Below, one piece after another: positions 1 through 64,000 of a stretch of 64,000 bases of DNA (position 1 is its first letter; every line of letters begins with the position of its first letter). The stretch comes from Cloeon dipterum (lineage: Eukaryota > Arthropoda > Insecta > Ephemeroptera > Baetidae), in NCBI RefSeq assembly GCF_949628265.1, contig NC_088786.1:4216001-4280000 (forward strand), read 5' to 3'. Under the pieces are notes generated by a model. The model searched no databases. It was not told the DNA's origin and was given only the letters and a program-made list of their open reading frames with translations. Made by a program: the position numbers and the translations under genes.

Positions 1-3000
1 TGGTCGACAAGCAGTTCGGCGCCAAGGCCGACAAAATCTACTGCGGCAATTGCTACGACACGCAGTTCGCGTCCCGCTGCGATGGATGCGGCGAAATCTT
101 CCGAGCAGGTGAGTGAAAGAGCCCCTGAGTGGGCGGCTGCACGTTCGCCCGGCATTGAGCGCGAGACGCTAATTGACATCAAATTTTCGAACGAGTGACA
201 CGTTTTAATCAGGCCACATGCAGACCTTCACGCCCGGTTCACAATGAGTCTTGCCTTAAATAGCGCCGATCCCAGATTTAATTGAAACTCGATTTGAGCT
301 CCAACAATAATGAGCTGAGCTGGAGAGAGAGAGAGATTTGAAATCCATTCGACAGTGTCAATTTTAATCAAGTGCATGACCAAACACCACTGCCACGCAG
401 GTCAATTCGTAGATTTCAATTTTGACGTGTCCATGTCAGATCCGATTTCGTCATTTTCTCATTAAGCGAGTTTGACGGTGTATTTTCCCTTGGATAAAGT
501 AAGTGAATGTTGAAAAAGTGAATGACGCAAATTCTGAAATTTAGAACGTCGTTGGCTGCGTTAAAGAACGCTGTACGTTTTAATCCTTTAACATTTTCTC
601 AGACTAATTAACTATCGCTTGTCACTTTTCTTTGCGTCATTATTCATATTTTCACCCTCGCCACACCCTTGGTGAGGTATGCAACCGGCACGTCAGTCTG
701 ACCTCGCAGGTTGCATACCGCCACTCCAAAAGGGGAGCTAGATAGTGAGAGTCTGTCGGCCCACGTAGCTGTGCGACATTCTAACAAACACCGTAATGAC
801 CATCGTCATGCACGTCGACTTCATTGAAAAGTCCTTGATGGGCCGTATTTAACGCCGTTGTTATTCCATAAATTTCTCCGAACACACGCAGCGGCAGCAG
901 GAGCGAACAATTGGTTCGATCAGATGAGCCCAGCTTGTTTGCTTTGCTCGTTTTACGTGTACAGATAGATAGGCTCTTTACATTGAGCTAGTTGCTGCTT
1001 TGAGACAACACACATGCGCTATAATGTCAAGGTGCTCGCCTGTCTCGTCAAAGAGACGACAATAAGCAAGCAAACGGCGGACCACCCTGTCTGAAAAACG
1101 CTGCCAACATCAATCAGCCGCGCGAGCGAAATTTCAATTAGCCTTAAGTGCATATTTTATGGAAATGAGGCGTGCGTGCCTACGGCGGTGGAATGATCAT
1201 TGCATGCGGAGTGATTTTACTACCTCACTCTGACAATGAGACAATGTCCTATGGAAATTAAGTGAAATTTCTTATATAGAAACTGCTCAACTCAAAACAA
1301 CTGAAACTCACTCGGGCCGGTTTCTGACGTCTTATATTTTATTTAAATATAATTTGGTTTGATTTACTTTGAATTTTATTTGATAAGACCAACACTTTCC
1401 GTGATTAGTCCAAATTCATTTGATTGATCATGATGACTTTGAGTTCATTGGGGAGGAAACTTTCCATACATCACGTTCATCCTGTCCCACGAGCCAATTT
1501 TGGACAAGTTTAGCGGTCAAGCGGTGCGACCAAAGCTGTTAACAGTAATTAAAAGTGACGAAGCAAGGTTTCTTCCATGCCCTCCAACGGATAGAGGGGA
1601 AATACTAAAACCGCGTTGCTCATCTCGGATTACGTGGTTTTCGCCCGGACCAAAGCAAAGCGGCTAACCGATCGCATTGCAGGCCAATTACCATACACCA
1701 TGTATATTGGCTTCGGCTGAGTTGCGCGGTGCGTGTCGCAAAATGCATTCTTGTCGTTTCTTCTGCTTGTCTCTTACTCTATCCCACCGCTGCGGCTAGC
1801 AGTGTGTTTTGATTCCTTATATTGAGGCAAGGTCGTGGGGAGGGAAGGCCGAGGAGGCATGTGGGTGTTGGGCCAAAGGTGGGCTGGGCTGCCGCTGCCT
1901 GCGATCATTTCGCTCCAACAATGGCCACGAGCAGCTTCAACAGCAAAATCAACCTGCGGTTGTCCAACACCAAGACGGTCGGCGGCGACCGCATCAATCG
2001 CGCCCTCCGCAATGGCGAGGACGTCGCCGTCCTCTACGACGTCCTGCCGTCCCAAAAGTCCTCCAGCAATAAGGACTTCCATTGTGCCCTTAACGAGTTG
2101 TGCCGGAATGGCAATCCTGACTTCATCCAGCCAGGTAGGGTTCAAACGGCCCGATAATTCAAAGTGAGCGAACTATTCATAAGCCCTGATTATTCTGATC
2201 ATTTCAAATAAGTAAAATATATTTTAAATTTCAATGCTGAGCTGTAAAATCATTTATTTTCAATTTTGTCTCACGTTTAATGACATTATTTAACTCTATA
2301 TCAATCCATTAATGAGAAATATTACTTCAAACCCCAGAAAAAACCCCTGCTGCCATTCAAAGCTAACATATTTGTACGTGGCTCTAGAAATTTTGGGGAT
2401 AATTCGCATTTTAATTTGGTATATTGTGGTACACTTTTGATTTTGCTCACTGTATTATAGAGTTAGAAGGTTACAAATTATTCAAACTACCAACTGGATT
2501 GTCTGATTGCTGAAATCGTCAATATCCTTTCTCATTACACTTTAAATTAAAATTTTATGTTGGTGCCACAAACTAGAAGTTTAAAATTTCTCTAGAAGCT
2601 TGAAGAATCGAAGTCTTCCTTTAAATAAGCCCATTTTCTACAAAAATTAATTAGTTCTTCAAAAGCGTGATTTAAATAGAAATTTAGTATAAATAGACAG
2701 AAACTGTGGAACGGGAAATTGGGATAGCCGCACTTTTAAATTCAAGCCCGCTTACTGAAGAATATGAGACACAATAAGCCTTAGTCGTCCTATTTTCTCG
2801 TAAATATTTTAATTGCCATGTCTCGCTTGTTAATACTTATGTTACTTTACACAATGGCATTTCATACATACGAAGGAATGCTTGAAGGTGAATTGCATCG
2901 CCTACATTTTATCAAGATAATAAAAAACTACGAATCTCTCCATTAAGTACTCAAGTGCCGTATGGATGCATGAATGGAGGACCGCCTGCCGCGTTTTTTA

Positions 3001-6000
3001 TTCACTCTTTTTTATCGGTGCGAGACAAAATAAAACTGTCAGTGACAAAGTGACCTTTAGCGTGTGTCAGGGATTGCCAATGCATGACGCGAGAGGAAAG
3101 TGCGCTTTTTGGTAGCCAAAGAGCTGTTTTGAGTTTTTTCCTCGTACTATATACGTCATACGCGCAAACAAGTGAACAGGCCTTTCCATTTAGCACGAAA
3201 TTCACTCAACCTCAATCTATCAACATTAATCTCTGAATTATGCCTCGCTAATTTGCAAGACGAGATAAATTTTTGCAATTAATCTTTCAGCCAGTGCGAG
3301 GGAAAGTTCGCCAGGGACGGGTTCCTACCTATATTCGCGCTTTTATCCATCCTTGTGTGAAAAGGAATCGATTGAAAGATCGCTTTGTAAAGAATGAAGA
3401 CTCTCTCTCTTTGTGAATGAGTCTGCCTTTTCTCGCCACAAAGTCTTTTTGTCATAAAGAGTGTCAATTAGCTTTGTTTGCGGATGGAGTTTTGACTAAA
3501 TGGACGTTTAAACATAGTCAATTTGATTTTGACCTTTAAATTTGAAACCTCGGTTGTATACCCAAGTGATTAGTGATTTCTTCAGTGAAGGCCTAAAATT
3601 TAAAGTTGCAATATGCTGCCATCTCTTATAGATCTGCGTTTTCCCCTGTGTCAAGTTTGGAGTCAATTCCTCTTAAATTTTAGGAAAATTGCATCGACTA
3701 CTGAAACTCATTTTATCTCTTTGCCTGTGATGTTATTTAGAAAGACAATGTATGTTCCTAAGGGCATTATATTAATAAGGCGTCTGATGCAACAAAGGAA
3801 AACAAACCAAAAAGCCCAAATTTCAAACGAGCCCCATATTTTGTGTGAAAAGGTCAGTTCTCACAGTGAACAGTCACGATCTGCCGCACATTAGCATGAA
3901 GTCGGCTATGCTAATTCGTGATAGCCGCCCAGAATTGCTCAATTACCATTTTGTGAGTGTGCACCGGCTGCTAATTACCAAGTCAAAGCCTTTTTAGTGA
4001 TTCGCACCTCGTCGGCGGCATGAAAACGAGTGTCGTGTTTGATCAGCGGCGCCGACCGACGAGAGGCGCAGAAAATTGGGCCCCGCGCGAAAGAAAGGCA
4101 TTCCATAGGTTAACCGGTTGACGACGTTGCATCTTTATAAGGAGTCGGGCAACACCTACGGTCGCCGATGATGTCATAAAAATAATGATTCAGACAATCT
4201 CAAAGCACTTGCTTCTTCGTGCATCTGTCTTTTCTTCTGCGAAAGGAAACGCACGTCGCGCTCTAGTCCGAATAAAGCCTGCAAACAACACGCGCACATG
4301 TGCAACATGGTTTATTTCAAATGAAAGAGCGGTATTGTCTCTGGTGCGCAGCACGTGATGCCGTTTGGGCGCGTTTCATTTTATTTCACGTGCAGCCTTC
4401 ATGCTCCAGAGACTTTGCTCTTCTTGAAAAATAACAACCGAGATCCGCTTTGAGATCTTAATCTCAATTCACCGCCTATTTTTTGCGCTTGGTCCTGTTA
4501 AATTTAAGATTGCTCTTTCGAGATGGGCAAAAACTCCGTGTCCCAATAACATCGCGAATGAATAATACTGGAGGAAGCCCAGTCGAGAAAAGGTCCAGCC
4601 CATTTTTATTGAAATGCCTAGACATTCGTCCCGTGAAATTAATTCACGCATGCTGGAAAGGCGCAAACCAGCAAGTAGCGAGTCGGAAAGCTTTCGTAAT
4701 CCTCCCAAATCCTAATGGACTCATCATTGCAATGCAATAAAATCAAATGTTGGTGTAAATCATTCAACCTCAAAACATCGCAAAGCGTGCACATTACTTT
4801 CCTTATCTTTATGGAGTATTTTATTCGAGGCCATTTAAAAATGCAATTTCTCAGTTTTATTTGAATTCGAGTCCAAATTTGCTAATAAATGTGTCGATTT
4901 TGCGTTGGCAGGTACAAAGAAGATGGAATACAAGACCCGTCAGTGGCACGAGAAGTGTTTCTGCTGTTGCGTGTGCAGTACTCCGATCGGCACCAAGTCT
5001 TTCATCCCGCGCGAGCAGGAGATTTACTGTGCTGGCTGCTATGAGGACAAGTTCGCCACTCGCTGCACCAAGTGCAACAAGGTAATACCATCTTTTTCAT
5101 TGATTTGAGGAAATAATCATCGTTGGTTGAAGTTTAGATATTTATTATTTTCACGACATGTTCCAGCTGCAACTGGTGCCTTATTCTAAGGCACCAGTTG
5201 GAGCCGAAACAAGTCGAGAAATTAAAAATCTCAACTGGACCCAGCGAGGACAAGTCCGATTATTTCTCCATCTTTTTAATTTAATTTTTTTCCAATTTGA
5301 ACTCCATTGAAAGTTGACTGTAAGAAATAGCCTTAAATATTTACACTAAGTTAGCATTTAAATAAATTATTTATGTTCTGATGGATTAAAGAAAACAGTA
5401 GAGACCTTGTGAAACAGAGCCTCTATTTTTATAATTCTTTTTCCCCCTTTTTACAACAGGCAAGCGCTAATATTATTTTGTTATATATTTTTTCGTTTCA
5501 AAACGGGCGCCTAGTTTAGCCCTTTGAATATCTGCTACGCAAATCACTGAATGGCATCTGGAAGTCTATTGGCGTTTATTGGCCCATCATAAACGTTTTA
5601 TAGATGAGCTCGTTGAGGCTATTTTCTAAACAGATTGTCGTGCACTCGGTGCTATTAAGAAAGGCCACCCAAAATCTAACGCAATTTAACGATCAAAATC
5701 GAAACCCAAATCTAGTCCAGTGTCAACATCAAGCCGCTCAAGTCCGCTGTCACCTTCGCATTTTCAATTAGCAAACTTTCAAATAATTTAATTACGATTT
5801 TATCGATCGCCAAAAGTGGTTTAATTCTTGTCACGAGGCGAAAAAAGCAAGGTAGCTGCTCTTGTCCAAAGCGAGGAAGCAGGAGGCGGACGGGATCTGC
5901 GCGCTGGGACGGTGGGCGGACGGGCGGGCGGGCCAAGGACGGATTAGCCCTCGGCAGTGTCCCGGTTTCGCGCGGCAGGTGATTCTCAGCAGCCTTGTTC

Positions 6001-7916
6001 AAGCGCCACCGGGGGTAAAAGTAAAAATATTGCAAGCGGGGGCGAACCGGAGCAGCTCGTTTCTACGCCTGCCCACCGCGCGACAAGAAAATTGCTGTTT
6101 TGCAACCGGTGTATATGTGACAGCCGAGAAATTTGCATGCACGTATCGTAGGAGACGGCGGAAGCTAGCAAAGCGACAACCTGACGTGCGCTTGACAGAC
6201 GAAGATATAATTTATAAATAAACTGTTGCCTACTCAAATGTCGGCCGGGTAAGGCTGGAAATTGCGATCGTGGGATTTGGCAAAATAACGCACCGAGAAT
6301 TTTTGTGCTGCACTGCATATTTATGCGTTCAGAAGGAGGCCATCAAATTTATGGGCAAACGTAAATTGCTTTACATGCGAAAATACAGTGATTTAAAAAT
6401 TAGGTTGCCACCGAAGTGAAAAATTGCTCTCAAGCTATATTATTAGCAATTTTGCACGACTCGTTTGTGTGTTAATTTAAATTCATATAAGGACTCGATT
6501 TCATGCCAATATATTTTATAGCCTGTGCGCGTGTTGTCGCACCTTGCAATTTTCCTATAGCCGCTGCTGCCGCTTTTTTATATTAATTCTTTATTTAACC
6601 TTTTAAGGGCGTTGCGAGATTAAAACGAGTGTGAATTTGCATTTCAGATCATTACCACCGGAGGTGTGACCTACAAGAACGAGCCGTGGCACCGTGAGTG
6701 CTTCACCTGCACCCACTGCAACACCTCGCTGGCTGGACAGCGCTTCACCTCCCGTGACGAGAAACCCTACTGCGCCGAGTGCTTTGGAGAACTGTTTGCC
6801 AAGCGCTGCACGTCGTGCAGCAAGCCTATCACTGGTAATTAATCTCTCAAAAAAGACCATCATCCCTCAATTAGCAATTTAAGCGGTGCCTTGCTAAGCA
6901 ATTTATTTATTTGCTGAGGCGAAACTCATGCAAATCACTGTAAATCCTTTAGTCCCATGGAATAAAAACGAATTATTGCTAGAAGTCTCAGCTGGGTGAT
7001 TTTGGCGGCTGCTAGCTGAACCGCGGCAGCCGAATTTTGCACGGAGGCTGGAGCGGCTGAAAAAAATTCAAAAGTGAAATTTGATAGTTCTTAACGGCCT
7101 GAAGGGACGGAGACCAATTTTTTCTCCTGCACTTTTCAATTTTTACATTTGGACCAGCGGCTGGAGCAGCGTATCCAAAGTCAATATAAAATTTGGTTTA
7201 TAAATTGTTAGTTAACGACAGTTAAGAACATTTTTGCATTGTTGACTATAGCAATTAGTTCATTGAGTTTATTGTTTGTGAAATTTAGCAACAGTTTATC
7301 TCTACACTGAGCAATAATTAATTCATGACCGAGGAACAGTTAATCTCAGATTTTGCAAATTCCTTTTGGCGAAATATATAATGATTTATGTACAATATAA
7401 GGATACAGTGCTCGCCGCTTGATAAGCATGCTCACTTTTGAGCTGATGTTTAAGATATTTAAAAGGCAATACCCAGATGGGAAATTCTTAATTTTTTCCA
7501 AATTTTTAGAAACTATTTCGAGTAAAGGTAAATTGATTTTTCACGAATATTCTGTAAACCTTAGACATCTTATTCTTATTGCATCAACTGAGAACAATGT
7601 TGCTTAATTTAAAAAAAAAACGCTTTTTCTATTCAAGCTTCACCAGACCTAAAAAAATCGTGAAATTAATTATTGAAACATTGTAAATGTTTATTCTTTT
7701 TCTCTAAAACATGTACTTTTTGACTGCAGTAGACTTACTACGTTATTTATATTTTTAGGAATTGGTGGAACGAGGTTTATCTCGTTTGAAGATCGCCACT
7801 GGCACAACGATTGCTTTGTGTGCGCCACTTGCAAGTCGTCGTTGGTGGGTCGCGGATTCATCACCGACGGTGACGATATTATTTGCCCAGAATGCGCTAA
7901 GCAAAAGCTGATGTAA
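1..7916 (+). CDS. Lmpt: Multi-LIM-domain protein, Limpet/FHL type (5' end outside window)
   Basis: Visible coding exons are 1-108, 4912-5081, 6648-6834 and 7759-7916; all joins keep phase (1, 0, 1). They encode the end of one LIM domain and three further LIM domains with regular zinc-ligand spacing, for example C-x2-C...W-H-x2-C-F-x-C. The last exon ends ECAKQKLM and then TAA at 7914-7916. FHL/Limpet proteins are LIM-only adaptors of muscle and cytoskeleton with roles in transcription and sarcomere assembly; that function is inferred from the family. The reading frame is open at base 1, so upstream LIM/PET exons lie outside the window. The terminal ATG-TAA is followed by GT, so GTAAGT at 7912-7917 could serve as a donor to a further exon, but none is recognisable downstream and FHL proteins end at this place. 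Introns are 4.8, 1.6 and 0.9 kb. Family call is secure; the exact orthologue is likely. Confidence 0.88.
676..719. repeat. Perfect 11-bp inverted repeat, potential hairpin
   Basis: GGTATGCAACC at 676-686 is repeated in inverse at 709-719, and inside the 22-bp spacer there is a second short inverted repeat (GTCAG/CTGAC). It lies in an intron of the LIM gene. The 44-bp unit is shorter than a usual pre-miRNA. Function unknown. Confidence 0.5.
1921..2134 (+). CDS. Lmpt: Alternative first coding exon of the LIM gene
   Basis: An ATG at 1921 in a good start context (caacaATGgcc) opens 71 codons, beginning MATSSFNSKINLRLSNTK, that end at a CAG|GTAGG donor at 2134 in phase 1. That is the same phase as the exon ending at 108, so it can splice in frame to the exon at 4912. 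The stretch is GC-rich with coding-like third positions, unlike the surrounding intron. A transcript starting here would replace everything upstream with a 71-residue leader and would drop the first zinc-binding Cys pair of the LIM domain completed at 4912, leaving a half LIM plus two full LIM domains. The leader matches nothing I recognise. It could also be a cassette exon, but the in-frame ATG favours an internal promoter. Confidence 0.6.
5171..5199. repeat. Perfect 13-bp hairpin with 3-nt loop in LIM gene intron
   Basis: AACTGGTGCCTTA at 5171-5183 and its exact reverse complement at 5187-5199 are separated by TTC, about 90 bp after the exon ending at 5081. The flanks add an imperfect extension of the stem. 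The loop is very short for a microRNA precursor. It may be a transposon remnant or a structured intronic site. Confidence 0.5.
7222..7570 (+). mobile_element. TTAA-flanked MITE-like repeat, copy 1
   Basis: This AT-rich stretch in the last LIM-gene intron is related to 51617-51989, 60238-60676 and the reverse strand of 53257-53960. Shared landmarks in order are a start at TTAA followed by TTTTTGCATTG, GACTATAGCAA, a GAGGAACAGTTAA...CAGATTTT block, a GCCGCTTGATAAGCATGC block shared with copy 4, and a right end near TTCTGTAAA. The right terminus is degenerate. No coding capacity. It is non-autonomous. Confidence 0.7.
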
Positions 7917-9740
7917 GTCTCCAGAAACGTGCCTAAGCCATCTCTGTTGCCTTAAAAAAGTTATAAAGAAAATCAATTAATGTCTAAGGCAGTATTTTTG
8001 AAGCAGATCAAGGAATGATCAATCATCATATCCCCGCCTCCATCGTTCTAAAATGAACTAACGGTAACAGGCTTTTTTTCTCGTCTGCAAGATTTGAATA
8101 ACTCCGCCACCGTAAAAGTATTATTTTCCATCTCAATCTTTCGTTTTTGTTTTATATATCTTTTAATTTCTTTTCCACGAAAATCTTGTTTTTTGTACTT
8201 TTTGCATAAATGGAAATAATTGCATTGCATTTTGACCGGCCCGGATTTGTATATTATCACTCTCTTGTGGACCATTTGCGCGTGACTAAAACTGTTGTGA
8301 CATTTTTAACCAAGTCAATTGTTGTTAGAGATAAGCCGGAAAAGTCAAAAGTCGTCTGCCTGATGGTCTCGCATTTTAAATTTCGACTTCGCTCGGCATC
8401 TGGGCCGCATTTTCATCCTTTTTTAAAAAAAATAATATTTTAACTAACGATCAACATGTAACTATACTCTTCCCTAAAAGAAGGAATCAAATCAGAGGTA
8501 CTTAAATACTGAAATAACAACTTCTCTACCCTAATAGATCACACGCGCGTAGATTTGTTACTCGATAGGTGATAGTGGATGCTAATCAACGTAAAAATAT
8601 CAATTTTGAGATCAATTATTTATGAGGTTGCCCGTGAGCTGAGAGGGCACCTTAAACGCTAAAATGTGTATTCCTGCTATAGAGTTATAACTATATATTT
8701 ATCAGACAAATTGTCGTCGCATGTACTTACACTAATTTAACTTGTCAATGTGGCCTTCAAAGACGATAATCACTATGAGAAAGAGATAATATATTGAGGA
8801 AAACTAAAGTGCTGAAAACGCATAACTATATAATATATATACCTAATATATATATTTGCAAAGAAGTTATTGTTAGGGAGGAAATTTTGACGTTCTTACA
8901 CGAATATACAACATCTGTGGTCAAACTCAGTCTCATCAACTGGCGGACAACAATATTTTGGTTGCCTTACTTAATTTTAACAAATAAAAATCCTCTTCCT
9001 AATATAGTGAACAAAGTGTTGTTGTGACCGAGAGGCGAGGAATCTCTTCTACTCGCTTAGAAACTAGCAATCTAGATAAGAAACACGTACTAATCAAGTG
9101 AGTATTTTATTGTTTTCTTTTCGACATATTTTATAGTTCGTTAACATCCGTTTTATTATTATCATTTACGTATCTTAATTTTACGAGAGAAAGAACCTTA
9201 CCTTTTACAATGCCTTTCCGCAAAACACTTGAAGAGTGCAATGTCCTTAATAGCCCTTTAGTCTTTGAGCGGGAACGCGCTACTCTCTACGTAGGAAATA
9301 TTAATTACAACCAAGGAATATATCCAATCAGTATTGTCTGTTGCTTTCGGTGTCTTATCAAACAAACCAATTCTACATTATGTACTTGTGCCTTTTAATT
9401 TTTATTCGGGGATTTTAATAATACAATTATACACATACACACACACACACCCATCTATACTTTTGATTGTGAACACACGCAAACACGTGTGCTACTCTAA
9501 TCCTGATGAATGGACTGTTGTAAAAGCGAAAACCGTCAAAGAGAGGAAACTATTCTATATAATTACATAAATATATATGCGAACGCCTATAATTTGTGGA
9601 TGAAAAATACAATCCGAGCGAAACAATGTATATTTATTGCCTGTGCTGTAATTTAGCAACAAGTCAGAGCAAGTAGTGGGTAATTTGCGGCCTTGTATAT
9701 CATATTCTAGAACACGAAGGACACGAATAAAATTATTAAA
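7917..9740 (+). other. Probable 3' UTR of the LIM gene
   Basis: There is no convincing ORF between the LIM stop codon and about 9.74 kb. The stretch is AT-rich and contains a short CA-repeat tract at about 9434-9450. The clearest polyadenylation signal is AATAAA at 9726-9731. A long 3' UTR is an inference. Confidence 0.4.
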
Positions 9741-11351
9741 ACATGTGCATAACTAGAATATTTATGAGAGTTTCATTGCATCCATGCACTTTCCCAGCTG
9801 TCAACCGACTTAAGATCTTGAATGCTGATACAGAGCCTCCTCTGACTCACGTCGCAATTAATATGCACGAGAGACGTTGTCGAAGAGTTGCCTTACGCGT
9901 GCAGTCGCAAATTAAGAGAACGCTGTCAAGTAAGTTAATACATTATACTCTTTGAGGTAAAATCTCCACGACGCGAAGAAACATAATATTTAGCGATCTT
10001 CATTTTGCATTTCCTTTTCCAGTGCAGGGATAAAAAGAATAATTAAAAATACAATTCAGTTGCTCTCGCTGCAGACAAGGAAACTTAGCTTAAAGTTTTT
10101 GTTTTTGGTGAACCGATTGAATTCGTGTAGCCTTCCAGCGATGGAAAATTTGTTGAGCTATTTAAGGAGATTTTTAGAAAATGGTCCGAATTTTCAAAAT
10201 TGATTTAATTTAGCTGAAATTTTATGGTTTCAATAATACGTTTAATGAGACAGGTTGTAGAAAAAATGTAAATTTACCTCGATGTTGGTTACGGGCTTTG
10301 TCAGTTTTTAATGTTTAACCTTTGATAAATAACATTATATAAACATATTAAAAATAAGAATATTTATCGTTTTTTACAACTTTTTCTTGTTGATAATGCA
10401 GAGCTTAAAAAGTTTATGACCTGATAGTCAAGTCTATTCAGAATGTGTCAAAAACGTTATTTCAAACTGTTAACTACCTTCTTCTAAAGTTCCAGTAAAA
10501 GGTCAAATAATTAGGGGCTTTCCTGGAAAGTCATAAATGACCCATCGATCGATTCAACTTGTTAAGTAGAGTTAACGTACACAATCGAATGAAAATTAGC
10601 TTCACAGTTCGATTTGGAATGATTCCCCACGTTAAATCCCATAAGGATGTTAGCCTTTGGAGCTGCATATAACTCGCAAACTGCGTCAAATCAAAAATTT
10701 CCCCTGGTGAATGCCTCTTAACTCGTTGGATACTTCAAGAATTTCACTAAAACTAAAACATATTAGAATCCTAAAAGAGTTTCATTATTAGAGCTGAACA
10801 GCTCATCGTGTTAAAATTAATTTCTACAAATAAGCTATCTGTCAATTTTGTTAAAAGCGAATTAAAATATATCTTCACAAAATAAAAGTATCCGCGGTAT
10901 AATTTATTTGGCTCCGAAGTGATGAGAGAGTGCATTATATTCATTCCTTTTCTTGTTTTATTTTTTACTCTCCATCTAAAAGATTAACTACCTCTTGAGC
11001 GATGTCGAGGAGAGGGCAGCAGGAAAATCAACCAAAAGAAACCAGCAGCTGCTGCTGCTGGGTTATTCGTCTTTTGTTGTACCTCTCGGCGCCGGAGTGA
11101 GTCAACCTCTCGTCGACGATCGTCTCGCAGCAGACTATGTGTGTAGTGTGTATAATGAATAATGTGCGTCTTTCTCTGTCTCACCTTGTCCTTGACTTTT
11201 GTTCTAACTTTCATTAGCAAGCGCAGGCATGGTCCATAAATTAATCCCAGCCAGAGGCATTCTGATCCCTTCAAACTAGTTTTTTTCCCTTCGACTCGCA
11301 CACATGCTTTAGTGTAACCCAATTCCAAATATCAGTCGCGATGTCATAACC
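9741..11351. other. Intergenic region upstream of the serine protease
   Basis: AT-rich DNA without recognisable genes. A somewhat GC-richer patch at about 10990-11130 carries a short CTG/CAG-type run (GCAGCTGCTGCTGCTG); it may be promoter or 5' UTR of the protease. Short ORFs here show no family signature. Confidence 0.4.
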
Positions 11352-13151
11352 ATGCTGCTCAAATACTCGTGGGTGATTGCTCTGTTCCAAATTTGCATCG
11401 TTTCGCTCGCAGACTCTGCTATAAGAGGAGAAAATGTGAGTATTTCTATATTTAAGAATATTTTTAAAAAGGTTTCTCCACACTCAAGGTTGTAGATAAA
11501 ATTTGTTCAGAAGGCAAGAGGCAATATTCGGCAACGAGCAATGTAAAAGGCGGCGGCCGGACCGCTCAGCGCAAGCAAGCCGATGACCATCTATTCACAA
11601 AGTGGACCAAATGGTCACCTTGCAGCAGATCGTGCATTTCGTCTAGAATAAGGTGCGTTTTTTAGTTTTGTAAAAAATTCTAGTAGTGTGTTCTATATAT
11701 AAATATATAATATTAAAAATTAAAAAGACCGTGAAGTATTGCAGCTGGTTGCGAGATGTTAAGAAAATAATAGTTATTATTGATATTATCTCTTTAATTG
11801 GAGTAGAAATAATTACTACAATGATAAAAAATCCATAAGTAAGATACCATACTTTTGCAGGAGGTGCAAATTTTCAGGAAAATGCACTTCCAGCATAGAA
11901 AAAGAGGAGGCATTTTGCTACGCTAAGGACAGCCTGTGCTACAAATGGATACACGAACAAGTCTGCAACGTAGACGAATACGAGGAAGCCGTCGATTATA
12001 CCGAATATTACGGTTAGCTATAGCCTCATATATCAATTATACACCATAATCACTCCTATTCTAGATTACGGCGAAGACGACGCTTCAGAAGAGGACGTTG
12101 ACGAGGAAAGTGAAGAGGAAGACACGCCGAAACGACAAAGCAGTGTGCTTAAATGCGGTATATCTCCTCACAAAAATTCCTTTTGGACGAGGATAATCGG
12201 CGGTCGCCCGTCCACCAAAGGGCATTGGCCCTGGCAAGTCGCCATCCTGAACAAACACAAAGTAAATTTCATCTCACACAATTTATCATGAGAAAATTAC
12301 TTATCCAAAACATATTTAGCATGCATTTTGCGGTGGAACTTTAATTTCAAGCAACTGGATCCTAACAGCGGCGCACTGTATGAGAAAAACCCTATACGTA
12401 AGACTCGGCGAGCACAACCTGGCGCGCAGGGAAGGCGATGAGGTGGAAACGAAGGTAAACAATGCGTTCCCTCTCTATTATGTGGCAGGAAGTTTGCAAT
12501 AAATTTTTGCAGGTGCTGGAATCCGTTATTCACCCGAATTATGACGCAGACACGGTGGACAATGACCTCGCTCTGTTGCGGGTGAGGGATGGGAGTGTCT
12601 CGCACCAGAAACCCGTCGTTTGTCTACCCCAACTAGGGGAGCGGCCGCCAACGCATAAATTGTGCACTATCATCGGCTGGGGAAAGAAGAAAGCGTCTGA
12701 TTTTGAAGGGTCAGAAGTCTTGCACCAGACAGAGGTAATAACTACTAACTACAAAAACTTGCCGTTCCTTGGGTGACAATTACTTAACGTAAAAAATAAT
12801 CCTTTTATAAATTGCAATTGCCTAGGAATTCAATAAAAAAAAACTTGAGAACCCATCAGAAAACTCAAACTTACGTTTTAGGTCTACGTGATGCCAGAGA
12901 AGAAATGCAGAGAAATGTACGACAGCTACTTGATAACAGAGAACATGTTTTGTGCCGGACATCCTAGCAGAGTGCGCGATTCTTGTGCAGGGGATTCCGG
13001 CGGACCGCTCTTGTGCCAAGTTAACGACAGATGGACCATTTTTGGGGTCACCAGTTTCGGCGAAGGATGTGGTCGGAAAGGGAAATTTGGAGTCTACACA
13101 CTAGTGCCAAACTACATCAAATGGATTGAAAGCATTGTAAAAATCAGTTGA
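11352..13151 (+). CDS. Secreted TSP1-module trypsin-like serine protease
   Basis: Seven exons (11352-11435, 11489-11652, 11861-12012, 12065-12261, 12320-12454, 12513-12734, 12882-13151) join in phase to 407 residues. A hydrophobic signal peptide (about residues 1-20) is followed by a thrombospondin type 1-like module (W67, W70, C73, C77, C84, C90), an acidic Asp/Glu-rich linker (about 134-153) and a chymotrypsin-fold domain. Activation should follow R176 (TR|IIGG). The triad is H218 (TAAHC), D262 (NDLALL) and S357 (GDSGGP). D351 sits at the base of the S1 pocket, which predicts cleavage after Arg/Lys. C164 can tether the pro-region to the catalytic domain. Insect secreted proteases of this fold act in haemolymph cascades such as clotting, melanisation and Toll signalling; the substrate here is unknown. 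There is no clip domain. The exon 2 acceptor (CAAG at 11488) is weak but is the in-frame choice. The stop lies 169 bp from the SRRM1 stop on the opposite strand. Confidence 0.9.
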
Positions 13152-13320
13152 CTGGCTTGTTTTACAGACTCTTTTCTTTTATTAAATCAAACGTAGAGAC
13201 AAAAACTCTGTGATAAATTTACTCAGAACACACAAATTGCATTTGAATGAGGAAAATGTTGTCTCCCTTGAACTATTTAACGATTGTGTTACATCTCTAG
13301 TACCTTTAGATGTCATCGTG

Positions 13321-16300
13321 TCATTTCTTCATTGATTTGAGCGCCCTTTCTCTCAACTGCTTCTCCAACTCATCCGCGTTTGTTGCCTGGACACGCAAAT
13401 TACTGATAGCTTGTTAGTACGAATTGACCTCTGCTGCATGTCTCACCTTCTCCTTTTTCTTCTCCCTTTTGCTTTTCTTGCTCTTTTTTTGCTTCTTCTC
13501 CTTCTTGTGCTTCTTTTTCTTTTTTTCTACAGCATCCTATGGTGGAGAGGCAATGTTAGATCAAATAAAGAGACAATACAATTGATAACTCACAGAGTCG
13601 CTCCCAGAGAAAGATTTCTTCTTGCGCTTCTTATCTTCTTCTGAGCCACTGTGGTCATCCGATTCCGAATCGGAGCTTTCAACTTTTTTCTTATCCTGTT
13701 TAGGTAAAAATAACGCTTGAGTAACCCTGGGATACTAATAAAGAAATTTTATTACATTTTTAGACTTTTTAGGTGGAGATGGTGACTTTTCGGGGCTCTC
13801 ACTAGAACTGCGCCTCCTCTTGCGGGCAGGCGATGGCGATTTGCTGGCACTCTTTTTTGGTGAAGCGGTAAGACTCCTCTTTCTCTCCTTGCGTGGAGGG
13901 CTTGAGGAGGCATCTCTGTCTTTAGCCGTGCTGCTCTTTTCCTCGGAGGCGGAACGACTATCGCGATCTGATGACTCCGAGCGCCTCTTATTTTTGCCAT
14001 TCTGTTCAGGAACTGGGCTCTTAGACGAGTAGACTGTGTCATCTGCTTTGTTTGACACCCCTGGTGGAGGACTCTGAGACACACTCTTTTTGGATCTCCT
14101 ACGTTTGAAAGGCAAATTAAAAATATAGTTCTTTGAAAAAGTTTCAGACGTTTCAGAATTATTAGACCATCATAAAATCTTTAAGTGCAAAGTAGCGTTC
14201 CAATTCTATCTTTTGAATGCATATAAATTGTTTTACCAATTATTTACAGTGTAATAATAGGTTTTTAATTTCAACCTAAGTTTTCTGCAGTTTTGACTAA
14301 AAACACAGAGCAGTGTTTGTATTAAAAAATTTTGGTATAATTTCAGTTAAATATGGCTACAAACAGACGATTTAATAAGGATGAAGTCCAGGCTAAAAAT
14401 CTTCAATGCTAAAATATGAATTTTCAAACCTCTCTCTGGATCTGTCCTTCTCCCGAGATCTTTCCCTCTCTCTGGATCTGTCTCTTTCCCTGGATCTATC
14501 TCTATCGCGAGATCTCTCTCTTTCTCTAGACCTATCACGCTCGCGAGAAGCATCACGTCTAACAAACCTTGTCTCTCTTTGCTAAAATTAAAAAGTATGA
14601 GAACAAAAGAGCAAAAATCGTTGGAAACTCACCCTCCGAATATCACGGTGACGATCACGGTCCCTGATTCTTGGGCTTGGTGACATCCGGGAGTAACGCG
14701 CCATGCGCGGAGGGCTTCGCCTCCTCCTGTTATCAAATCTGCCACGATCGCGGTCTCTGTCGCGATCACGGTCTCTGTCCCGTGGTCGAGGATCATCATA
14801 CCGGCGAGGACGATTCCGTTCCCGCTCTCGGCGTTCTGGGGTTCGAGATCGGGATTTCTTTCTCTGCTAAAAAAGCACATGTTATTTATCATGGTCAGAG
14901 GGACGAGACAAGCTCTTGCGTTCGCCATTAAGTGGAAACGCCATCATGTCTCTAATCAGAACTGACTGAGCAGACAAGAACAAAAAGAGAATGGGTAATA
15001 TGAAATATCACTGAAGAACTTTTCAACTATTGAAGCTTTAAATGGTTGTCCAGTTGAGCAATTATAAAGGTAAGCTACACAAATCGAAGGTGAACATAGT
15101 AAGTCTTTTTCCCACTTTCCATAATTGCATTGCGCGTTTTAAATACAAATTAATAGCAATTAACAGTGCGCTACATAAACCAATCAAACCGATGTTTCAT
15201 TACACTTTCAATAACAAGAAAGATTGAATATATGTCTTAGGTCATATATGATAACTTCTAATTTTTGATGATAAAATACTCTTTAGGAGCCAATTAGGAA
15301 ATATGCAACTCACAGCAGGCTGATCAGAGTCTGAACTAGAGTCTCTGGTACGTCGGTAGTGACGTTTCTTCTGCACACTATCCTCCGTCTTGTGAATGTC
15401 AAGATCGTCATCCTTCTTAGCTTCAGGACTGGCACTCTTGCCTTCTTTGCCCTCGTCACGTCTGCAAAACAAGTTTCTCGTGAGGACAAGGGCCTGGTTT
15501 CACTCCACAGAACCATAAGAGAGCTTGGAGGAAAATCATTTTTAAGAGAAGGGTTCCTTGAGAAGTGAGACACTTGACAACAAGCAAAGGCGCCTCGCAC
15601 TGGCCCACAAAGGGTTCCTGGACATAAAAAAGTTGCAATTATGCCATTTACACACAGGTGGGTACCTACTCGGTGCAAACTTAACGCTTTCTTTAAAATA
15701 TTTCCGAATTTCAATGAATCAGAAATTGGGCGTGAAACACCGGTGCTCCTCCAAACGGGTAGGAGAAAAGTGCGATAGTTACTTTCTTGCACTTATTGCT
15801 AGCCTAAGGCAACTTTCACCTACAAAAGCCCAATATTTTAGTCCTCAGTTTGACAGTGCTTTTGACACAACAACAGTTCAAAGAAAACACTCTCTTATAG
15901 CTCATTCAAAAATCACTTTTTACCTTTCGGCAGCCGGGTCCTCCTCAGCCTCCTTTTTAACTTTAGGAGATTCCGACTCCTTGGCATTTTCCTTTTCCTT
16001 AGATTTGCTCCTAGAGCGATCCTTGGAAGCACTTCGAGACTTAACAGCCTTTTCCTTTCCGCGAGAGCGGCTCCTCGACTTTGCCTTTTCTTTGTCCTTG
16101 TCTCTGCCCCTGGACCGACTCCTGGACCTTCCTCTGTCCTTACGACCTCGAGAGCGGCTCCTAGACTTCTTTCGGTCTCTGCCCCTTGACCTACTTCTGG
16201 ACTTCGCTCTTGAACGACCCTTTGAACGACTCCTTGACCTCCCCTTCCTGTCGTGGCTCGATTCAAGCTTCCTCTCCTTTCGTCCCTCCTCGCCCCTCTG

Positions 16301-17450
16301 TATCTCTTTTTCCGCCATTTGCTTTTTAATTGTCTCATGCATTTTTTCCTGTTCCTCCTGAAAAACGGTGTGTTAACCCTTTGAAGTCGCAAGAATGCAG
16401 ATTTGAGCTTACCACTTTTTTCTTCAACTCTTCTTTTTTCAGTTCCAAGAATTTCTCTGGAATACCACTTAAACTTTCCTGCGCTGAGAGCAGCAACTCC
16501 CACAGCTCAGACATGAAAATTCTAGCGTTCTTGCCATTTAAAAATCCTGTCAGCAATATTTGCATTTTCTTTGGATCTGGATTCTGAAATGAAAAAAGCT
16601 GGATTAAATTAAGTTCTAGATGCTAAAGTCAATTATTGCATTCATTTGGATACCTTGTCATCCTCTAATTGATTGAAGACAAATTCAACAACAACGTCAT
16701 CATCCATGCCAAGAAGTTCTGTAATGCGCTGTGTTATCCAAGGTTTTAGAACATCAATTTTAACCTTGGCCATATCCACCTGCAATCATTATTAGATCAT
16801 TGAGTAACCATGCTTGCCTTCACAAGACAAAACAATCATTTTTACCCTTTTGCTCAGGTGCTCATTGAATTTCATTTGTTTTAAGAGTTTCTTCTCTTTG
16901 TCACTGAACCGGTTGTCCTGTTCAGCGGAAGTACCCTGGAATATAAAATATTTTTTACACCAAAATTATGTTTAGGCGATAAGAGAAAACATGAATTATC
17001 ATATTTATTAATTAATTTTTGTCATATCATCATAAACATAAATATTTTGGATTCAAAATATATTATGCATTACGTAATTAACAAAATGGCATAGTTTTGA
17101 CATGTATAAGACTTCACAGCACATGAGTAGAACGGATTAAAAGCAAGAGTGCATCATGTTCTACAAAATAACATCATTCATAATGGGTGTCTATGATACA
17201 AACCTATGTTAATGGATAAAATGAACACTTCAGGCACCAATTCACACGCAAAATGTGTGCGAGAATGTATGTACCTGTCTAGGTCTCAGATCTGAGTTTG
17301 TATACTGTTTGTACAATACAGGCACCTTTTACACACAAAATGTGTTTATATTATAGGAATATTAAAAAATAATAATGGTCAGCACTCAGCAACCGCCGCA
17401 CGTAAGTTAAACATGCAGCAACTCACCCTAAAAAAGCCGGCATCCGTCAT
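13321..17450 (-). CDS. SRRM1: Serine/arginine repetitive matrix protein 1 (SRm160), PWI domain
   Basis: Twelve exons on the minus strand (17427-17450, 16846-16935, 16654-16779, 16413-16583, 15924-16357, 15314-15461, 14633-14863, 14430-14581, 13756-14098, 13594-13695, 13447-13536, 13321-13386) join to 658 residues with all phases consistent. The N-terminus (MTDAGFFRGTSAEQDNRFSD) and the PWI domain (P51-W52-I53; about residues 38-125) match vertebrate SRRM1 closely. The rest is RS/RD/RE-repeat sequence, a Ser-Pro block, a lysine tract (exon 13447-13536) and a conserved C-terminal helix ending ERALKSMKK. The protein is a nuclear splicing coactivator that bridges SR proteins and snRNPs, and its PWI domain binds nucleic acid. 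Exon 14430-14581 is an almost pure Arg-Asp-Arg-Ser/Arg-Glu repeat. The first coding exon has only eight codons. It is divergent from the USP16/45 gene about 1 kb away. Confidence 0.95.
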
Positions 17451-18482
17451 GATGGAGGGTGATTCTCCACCTCAGGTAACTCCTCAACGCAACAACAAGT
17501 GGATATTGGTGTTCAAAATCCCAAAAGCAGCTCAAACGAAGGAAATGAGATGACGACTAATTTTCAAGCACAACAACAATGATGGCGTTCTTCAATTGCT
17601 ATGGCGATGCTGGGCGATGCCGATTCCAAACCAAATTCCGGTTGAGGCCGCGAGGAGCGTGTCGCGCTACCGTACACAACTTAAGTGAGAGGGGGAAGCG
17701 AAAAGAACTCTCCAGCAACGCGGGAGATTCAAATTTTAATCAGGAGCATTTGAATTTTGATTAATTTGCACCTCATAGATCGTGTCTTTTTTGTTTTACC
17801 TCTGCTGCTATCGTTCTAATGCCGTTTGCCACTGCTGCATTATTTTTACCAGACCGCACGGACCTCCCCGCTTTCCCGAGTCCCAAGGAAGTCCTCTCTT
17901 ACAAGTCTTCTTCAAAAATAATCGAATCGATTTCAGGCTCGCAATCAGGTTGTCGCTACTGCATGTCATCATCCCTGCTGGCCGTGGCTCGTGTTTTGTG
18001 GATCAAAACTTTTCTGTTAGATTCATGCTCTTTCGGACTACCTCGGATTTCTCCTAAAAAATTTAAAGTGATTTTCTTTTCGTTTTATATGAACTTGATA
18101 AATCCGATAAATCCTAGAAAACGAATAGACTTAATTATTATTAAAATGTAGGGCACATTGTCGTAGCTCACATGTTTTGACACTGATGTCATGTGTGCGT
18201 GTAATTTTCTAAACTTCATTGCCACTTTCATTAATTAATTCTTGTCTAGAGAGGAAACAATAATGCAATATTTTGCAGTAATTTAATTTTATTAATATTA
18301 ATTAATATGTATGTCTTTGAGTAACATCGCATAGGATCTTGATCTAAAAATATTGGTTTTTAATTTTTTGATCCATACTCTTTTGATGTCATTATTATTG
18401 TTGTGTCAAATTTAATTCTTCTTTGAATTTCCAGGGTTCTCCTACTAAATATTCGTTTGTTTGAAAAATCGCAACATAAACG
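17451..18482. other. Divergent promoter region between SRRM1 and USP16/45
   Basis: A head-to-head interval of 1,032 bp between the start codons of SRRM1 (-) and the ubiquitin protease (+). The SRRM1-proximal 250 bp is GC-richer (around 17,640-17,700), as expected of a housekeeping promoter; the remainder is AT-rich. Short ORFs at 17579-18151 have no family signal. It is likely to hold both promoters and 5' UTRs. Confidence 0.5.
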
Positions 18483-21400
18483 ATGACAAAGACTAGGGTC
18501 GACTCTGCGGAGTCAACTGAATCATCTGAAGACGATTCGCAGACAGGTTTGTTTCTAAAAACTAAAATCTTAAGCAGTTAATGCCAACAACTCATCCCTG
18601 CGCTTTCAAGTTTTTAGTTCACTCGATTGGATTCAAACAGTGCTTAACTTCATTTCATTTCAGCCTCGAAAGGATGCTCCCACATAAGCAAAGCTGTAAT
18701 GATCAATGTCTTGAGGAAGCAGTTTCAAGGGTCAAATTTCAAAATAGTTCCGTCACCCAACTCATTTCGGTCCCGAGCTATTCCACCTACTACTGTCAAA
18801 TCACATAACAGCGATGTGAGAGGTTGCAAGGAATGCAAAATGAGTGGAACTATCAAAAAGGTTAAATAAAATGAAAAATAAATAACCAGGTTGCTAGACC
18901 TATAACACACGTTATCGTTTTTAGGGAGATGACACCTGGATATGCCTACGGTGTGGAACAGTTGCGTGTGGAGATCCATCTGACGCCAGTTCACATATAA
19001 TCAAGCATTTCTCTCTTCCTCGCTCAGACCCTCATGTTGTTGCTGTCAATGTTGACAACTGGACTTGCTGGTACTTTAATATTGAAACTTACTTAATATA
19101 CATGAAACTTGGAAATTAGACAGTTTAATCATCACAATCATTTTTAGATTTGGACAGATATTTTATTTGGTTTTTAAAATTTAATCCAAATTTTTGTTTG
19201 AAAAAATATTTTAAAATAAATAGTAACCAATTGTTATCATAAAAATTGCAGGTGCTACAAATGCAACAGTGCAGTAGACTCTAACAGCACAAAATTACTG
19301 CAGCAGGCCACTGAATTTTTGAAGAAAAACTTTAGACCTGGCTCTCTAGTAGAAGGTTGGTCCCTCTTTCATTGCGTTGTGTTTTTGTTAACGTTTGCCG
19401 TTTGCAGAGGTCACAACGAATGGTACTTCAGCTTTAACAAATGGAACAAAGGATGAGAAACCAGGAGAGCCAGAACGCACCTATGACAAATCTCACAAAG
19501 AGTTTAATTGTGTTAAGGTGAGCAATCCTGCCAAGGAATTATATCACTGGGAATAAATTGAATTCCCTCTAGGGCTTGGCTAACCTTGGAAACACTTGCT
19601 TCTTCAACTCAGTCGTCCAATGTTTGGCACACACGCCAGGCCTGCCCACCTTGCTCAGTGAGTCCCAAGAAGGCGAAAAGTTTAGCCTGCCAGGCTTTCC
19701 AGCTGACAAGGAAAAGCCTGCTCTGGTAGTTTTCAATCTTGATTTTTTTTTCAAGACTAACCTCAAGTTGTGGTTCTTGTAGCCACCTCTGGAGGGAACT
19801 CTGGAACCCCCAGGCTTTGTTACCAAGGAACTGGCAAGGACTTTTGAGCAAATGCAGGAGGGAAGTCAAGCTTCAACTGTGAATCCAAAGTCGCTTCTTA
19901 ACGCTCTCAACCAGAAGGCTCCTCACCTGGCTGGCACAGGGGATCAAGAGGACTCGCACGAGCTCTTGCGTACTTTGATGGAAAGCGTCCGCTCTGAGGA
20001 ATTAAGGGTATGCACCACTGTCAATTAATGAGTTTTTGGTGTTACTTGGGTTCATTCAGTTTCATTTGATGCGCTCTTGTCCTGCCAAACAGGTTAAAAT
20101 TGTACATTTTTGTTACTAAAGGGCTCAAATAATTTGGACTATTTTTGTATAGAATTTTGTCTCTGCACCTATTCTTCTAAGGACTACACATTTAATATTT
20201 GACATTTTTTAAAGAGAGCAGAACCACATTTAACATTATAAATCTGCATACTTTATAGAGATATCAAGGCCAGATTCTGGATGCAATTGGAGTTTCAAGG
20301 AAGGACGACCCTGCTAATGTGGATGAAGACAAAAAGTACATGGGCAAAGTGTACAGTAATATGGCCAGCAAGCTCTACCTGAGGCCAGACCACTTGTTTC
20401 AAGGTCAGCTGATATCCATCCTGCAGTGCCAAGAGTGTTTGACTACTTCGTGTGTTCCTGAGACCTTCCTTGACATCAGTTTGCCTGTGGTCAGCCAGAG
20501 ACAGCCGCCTTTTGTCAGATGTCAAAGCAAAACTCCAGCAGACGCGGAATCGCCCAGCAAGGATGTGCCCAGCAAGCACCAGTTGAAGAAAGCTAGAAAC
20601 TCAAGCAGGAGAGGAAAAGGAAAGAAGGCCAAGGCGAATCAACAGAAGCATAACAATGAAGTTGATGATGCTGATGTGGAGGATAACGAAAGCCAGGAAA
20701 AGTCGGTGGAAACCGATTCAGCGAGTAACCAAAAAGACGACTCTGACGAAGCTGTCGATGGCGATGAAGAGGAGAGTGGGGACGAAAAAGAAGACGAGGG
20801 AAAAGAAAATGGCAAAAAGATAAGCGAGAACTTGGCAAATGGTGACGCAGATGGTGAGAAGTCATCTAGTGATGAGAAGAATTGCATTGATGAACTGGAG
20901 CAACTCAAGTTGTCAGTAAGTATCAAAACCACCCTTAAAAGTATCACTATTTTGAAAACATTCCAGTAGCTTGAGGAGCTGAAGCATTTGCATTGCAGAA
21001 AAATACTTAACTCACTTATTGTCAGACTGTCAGTTTGCTATATCAATTGACTCAGCATAAAATGTTTTTGGTTAACAGGACAATGAAACTGGCGCATGTG
21101 CTCTTGCTGATCCTGAAACCCCCAAAGAAGGTTGTGATAGTGTAGGCCATGACAACCATTCTGCAGAGGATGACGATAATTCTAGATGGAGCACGACCAT
21201 GATGCCCAGAGTCACTAATTGTGATGCAAAATGTGACTCGACGCTGAATACTTGCCTCAACCAGTTTGTTGCAATTGAACTTCTAACTGGCAACAACAAA
21301 GTTGGCTGTGAAACCTGTACCAAAAGAGCAGGAAAATCTGCTGGCGGTAAACACTAGTACTTTCCATAAATATAGATTTATTATCTAATAATCACTTTGG

Positions 21401-22097
21401 ATTTAGGTAAAACTGTGTGCACCAATTTTACTAAGCAACTTTTGATAAGTGCTCCTCCTGCAATTCTCACTCTCCATTTGAAGAGATTTGAAGTGTGCGG
21501 GGCTAGGTTTAGGAAAGTTATCAAGATCGTCACTTTTCCTTTGATCTTGAATTTAGCTTCGTTCTGCTCTGTCAAGTGCTTGGTACGTTTTTATCATGTC
21601 TTCTGGAAAGAGGCTGCTTCACGGTCTTTTTATAGGGGCTTCCAACTATGAGACGAAACCAAACTAAAGTTCTCTACTCGCTGTATGGTGTTGTGGTGCA
21701 TCACGGAGGCCTAAGTGGAGGCCACTATGTGGCCTATGTCAAGGTATGTACTAGTTTTGTAGAAACATTTGAATTAAACAAAAATGACTGCTCTGATTTC
21801 CTTAAAAATTATATGTTATTGCTCTATATTTTTCTTGTCGTGTTAAAAGTCCTTTAACAAAAAATCACGTTCATCCAGGCTCAAAAACCACCGTCGGCCG
21901 ATGACATTCGGAAGAGATTCATGCTTTCGAACAACGCAAACCAAGGTTTGAATGCCGAAGAGTGGAACGATGACGAGACGCCGGAACCTCCAGCTGGAAA
22001 GTGGTATTATGCAAGTGATAGCTTCGTTTCTGAGGTGTCCGAGAGCAAAGTGCTGGAGCAACAAGCGTACCTGCTGTTTTACGAACGGTTTTACTAA
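18483..22097 (+). CDS. USP16: Ubiquitin carboxyl-terminal hydrolase 16/45
   Basis: Twelve exons (18483-18546, 18664-18860, 18925-19070, 19252-19355, 19408-19517, 19573-19725, 19783-20007, 20259-20915, 21079-21346, 21407-21582, 21636-21743, 21879-22097) join in phase to 808 residues. A Zn-UBP finger (about residues 25-140, with CKEC, CLRC and CYKC pairs) precedes the split USP catalytic domain: Cys box [12 protein letters not shown] (C216), His box [11 protein letters not shown] (H730) and a third-residue motif WYYASDS (about D783). A highly charged Lys-then-Asp/Glu insert (exon 20259-20915, about residues 430-540) separates the catalytic halves, as in USP16 and USP45. The Zn-finger binds the free ubiquitin C-terminus; family members remove ubiquitin from histone H2A (USP16) or act in DNA repair (USP45). 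Insects have one gene covering both. All catalytic residues are present. Confidence 0.93.
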
Positions 22098-22412
22098 TTT
22101 CTTAATTTTCTAAGCAACCCCTGCTAATTACTCAAATCAGGAGGTGTCGAAACTGGGCAGTTTTCAATGCAAAATAATTAAACGATTTTCCATTCAGTCC
22201 AGACCGATTGCTTATTTTTAAAACCTTACAACATCGCCGCAATATTAGTCTAGATTGAAAACTCTCATAATTGTTAAATTGCTTTATTTCCATTTCATCT
22301 TTTAACAGTGATCATATTTTTAGTTGCTCCATAGTCCTTGTAACAGAATGCTTAGGTCGTGTAAATTAGCAGCACACAAATTGACAAAGACCATTTGCTC
22401 GGGTGGTTAAGT
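22098..22412. other. Convergent 3' UTR interval of USP16/45 and hexamerin A
   Basis: A gap of 315 bp between two convergent stop codons. On the minus strand AATAAA lies at 22283-22288, about 125 bp past the hexamerin A stop, and is its probable polyadenylation signal. No canonical AATAAA for the + strand gene is seen before this point, so the two 3' UTRs may overlap. Confidence 0.5.
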
Positions 22413-25383
22413 TTAAGCACGGTTGATCTCTTCCAGAGTCTTGTGGAAGATGATGACATCCTTGAAGAAGATGTTGGGGGTGTTGAAATCGTACTCGCTG
22501 ATCTTGCGGTCGAAGGGATAGCCGAAGGGCTTGACATCAGGGTAGACGCGGTCGTAGGCGCTGCAGTAGCCCAAGCTGAAGGTCTTGGATTCGGTGGCGG
22601 TGCTCTCATAGGGGCTGACCATGACAAACAGGGAGAAGGGCATGCCTCCCTTGCGGCCTCTGGGCAAGAGAAGGCGCTCAGGGAATCCGCAGTGGTAGGT
22701 CTGATGCAACAAAAAAGTGATATAATGGAAGTGTACGAGTTGGTTGTTAGTTACCTCTTCCTTGTACAAAGTGGTCTTGCCTTCGATGGCCTCCTCAACC
22801 TTCTCAATCATGCTCTTGGTGGACCATTCGTCTTTGTAGGTCAAGAAAGCATCCTCAGATCTGCGGGTAACGACGGTCTTGCCAGAAGTCACTGTAATAA
22901 AATATTATATATCGAGTAAATATTTGCGCACAGTTACAAACAGTCAAGAAACTTACGAGAGTATTTGAACTTGTCCATCTCGATCATCTTGGTGCGCTTC
23001 TCGTTGAGGGTGAGCTCCTTTCCATAAACGTCGTATTTGGGTCCGAGGAAGACGCGCACGATGACATCCTGTTCCTTGTCAGAGGTGACCTCAAACTTGT
23101 AGTTGAAAGGCTTGTGGTTGAGACGGGGCACGCGGTACTTGATGTTGACGTTCTTGTCGGACTCGTAGGTGCCGGTGAACACAGAGTACAGGTCAAACTC
23201 GAAGTCTTCGAAGTAGGTGACCAGCTTGTTATCGACCTCGACACTCTCAACCTTAACGCCGGGGAAGACGAGATCCTCGCGCTTGTAGGGGGTGAGATGC
23301 TCCTTGTACTTGATGAAAAGCCTGTTCACACTCTTGTGCAAGCTGTAGAAGGCCGGGTCGCGAGGGGCAGTCTCAGCGTGCTCGAGAAGGCCAGGAGCAG
23401 CCTAAAATTAATTTTTGGCATTGATTATGTCAGCAGGAACGTTAGAGAAATAATTACGCCAAGCTTGTGCAGAGGGTCAACGATGTGGCTAACAAGAGCA
23501 AAAGCATAGGTGGTCAGGTTGCCGTAGTAGGTGGTGGGTACATCAGGGAAGCCATGAATGAGGCGTCCAACCCAGTCGATGCCCTTGTCATCCTTCAGGC
23601 TAATCTTGGTTCCGTCACGCTAAAGAGGAAGCATTACGTTCTCGTTAAATTAATGCTCTGAATTTCCTAATTGATCATCAAATCATTTTATTTAAAAAAA
23701 AAGATTTACGTCAAAGAAGTATCCCAGATCAATGGCCTCGCGGATTCTACGTTCATAGTCAAGGACATCTTCGACAGTCATATCTTCAAGATCTTCCATC
23801 TTCATGTTTTCAGGGCGGACAGGGAAATCGACACCATTCATGTAGCCTACGTGTGGAACATATCCAGTCTGCAATGTAAGATTTGAACATTTCCCAGTAT
23901 TAAATCAAAGCGTAAAATAAATAAAAATCTGATTTATAATCATTTTGTTGTATTAGAAATCAATTTGGCCGTTTTTAGAAGTTGAATCCTACAAGAAAAT
24001 GAGGAAAATTATATTCATTAGCATCCTAACGCATGCGGAGACAATTCGAGATTGCACGTGTTTTTCGCGCCTTGATTTTTTTAAAATAGGGGAGAGGGCT
24101 CGAACCTATTGCAAGTCTTAATATTTTTTCTCTTTGACGCTAATATGTAGCAATAGTGAACAAAGAACAAGACAGAAGTCATGAGCGTGAATTAAAAGTT
24201 CCTCACCGGGTTTTAACTCTCGCACTCACCTTGACAATATGATTAACAAAGTCGATGGGTTCAGTCTCAGGCAACCAGTTTGCGAAGCGCTCCAGGTCGT
24301 AACGGGCCAGCAGCTGGTCGTAGATCCAGTAGTAGAGCTCACCCTTGCGGTCCAAGGTAAGAGAGTACTTCTTGGCGTCCATCCAGAAGGGGTACTCGAG
24401 CTGGATGAATTTGTTATGCATGCTAATGCCCAAGTCCTCACTAAAGTAGGCAACGCGCTGTTCGAAATCGTGCTGGTACCAGAACTCGGTGTAGTTGCTG
24501 ACGGGGATGCTGACGGTGTAGTCAGGGGTGTTCTTGTGGTTCATGTACTCGTGGTAGGCCTTGAAGACGACCTCGCTGTCGACGAACTTCTGGGGGAAGA
24601 TTTCGTAGAAGGGAGGCAGAACAATGCCACGCATATCGGGACGGTGGTAAACGGCGACGCTGAGGGCGTAAACGAACACGTATTCGTTGACGCGATCGCG
24701 GGCCCAGCAGGCGACCTTGTAGAGGGTTTCGTAGTCCTTGGCGAAGTAGAACAGGTCGAACAGCTTGATCATCTGCTTGCGGTGGGGCTCATAGAACACG
24801 GAGAAGATGTCGCCGCGGGGCAGCATACCCTTCTTGTACGCGATCAGGAAGTCCTTAACGTACTCCTTGCTCTTGTACGATTCAATGTCCTCCTCAAGCG
24901 TGTAGCTCTTGCCGACCTCGACCTGCTCGGTGTAGGTGTTGAAGTCCTGCACGCGCCAGAAGAGCTTCAGCAGGTTCTTCTGAACGCTGAGAAGCTCAGG
25001 GGTGGCAGGGGTCCTATCTGTAGGGGGTATTTGAGTGATGTGAATTTTTTTCCCTAGATGACAAATTGGGCACAAAATTCGTGTTTTGTCTGATTGGATA
25101 AATCCATTAGTGCCAATAAAGGAGGAGCACACGAGGCCATCGTAATTTCATTCGAATATATTTGAATTAAAACCAATTTGAAAATACTGTAAAATTTAAA
25201 TTTTGAAATTAAATATCGTCGTTCCTTTTATAAAAATAAATTAAAAAAGTAAAAATAATTTGTAGGATCCAAGGTTTAAACACTTCTTCAGAATATAAAA
25301 GGCTGCTTACATGACTTCTCGTCCACAGGGACGGCCATGGCAGCGGCCACAGCTACCGCCGCCAAAAGGAATACAGCCTTCAT
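22413..25383 (-). CDS. Hexamerin A (arylphorin-like storage protein)
   Basis: Seven exons on the minus strand (25311-25383, 24230-25017, 23710-23868, 23458-23619, 22957-23401, 22755-22891, 22413-22700) join to 683 residues. The signal peptide MKAVFLLAAVAVAAAMA is followed by hemocyanin-type N, M and C domains. The hemocyanin copper histidines are not kept: the second-site equivalent reads EDLGISMHNKFIQLEYPFW, without the H-x3-H ligands. The protein is therefore a hexamerin (storage, amino-acid reserve) and not an oxygen carrier. Exon 2 is rich in Tyr and Phe (about 17% in the paralogue), as in arylphorins. Hexamerins are made in fat body, secreted as hexamers into haemolymph and consumed during moults. 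It has a TATA box 58-65 bp upstream of the ATG. It is in tandem with hexamerin B, same strand, 1.6 kb away. Confidence 0.93.
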
Positions 25384-25440
25384 GTCGTCGTTGCTTGCCG
25401 GTTCAGTGAGGAACGAGGGCGATTGTGGCTGATGATCGCC

Positions 25441-25448
25441 TTTTTATA
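25441..25448 (-). promoter_or_regulatory. TATA box of hexamerin A
   Basis: TATAAAAA on the minus strand, 58-65 bp upstream of the ATG. The 5' leader between it and the ATG is nearly identical to that of hexamerin B (CGTTCCTCAC...CCGGCAAGCAACGACGAC). Confidence 0.8.
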
Positions 25449-26996
25449 CCAATACGATGTGCTGATAATAATGTGTTAAGGTGACCGCTATGACATTCAC
25501 TGGAACGGATGAAGCGAAATGCATGAGTTCAACTGCAGGGTCAATTTACCACCGACTTTTATTTCACTGCTGAATTTCAAATTTTTATGTACAAGAATTT
25601 TTTACGATGCCACGTCCTCTCGATTTTAAAAATATTCAAATCTTACGCAGAAGTGGCATATGCTTTTTACTTTTAATCAAACAAAAATTTAAGCAAATTT
25701 TTTTCATTTGAATAAAATTATAAAATGTGTTCGTATTTATTTTAGCGAAATTAATTAAAGTTGAATGAAAAGGTATAAAAATAGTGCTACGAAAATTTTT
25801 AAATCTAAAATAGAATTCGCCTTGTGGTTATTATTTGGATTATAGTAAAATAAAAACCTGATTGATCTATGCCTTGTCTACTGTTAGATTTCACCTTAAA
25901 ACTTTTAATTAATTGGTTGCAAGCTGCCATGCCGTATTGATATAAAAAATAATAATAATTAACTTATTATAATATTGTTGAATAACACTGATGGAACGCA
26001 ATCAACACAAATTATTGTTTGATAATAAATAAGAATAACAAATTAATCATTTTTACGCTTTGTAAAAGCTATTTGTGCAGTATGAAGATGAAGCGTAAGA
26101 ATACCAAAGCACGTGTCGTATCGTTTAAAATCTATTGAATGATTCTTTCTACTTTTCCTTCCTTGAGAAGTGTAAATTTAATCGTCTTCTTGTTGATTTT
26201 CATGACTGGGTTGGCCTGATCCTGAATAGTAAATCAATCATTTAAATATGCAAGTTTTCTTAATATTTTAACACTGTAAACCGACTCTTAACACGAACAA
26301 ACCCTTCTTGATAAACTTTCAATTACTGTTATTATGTAAATTAATTTCAAATCTTTCATGTTGATATTTTTAACGTCTGGGTTAGCGCATATATTTTTAC
26401 TGTAGACATATATATTTTTTATTTGGTCCCATCCGAGGCAGTGAGTGCATCAAGTCGCGCAATGACTTATCAGAGACCGCTCCGCTGCAAAATGTTTATA
26501 GAAAGAGAGGAGAACCCAATTTCCTGAATTATTTCCTTAAAAAAAATTTGCATCTATAGTGAAATTTTTCCAGGTCGAGGCTCATTGCTTTTAGACAGCT
26601 TGCGAATTTTTATTTCTTTCTTTTTAAGATTGCCATAGTATCTTTTTTTTCTTAAAATATATTTGTCCACTACCTGCAGGATTTTTTGTACTTAATTTTT
26701 CTTCAATTATATGACAGTAAATGCTTATTAGAGCCCAATATATTCTGAAGAACAAAAATTTATGATGTGAAGATACTTCGTTTAGGTTCGTGTTTTAAAA
26801 AAGCACGCTGGATATTAAGAAAAGTGTTTTATTTTTTTTTATATTTGTGTACAAAACAAGAACATTGAAATGCCTGTTTAAGACAGACAATCAAATCGCG
26901 TGTCCAGTAAACATTGCGCTTTGGTCGTATAAATTAGCAGCATAAACAATTAAACAGTCTGGCTCAGGTGTTAGAGGTGTAAAAATTGTTCGCAAC
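25449..26996. other. Intergenic region between the hexamerin genes
   Basis: About 1.5 kb of strongly AT-rich DNA without recognisable coding sequence. It should contain the hexamerin A enhancer/promoter sequences and the 3' UTR of hexamerin B (minus-strand AATAAA at 26828-26833). I see no transposon similarity in it. Confidence 0.5.
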
Positions 26997-29645
26997 TTAG
27001 GCGCGGTTGATCTCTTCCAGAGTCTTGTGGAAGATGATGACATCCTTGAAGAAGATGTTGGGGGTGTTGAAATCGTACTCGCTGATCTTGCGGTCGAAGG
27101 GATAGCCGAAGGGCTTGACATCAGGGTAGACGCGGTCGTAGGCGCTGCAGTAGCCCAAGCTGAAGGTCTTGGTCTCGGTGGTGGTGCTCTCATAGGGGGT
27201 GACCATGACGAACAGGGAGAAGGGCATGCCTCCCTTGCGGCCTCTGGGCAGGAGAAGGCGCTCAGGGAATCCGCAATGGTAGGTCTGCAGACAAAAAAAA
27301 TGTATTAATTTATAGAAATGATAAAACTAAATAAATTTACCTCGTCCTTGTACAAGGTGGTCTTGCCCTCAAGAGCCTCCTCAACCTTCTGGATGATGGT
27401 CTTGGTGGAGAACTCGTCTCTGTAGGTCATGAAAGCATCCTGGGAGCTGCGGGAAACGATGTTCTTACCGAAGGTCACTGGAAAAAAACACTAATGTAGT
27501 CAAAGCGCTTGGAAAAATATATTCAGAACTCACGAGAGTATTTGAACTTGTCCATCTCGATCATCTTGGTGCGCTTCTCGTTGAGGGTGAGCTCCTTTCC
27601 GTAAACGTCGTATTTGGGTCCGAGGAAGATGCGCACGATGACGTCCTGTTCCTTGTCGGAGGTGACCTCGAACTTGTAATTGAAAGTCTTGTGGTTGAGA
27701 CGGGGCACGCGGTACTTGATGTTGACGTTCTTGTCGGACTCGTAGGTGCCGGCGAATACGGAGTACAGGTCAAACTCGAAGTCTTCGAAGTAGGTGATCA
27801 GCTTGTCGACCTCAACATTCTCGACCTTAACGCCGGGGAAGACGAGATCCTCACGCTTATAGGGGGCGAGGTGCTCCTTGTACTTGATGAACAGCTTGTT
27901 AAGGTTCTTGTGCAGACCATAGAAGGCAGGGTCGCGGGGGGCAGTCTCAGCGTGCTCAAGAAGGCCAGGGGCAGCCTAAATATCACATATTTAATATTTT
28001 TATATTTATGAATTGTATTAATTTACGCCAAGTTTGTGCAGAGGGTCAACGATGTGGCTGACAAGAGCGAAAGCGTAGGTGGTCAGGTTACCGTAGTAGG
28101 AGGTGGGCACATCGGGGAAGCCATAGATGAGACGACCAACCCAGTCAATGCCCTTGTTGTCCTTAAGGGTGATCTTGTTACCCTCGCGCTAGAAAAAATA
28201 AAACCGTTATTTAATTTTAGTTATTTTTATAAGTTCGATATTACGTCAAAGAAGTATCCCAGATCAATAGCCTCGCGAATCCTGCGCTCGTAGTCGAGGA
28301 CATCCTCAACAGTCATATCTTCAAGATCTTCAATGTGCATGTTGTCGGGGCGAATGGGGAAGTCAACTCCGTTCATGTAGCTGACGTGAGAGTTGTAGCC
28401 GTGCTGCGAAAATTAAGTCATAAAATCAAATTCTGAATATTTTAGTACAATTTAAAAGCAATACCTTCACTTCGCGGTTGACGAAGCTGATCTCCTCAAT
28501 CTCAGGAAGGTAGTTAGCAACACGCTCCAGGTCGTAACGGGCCAGCAGCTGGTCGTAGATCCAGTAGTAGAGCTCACCCTTGCGGTCCAGGGTAAGAGAG
28601 TACTTCTTGGCGTCCATCCAGAAGGGGTACTCGAGCTGGATGAATTTGTTATGCATGCTAATGCCCAGGTCCTCACTAAAGTAGGCAATGCGCTGTTCCA
28701 AATCGTGCTGGTACCAGAACTCGGTGTAGTTGCTGACGGGGATGCTGACGGTGTAGTCAGGGGTGTTCTTGTGGTTCATGTACTCGTGGTAGGCCTTGAA
28801 GACGACCTCGCTATCGACGAACTTCTGGGGGAAGATTTCGTAGAAGGGAGGCAGGACGATGCCACGCATATCGGCACGGTGGTAAACTGCGACGCTGAGG
28901 GCGTAAACGAACATGTATTCGTTGACGCGATCGCGGGCCCAGCAGGCGACCTTGTAGAGGGTTTCGTAGTCCTTGGCGAAGTAGAACAGGTCGAACAGCT
29001 TGATCATCTGCTTGCGGTGGGGCTCATAGAACACGGAGAAGATGTCGCCGCGGGGCAGCATACCCTTCTTGTACGCGATCAGGAAGTCCTTAACGTACTC
29101 CTTGCTCTTGTACGATTCAATGTCCTCCTCAAGCTTGTAGCTCTTGCCGACCTCGACCAGCTCGGTGTAGGTGTTGAAGTCCTGCACGCGCCAGAAGAGC
29201 TTCAGCAGGGTCTTCTGGACCTTCAGAAGCTCGGTAGTTGCAGGGGTCCTGTCTGTATGGGATATTAAAGTGATGTGAATTTTGTTAAGAAACGATCAGA
29301 AAAATAAGGAAAACTCTTTGACCATAGTATAGTTGCTCTGCTGATCCGCAATAAAAAAATCACTTTGAGTCTAGTATAGGAACTTAAAAAATCGAGAAAT
29401 AATATCTTCAGACGCAGTTAAAAGCCACAATATAGTGCTATGACATGGCCTCATACTATAAAAAAATTATTATATAAAAAGTATTATAAAAGTGCGTTTG
29501 AGAATTTGTACTATTTCCGTGGTTAACAAATTTATCCCAAAGAGCAAATAAGATAGTTAAAACAAGCCTTACAGGTCTTCTCGTCCACAGGGACAGCCAT
29601 GACAGCGGCCACGGCGACCGCCGCCAAAAGGATTATAGCCTTCAT
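26997..29645 (-). CDS. Hexamerin B (arylphorin-like storage protein)
   Basis: Seven exons on the minus strand (29573-29645, 28465-29252, 28245-28403, 28027-28188, 27534-27975, 27341-27477, 26997-27284) encode 682 residues. Each exon has the same length and phase as in hexamerin A except exon 5, which lacks one codon. The signal peptide differs by a few residues (MKAIILLAAVAVAAVMA). Exon 2 (262 codons) and the C-terminal exon are almost identical to those of A even in nucleotides, whereas the introns share little. It has the same loss of copper ligands and the same Tyr/Phe richness (45 of 262 residues in exon 2). Role as for A: secreted hexameric storage protein. Its promoter is squeezed into the 346 bp between its ATG and the dynein stop codon. 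Confidence 0.93.
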
Positions 29646-29703
29646 GTCGTCGTTGCTTGCCGGTTCTGTGAGGAACGAGGACGATTGTGGCCAAACGCAG
29701 CCG

Positions 29704-29710
29704 TTTTATA
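29704..29710 (-). promoter_or_regulatory. TATA box of hexamerin B
   Basis: TATAAAA on the minus strand, 59-65 bp upstream of the hexamerin B ATG, the same spacing as in hexamerin A. Confidence 0.8.
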
Positions 29711-29991
29711 CTGTGATCCCTCCCAAAAATTTGTCCGTGTTGCTATGGGTCACAGATAAAATAATCGCGATTGTTCATGGGTCAGTCTGCGACTTTTGAT
29801 AAAGTGCTTACTACAGTCTAATTCTCAAAGATGTATTATCGCCACTGTTTCCATACCAATTTTTTCGTCATAGAGCTCAAATTTATACGACTCTTTTTTT
29901 CTAATTGAAGGTTGGTTTTGGTTTAATCAAAATTAAATTCTGTTATTAACAATAATTTATTTATTCTAGTAATCAACGTAACAGCATATTT

Positions 29992-32900
29992 TTATTTTAT
30001 GTCGCATAATAGGGCTACTCCTCTAAGTGTCCAGTGCCTTGGGTTATTGTCCGTCTCGAAGTCGACCGAGCCCACGTACTTTTGGTCTGTACGACAAGGC
30101 TTCTTGTAAATTGGGCACTCATACAGCCTTGGGTCTTTGCCCGCCGTTGTGTTTATGGCGTATATGTAGATGACAGGCATTTGCTCGTACAATACTTTGG
30201 GCTTGCTCTCGATTAACTTGCAAGTTTTTCTGTCCAGACTGGCTCCTTCAAGGAAAAGACCGTAAACGTAGACTCCCTCAGGAGGACCTTCGTGCAGTTC
30301 CTCTCTTGAATAGCGGGTTATGAGGTTTTGAAGCACAACAGAATCGAGTGCCCAGCCCTTGTGAGCGCGCGTTACTTCCTAGTGAATTGATTCGTAATTT
30401 TATAGTTAGAAAAATTCAGTTAAATGGAAGCAATCCGTACTTGTCTCATTGCAGTCAGAAATCCCTGTGGATTGAAAAATCCTGTCATCCAAAACACGTG
30501 AGGTCTTCCATTAGCGATCCACTTGCGGAACTGGAAGTCTCTCTCTAACAGCTCGGTGAACCAGAATCCGAGAGTCGTTGACTCCCACGACATCTTTATT
30601 TCAATTAGTTAATAGTTTAAGCCAGGGAACTTTGAATCTTACCTTTTGCCAGCGAGCAGGTATTCGTGCGTCGTACATGGCATCCAGTGACTCCTTTAGT
30701 GCCGAGCTCATAATAATTGTTCCGTCTATTGCTAGTTTCAGATCGCACAAAGTAGTGTGGACCTCTCTTATTACTCTTTGAATTCTATCTATTTCTTGTC
30801 TGAGGAAAATATTCATGGGGAGCAGGGCGCCCATTCGGTTCAATGCCTCGCGAACCTGTTGAATATTTTTTTTAACGAATGGGCGGAATTTTGAATTTTT
30901 GCTGTACCTCAAAATTGTTATATGGTTTAGGCAGCTTTTCGAGCATGTCCTCTGCGAGACGGTAGACAATGCTCTCCCTTGTCTCTCCTCCTTGGCTACC
31001 ACCTTCCTTTGGCTGCACGCTCAAAATTGTGTCCAAAATCCCTTTGGCGGTGTTTATCTGATAGCTATACGGTTCCTTTTAGTTGCCGCTTTTTGTCTCA
31101 TGAACTGCAGTTGAAACATACGTTATATCTGCATTAGGATGGAGGCCGAAAACCTCTGGCGTGTCCGTGGCCGGCAGGCTGTTGATGTAGTCTACGTAAC
31201 CTTGCAAATTTCGAGTCACCGGAACCTTGTAGTTTTTGTAAAATTCGAATCCTGGCCTCAAAAGCACGTCGCAAAACCACACGTGTGTGAAAGTAAGCAA
31301 TAGGCGCTTGTCGAAGTCGTCAGTTACCCGGCCGCCGTATTGGACTTCGCCAAGCATGTAGCACACCGTGGGCCACGATATTCCCTGTAATTTCAAACAA
31401 ATAAAATGTGGTCTTCCTGCATTTATCGTGCAATAAATATTGTGAATTTACATTTCAAAATTAACAGTGCAGCAATATTATAATTTAATTATAGTTAATT
31501 TTTTTACGCTTCCTAACAATAGTTGGTTTACTTATGTATTTCTTAAAATTTTGAACAAATTTGCAATCTTTATTTTTATAAACCTTTTTGGGGTCCATGT
31601 CATCAAGGTGGTTTTGGATGAATTGTACGCTGGCCGCAAAGTCAGCTTGATTAAACTCGTATGGAATATTCCAGCCTAATGGCCCAAATTTTCTTCTTTC
31701 CTGGACCACAGTATGCAGGAAGGCTACCGCATACAGTAGTGGAGGCCATTGCGATTGGGAGGAATAATCAAGAGAATCCTGAAAATTAGAGATTTTTTAT
31801 GAAATCGATCAAATTTGTATTTAATGCTACACGTGGTCGGCGCATTTGCGATTTGACGATCCAAAGTACACTTAACGTCTCGCGAGATAAATTGACGTGA
31901 TGTACACAAAGTCATTTGAAAGTCGGCGTAGGTTATCAAGAGTAATGAGCTTGAGAAAAAAATAACGCGATTTAACTCGTCTGAATAACACGCTGACAAA
32001 AAGTAGCAAGTGTAATAAAAATAAAATTATGCATTTAATTGGTGCTGTGCACTTTAATTGAAAATTGGAACATTAATGCGTGTGTCTGCATTCTGTGAGC
32101 GCCTGCAAATTTCTGAAATATGCAACTCGCCAAACATGAACGCGGAAGATGGTATACGAAGATAGTATATAGTCTGACAAAAAAGCAGACGCTTAAAGCG
32201 GCGTGTCTGTAAATACTCGAAGAGGTCAAATTATTTATTAGTATGAAAATATTAATTAATCATTTTATGATGCTAAGCAGATCATAGCCTTGCACTCCGG
32301 TTTTGTTACCAAGCAGTAAACAAATTATCAGATAACGTTTGGACAGTTCAAAAACCGTAAAAATGAACTTTAAAACACAAGATCATTTGAGGCATCAATA
32401 TAATGTGCGCCATTGTGAAATATGTATGTACTTGTGTTATGTTCTGATAAGTCCGCTTTAAACTGGCTCTAATCCCTTGCGGTGGCTCGTTCGTGAACTT
32501 AATGGCCATCTGTAATTAAAAAATACATTAGAAAATATTGATTAATGTTTCTTCACTTGGTTAATATTGAATTGATAATTAAAATACAATCGAACTTATA
32601 ATTTCAGTAGTTTGGGGAGTAAAATTTTTGCGATTGTAAATTTTTGCGCCTGTTTACCTGCAACAACCCAATAGGGAATTGTGTATGCACCTCCGTTGTC
32701 ATCCAAAGTCGGAAGGAGTCGTGAATTACGTCTGTTTCGACCAGGAAATCCATGATCTCGCTGCAGAACGGTAGTGAAAGGTGGATATTCTGCATCAGCA
32801 CCCAACCTCCGTGGATCATTGACTCCTGTATCAGTTTCCTAGCGTGCAGTTCTTGCCCTTGACCCATTGACACGGAACGAATTTCTGCAAAAATTAGTTC

Positions 32901-34813
32901 AGATTGAAAATTCCTATAATCGATCATTTTCCTATCGAACTTATGTCTCTTTGCTTTGCCAAGGCTGCGATTTGGGGTGATGGATCTGAACCGATAGAGA
33001 GCATGCAAATCAATGGCGTCCGAGGCTCAGATTCCTCCCAGGTGGCATCAAGGTCCAAAATACATGCTTCGCCATATTCAGGCCCTAGTGATTCTGAGCG
33101 CAAAATATTAAAAAAATATGTATTTTTATATTTTAGTCTCGTACGCATGACGTATTGTCGTGCTTGTGATAAAGTTCTGTCAGGGCTCCACGATCGAATT
33201 AAGAGCAGTCTCCTAAACACGTCTAGCGACTTTTGATATCCGCACGGAATTTCTTCCTCTTCGGGTCTCTCTTTTTCGTACCAAGTCTTCCACTCTTTTT
33301 CGTTATTTTGAATCTAAAATAATTGCTCATTTTTTCCCATCATAGACACACATTATTCATGACCGCATACTCTTTGGAGGACGTCATCAAAGGTGGGAAG
33401 TTTGCTGATCTCCACTAGATTCAGCCAGGTTATATCCAAAATCCACCTGAACGGTTTTGGAGTAACAGCATTCAAGTCCAATGAAGCGCCGCCTGCGAGG
33501 CAGAGGCTTAAAATCTGCCAAGTTTAATTTAATTCAGCAGTATACCTTTGATAAATGCCATGAATTCATCGTGACTTATTTTCCCCATTGACAGATCTAT
33601 TTTCATGGCCAACATCAGTGTAAACAGGGCCTTGTGCTTTTCATAAAGTGATCTTTGCGTGAATTTCCAAACTTCGAAAGTCAAGTAGCGCAAAATGTTG
33701 TTGATTCGCTCTTCGGTAATCGCACTCTTTTTAGACCTAAAAATTAATTTTGTTTAAAAATTGTTTCAGTCTTCCCCTTATTACTAACTTGGTAATGGAG
33801 TTGTCGAATGTAATCAGGAATTGTTTCAGGGAATTTTGGTACATAGTGTTGACATTGCTCATTTCCACAATTAGGAAATATAAAATTGACCCTCTCGCAG
33901 CCACTGCCCGAAATTCTTCTCGCGCCACTGTGATTTTCTTTTCCGTCTGCGCTGATACTTTCAGCTTTTGGTTCACCTCCTCAGCCGTTGTTTTCGTCGT
34001 TTGCAGAACTTGGATCAATGCTTCATCGTCCACAAGGGAACCCTACATTATATATAAATTTTAGAAAACAAACGTAGGGATAAAACTTTTTAATTACTTG
34101 GGTTGACGTTAAACGCTCTAGCAAATTGGCCTCCAACTCTTTCATTCTCCTTTGATTTTGCACCACCGACTCAAACAAGGCAACTCTTTCTGCTTCTAAC
34201 TCTGACTTTTCCATTAAAATAACACGTCCTGAAATTTAATTTTAAAATACGTCAGTATAATTAATGTATTTTGCAGTGCCAATACCCAAAAGTTGGTCCT
34301 CCAAGCCTTGCATGGTGACTGTGAAATCAATTATAGACGTCTTAGCACTTATTTCAGGGGAATATGCCGGATTGGGCAATTTCGTAGTGATGTATAGCAT
34401 GAATCCTGGCATCACATCACACTCCTTGTCGCCCACAATAACCTGAAATTTGGCGCATCAGTATTTGATCTTTAACATATATTATCATTAATTTTCAGTA
34501 CTTTTTCTATTGAGCCAGACTTAATAAAATTCTTCTCGAGCACATTATCGATGACTGGATCAAGCTCTTCCCCGACGTCCTCTATTAATAAAGGCCTCCC
34601 TAGAGACAAGCTATCCTCCAAGTGGGTGCGGAAATATTTGTGGTTCAGCGATGTGATCTGAAGGTCGTTACCACCCTCCTTGTTCTTTATCCACATTTTT
34701 CCCTGGTTTTGCGGGTCGACCAGCAGAGGATATGAACTGGACTTGGTTACAATCAGGGCATTTTGCACTGAAAGGTCGTCATTTGGCAGACCTTGCAGTG
34801 TCCACTCAGAAAT
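29992..34813 (-). other. DNAH5: Dynein AAA5, AAA6 and C-terminal domain, exons 53-68
   Basis: Exons: 34502-34813, 34286-34442, 34098-34228, 33789-34042, 33546-33736, 33371-33492, 33145-33313, 32941-33093, 32658-32884, 32432-32509, 31584-31778, 31122-31384, 30908-31064, 30643-30855, 30441-30593, 29992-30378 (about residues 3655-4707). Conserved blocks include [56 protein letters not shown] and the C-terminal [17 protein letters not shown]. Minus-strand AATAAA signals lie at 29956-29965. Confidence 0.92.
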
Positions 34814-37800
34814 CTGTAAAATTATATTTTTTTTAAATAATTATCGGGAAATTGGCAAATAGTACTGTTGAGTTTTCGATGAGCATGTTGATGATGTTCA
34901 GGTTTTGGGTGAAAGGTATTTGCTTGTCCCTCAAAATTTCCATCCAACCGTTGACAAGACTCGCTCGGAAAGATTGGTTGTAAGGGCCGCAATACGACAG
35001 AAATCCTGTAGCAATAACCACATCTCCAACCAACCTGAACATTTAAAAATATAACTTTAATTAGAACGGCACATTTAAATCTAAATTTGGCTTTCCTTCC
35101 AAGTTGTTCTTTGTAATCTTTGCTCTGTTGGGTCCACCGAATTTTTTCGCCACCAAGACCGTTGATCAGAGCACTGGCCGCCTGCATTTTCCTCAAGCAG
35201 ACGGTGGCTGCGTCCGTCAGACGCTGCTTTTCAGACACAGCCGCATCGTATTGCGCCTTCACCTGGCAAAGAGCCGCTTCACGCTCCTCAAGTTCACGTT
35301 CTGCCTTCGCCAAATCATCCATGGCCACTTTTAAACGTGCCTCTTGCATTGCCAAGTTAGCCTTAAATTTAATTTCCGCAATTTAGAAATTGTCGACTAA
35401 TGGCTTTTTATTTGAACATATTTTTTAATTACTTTGAGAGGCAGGACTTCTTTATTGACCGAGTGGAAGCACGACATTGCTTTTGTCCAAGACAACAATC
35501 CGGCCACGTCTCCGCACACCCTTTTGGCTGTTTCCATATTATAATCCTCCATTTCAAAGTAGGGGTGCAGCAGCTCGATCATCTCATCGTTGATAATATC
35601 TTTTGGGTAATTTTGCAGCTGAAGCAAAAAGGTAGTGCTCGCCATCATCTGTGGCATGCACAAAAATTAATTATACGTAATCAACAATGAACAGTGAATT
35701 GACCTTGAGTGACTCGGCCCATGAAGGCTTGGGGCAAGGTGCGGCCGTATCTCCGATGACTGCGTGCAACTTTCGTTGAAACAGTATCAGCACACAGTCC
35801 ATGATTCGCATAATTAGATGAGGTGGCCGTCCAAGCTTTCGAATCGTAGCTAAAATATTAAATCCAAGTCATTGATCAAGTTTGATAGAAAATATGCCAG
35901 TTTTGTATTAAAAAAATTGAGTTTTTTAACGACTGTACTAATTCGCTGGATACAAATTGATTTTTTAAGCTAGGGCTTTATATATTATTTAAAAAAACAT
36001 AATTATTCATCAATAAAAGGAATAAGAAAAGTCAATATTAACCGATATGAGCAGGTTTAATAGTGTTAAGTGCCGCCTCCGCCTCCTCAAGCGCTGGTTT
36101 GGCCGCCTCGAGTTTTTCCTCAGCAATCGCTTTTTCCTGAGCAATATTCTCGACCAGAGCCTCGGCCTTTTCCTTCACCTTCTGCACTTGATTTTTGAAC
36201 TGCTCAGCCTGCATGGCTCGCTCCGTCACTTCGCTCAGAACCTTTTCAGCCTTTTCAGAGGCCAAAGCCAAGTCCTTTTCCATAATAGCTAACTCCTGTT
36301 TCAGAATCTCCACCGACTTGGACGCGTCCTTTAACTTTGCGAGACCGGTGTCCATTCGCTCAGCACCCTGCCCAAGTTCCTGTTGCTTGCTCTGGTAGAT
36401 GTTTTTGTAGCCACCGATGAAATTCAGGTAAGACTTTGGAGTTACGTGTGTCGCTCGTCGGAATCTGATTTTTTTTTTAAGAAAAACATTAGCAAGTTGC
36501 ATTGATTAACCCGAAAGGGTCACAGTTTTTACCTTTGGAAGTATTCCGCCGACATATTGGACACGATGTCTTGAATCGAGCCGAGCGCTTCGACCAACTC
36601 CATTTTCACCTTGTTGGTACAGGCAATCTCGAAGTCCTGAATAAAGTGTTTGGCTACTTCAACCAAAGCGTCTCTTGGCCACGGCTGGAACCAGTCCACC
36701 GTGCAGCCAGACACCAATGCAGGAAATTTCAACACGCGGTTTCTGAATTTCTCGCCAACCTGTTTTATGAAAAATTGATGCGCTGTTAAGTATTGAATTT
36801 GCAAAAACTTACCGGTGAAAAACAAAAGACCACGTGTAAATTCTGGCAGACGCGCGATAAAAAGTATTCCATTACCAACTCAGCGGTTGGAGTAATTTTC
36901 GGGAATTCCCTCTTCATTATTGGCGTCAGTTCAGAAATGATTTCTTGCTGCTCGTCTCGAGTAAAAAGATTCGAAATAACGCCGGATGATAGAATGTTGT
37001 TCAAGTACTCCAAGAAACCTTCCTCCTTAATATCTAAATCTGTGAATAGGAAGGTCGTTCCTTTGCCTTGGACGCCGCAAGTCCGGTAGAGGAATTTCAA
37101 GTCCTCGAGGAAGTTTGCTATGTTGTATGACCTGATGATTCAAATTGTAATTACGATCGTCAAGATCTTTGGCCGTTCACCTAGTAAGGGTTATCTGGAA
37201 AGTTTTGTAGCCAGCAATGAAGGAAGCCAGCTTTGTCAGAGACTGTTTGCCTGAGCCTCCCACGCCAATTAGCATAACATTTCCTCTTGGATGCCTTATT
37301 ACTCTTGATATCTAAAAACGCCAAAGATTTGAAGTGGCAAAATATTATTTTTAATTAAGTTACTTTGACTAAGTGGAGCATAGCGTCAGGGAAAAAGACG
37401 AGATCCATTCCAGCGCCTCTTTGCATCTCATTGTATTGCGAAAGAAACATTTCCAATCTCTCCTTGAGTTCATCGTAGCCATTAACTGGCTCATAAACCT
37501 TGGGCAGTTCCATATCTGCGTCCTCTCCCTCTTCTCCGGTTGGTTCAGGCGCATCCCTAATTTAGCATTATTTAATTAACTTTGTTAAATTTATGTTAAA
37601 AATTAATTGATTTGCCTCATGAAGTCGACAAACACCTCCTCAGGCTCAGCCATTTTCTTGTAATTTTCTCCCAAATGTTTGCCAACTAGCTCAACTAGCT
37701 TCACATTGAACCACTCCTTGTCTTCCTCGGATACAAATCTAACCACGATATGTAAAACATTTCAGCTAAAACATTTCTGCCATGTCAAACCTGTCCGAGA

Positions 37801-40800
37801 AGACGCGAACGCACTCGTGTTTCCAGAGGGAAACGAGAACTCGCTCATTTTCAATGACAGTGCTCAAAGTGCCGACCATTCCTTGCCAAATTCGCGACAA
37901 ATCGCGCAAGCTGAAAACGTAGTGGAATTTCGCCGGAGTCGGCAGTAAATTAGCCTGGAAACAAAATTACATCACCGTGACCGCTGCTAAATTTAATTTC
38001 CACAATACTCTCGTGTGCTGCCAAAGCACTCTGGTCAGCGGCACCAGTTTTTTCACCAGATTTCGAACATCTGGCACGAAACCTCGTTTTACGTTGTAGT
38101 GGCCCTCTCCAATCACGGAGAAAATGCGGTCTATCGACTCGTCTGTTGGCAACGTGCAATTAAAAATGCAGAATTTGCGTTTTAGCCGTGATGGGATATC
38201 ATTTCTTCCTCCACCTTGTGATAATTTTTAGTAACAAAATAGGCCTATCGAATCAATAAATCCACCTGGTTGACACATAGCTGCCACAAATTGCATATCT
38301 ACTATGTGAGTGAAATCTCCAGGCTTGTCAAGACTGTAAAAGCCTCCCATTTCCATCAATTGGCGCACAATTTCATTTGTAACTTGATCGCCCCATTCAT
38401 TTATATGCGGCATGTTGATGTCGTCAATGAAAACCAACATCCTTCTCCCGCCAGGCGGGCCATAAGTGTTACCCATTCGCTTTTCAACGTAGCTTTCAAT
38501 GGTTTTCTAATGTCAAAGAATTTTTAGATATTTAAAATTAAAATTCAACCGTGCGTTTACTTGGAATTGCTGAGGAGTAGTTGCAGAGGAGAAATTAAAA
38601 ATTCTGCTCAGGTGCGTGTCCGCATTGGCCTTTTTCATATAAGATTTCATCATGACCGTTTTCGCAGAGCCTTGCTCGCCAATCAACATAATCGCCTGTT
38701 TGAAAAATATAAGAAGTTTAATTTTTTATTTAATTGCGATAGTTACCTTCCCCTGCTTAGCAATTACATCGATCAAATAATCCATTCGCACGTTTTCGAT
38801 GATAGGCACTAAAATGGAGCTGTAGTCAGGCGTGCTGTTTTCAGGGTACACGTATGGGACTAATAGAGAGTTCCAGTGCTCCCATTCACCTATTTTAAAT
38901 CAGTTCAGTACATTATTTTTCGTTTTCCTATTTCCTCAGTTTACCCGATTGACTGACTACGTAATCAAAGACAGTGGCTCCCTTGTCTGACTTCTTGTGA
39001 GGCAGGTCCAACGACAGTTTTTCCCTTATGAAAGTGTCAAAGAGCTGGCGGTCGGCGGTGTCTAACAAGCCTCCCATACCCCAGACAAGCGCAAAAACGT
39101 AAAATCTTTGCAAGTGCTTATTCGTCAGCTGAGTGGAGATCTTTACTTTGTCCTGCTCGTCATCGTCCTCAGCCTCGACTTCAATTGCTGTAAGAATGAA
39201 TTTTATTTTCATTTTAATTCATTCATTGTGATTTACTTGGAATTTGAGTTCCGTCAGCTGGTTTTTTGGCTGTATCTGGAGTTGGCGGCTCCTCAAAATT
39301 CTCTTCTTCTGATTTTTCCTGTTCTTTGGGCACTAGTCCTTCTAAGATATCTAACATCTATAGCAGATTGAAATTAATGAAAATGAATACTTAAAAATTT
39401 TATAAGTTACTTGTTGAATGATATTGCATTGCAAAACTTTCATCTTCGGTGCCAAATTTTGGCTCATCCAAGAATATATAGTGGCAAATGAAGAGTCAAA
39501 GAGCTCTTGGAATATTTTCACCTCGCGGGCGTTCTGCTTCTGAAGCCACATTTGCAATACTGGCTTCCAATCCAGACCACTTGAGCTCATGTAAACCTAT
39601 TTTTAAGGAATTTTTTATAGTTTGTAAGCTATGCAACCTGCCGCATCCTCATGTGTGGCAAGGTGCATAACATGCAAAACTCAAGTTAGTGGCCTTAAAC
39701 ACCCTTTAATTAATAGTAGTGCTTTTGCAATGAAACTTTGATCCAGTTTTTATAATTCAAAGTTGATAGGTAGATAAATGCCACGAAATTACCAAGTTAC
39801 AATACATTATAATCATTTTGTATCGCACCATTCCATTTCGAGAAACAGTTGCCGGCGATGCATTGTCGATATTTTCAGGTTCAAAAATAATCTTGCACGT
39901 CGGGGCCATCGAAAGCCGATCACCGTTTGCAAGCGTGAGCGTTTTGTTGTCGTCAAGCACCGAGTTGAGATTCTCGATCCAAATACTGTCCACAGGCCCG
40001 TCGAGCACCAGCCATACGTGTTCGCCCTTCTTCGTCTTGAGGGTTTTCCTCCACAGAGCGGAGAAGATTCCGTCCGTCCAGTCGTTTGTGGCCACATCCA
40101 GCCGCCCGAACATCTGAGACGCCGTTATGGCCTTCGGGTTCATGCGCATTTCTCGGTGGGTTTGGCCCATCGCAGTTAGGGACTTCATCAGGGTCTGGAT
40201 GCACGTCGTTTTGCCGGCGCCAGTTGGGCCCAAGGTCATAATTCCGTGTCGGACCCTTTGTGTTTCGTATAGCTGTAATTGTTTGTGAAAAATTTATTGG
40301 TTTGTCGTTTCAGGGATAATATAATAACCTGAATGAGCTTAAGTACCCAAGGAGGATGGTAAACAAGTCCCGCTTCTTCAACTTGTTGTTGAATGGCCGT
40401 CTCCAGCTCAGGATAACCCGTTTTCTCGAGATTTTGGTTTGGAAATAAGTCAGAAACAAGTGACATAAATAGTGGCTCGTCCTCGTCTAGAAATTTGAGA
40501 TTTATTAATGAATTAAATTATTTTCGACTGTTTGATTTACCTATCAGTTTTGAAAGATTCATGTCTCTGAGCACTCTCATGACTATCATGCTCTCCGTGT
40601 CTTTCAAATTTACCCTTTTTGCAGCTCCAAGCGTACGCAACACTGAGAGGATATTTCGCAAACCAAAATCATAATGGACCTGAAATAATGTTTTTCTCTG
40701 TAGACGAATTCTCGATCAGTTAGTATTTACTTGTTTTGTAAGCTGCTCCTCGCACAATTTATATAACGTATAGAACTTTCTAGCCAGAGTAATATTTTCC

Positions 40801-43800
40801 AAAAAGCCGCAACTTGCCAGCTTCACACGAATAATAATCTGCCGATCAGGCACCATCATGGCTACCGTGCGAAACTGGATTTTCAAATTTTCTGGCAATT
40901 CCTTACGCCCCGCATACCCAGGGTTCTGTAAAATAAACAATTTTAGAACAAATTTCCAAAAAATGCAGCCACTCCTTACCATGGTGATGAAAATTCCGAA
41001 CTCTGGACAAAGCGTAATCGTGTCTCCGTCCGTGAAAACAAACTGCTTCTTCTTTTCCTTCTTTGCGCCCAAAACGACGGCAATTTGCTGTGCAGCTACC
41101 GACAGCACGGGTAGCTCTATTCGATTAAATTCGTCGAAGCAGCCCCATGAGCCCGATTGCGCCAGTCCCTTATAAATGCGGCCTAAGCCGCGGTAATCCA
41201 TTTGGTCGGAGCAGTTGAAAACGACCACGTATTTGGCAAGCGTCTTGCCCATGTCCTTGACGGTTTCGGTTTTGCCTGTGCCCGCGGGGCCACAAGGAGC
41301 GCCGCCCATACTCATCGCCAGGGCCTGTGCCAACGTTATGTAGCACCTGCATGTATTATAACTCATTGATTATTTAGATCGTTGACTTGGAATTATTGTT
41401 TGTTGCCTGTCCGTTAGAGGTGTGATCACAAGTCTGTCTGTGCATCCAAGGTACTCGTTTTGATAAGTAAAGTTGACATCAGTGATCAGAATTAGAGTTT
41501 TGTCTATATCCTCTTTGAAATAAAATCTGCATTGCTTCAGCCACTCAAAATCGTTCACGTGTCTCACGTTGATGCGACACTAATTAAAAATTTTAAAATT
41601 ATTTTATAAAGTTTATTATTCAAGTTATACCATAATATCGAAAATGTCTCTCTGGTGGACGTGGATAGTGATGAGAGTTTCGAATTTTATTCTCTCAATT
41701 CGCGTCAAATCTCTGGTGGTCTGGTCGATCAATGTATTCAGAAGTTCCAAAAATCTGTTATTCGTTTCGCCCATGACCTTCTTGTCTGCTCTGGCTTGCA
41801 TTAAAGCTGCTTCTGAGTCGCGAGTCCAAATCATTTGGATACCAAGTAAACCAATCTGCAAAGGGGATATATTTAAATTGAATTAAATATTTAGGAATTT
41901 GTCTTTCACCTGCGCTGGCATTTTGTCCAGAAAAGCGAGCAAGTTGAAGTTGGCATCGTTGATCATTGTGTGGCTCGAACGAATGATTGAATGCAAGGAA
42001 GCTTGCGATGTCTGAAGCAGGGCCGTCAACCACGTTTCTACACTACCCTCAGCTCGAACTGCCTTCTCCAGCTGGAATATTTTTCTTATTTTCTGATTTG
42101 GACAGTAATCTTTCAAAGCACCTGAATGGTTTCCCCTTCAGAAGACACAATGGCAAGAATTTTATTATATTCAATGTCGTGGAATCTGACATATCGCGTG
42201 TTATCGAAAATCGAAAGCAGATGGTTTTGAATTGTGTGGGAGTCGGAGGCCTGGCCCAGGATTTCCAACAGAGCTGGATCAGACACGAAGAAGAAGCGCG
42301 GGAACATCATCCTCTTCTTCTCCAAATACCTGGAAATGTTAATTTTTCGCATTCACCCCTTTTTTCTATGAAAAACAAACAAACAAACAAACCCGCTAAG
42401 CGACTTCTGGCAAAGTTCAAGTTGCTCCTGCAAGTGCGGCAAAAGTTGCTTGAGCATGTCATCGCCCACGCAGCAGGCCACTACCCCCGGTGTCTCGTGC
42501 GCCCTTTGCATTATTTTTTGCCACGACTTGTCGATTTTACTGAAACGCTTAGCCTCTTTTGGAAGTTGTTTGGCGATGTCTCCACCCACAAAAACGGCTT
42601 CCAAGTAAACCCACATGTTTTGCACCAAGAGCCAGCGTTCTAGAATCTCGTTTGTGTTTGACAGATCCGACACCCACTGCTGAATTTGCTTTTTGAATGG
42701 TGCATTGTATCTATAATAATTAAGATAGACGTCACACAATTTCTATCAATCGCAGTATGTCGCTCACCTGTTGGACAAGAGTGATCCAAGGACCATAAGA
42801 CTGTCCTCAAGCTGTCCAATAGTCTCAGCAGTTGTGTCGCCTCGAAGCAAAAGTTCGCCTCGGTTATTGAACGTCATGAAAGTGAGCTCGTGAATAGACC
42901 ATTCATTAGTCACTTGTCGCAGTTTGGCTTCAATGTCCTTTTCTTTCATGGCGGAAATACATATGTCCTTAAAATTTGCTACAGTTATTTCAAATATTTA
43001 AAATTTGTAAAAACAGACTTCAATATCCTCCTTGCACTCAAGCAAAGGTGCCTCCAAAATGTGCTTCAAGCAGAATCCTTCGCTGTCCAACTCGAAATTG
43101 TGCTTGGTGGAGTCCATGATTCTTTGCCAATGCCTTGGCTTCATCGCCTTGTTGGCCATTAACTCCAATAGAGGACACATATCGTTGAAATCGTCGATGG
43201 TTTTCTTTAAAGCGTGGAAAGCAGGCCACTCTTTCAATCCTTTCGGCAATTTACGACACCTGCGCTTGGTGGGTTTAATAAACGTCTTTGAGAACATTTT
43301 AAAAGGTTTGCCTATTTTGGAATTCCATAAGCTCATTGTTGATTTCCTCTATGTTGACGTCGCCCCAAGGAATATCGTAGTAGCTGCTGACTCGGTCAAT
43401 CACATCGTTGTACAGCTTGTATAATTTCTGCAGAAGGTTCAACTCCTTTCTGATCTGAGCTAGCTCAGGATACTCCGTTTGGGGCAGCCCGAAAAGCTCC
43501 TCTCCACTTTGGTACGTCTGTAGTTTCCTCCACATTCCATCGAAGCGATTCTAAAAATTTATGTCAAAAGCTTGGCCTAAAAACAAAACCATATCGTTAC
43601 CTGGAACACAATCAGTTTATCTGAAGCTTCTCTAGGCGTAAGACCTGGCATCATTGGTCCAGAAGTGCGATACTCGTGGCAATACTGGATGTTGTCCAAG
43701 CGGAATCTTTGAAGGTTCTTTCGCAGGTCTTCTTCAAACCGCGGCTGCATATTCAGCAGCAAGCAGTGAACGTCGAGGGCCCGTTTTACGAGACGTTGCC

Positions 43801-46800
43801 AGGTATAACGCAGGTTGTCTATCTGGTCCAACTCTTCTCGGTCCACAGGGATTTCATATCGAGATATAACATTAAACGCTTCCTATGTTATAACGAAAAT
43901 TGGTTAATTTTTCTTTCATCAAAGAACGATTAATAATATCGTCTTTTTTAGCAATAAATTATTTATTTTCCATTTGAGAATTTGCTGAGGTTGCTTAACT
44001 CACCTCGATCGGATCAATTCTGAGCTCCATGTCTACTTCTTGGTCTCGAATTTTCTTCAAAGTGTCCATAATGACACGCACATCGTCCAGATCTCTGATC
44101 GGCCTGTCCAACTTCCTGTCCATTTCGCTAACCACCGCGTACACATAATCCATTTCCCTTTTGTACTTTTTGCGCAGTGCTTGACCAATTCTATACGTGC
44201 ACGCTTTTATCTCCGTCAGCAGTCCAAATTTTAGTTTTTCTGTAACATTTATTGGCTCATTTAAAATGCAAGATGAGAAGTTTGATCATAAAAAACTACC
44301 AGCTGAAACCACGACGCTTTGTCCAAAGTAATGCATGTCTGACTCGACGTTGAGCTCTGCCTCAAGTTCGCCGTGGTAGCGAAGGAGGTTCACGAAATCT
44401 TGCAGCCCGGCCTGGAGCATATCTTTTCGGTCTTGGTCGCTTTTCCAAAGGGTCTTGTACGGCTTCCATCGCTCCAAATAAGACGTGAATTCCTAATTGG
44501 TCTTTTTATGAAACATTCAACCCATTTAACGCGATTTATACAGCTTTGATGTCCATGGTACAGGTGGACAGCATAGTGAGCATTTTCATCACCTCCTTGT
44601 TCTCGATTATAAAGCTGAAAAAGTTTTTCTGCTGATGCGGAAAATTGAGCTTTTCCTCGGAGGCCACTTTGTAAATGCGGCGGCGGCGTTTCTTGGGGTC
44701 GTCTTTTTTGTTTCGCTGCTGCGTGCCCTGTTCGATTTGTGAAACCAGGTCACTTAAAGCGCCCGGAGGTCGCATGGCCAGTTTGCGCCACACTTGCTTC
44801 TACACTCGACCGTTCATTCAACATTCACACAGAAGCGGAGATAGAGGAGGAAGAGAGAGAAAAAAAGAGAAAAACCATGTTATTTACATGTCGAGTCGTC
44901 CGTTATAGTTGAAATGTAAAGACCAACAAGAGATTAATTAATCAAAATACACCAATTATTTATGTTAAGGTTATCATAAAAACTTTGCTATTATTTAGTG
45001 TGGGCATTGCATTTTTTTTCTATTTTCGTTTATTTATATTTCCACGGTAAAAATGTTTTATTTATTTTTGTGTTGATTTGTGATGAAATATGTGAATTAA
45101 TTAGGTGAAATTCAGCATACTAATTGTACGCTAAAATTTGTTAAGAGCTAAAAACGTAGTACATAAAAATATATTTTATTTTCTGAAAAATAAAAGAGGA
45201 AAACCAAACCAGTAATAATCATTGGCATCGCTAAAAATTAACTTACTGTCGTTGTAACAATTTTACAAAGCAGGTTTAATTGTATTAATCAACTTCATAT
45301 ATTATTTAGATCCTCCAAATGCATGTCAGTGTTTTTAAAAAAAGCGGACTGAACTGTGTGTGTGTATGTGGAAAAGAAATAAAATTAAAATAAGTGCAGC
45401 TCAACGATCTTTATATTTTGACAGTGAATAAACTTAATTTTGAAACTAAATGACACAATGCAAATGGTGAACATCTCAAGAATCGCTACAACAGTGCCAG
45501 CGCGTGCATTTAAATTGGCGTCTGTTCCTAAATGCAGCTCAACATTCTTCACCTGCTGAAATTTGCCGCCCGTCCACAGGCCAACTCCTTTAGCCACGTT
45601 TGTAATATTACGACCAGCATTCGTAAGAGCTTCCTGGATTTCGTCCAAATTCGGTTTTATCGCTACGTTGGGGATTACGAGCGAGATGTAAATTATGAAA
45701 ACTGGATTTGGGGATGACTTTGATGCTAACAATAAGAAAAGAAAATTGTTACACAGCGTCTGTTCAAAATATTTTCAAAAGAACCTGTCTCCTGGTCGTT
45801 GATAAACCTTCGCCTAAGTGAGTCCAATGACATTTTTGTCACTTTTATGAGCACGTCGATCACCTTGCGGCTGTAGTAGCGGCGCATTTCACTCACGGCG
45901 TTGCGCACCACGTCCTGCAGTGCCTTGGACAGGGTGCCGCTTTTCATGACGATGTGTGGCTGGTCGAAACACTCGGACACGATGCTCCAGTCCTGCTGCG
46001 GTGAAGCTGCACTGTTTGCAGACGTCCCTCCAGCAGTCCCATCCACAGCACCCTCGTCTCGCTCTGCCTCCTCGCTTTTTGCTGATGGGTGCTCAATCTC
46101 AATTAATACAATTCATCGCGTGTAAAATAGTGATAGTTAATATTGTTCATGAACCAACTAACTACAACAGAATATTCTTGCTAACCTTCTTCCATGAGGG
46201 TGTCAAATTCATCTAGTTCGGTTGTCGTTGTTTTAAAAGCTGGCGCCGCTTTCTTCACTAAATCCAAAATTTCCTCTACAGCCTCCTCCACCATTAAGCT
46301 CTTCCTGTGCAACTCCTGTAAGATAGTACCATCATGTAGAGATTTAATTTATTTATTTTATTCGAGCTCTATGTTTTTTTATCACTAAATAATTTTTTCC
46401 TCTTACTGTGGCCGCTCTGCAGCAAGTGAACTCATTTCTGTCCGTGAATTCTTCTACGCTCCACGGCTTTCCGCTGCTAGGAAGCGCGTGCATCTTGACC
46501 CTTTGCATCGACGATAGCACCGACAAAATCCTGTTCGAGTAGATATCATGAACCCTGAAAAATGCTCGTTTTTGCACGATGCCTCAGTAAAATCCCTTCA
46601 ATATTAACCTGGTTGTAAGAACCTCAAAACTTTTGACTGCTTGAAGGGTTTTCAAGTAAAAGTCCTCCCAAGCAGGGTCAGACCAGGAAATTGTGTGGAA
46701 CCCTGGCGAAAGCATTCTGGCCATTCGCATCATGTGCGGCAAGAATAATGGCCGCACGTCCGGCTTAACTGCTTGAACGGCTTGCACAAACCGTTTCAGC

Positions 46801-49800
46801 AGCAACTAGAGACGAACGAGAAATTAATTTATTTTTGAAAGATTTGCATTCATAAAAACAACTTCGAGACAGTCGTTTATCGTCGTAAAATAGCTCCTCT
46901 TCGTTAGAAGCGTCATTGCAATGATAGGGACTTCAATGCTCATTTTAGCCATGCAGTCAGCCTCCCTTATCAAAACCATCAAGCGGAAGTCGAGATTAAC
47001 TTCTACCTTTCCCGTCTCCTTGTCAAATGCCAGTAGCTTTTGACGCAAACCTTCGTCTACTGGGCGAATCTGCCAGTAGAAACAATTCAAGGTGATTACA
47101 AAAAAAAATACGAAATATAATTATTTACTGTTTGACTTGTCCAAGTTTTTATCACATCTGCTTCAAACGCTTTCAAGTGGGCATTAACGTTGTTGTATTT
47201 CTCAATCAATTCAGTTGTGGCTGGCAACCTTTGTAAAACGTGGTGGCTTGAAATGCTGTTGACTAGGTCCTGTAGGTGGTACTGTAAGCATCGCACCCAC
47301 TTTATGCGGCCTGTAATTTGGGTTATAAAGTATAGTGCAGTTTGCATTAGGTTCGGACACTCGCACCTGCCAAAGGAGGAAAATAGCGTGGCAGGGGAGG
47401 GTCAGATTTCAGTTTGCGAAACAGTTTGTGAATTCTGTCCACCTCGCGGTCGCAAAACCTCAAAACACGATCGTACTTCTCATCCATTTTGGCGAGAGGT
47501 ATTTTCTCGATGACCTACACATACATTTTTTAATAAGCTGAGGATTGCACGTCGCGATCTCAATAAATTGCCTTTTCAAATCGTTCTAAGAATTTGATTG
47601 CTTGAGGCGATTCCCAAACTGTGTCGTAATTCCTTTCGATTATATTGCCAATGCCCGTTTTAAGAGCTTCAATATTGGTCATAAAGGAGTCGTAATCCTC
47701 GTCAAATTCCTTATTTCTGTGGTCCAAATAGTTGTACTCTTTGTTCATTATTCCCCCTTTAGCTGTGTCAAAGTTTCTCATTGCCTCGTCAAGCGCTAGA
47801 ACATTATCCATCATTTTTGGAGCGTCACAATAACTAAAATGAAGTTAACCTTCGCCAAGAAGTAATCCTAGAAAGCAAAATTAGCTCTAGATTAATTGAA
47901 TTCGTTTCTAAAAACTCTCACCTTCCATTCTACGTTCAAACAGCTGGGAGTAGTCGTTCACCAGATCAAACAGGGTAATTATCCTGCTCAGCCTTTCGCA
48001 AAAGGTGTCAAATTTGCCGAAAACGTAGTTTTCAGAAAAGCCAAATGGCGTGGCTCCAGGCAAAAACGGCTGATTTTTCACCGTCAAGTACGTAGAATGG
48101 TACACCTGGTTCAGATTGATGCAGTGCTGCAGTTTTTCCTTCACCTCCGCCTCAGGTTGCGACCAAATGGTTTCCTTGCCACGGCAAGTGATGTATAACT
48201 TGCACGTCTCGATCATTTGATTCGTGATCTAAAACTAGGTTTCAGAGAAAAATGCTAGGAAATATCCCAAATGTATACCTTGACCATCAAAGAAGAGGTT
48301 CGTTCGGTTGTGTTGTAGAACTTAGAAACGCTGTGTATGAGCCGGACGGTTTGAATCAGGTTCAAAATCGATTCTTTCATTTGCACCGGGTCGTGCAGGT
48401 AAAGTGAGTGGCACACTTTTTCCATGGACTGGATGAATTTGGCGTTGTCGCGAGCTTCGTTGTAACAGAATGTGATTTTCTTGTCCAGCTCGCGCCATGC
48501 TTTTATTGTTTTAGAGTAGTTTAGTTGGAGACACATCAGAGTCATTTGCACCTTAAATTGGAAATATTTATTCAGTTTGCAGCCAACGTCAAATCACGTA
48601 GTTCAGTCACTTAAAATTGCGTGCACTGCTTGTACACAAAGCGATTCAGACCCGCAACGCGTATTATCTAAAAACTTCCCTGACAAGCGCTCGTCTTGGA
48701 TTTAGCACGACAAATAACTTTTGAAGAGCCAATCGGCGTTGTTTAAACAAACATTGAAACTCTGGTCAAGTGCTCTTAATCGTTAGCAAGCAAATAGTTT
48801 TCGCAGTGAACCAAAATAAATTGGTAAACACACCGCACGCTGAGATTTGTCGGAAGTCGCAGCGGCGCAAGGGAGGCGCGCGCGTGCCGCAAAGTGAATG
48901 GCGGTGCCTTGCACGAAATTATTATTATTACATGGCTCGAAAATTTCTCCTGAGCAACGCCCACGCGATGCAAATTGTTGCACCTGTCCGTCATTCCCAA
49001 GCAAACGGCTTTTCGTCAGCTTGCACTGTAGTGAGAAACGAAAAGCTTCACCCACTACCGCTTGTGAGCTTTGTACAGCCACAGAAAGCGATATTTTTGG
49101 ACTGCACAAATAACGTGTAGGGTATTTTTAACAGCATGTTTGTTTACCGAATCAAATCGTAATATCTTTACTCACAAATTGATAATTAAAAATGCAATTC
49201 ATATAATTGAATATTTATAGTACCATTTCAAATTCCATTTTTATCAATAATTTCTATCTCTTATTTAGAGAATGCTAACTGAAAAATTTTAATTTTGATT
49301 ACCTCGTGGCTTTGCAAGTGCGTAACGATCTGCGAAAACTGAGCACCACGACGTTTCCAGTATTCTAACTCATCTTGTGGACCTGTCGAGTCGTTTTCCC
49401 TTCTGAGCTGCTGACTCTCCATTACGACCTAATGGAAAAAAAACTTTTGTTAGTTAAAAGTTGTTAATGGGCTGGGGAAGTTCACCTCATGGACCCTCTT
49501 CATCCAAGTTTTTAAGCGCTCCTCGAGCAGGGTCATGTTCTCGACACTTTTTGCATATTCCCTTGCGTCGTCTGGACTTTGGACATTCGCAAGTATGTTG
49601 ATCTCATCCTCAAACACGTTCTTCTGCTGGCACACTTCCTCGCAAACTAATAAAGCCAAAAGTATAATAGGAACCATTTTGCGGTTGATTAGAGTAGTTT
49701 GGCATGGTGTATTTTTGCACCGACAAAACTGGACATAAAAATTGCTTGCGGCAAACCATTTTTCCTTCAAACATTAAAACAAGTATTAAATATTTTTTAC

Positions 49801-50874
49801 GTTTTGTTATGAGAGCAATATTATTTTTAATATGATCTCATAGAATCATTTGGAAGCTTAAATTAGATAATACAAACAATTTCTACCGGTTGTTAACCAA
49901 ATATTTCCTATGAATCTCTTATTTTACGTAAAAATGCTCAATTTCAATTGGATCAAAACTCTAAAATTACCTCTAAGCGCACTGCAGAAAGATCTCAAGC
50001 TGGGCAACAACTGGTTCCTCACTAAAGGACAATTAGCCTCGTCGTCCTCCGCATCAGGCGAGGGGTGCGCCAGGGCCTCCATGAAGACGTTCTCCACAAT
50101 TCTCTCGATAGTGGTGACCAAACCGACTCGTGTCACGTCAATCACGCCACAGTACAAATCCTTTTTTCCGAATCTATTGTCAGCGTTTTGAGCCTCGTAA
50201 TTTTGTTACCTTGTGAAACCCTTCTTCAGGCAACTGCTTGCTAATGTTCAGTCGAAACATGTAAATGCAAATGCCGGTTAGCGGCACGCTCCAGCCATCG
50301 GTGAGAAACAGCTTTTTCTTGGCCGGAGGTGCAGGGGCGGCCGCTATTGGCGCGTGGCCCTTGCTCGTTGAGGGTCCGGCTTGGGCCGTAGCTCTTGAAG
50401 GGCCAGCTTTATTCTGAAAATTGAATTAAATTTTCGTTATAAAAAACGATTGCCATGATCAATTTTAAAAATTAACTTACAGGATCTGCAGGTGGCACAG
50501 TTTCAGCCTGTGGCACTTCCTGATAGAACCAAAGCAAAGTGTTTCTCATGTGCGGCAGGAAAAGCTGGTTGATCTCGTCAAGCTGAATGTGAATATGGAA
50601 AACAATTCATTCAAACAGGTGAGTCATTCAGTTTTTTTCTTACCATGTTTCCCTCGAATACATTATCCATGATGTCGCCCCTCGAGAGGCCAGTGGCGTC
50701 AATCAGCAGTTGGAACGTGAATTCCAACCGCGGATCCATCTCACCGCGACGAGCCTTCCGCTCGCACTCTTCGCGCCTTTTCTGTAATTTTAACAGCAAC
50801 AAATTGTTCATGAGGACACTCTGGTAGCGATTTCTTTGTTGGTCCATGATTTTTGTTAAATGTTGTTTTCCAAG
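29992..50874 (-). CDS. DNAH5: Axonemal outer-arm dynein heavy chain, DNAH5/DNAH8 class
   Basis: Sixty-eight minus-strand exons join, with consistent phase throughout, to about 4,707 residues from the ATG at 50847 to TAA at 29992; vertebrate DNAH5 is about 4,620. The order is complete: tail, linker, AAA1 with GPAGTGKT (about 2022-2029) and CFDEFNR, AAA2 GPTGAGKT (about 2304), AAA3 GEQGSAKT (about 2674), AAA4 GVGGSGKQ (about 3038), coiled-coil stalk with microtubule-binding tip (about 3250-3654), AAA5, AAA6 and C-terminus ending [10 protein letters not shown]. Long runs match vertebrate DNAH5/8 almost exactly, such as [18 protein letters not shown] and EFNQADF. It is the ATP-driven gamma-type outer-arm motor of motile axonemes, in insects mainly sperm flagella and chordotonal cilia. 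The frame is also open from a possible acceptor at 50874, allowing further 5' exons. Exon lists are given in the domain entries below. Confidence 0.95.
34866..36464 (-). other. DNAH5: Dynein stalk and microtubule-binding domain, exons 48-52
   Basis: Exons: 36043-36464, 35704-35849, 35433-35648, 35096-35361, 34866-35034 (about residues 3249-3654). Exon 48 is a long charged coiled coil (ascending helix), exons 49-50 form the microtubule-binding tip, and exon 51 is the descending helix returning to AAA5. The exon 51-52 junction is fixed by protein alignment (EQLGR|LVGDV), yet the first intron bases are GA, not GT (35095-35094). Confidence 0.88.
36533..39596 (-). other. DNAH5: Dynein AAA3 and AAA4, exons 35-47
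   Basis: Exons: 39411-39596, 39237-39357, 38945-39187, 38747-38889, 38561-38695, 38266-38506, 38009-38214, 37791-37954, 37616-37738, 37364-37556, 37181-37311, 36813-37131, 36533-36759 (about residues 2438-3248). AAA3 Walker A is GEQGSAKT with Walker [13 protein letters not shown]4 Walker A is GVGGSGKQ with FLFTDLDI. An acidic, poorly conserved insert spans exons 36-37, where this class is usually variable. Exon 43 (37616-37738) ends at a GC donor. Confidence 0.9.
39829..41579 (-). other. DNAH5: Dynein AAA1 and AAA2, exons 29-34
   Basis: Exons: 41407-41579, 40980-41346, 40731-40925, 40541-40679, 40329-40486, 39829-40272 (about residues 1946-2437). AAA1, the main ATPase site, has Walker A GPAGTGKT preceded by Cys ([12 protein letters not shown]), Walker B CFDEFNRI and a conserved NPGYAGR loop. 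AAA2 has Walker [10 protein letters not shown] and Walker B-like LVLDGPVD. Exon 29 ends at a GC donor. Confidence 0.93.
41631..44799 (-). other. DNAH5: Dynein heavy chain distal tail and linker, exons 18-28
   Basis: Exons: 44542-44799, 44300-44492, 44004-44239, 43601-43882, 43312-43550, 43019-43259, 42768-42967, 42393-42710, 42122-42329, 41910-42071, 41631-41855 (about residues 1092-1945). This covers the DHC N-terminal domain 2 and the linker that swings across the AAA ring. Conserved blocks include [20 protein letters not shown] and [20 protein letters not shown]. Exon 22 (43312-43550) ends at a GC donor. Confidence 0.88.
44800..45552 (-). other. Large dynein intron 17
   Basis: This 753-bp intron is AT-rich and has no ORF or repeat that I recognise, apart from a purine-rich patch at about 44835-44875. 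Confidence 0.5.
45553..50847 (-). other. DNAH5: Dynein heavy chain tail, exons 1-17
   Basis: Exons: 50644-50847, 50481-50582, 50210-50413, 49971-50160, 49486-49646, 49303-49428, 48279-48551, 47922-48228, 47572-47795, 47367-47514, 47129-47310, 46863-47069, 46609-46805, 46407-46554, 46186-46315, 45785-46081, 45553-45725 (residues 1 to about 1091). This region corresponds to the DHC N-terminal domain 1, which binds intermediate chains and the neighbouring heavy chain. The exon 3-4 join uses a 49-nt intron with an AAG acceptor chosen to keep frame. Exon 9 ends at a GC donor. A proline/alanine-rich insert occurs in exon 3, and exon 16 carries a low-complexity Ser/Ala/Gly insert. Confidence 0.85.
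48552..49302 (-). other. Large dynein intron 6 with a GC-rich block
   Basis: Most introns of this gene are about 50-100 bp; this one is 751 bp and contains a GC/CpG-rich patch at about 48830-49110. Overlapping ORFs of about 110 codons occur on both strands there, but neither resembles a protein family. It may be an internal promoter or an unrecognised exon. Confidence 0.3.
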
Positions 50875-51616
50875 CTAGCGAAAATATCGTAGGAAGCGCT
50901 AGGAAAAACGCTTAAATTACAAAGTGACAAAGATGACGCTTTGATCTCAACCTAAAACTGTAACCAATACAAGAAGCATTCCTCTGCACTGCATGCAATT
51001 AAATGGTCTTAAGTCTTTTAATAAAATTATAAAACAGTCAATGTACATTATAATCGTTTCAGCAACATAATCATTTATTTGCCTATCTCAGAAAACTTAC
51101 GCGGAGGTTGAAATTATTTGAGTTTTGGCCCATACAATTTTTGCTGTGCTGCCTGTTTAAGTTCTGATTCTTTTTTGCTTCATTTCACATGTGATTTCAA
51201 CAGTTCCTGGTAAATTGCTTCGCATTTTGCCTTCCGTGACTTCCTTTGATTTTAATTTGCTGTTGTAATAACGCGAAACGTAGCGCATGAGGTGTAATGA
51301 CAAACGAAACTGTTTTAGTACCATACATATTTATTGCAGTTTTAACTTTTGTAAGTACGAGTCTAGAGAAATGAAACCCACATGGAACTAAATTCAAATT
51401 AAAAAAAACTATATGATTTTTCACTCCTTATTGCTTTCCTGTTAACACGTCGTGGAGTATAGCCATTTGATAGTTTCTACACAAATATTAGAAAATAGAT
51501 TTTTTACTTTTCATGTAAAATATCGCACCATCATCGTGAACAAATAAATGATCTGTAATGTTTGTGTGAGGGATTTTTAAAAGAATGAGGTGCTTAGCTT
51601 TTCGTCAGGCCAACAA

Positions 51617-51989
51617 TTAAGAAAATTTTGCATGGCTGACTATAGCAAGTAGTTCATTCAGTTTATCGTTTGTGGAACAGTTTATCTCTAAAATGTGCAA
51701 TAGTGAAAACAGGACCGAGGAACAGTTAAATATCAGATTTTCTCGAAAATTTAAATGAGTTGTTTCTTGATTTCGATCTTTCTCGTTGCAATCGATCTAA
51801 TGTTGTGCCAATTTTGATAAAAATTCCCTAAATTGTGAAATAAATCGTGGTTGTTAGGTAGCAAATTTTGTAGCAGAAATATTAACGGCAGCCTGTGAAA
51901 TTGTTAGCTTTTTCTTAATTTTCAGAGAGTTTTTCAAGTAAAGGAGTAAAATGGATTTTTCACAAATTTTCTGTAAAGCTTCACTTTAA
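51617..51989 (+). mobile_element. TTAA-flanked MITE-like repeat, copy 2
   Basis: Begins at TTAA (51617-51620) followed by GAAAATTTTGCATGGCTGAC and ends CTGTAAAGCTTCACTTTAA with TTAA at 51986-51989. It shares blocks with copy 1 (AGTTCATTCAGTTTATCGTTTG, GACCGAGGAACAGTTAA) and copy 3 (a TCCCTAAATT block and the right terminus, one mismatch). About 373 bp, without coding capacity. Confidence 0.75.
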
Positions 51990-52129
51990 CATAAGTAGGA
52001 GCAAGCCTTTCTCGATAAATTTGGACCTGAATAAACCAGCATTTTCATAAAAAAATTAGAGGCCCATAATCTGTCTTCAGAAAAATAGCGGCATTTCGAT
52101 CAAAAAGCTTTACTCGAAATTGAATCTAC

Positions 52130-52285
52130 CTTGAGCAGCTTGCCCCCATAGTCAGGTTCTTCCTCGCGTAAATCTGATTGGTCCGAGGATGCACTCCAAG
52201 TGTCATCTTCGTCGTCACTGTGTCGGCGCACCGCATCCGGGTGAACGAACATCTCGACGCCGAGTGTGATCAAATATTCATGCCT
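52130..52285 (-). CDS. Putative upstream coding exon, acidic; possible dynein N-terminal extension
   Basis: On the minus strand, from a CGCAG acceptor (exon starting at 52285) to an AAG|GTAGAT donor at 52130, 52 codons are open and read RHEYLITLGVEMFVHPDAVR followed by a Ser/Asp/Glu-rich stretch with WSASSDQSD and ending GGKLLK. Base composition is coding-like and stands out from AT-rich flanks. Both ends are phase 0, as are the small exon at 57780-57803 and the open frame at 50874. Splicing 57803>52285>50874 would add 69 residues before the dynein ATG at 50847. The only gene downstream on this strand is the dynein. It could instead belong to an unrelated transcript; I do not recognise the sequence. 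Confidence 0.5.
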
Positions 52286-53256
52286 CTGCGGCGGCCGCTG
52301 TGTCAGGCTTGTGATATGCGCTTGCACGAACAATAATCATGCTGCCCCACGCACACACCTCGCCTCCGAACAAACAAATCTGTGTATCGTGCGGCCCCCG
52401 ATATCGGCCCTGCCTCTTGCATGCATCGTTCCAGGCACACTTCGTGCGAACGCTCGCTCTGGCCATAAAGTTCGGAAAATTCGGAAGTTTTTTTTACTTT
52501 AACGTTTGCAGCCTTTTATGGAAAGTCAAATGAAAATGAATTGCCACATATGGTGCTAATTCAACGCAAAAATATGGGCGCCGAAAATTTGGCTTTTCAA
52601 ACCGTCTGTTGTCACGCAGACATTGAAAGGTGTTGATTTGTTACCAAAGTGCCTGATGGGAGTCATATCACGAGTTGTACTTTTTTAAATGGATTTATTG
52701 GGTGCAATCTTGAGCTTAACACTTTTTAAACTCTATTCCTAATTCACTAAATCCTTTTAAATATTTGGAGTTAGGAGGTGGAAATTAAACCTTGCGGGAT
52801 TTTCAACAAATTCTTCTCTTTATACGTCAGTCACTTGGCGACTAATTCTAACAGAATACAAGGACCTTTAAACAGAATTGATAAACGACTTTAGAATTGA
52901 CAATTTTAAGAGATTTGTCTTGAAGAACAATTTAAAATTAGAAAAGAATTTACCCGATTGAGCCGGGTCCTTCACAATTAAACGCTCGGAACAATTAAGA
53001 TGCGACTTGTTGGCTTCAGTGTCCGGCGAAAACTAATTTAAATTCAAAATCTCTCTCTGTTGCATTAACGAGATTCTAACAATCTCATGAATAACAATAC
53101 CCTAGACTAAAAATGAAAAAGGAGTGGGAGCTCGGCTCCGCAACCACTACAAATACATATATTGGAAACCCCGAAATTCGTGCTGGCTCTTATAGCTCTT
53201 TCGTTTTGGTTGGCAAAGAGCTATATTTTCTTCATTCAATACCACATTGTTTAATT

Positions 53257-53960
53257 TTAAAATTAAGCTTTATAGAATATTTGTGAACTCTCCTTTTTAC
53301 CTTTACTTGAAATACGATCTAATATAATTAAGAAAGAGCTGAAAAATTTCCCAAGTAGCCGTTTAATTTATTTAGAAAATCGGCTCCAGAGTTTGCATGC
53401 TAATCAAGCGGCGAGCATTGTCTCTTTATTGGAAATCGTGATTCATTTCGCCAGAAGGGAAATTTAGCTCATAGATTGCACACCATTGGATAGATCACGA
53501 CAAGAGGGATCGAAATCGAGTGAAAAAATCATAGACAAACCGTTTAATTTTTCGAGAAATTTGGGAAAATCTGAAATTTAACTGTTTTTACGGTCCTGAC
53601 GATTGGACTATTCCACATTGCTGTAACAACTAGTTGTGGATTGCGATCAGGAAAATAGCGAACACACGTAAAATAAAAAAGCAGATTATTATTTTAAACA
53701 AACTAGCGATAGCATCTTAGGAATTTTGCCATTATCTGTCAACTTATCAAAAATTCAGCTGCTATTCAAACTTTATTGAAAGAGTTTGTTTAAAAAAATT
53801 ATGAAAAAATCATCTGTTTTTTTACGTGTGTTTGCTATTGTTCTTATCGCAATCTACAACTTGCTTTTACATTGTAAAGATCCAAAATCTCATTTTTTTA
53901 CAAACAATAAACTCAATGAATTACTTGCTATACATAGTAAACAATGCAAAAAGTTCTTAA
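53257..53960 (-). mobile_element. TTAA-flanked MITE-like repeat, copy 4, split by a nested element
   Basis: Inverse orientation to copies 1-3. The 3' terminus in the forward sequence starts TTAA at 53257-53260 followed by AATTAAGCTTTATAG (12 of 15 match the copy 3 terminus). The other end (53890-53960) reads ACAAACAATAAACTCAATGA...CAATGCAAAAAGTTCTTAA, matching the reverse complement of the start of copy 1 and ending in TTAA. About 260 bp in the middle (53622-53881) is foreign. Without it the copy is about 445 bp, close to the 439 bp of copy 3. Confidence 0.7.
53622..53881. mobile_element. Nested short inverted-repeat element
   Basis: The left arm (about 53622-53690: TGTAA...AGTTGTGGATTGCGATCAG...GAACACACGTAAAA...CAGAT) is the approximate reverse complement of the right arm (about 53811-53881: CATCTGTTTTTTTACGTGTG...TTATCGCAATCTACAACTT...TTACA). 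The arms are about 60 bp and the centre is AT-rich with no coding capacity. It interrupts MITE copy 4, so it inserted later. Foldback/TIR type; superfamily unknown. Confidence 0.65.
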
Positions 53961-54124
53961 TTGTTGGCCTGTAGAGCTCTTATTATAGTATAGTATTGTA
54001 GTCACTTTTGCACACTGATGAAATTTTTAATGTGTGTTGGACTAGACTCTAATTATTTATTTTTTTGAACTATGTATTGAATTGGCTAAATTTGCAATGC
54101 GCAACAAATCTTCAATTTCAAAAT

Positions 54125-54690
54125 TTTAACTTTTATTAATTCTACGCCGCACTTGCAAAATGTTTTTGTCGCGCAAAAGCGAGCGATCAAGGCAGTGGCG
54201 GGCAAGCGCTACTGGCGCAGTAATTCCGCACTCGAGTCGTGTAAGCCGCTATTCAAAAAGTTCTTGACAGTGTATTCTCTGTGTATGTATTTGAATGTCT
54301 TAAATTTGTGATGACCCATCCCGAGAAATTTGTAAGAGTCGTGGACGGCTCCGCGAACGCAAAACGCCTCACGCGGAACCACTATAAAAACAACTGTGAC
54401 AACGACCTATTATATATAGCCCCAGTCGTTCTCAAAATTTCTGCTCAAAACCCTGAAGTTATGTTAGCTCGTATTATTAATGTATTGCCTCTGGCCCTTA
54501 AAATGATCCAAGAGAAAGATGAGTTCCTAAAACGAGTGAAATCAATTGTATCACACTATCAATTCTATGATATCCACGAATACTTCACATGTACCTTTGA
54601 TATGACACGCTGAAAAATATCAGCATATTGACGAATTTCAAAAATTTGCTATGTAAATTTAACGAAAATAAAAATTTTTATCTATCTATC
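54125..54690 (+). mobile_element. 3' remnant of a non-LTR retrotransposon (reverse transcriptase C-terminus)
   Basis: The plus-strand translation contains QKRAIKAV...SCKPLFKKFLTVYS and, after a one-frame shift near 54280, YVFECLKFVMTHPEKF, then a tail ending HYQFYDIHEYF before a stop at 54611-54613. This order (QKRAIR, C-PLFK, LTVYSLYIxECLxFV, C-terminal F-Y-xI-E-F) is typical of the C-terminus of Jockey/CR1-like reverse transcriptases. AATAAA lies near 54667, and the element ends in a short TATC tandem tail (about 54679-54690). It is 5'-truncated and frameshifted, hence inactive. The precise clade is not decided. Confidence 0.7.
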
Positions 54691-57600
54691 ACGTGTTTGT
54701 GTGTATAATTTAGTTATTTATTGTAACATGGATGTAAAATATAATTAAGCATTTATATCAACGCCTATATAATCTTCAATTTTAAACTTTGGCAATTTTC
54801 AGCTTCTTATATTGGGATAGATTCAACTCCAGAATATTATATAATTATTTTCAAATTGCATTGCTCCTTCGATTCCCCTCTACTACGACGTGAGATATTT
54901 TACCTCGCGTCACGTGCGATTGATTTCCACGCTCGTTGAACTCATCGCTAAGCATTTGTTTGGTCGATAACCATCTTTAACCCAACATATTGGAATTCCA
55001 TACAACATATATGCAGTTTTTTTCCAAAATTTGACCCATTTCAGTTGTCCATAAAATTTTCATTTCTGTTTCCTGTCAGTAATAGTGAATCGTCAAATCG
55101 CATGCAATGCAAATCTGACGCGTGCAGAGCAACTGCAATTACAACGGAAGGTACGAGTTTGCATTTTGCATCGCGATGCAGATAGACTGGTGCAACGTCG
55201 GAATTAAATGATAAAAAATGACAGTTGCGTGCTGAATGGAGCCATTGGGATCCGTGTGACTAGACGCTTGTCCTGCAAAATTGCAATCCTCCACACTATA
55301 ATCGTCCGGTCACGCTTTCCACCGACCAGCAACTCTTTTCGTGTGAAAATATTTCCCTACCTCTCTAAATATTCAATTTTCTGTATTTAATTTGTTTCTA
55401 ATACCCGTGGGATTATACTGCAATACGGAAATGAGGAACTTTTTGTACTCACGTTAGTTGCAAGTGCGGGAAAGTGGGAATTGTGCGGCAGTCATCGCAA
55501 GCGTGGCTCAAGTGGCACTATTTCGCATTGATTTCCTTGAGCGGGTGTTGGAGCTTAGCACTTTTGCTCAAGCACCTTCTATGGCACGTGAACATGTGCA
55601 TGCGTACCAATTGCACGCCCCCCATCCCTACTGCCGATAAATGGGCTGCCAATTCTCACTTAAACTACGGATAACTTAAAAGTCATAGCTATAATTTGCA
55701 GGTTTGGGGCACAGTGCAAATAAACGTCAAATGCGCAGAGCATGTCAAATATTTTCGGTTTAGAAGGGACTTCGTGGTCTCCTTGAGAGATATGTTAATT
55801 ATTTTTATTTTTATATTAACACGTAGTTTAAGTTTTATATTTGTTACTTGCACGAGAAATAACTCCAGTTATCCGTCATTTTTCTAACACCTTTCATTTT
55901 GATAGTTGGTTTATCGTTTCTAATCTTTTTATCGCTACTAAAATTAATCAAAGTACATCAATGGCAGACATTAAATTTTGCAAGAGAGGTTTACTCTATA
56001 AAAGTTAGAATTGATTTTCGCGGAGCGTGTCAGATGTTTATATGTGTGATTGGTGAGACTATAATTGGAAACGGTAATTCGATTGACAGAGCAGGAAATT
56101 GTTCGTTTCAAATGTGAAATCTACCTTGACTACACACGAAGGTATTTCAGTTTGTTCGTAGAACGCTGTGTGTTAATTCGTCATGGATGAAATAAAGCGC
56201 AGAAGTGGATTGTTACGAATTTTCATTAAAGAAAACACCTTGAATTGTAAAATGAAGTAAAATTCTCTCAAGCTATTTAATATCTCTTTCTGAATTGACG
56301 TGGAACTAATCACATTATTACTTAAATTAAATTTTTGTTTTGTCTGCTGAAAAAAGTCTAAAATTGTTTTGTGCACGCCACTTGCAGCCCCGCCTTCTTC
56401 CTCACAATCAGTAACATTGCATAGTTTGATATTGATTTTCTAAAATTAGTAGAATATTTTTACTAAGCAATTTACTCTTCAACTTGAAGTTTTAATTAAG
56501 TTGTTGGTATCTGGAAACGTTAAAATCTTATTAACGTTATATAATGATGAGTCCCATTCCAGTCAACGGTAAAAATGTGGTAAAATTGACAGATTCCAGG
56601 TTTATATTTATATCTTTGGTCTCCTATAATTACAATCCCTGACCCGAAATATAATGTTCCAATCAGTTTTCAGCCGACTCATACGTAAAAAATTATTTTT
56701 TGCACAAAAGATAAAATAATATATTCGTCCAGCTGACAAAATCAATTTATTTTTCATGCCTCGGCAACAGATGTTTATGGTGGTGCCGCATTCTACGTTG
56801 AGGTAGGCAACCAGCGCGTCTCCCGTGACGAGCAAAAAGCCTATCATTCTTCCGTTCCAAATCGGCTGAGACCGAACCTTTTGATTGTTTCGGCTTTTGA
56901 CATTATCTTTGCTTGCATGCTAAACTATCATCTAGCAACTTTTGCATTTATATATGATATAATAATCACAATGGAAAGTAAATACAAATTTTTTCCTTTC
57001 AAAGGCCAAACAATGCCAGTAATTCGTGTTTGAAAGCTTATACAGCAAATTTGACGGGTCGCCGCGCGGAGAAGAAATGTTTTTCGTGAAATAATGCGGC
57101 AGTAGTTTGGTGGCTGGAGCGAAGCGGACAGGATTGTCTCCAGCTGGCACAGTTAAATGTCAGCGCAGGCAGAAGACCCTTTCCGTGAAAAGCACAGCCA
57201 TGGCAACCGCACGGCTTTTGGCGAAAGAGACAGCACTTATCCCATAAATGTAATTAAATTAAATTTATCCCCATAAAAAGAAAAAAGAACCCCTCAACTA
57301 TGCTATTAAATTTACTTGTGGAATCGGTTGAGGACAACTTTCGGCTTTTATGTTGCAAATTGCAAAAAGAACACTTAGGGAACTCTTATTGTATGATTTA
57401 AGATTTAAGTTTGGCTGTCTTGTGAAGTTTTTATTTAACATAATTCGTGACTGCTCTATTATTTCATAGAAGTGCTTAATTTTTTGCAGAACCAATTTTT
57501 CTTTTCCTCTCGTTAAGTCTGTTTGCGCGGGTAGTATATATCATTGCTATTTTTATTTCTGCCGACTGAAATAAACTCTCACTCACTCCTGTCTGCGGTT

Positions 57601-57779
57601 TCGGCATAATGCGGTGAAACGATATCCAAACTACTTTTTGTGCTCATCTTTCCTCCGTGAATTGATGGACAGTATATTGATTTTGACTCTAATAAATAAA
57701 TAACTTTGGAAATAAATCCTGGTAAAATGTAAAAAGAAAAAATCTAACATCACTAGACATATTGTTGAAGAGAAAATAC
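54691..57779. other. Non-coding stretch, intron or intergenic
   Basis: AT-rich DNA with scattered short ORFs and no recognised protein, RNA or repeat family. If the exons at 57780 and 52130 belong to one transcript, this is part of its intron. A coding-like patch at 56760-56860 was examined and not accepted. Confidence 0.4.
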
Positions 57780-57803
57780 CTTGTTTTCTTCGTCATCCTC
57801 CAT
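57780..57803 (-). CDS. Putative first coding exon (8 codons) with GT donor
   Basis: On the minus strand ATG GAG GAT GAC GAA GAA AAC AAG ends at an AAG|GTATTT donor in phase 0 (MEDDEENK). It lies at the edge of a CpG-rich stretch (57830-58150) that looks like a promoter. The phase fits the acidic exon at 52285. Short, so the call rests on start, donor, phase and position only. Confidence 0.4.
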
Positions 57804-59952
57804 TTCGGCGGAGAAAAGTCGGTGTTAGTGTGACGCAGACGGCGGCGCCGGAGACAATGTATAATTTTCCGTATTCGGCTAAATTATCTTTTCCATGGCA
57901 CCGTGCGTCTTCCGCCGCTGCCACCGCCACCGCCGCGACTTTTTCCCTCCCTTGTTTCTTCTTCTTGATTTGGCATTGTAATCAAAGGAGGGAGATGATT
58001 TATGTTTCTCTGGCAGCAGTCACGAAACCGAATGAGACTGCTTAATCGCCCGCCCAACTCGCTGCCAGTTCGTCCCCGTCCGCGCGTGCATACGCGGCTC
58101 GCGGTTCACGGCTCGACCTTTGCGGCAGTGACAAAACGCCGCAAAATAAATGTACATCGTCAAGCCTATTCAATTTTACTTTCATAATATATTACTCATT
58201 CGATTCGCAGGAAGCAACGGTTGCTAACAAGAACATGTAACAAGAAATTAATAATATTAGCAACTTTATCTATTTTATTTAACTCAAACCTACTTGATTA
58301 ATCATATTAACACACCATTCAATTTAGTCAAATCAAAACTGGTGGTTACAGTTTTTTTTTAAATTTGGGATCAAATTTGCTTTATTTATGTTACATAAAT
58401 ATAGTCTTTGGAGAAAATTCATAAATATTTTAACTCATCCTTAATTTAATTTTTGCCTAAGTAGTTCCTATGATCTCGATTTTTTTATGAATTTGAGCTA
58501 AATTTTATATTGCCTAAAAACTATTTAAAAAGAAATGATTCTGCAAAATCCTGGAAAATCTTTGTTGCCATTGCATGAACTCATCCCTTAGGATTCAGTT
58601 GAATCCAAAATTGACCTAAGCAGCACTGTACATTTATTAAAAAGTTGATGCAAAGTTAGCATGCTTTTCAAAAAATGGTGAGGACTGTCTCCTTACTTGA
58701 AATCCTATTTTATTTAACAGCAAAGACGGCACGTGACATCGACGGATCAACTTTTTGTTTCGGGTGATTATGCAGTTACTGCTTCTCATTTTATGCCATT
58801 GTTCATGAAATTTTTTTTAATTGACTGAATTTTATATGTATGAACAATAAACAATGACATAAAAAAAAATAAACAATGATTTAACGAGTTTCCCTAAAAG
58901 GTTTCATAAATTGTTGGACAGATCTCTAAGAGAGGAATCGGAATCCGACAAGAAAATGTGGTCAAGCGCTGTAAATGTTTAAAGCTATGATCTGAAATTT
59001 GTCCATCTTAAATTTTCCCTGCATCTAATAATTCATAATTTTTGTTAAAAAATCTATTAAATTTCTAATTTTTAATACTGGTATTATTCTAATGTTGTAA
59101 AATTACCGAGACAATTTATAGACTGCTGATTCGCCTTTATAAACCACAATATCTTGTATAACTACTCATTAATTTTAAGTACAAGAGCAATGTTTTATTC
59201 ATTTTTGTTGTTGTTAAGAAATAATTATTATTGCTTGAAAATAGATCATCTTTATGTATTTTAACAGAGTGTTGAATTTCCCGGCTTTTAAAATCAAATC
59301 CTTTACTAGAGAACAACCGTTACATAACCGATTCGCGCTATTCTTGAACCGGTTATAGAGTTTTGTCGGTGAAACAACTGTGGGTTGGGATCGTGGGGAT
59401 CCATTGAGAGATCGAGGCGAGAAGAATCAAATGAGTGCGGAAGCAAGCTCGTAATTTTCAAGATTACGTTGGATTTTGTCTTATGTAAGTGAATATTTGG
59501 ATTGATTGTGCATTTCCTCCGACGTTTTAAATTGCGTCTTTGCTTGCACGGCCGTGAAAAACCGCGGGCAGGCCGATATAGAGTGTATGTTTATTTTCTG
59601 CACTGATGCCCGCACTTCCTACTCTGAAATAATTGATCGATAAGCTGCGTTTATTTATAAACTCGGCGTCCATCCACCAAATTTGCATCTTGCCCCCATC
59701 CTAATACTTCACCCTGGACCCAAATTGTGGTTTCCAACGCGGTGCGCCTCCATTTCCGGCCCTAAATTTGTCGAGTGAAAAGTGAAAGTTATGGATCTGA
59801 GCAATTATTTTGTTTTCCACGCCAGCTGATTCTCAAGGACTCGAACTTTGCCTTCTGCGTATCAGTGATTTATTATTTCCAGGCTATCGAAATTATGTCA
59901 AATTAATTATTGCACGTTGAATATTTCTAGTTGTCCACTGCTGCTGCCTTGC
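57804..59952. other. Intergenic/promoter region between the dynein-side exon and DCAF11
   Basis: Includes a GC/CpG-rich block at about 57830-58150, next to the minus-strand ATG at 57803, that resembles a promoter or 5' UTR. The rest is AT-rich up to the DCAF11 start; the 59,280-59,800 part is GC-richer and may hold the DCAF11 promoter and leader. No recognised gene. Confidence 0.4.
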
Positions 59953-62900
59953 ATGGGATCGTCTTCATCAAGATCCAACTCGAGAATGGATGAAACCAGT
60001 CCGAGCAATGATCGAAACAGCGGAGCCCCAGCAGCTGAGCAGGACAACGAACAGGACGCAGATTTAGCCACTATTCTGCAGTTCCTTATCAGAAGGTTCT
60101 TTACTTATAGACTTTATAGTACTTGTTTTTCTCCTAATGTTTGGTTACGTAATAATAATTAAACTAAGATTTCCTTCTAAATTTTGATATTATTTTTGGT
60201 GGCAATTTTCAACCATATTACTTACTGGAAACTCTTTTTAAAGTAAAGCTTTACAGGACTATTTTGCATTGTTGACTAAAGAAACTAGTTAATTGGGAAA
60301 ATGAGCAACAGTTTGATTTCAGATTTTGACAAATTTCTCGAAGAAATAAATATTTTTTTAGCTCTAATTTGATTTATTTTCATCGCGATTTATCCAATAA
60401 TGTGCGAATTTTGAGAAAAAATCCCTAAATTTTGATGATTTTACAGCTTTACTAGCATGCAAACGTTTGAGCCGATTTTCTCAAAATTTAAACGGCCCCA
60501 TCTATGAATTTTTTTAGCATTTTCCTTGTGACGTGGGTGTCTTGGGGATGATGCTTACGTTAATTAACCCCATGCACGCCAGTTCCAGCCTTTCTACATC
60601 GAATAGGATGGGTGCATCCTCATTTTTAAATAGTATTTCAAGTAAGGGTAAAATTTTCTGTAAAGCTTTACTTTAAATTCGAAAAACCTGCTCGTCGGCA
60701 CTCGGCTGAGCAAATCCTTTCCAAATTGCAACCAAATAAATTCTCTGTCTCTAGTGGCCAAATCCATATCATAACCGCGGAGCACGAAGAAGTGGACGAC
60801 GAGAACGTTGTGTCTCCTCCCAAGATCAACGTCCAGCCCAATACCGCCGTTCTTGATGTGCGTATTTGATGGTGAAAGTGCTTTTCATTAACAATGCCAT
60901 CTTGTTCGCATGAGCAGAAGTGCGAGTTTAGCATGAGGACCAAAATTGAGAGTGGCGTGCAAAGGAGTGGATCCGGGATGAAGAGACCAAACTCTATTCC
61001 ACTGCTTTTGCAGAGTCGAGAGGTCGGTTTTTATTTCTTTTCATTGCTAATATATGTATAAGTCTATATTTTTAATTGCTAGTGTGCTAGCATTAAAATT
61101 TTTGTATCAAATCTACCATTATTTAGCACTATTGTTGTTAAAGTTATGAGGAAAGTAATTTTTTTCTTCTGAGAAAAATATTGTCCTTTTAGCAATGTAT
61201 TATATTTTTTTAGTATGGAATGCTTGGCCAAAACTGTTTCTCAAGTGGAGATCGCTGCAAAATATTCAACAATTTCCTGCCTAACACACTCGATGTTGTA
61301 CAAAATTATCACAACAAAGCATTCTGTGGTACCTACTCAAGAGAAGGCGAATTCTTCTTGAGCGCTTGTCAAGGTTTGCCTGAATAATCTTGTGACTACA
61401 AGATTACATTTTCCAATTTCAGATCGCAATTTGCGCCTGTATGACACTAAAAATGGGCAGTTCAAACTGCTGAAAACAATTCAAGCCAGAGACGTTGGTT
61501 GGAGCATTTTGGACACCGCGTTTAGCCCCGATGGCACTCACGTTGTCTACTCGAGTTGGTCGGAATGCAGTGAGTGAACTTTGTTACCAAAGTCTTTTGA
61601 AATTGCTCACTTTGCCTTCGTGTGCAGTTCACATTGTAAATTTGTTTGGCGACACCGACAACCAGGAAGCACTGCCTTTGAGTCCTGATGATCGAAGGTT
61701 TTGCATTTTCTCGCTGGCGTTTTCAAATGATGGCCAAAAGATCCTCGGTGGAGGAAATGATGGATACATCTATCTGTACGACAGGGAATGCCAGCAACAG
61801 TGTCTTAGAGTAAGTTCTGTTTTTTTCAGCCCGTTTTGTTTGGAATTTTTTACTTTATTAAATTTTTTAAGAGGAATTTCTATGACAGCGGGATTATCAA
61901 TTTCGTTGCTCGTTTCTCTTTTTGTTTGCTTTCAAAGAAGAGTGCAGGCAAACGTTTTCAAAAATACCTGATTCTGATTCAGAATTCCCTGCAGCTGTGA
62001 ATTTTTTTAATATCATTTTCTTTTTATAATTTTTCGACCTATTAGCCTTCCATTCTTATGGAAGCTGCCAATTAATAAATAAATCACCCCACCAATGGTT
62101 AAAATGAGAGTTATGTTAAAAAATAATTTTTATTTTCGAAAGTCGGAAAATAAATTAGATTCTTGTCTAGTTTTGACCAACTTACTTAAAAATGAATTTC
62201 CCAGATTGAAGGGCATGAAGATGACGTTAACTCCGTCGCTTTTGCTGATAGCACTTCTCAAATTCTGCACAGTGGGGGAGACGATGGACTTTGTAAAGTA
62301 AGTCAAGAGCTCACATTAAAACAATCACGATTGAAATCTATTTCGTGCTTCACAGGTGTGGGACACGAGGACACTTAGCGAGACCAACCCAAAACCTGTC
62401 GGCGTGCTCGCGGGGCACATGGACGGAATCACATTCATTGATCCTAAGGGTGACAGCCGACACTTGATCACCAACTGCAAAGACCAGTCTATCAAACTGT
62501 GGGACATCAGGGTGTTTTCCTCTGAAAATGGGCAAGACAACACAAGACAAGCAGTCATGGATCAAAACTGGGACTACCGGTGGCAGCGAGTGCCAAAAAA
62601 GTGTATGTATTGCTCTCTTTTGACGTGGTAGAATGCATGCGGAATTTTGCGCAAGTCATACAAAGTTTTTTGCCAAATTCGTAGCAAAGTGTGCTCTGGG
62701 AAGATAAATAATTATGTTTATGCTGTATAGTATGCAAAAGTCGTAATTTTGAGGCAACAACTGCATGAACTGCCCTTCCCCCCTCAGATTAAGAAGTCAT
62801 CTGATCGGATCTTGCAACTTTTTTCTATTTGACCGGCGTCTTGCGCAGCTAAGCTAAAGTCATTGCGGCTGGTTGCTGAACATTTGGCACCTCAAATGGC

Positions 62901-63550
62901 GTGACTGGCTAACATCTTTAATACATTAGTCAAACTTTACACTCGCAGATACTAAAAATGTAATGATGACATTATTTAATCTCACATTTTGGCTCAAAAG
63001 TCGTCATTAACCAATCGTCTTGTTTAGCAACTGGCTTCTAATGCCAGAAAAGAGTATTGAAATGCAGGAAAGTTTCCTCTAATGTCAAGTTAGCTCAGGG
63101 TAAAAAAGACTACTTGCAGCTTTCAGGCAGAAGTTAATGCTGGTAGAGCAATAAATTGAGCGAAAACGTCTAGATTTTCAATTCTCCAAAGAAACAACAA
63201 CTTTTTATACTAAATGAACGCGATTTTGCTTTTAGTGATAAACCCAAAGACAAGGCTGGATGGCGACACATCCATCATGACTTACAGAGGACACAGTGTT
63301 CTGCAAACGCTCGTTCGCTGTCGTTTCTCACCTGCAGCGACGACTGGCCAACGCTACATTTACACTGGCTGTGCTGCCGGCAGGGTCATCAGTGAGTTTG
63401 ACTACTACAAATGTTTGGTTGTCTTTTAAAACCAGATGTTTAGTTTACGATGCTCTCACCGGTAAAATTGAGAGGACTCTGACGGGTCACAGAGGTTGCG
63501 TCCGAGACGTCTCTTGGCACCCGTACAACCAAGAAATCATCAGTACTTCT
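59953..63550 (+). CDS. DCAF11: DDB1- and CUL4-associated factor 11 (WDR23), 3' end outside window
   Basis: Ten exons (59953-60095, 60755-60857, 60918-61022, 61214-61373, 61423-61569, 61628-61809, 62205-62297, 62356-62602, 63236-63391, 63444-63550) join in phase to about 480 residues; human DCAF11 has 546. MGSSSS, an acidic stretch and DLATILQFLIR are followed by WD40 repeats with strong matches (ARDVGWSILD, PDDRRFCIFSLAF, GHMDGITFIDPKGDSRHLI, DQSIKLWDIR, QNWDYRWQRVPKK, RGCVRDVSWHP). Two WD-x-R boxes (KVWDTR across exons 7-8; KLWDIR) fit DDB1 docking. The protein is a substrate receptor of CUL4-DDB1 ubiquitin ligases; WDR23 targets the Nrf2/SKN-1 stress factor. The last WD repeat is beyond the edge. 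Start chosen at MGSS by homology. Exon 1 uses an AG|GTTCTT donor, which is weak. Confidence 0.93.
60238..60676 (+). mobile_element. TTAA-flanked MITE with perfect terminal inverted repeats, copy 3
   Basis: TTAA at 60238-60241 and 60673-60676 flank exact terminal inverted repeats AGTAAAGCTTTACAG (60242-60256) and its reverse complement (60658-60672). Including flanks, the inverted match is 20 bp. The 439-bp element lies in the first intron of DCAF11 and ends about 78 bp before exon 2. Interior blocks (TTTTGCATTGTTGACTA, CAGATTTT, ATCCCTAAATTTTGATGA, GAGCCGATTTTCTCAAAATT) recur in the other copies. No ORF. TTAA target duplication is characteristic of the piggyBac superfamily; that assignment is inferred. 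Confidence 0.8.
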
Positions 63551-64000
63551 GTGAGTGACGTGTTTTATTTTTGTGTGCATTTGTTCTCGCTCTCACGAAT
63601 TTTCGTTGGCTTAATGTTGTAAGTGGAGGAGAAAAGGGGGTTTAATCCTTTTATCCTTGTCCTTAGCATTCGTTTCCGAGTGTCAATAATTGGAGCTGTT
63701 TGGAATTTCCACCCATGATTTTTAGCGTTTAAAACATGTGCAGGCATTAAGATATTATCATTTTAATTTTCTTTCATTCAATGCTGAGAAAAAATTGCAC
63801 ACGAAGGCCTGGTATATCTTTTATAAAGGGATGGAAATCAAGGGAAAGTTTCAACTAAAGTGAAGTTATAAGAATGAAATCTAAAACTAAATAAAATTAG
63901 TTACTTACATTGAGGACAACTTGATATTAGGTTAAAAAATTCACATGGATGGATTTTAAAATGTGGGCAATGAATGTCATGGTCATCATTGTTAGAAAGT
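63551..64000 (+). other. Intron of DCAF11 running off the window
   Basis: After the GTGAGT donor at 63551 no further WD40 coding sequence is visible before the window ends; AT-rich intronic sequence. Confidence 0.7.

Follow-up and report, generated by a model that had tools for sequence, protein, structure and literature searches.

Duplication of a TTAA target is common to two transposon superfamilies, piggyBac and Kolobok (PMC9587614, PMC10140906), which are separated in the account of PMC9587614 by the 5'-RR...YY-3' termini of Kolobok. The Xenopus T2-MITE/Kolobok elements, as presented in PMC6004289, combine a TTAA target, terminal inverted repeats (TIRs) tabulated as starting with AG, and many short non-autonomous copies with THAP-DDE genes in the same genome, THAP plus DDE being the layout given there for Kolobok. 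In iMITEdb, Kolobok is one of 16 superfamilies to which the MITEs of 98 insect genomes, with a mean length given as ~386 bp, are assigned (PMC5199201), and the KolobokP repeats described in PMC9587614 are ~450 bp long, with short TIRs and RR...YY termini. The bee piggyBac elements of PMC10140906 have a TTAA duplication and TIRs of similar length to those analysed here, and end in CAC or CCC, whereas DINE-1/INE-1 of Drosophila, likewise abundant, short and non-coding, are described with TT insertion and subterminal repeats (PMC2374699).

Here we describe two related repeat families, A and B, from Cloeon dipterum, which resemble the Xenopus elements in their TTAA target, AG-starting TIRs, numerous short copies and accompanying THAP-DDE genes, but differ in that their termini read AGTRGA and AGNGGAAT rather than the AGGRR given for T2 in PMC6004289, and in that no link between terminus and transposase was found here. 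DINE-1 was rejected as a model because A and B have terminal repeats and TTAA instead of TT and subterminal inverted repeats. Our literature search yielded no paper that we recognised as describing the A or B sequences, within the portions of text that it covered and short of proof of absence, and Rfam at gathering scores gave no matches in the window.

The window, that is, the whole 64,000-nucleotide stretch analysed (C1:4216001-4280000), belongs to a genome searched as 190 Mb in 10 contigs, five of them large (33-43 Mb). Its four repeats are copies of one non-autonomous, TTAA-bounded transposon of ~445 bp, family A, laid out as follows.

7196..7570, plus strand: family A copy 1, with a degraded left terminus, the right TTAA gone and an internal deletion
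51584..51989, plus strand: family A copy 2, with the right TIR and its TTAA, and a degraded left TIR upstream of the start initially annotated
53257..53987, minus strand: family A copy 4, with the right TTAA kept, a recognisable left TIR (TAATAAGAGCTCTACAGGCC) and an insert that splits the copy
53620..53868, no strand: insert in copy 4, 249 bp, with inverted repeats of ~55 bp (84%)
60238..60676, plus strand: family A copy 3, with TTAA at both ends and the 15-bp TIR intact

That these four repeats form one family, with interior blocks in a constant order, had been proposed in the initial annotation, and both points held. All four were detected by a profile of 36 genome copies, of which copy 2 was one and the other 35 lie outside the window; the best piece of each window copy reached E 1e-38 or better. 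Copy 2, as a member of the training set, matched at 51604-51988 (E 1.4e-98); the copies outside that set matched at 7216-7383 (E 1e-38) and 7368-7563 (E 1.9e-23) for copy 1, 60239-60526 (E 8.5e-46) and 60617-60675 (E 2.6e-6) for copy 3, and, on the minus strand, 53628-53258 (E 8.5e-74) and 53982-53869 (E 6.3e-17) for copy 4. The relatedness of the window copies is far above chance. The perfect 15-bp inverted repeat of copy 3, set within TTAA at both ends, was likewise confirmed in the sequence, and the right terminus is indeed common to copies 2, 3 and 4, while copy 1 lacks the right TTAA. Copy 3 itself has two deletions, one of ~13 bp immediately internal to the left TIR and one of ~65 bp further inward, and ~90 bp at 60527-60616 have no match to family A. 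The 249-bp insert in copy 4 is probably another MITE, of which the DNA compared held no second copy. Judged by eye, a short duplication may flank this insert.

Several observations lie apart from these families. Tandemly duplicated DNA with a spacing of ~4.2-4.6 kb occupies positions 22350-29711 of the window and includes two hexamerin-like frames (Hemocyanin_N, Hemocyanin_M); dynein heavy chain frames were also seen. By eye, C2 at its start and C4 at its end (L107, L114) have one AT-rich satellite in common, and another recurs where C1 and C5 start and C2 ends (L106, L110, L112); none of three telomere motifs formed arrays at the ten contig ends.

To define family A genome-wide, we aligned 36 distinct blast matches that stop no more than 45 bases short of either query end. 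The majority left end of these near-full-length copies is TTAAAGTAGAGCTTTACAGGCCAACAATTAAGAACATTTTGCATTG and the right end CTGTAAAGCTTTACTTTAA; several single copies have degraded ends, and agreement at the flanking positions beyond TTAA never exceeds 54%. TTAA was intact at 22 of the 39 left and 27 of the 42 right ends scored, counts biased upward by the choice of ends through a similarity that included TTAA. Both a lack of TTAA boundaries and homology running past the ends were looked for, and neither was found. Family A is short and non-coding, with terminal inverted repeats, many copies and a target duplication, as expected of a MITE. Its predicted abundance was borne out by 545 termini with at most two mismatches, 63 of them exact; the reversed pattern, used as a control, gave 41. 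The two DNA searches scored 40 places each, out of 313 and 768 candidates, so that copy numbers are lower bounds. In the first DNA search, 39 of the 40 scored places fell into C1 1.2-5.0, C3 34.2-36.7 and C4 25.8-27.9 Mb, with one on C2; the second set of 40 was somewhat wider, also including C2 12-14.5 and C5 4.6 Mb. Because 39 of 40 scored places sit in three blocks, four copies per 64 kb is above the genome average, and the window over-represents the family. The 36 copies diverge by 17.1% on average from their consensus and by 29% from each other. Its movement ended long ago, and the family is now extinct or close to it.

Beside copies of family A, weaker matches revealed a cousin, family B (442 bp), which has the same layout and termini TTAAAGTGGAATGATACTGG and TTAAAGAGGAATGATACTGG. 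Exact 20-mer ends number 509 and 505, or 1014 altogether, while the reversed control has none, and 2764 candidate places were found, with whole-length matches of 96-100% among the 40 scored. In a sample of 22 copies (20 scored places plus two in L085, one of them the query), which is biased toward close copies, mean divergence was 2.0% from the consensus and 3.4% between copies; TTAA was intact at 20 of 22 left ends and 20 of 22 right ends, and at both in 18 of 22. The A and B consensuses align end to end and are of nearly equal length (445 and 442 bp) despite strong divergence. From these sequence comparisons, family B appears to be a much younger sister of family A that moved recently and spread widely in the genome. 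The window holds one old copy, outside the four originally annotated.

58525..58979, minus strand: old family B copy, in pieces 81-82% identical to the consensus, split by ~160 bp

At four places, family B copies lie directly against one another or against a relative that has diverged further (C3:6991279-6992156, C3:9408424-9409180, C5:24805404-24806226 and C1:36401946-36402770), and three of these leave no space for a second TTAA between the copies.

We searched for empty sites by joining the flanks of a copy over one TTAA and comparing the product with other DNA. For the family B copy in L092, the joined flanks matched L081 at 93% straight across the junction (269 columns, with 4 gaps elsewhere) and a stretch of the window at 92% (271 columns, with 6 gaps elsewhere), and both carry a single TTAA at the junction.

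52863..53131, minus strand: uninserted paralogue of the family B target (L092), 92% match, one TTAA

In L087, a family B copy interrupts a family A copy at a TTAA. Thirteen family A copies with both ends, tested against the DNA compared, yielded no empty site, and the TTAA target duplication is shown by single-TTAA empty sites for B and by boundaries alone for A. A further dispersed repeat occupies ~52763-53151 of the window; its identity to L081 and the L092 flanks is ~91-94%.

The initial annotation had read the repeats as a TTAA-bounded, abundant MITE with the right terminus given above, which stands, and had pointed to piggyBac, a reading weakened by the ends. Inside TTAA, both consensuses read 5'-AG...CT-3', in agreement with the RR...YY termini of Kolobok and not with the CCC or CAC of piggyBac, and we consequently rejected piggyBac as first choice; the TTAA duplication is equally at home in both superfamilies. 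Family A is likely to be an old, non-autonomous Kolobok-type cut-and-paste MITE. A piggyBac-type MITE, with the same TTAA target and a piggyBac transposase acting on unusual termini that start with purines, is unlikely but has some support: besides the common duplication, a KolX-like protein (see below) is also noted in a few piggyBac families in PMC9587614, which shifts the balance slightly from Kolobok towards piggyBac. Against it, both families start with AG, unlike the CCC/CAC of bee piggyBac (PMC10140906), and RR...YY is the very feature by which PMC9587614 distinguishes Kolobok from piggyBac.

Candidate transposases in the genome are in keeping with the Kolobok reading. Six candidates gave five matches to PF20700, which Pfam names 'Mutator', with E values from 1.5e-6 to 4.9e-6 and open frames of 409-420 residues.

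C3:16504420-16508500: PF20700 locus
C2:28053000-28056413: PF20700 locus
C3:11486000-11489390: PF20700 locus
C1:35012446: PF20700 locus
C1:38379886: PF20700 locus

The genome has 29 THAP matches, and each of the five loci has one of them 0.8-0.9 kb upstream on its own strand, albeit a weak one above the cut-off (E 5.5e-4 to 8.4e-4). At C3:16505 kb, a THAP-like first exon lies within 900 bases upstream; its 32 residues alone have no Pfam match. A frame on the opposite strand there matches P2RX7_C (PF20478) at E 6.6e-7, and the P2X7-like domain PF20478 is the KolX of the Kol0 lineage in PMC9587614. A PDB search with this frame proves nothing, since P2X7 appears at no better than E 0.57 and ranks below an unrelated kinase (E 0.2). 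From the THAP and KolX-like neighbours, we infer that PF20700 marks Kolobok here; our literature search found no paper joining 'Mutator' PF20700 with Kolobok. Three copies of the transposase element, on two chromosomes, are ~100% identical over the 500 and 240 bases compared. The THAP-like first exon and the opposite-strand KolX-like frame were seen in L116 and L117 (C3:16504880-16505779). As PMC9587614 places Kol0 in vertebrates, annelids, cnidarians and sponges, a KolX-like frame in an insect may extend the range of that lineage.

A Kolobok transposase would, by these sequence features, be the mover of A or B. Among the ends examined, we found no autonomous element bounded by the termini of A or B (TTAA-AGTRGA... 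or TTAA-AGNGGAATGATACTGG), and none of the 63 exact A termini lies within 10 kb of the five PF20700 loci. Within 10 kb of the two C1 loci, the B ends comprise an ordinary MITE (35007315-35007757) and a lone end at 35021397. The 152 exact B ends on C1 form 40 consecutive facing pairs within 12 kb, 39 of which span 421-525 bp. The remaining pair, 7.8 kb apart (L085), was rejected as an autonomous candidate, being two MITEs with no frame longer than 134 residues.

Across heavy divergence, A and B retain nearly the same length and are homologous from end to end around a shared core, much as KolobokP repeats conserve theirs. This raises the improbable thought that the whole ~445 bp, and not the termini alone, is the mobile unit under constraint, either with an interior carrying sites for transposase or host factors, or with A and B as solo units of an unseen composite arthropod Kolobok lineage. 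Highly improbable is the more specific proposal that A and B are long terminal direct repeats, standing alone, of a composite transposon resembling KolobokP. Their near-equal lengths and end-to-end alignment would suit it, and in size and TIR length they agree with the published repeats, which PMC9587614 describes as ~450-bp terminal direct repeats with TIRs of up to 18 bp, often found alone. That source, however, gives KolobokP a composite architecture and duplications that span 3-5 bp and are not tied to TTAA, one kind of junction having TATA, and its authors detected no KolobokP in arthropods. For the 87 exact B left ends on C1, an excess of direct pairs, as such elements would leave, was rejected: 3 same-strand pairs lie 1-6.5 kb apart, against an expected 4.0 with strands shuffled and 2.7 with positions jittered.

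Within the preferred reading of A as a Kolobok-type MITE, its left end needed correction. Copies 1, 2 and 4 had been taken to start with a different left end, TTAAGAA, from which followed the suggestion of two left-end types, or of terminal conversion in copy 3. In the 36-copy alignment, the majority left end is single: the true end, TTAAAGTAGAGCTTTACAGGCC, begins 27 bp upstream of TTAAGAA, which is internal to the family from position 28 and was rejected as a terminus. To the left of it, copies 2 and 4 run on as CAGGCCAACAATTAAGAA and copy 1 has decayed, so that all three carry degraded true ends upstream. Copy 3 departs from the left consensus at a single end base (AAAG in place of AGAG). 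Since the true left end starts 27 bp upstream and copy 3 is one base off, terminal conversion is not needed; a single G-to-A substitution would suffice to explain its perfect palindrome, and conversion of that one base from the right end could have given the same result. The variant end TTAAAGTAAAGCTTTACAG has 24 exact matches in the genome, against 0 for the reversed control, and is also a left end in L063, where the left-hand interior of family A comes next, and in L078 and L084, where a more diverged form follows. Two terminal subfamilies, or an inverted repeat of copy 3 gained by terminal conversion, are extremely improbable. In their favour, AAAG is the state of the right end, and the A base occurs in 24 of 63 exact termini and in those three further left ends; against them, the copies have one common left end upstream of TTAAGAA, which already contradicts the version with two ends.

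Because no A or B termini were found tied to a transposase, we infer the enzyme and the cut-and-paste chemistry from the elements themselves. A DDE transposase supplied in trans would bind the inverted termini, excise the element and join it into a TTAA site, duplicating the TTAA; the family A wave would be old and ended, and its sister B active recently. This is ordinary MITE biology, in which the left end is now corrected, the superfamily more probable than before and a young sister documented. An abundant repeat lineage has thereby been given correct termini and a more probable classification, and the old wave (A) is separated from the recent one (B). For annotation, TTAA by itself is no proof of piggyBac. 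The three copies of the THAP-PF20700 element, near-identical over the stretches compared and with a KolX-like frame in the one inspected, make recent Kolobok activity testable in this genome.
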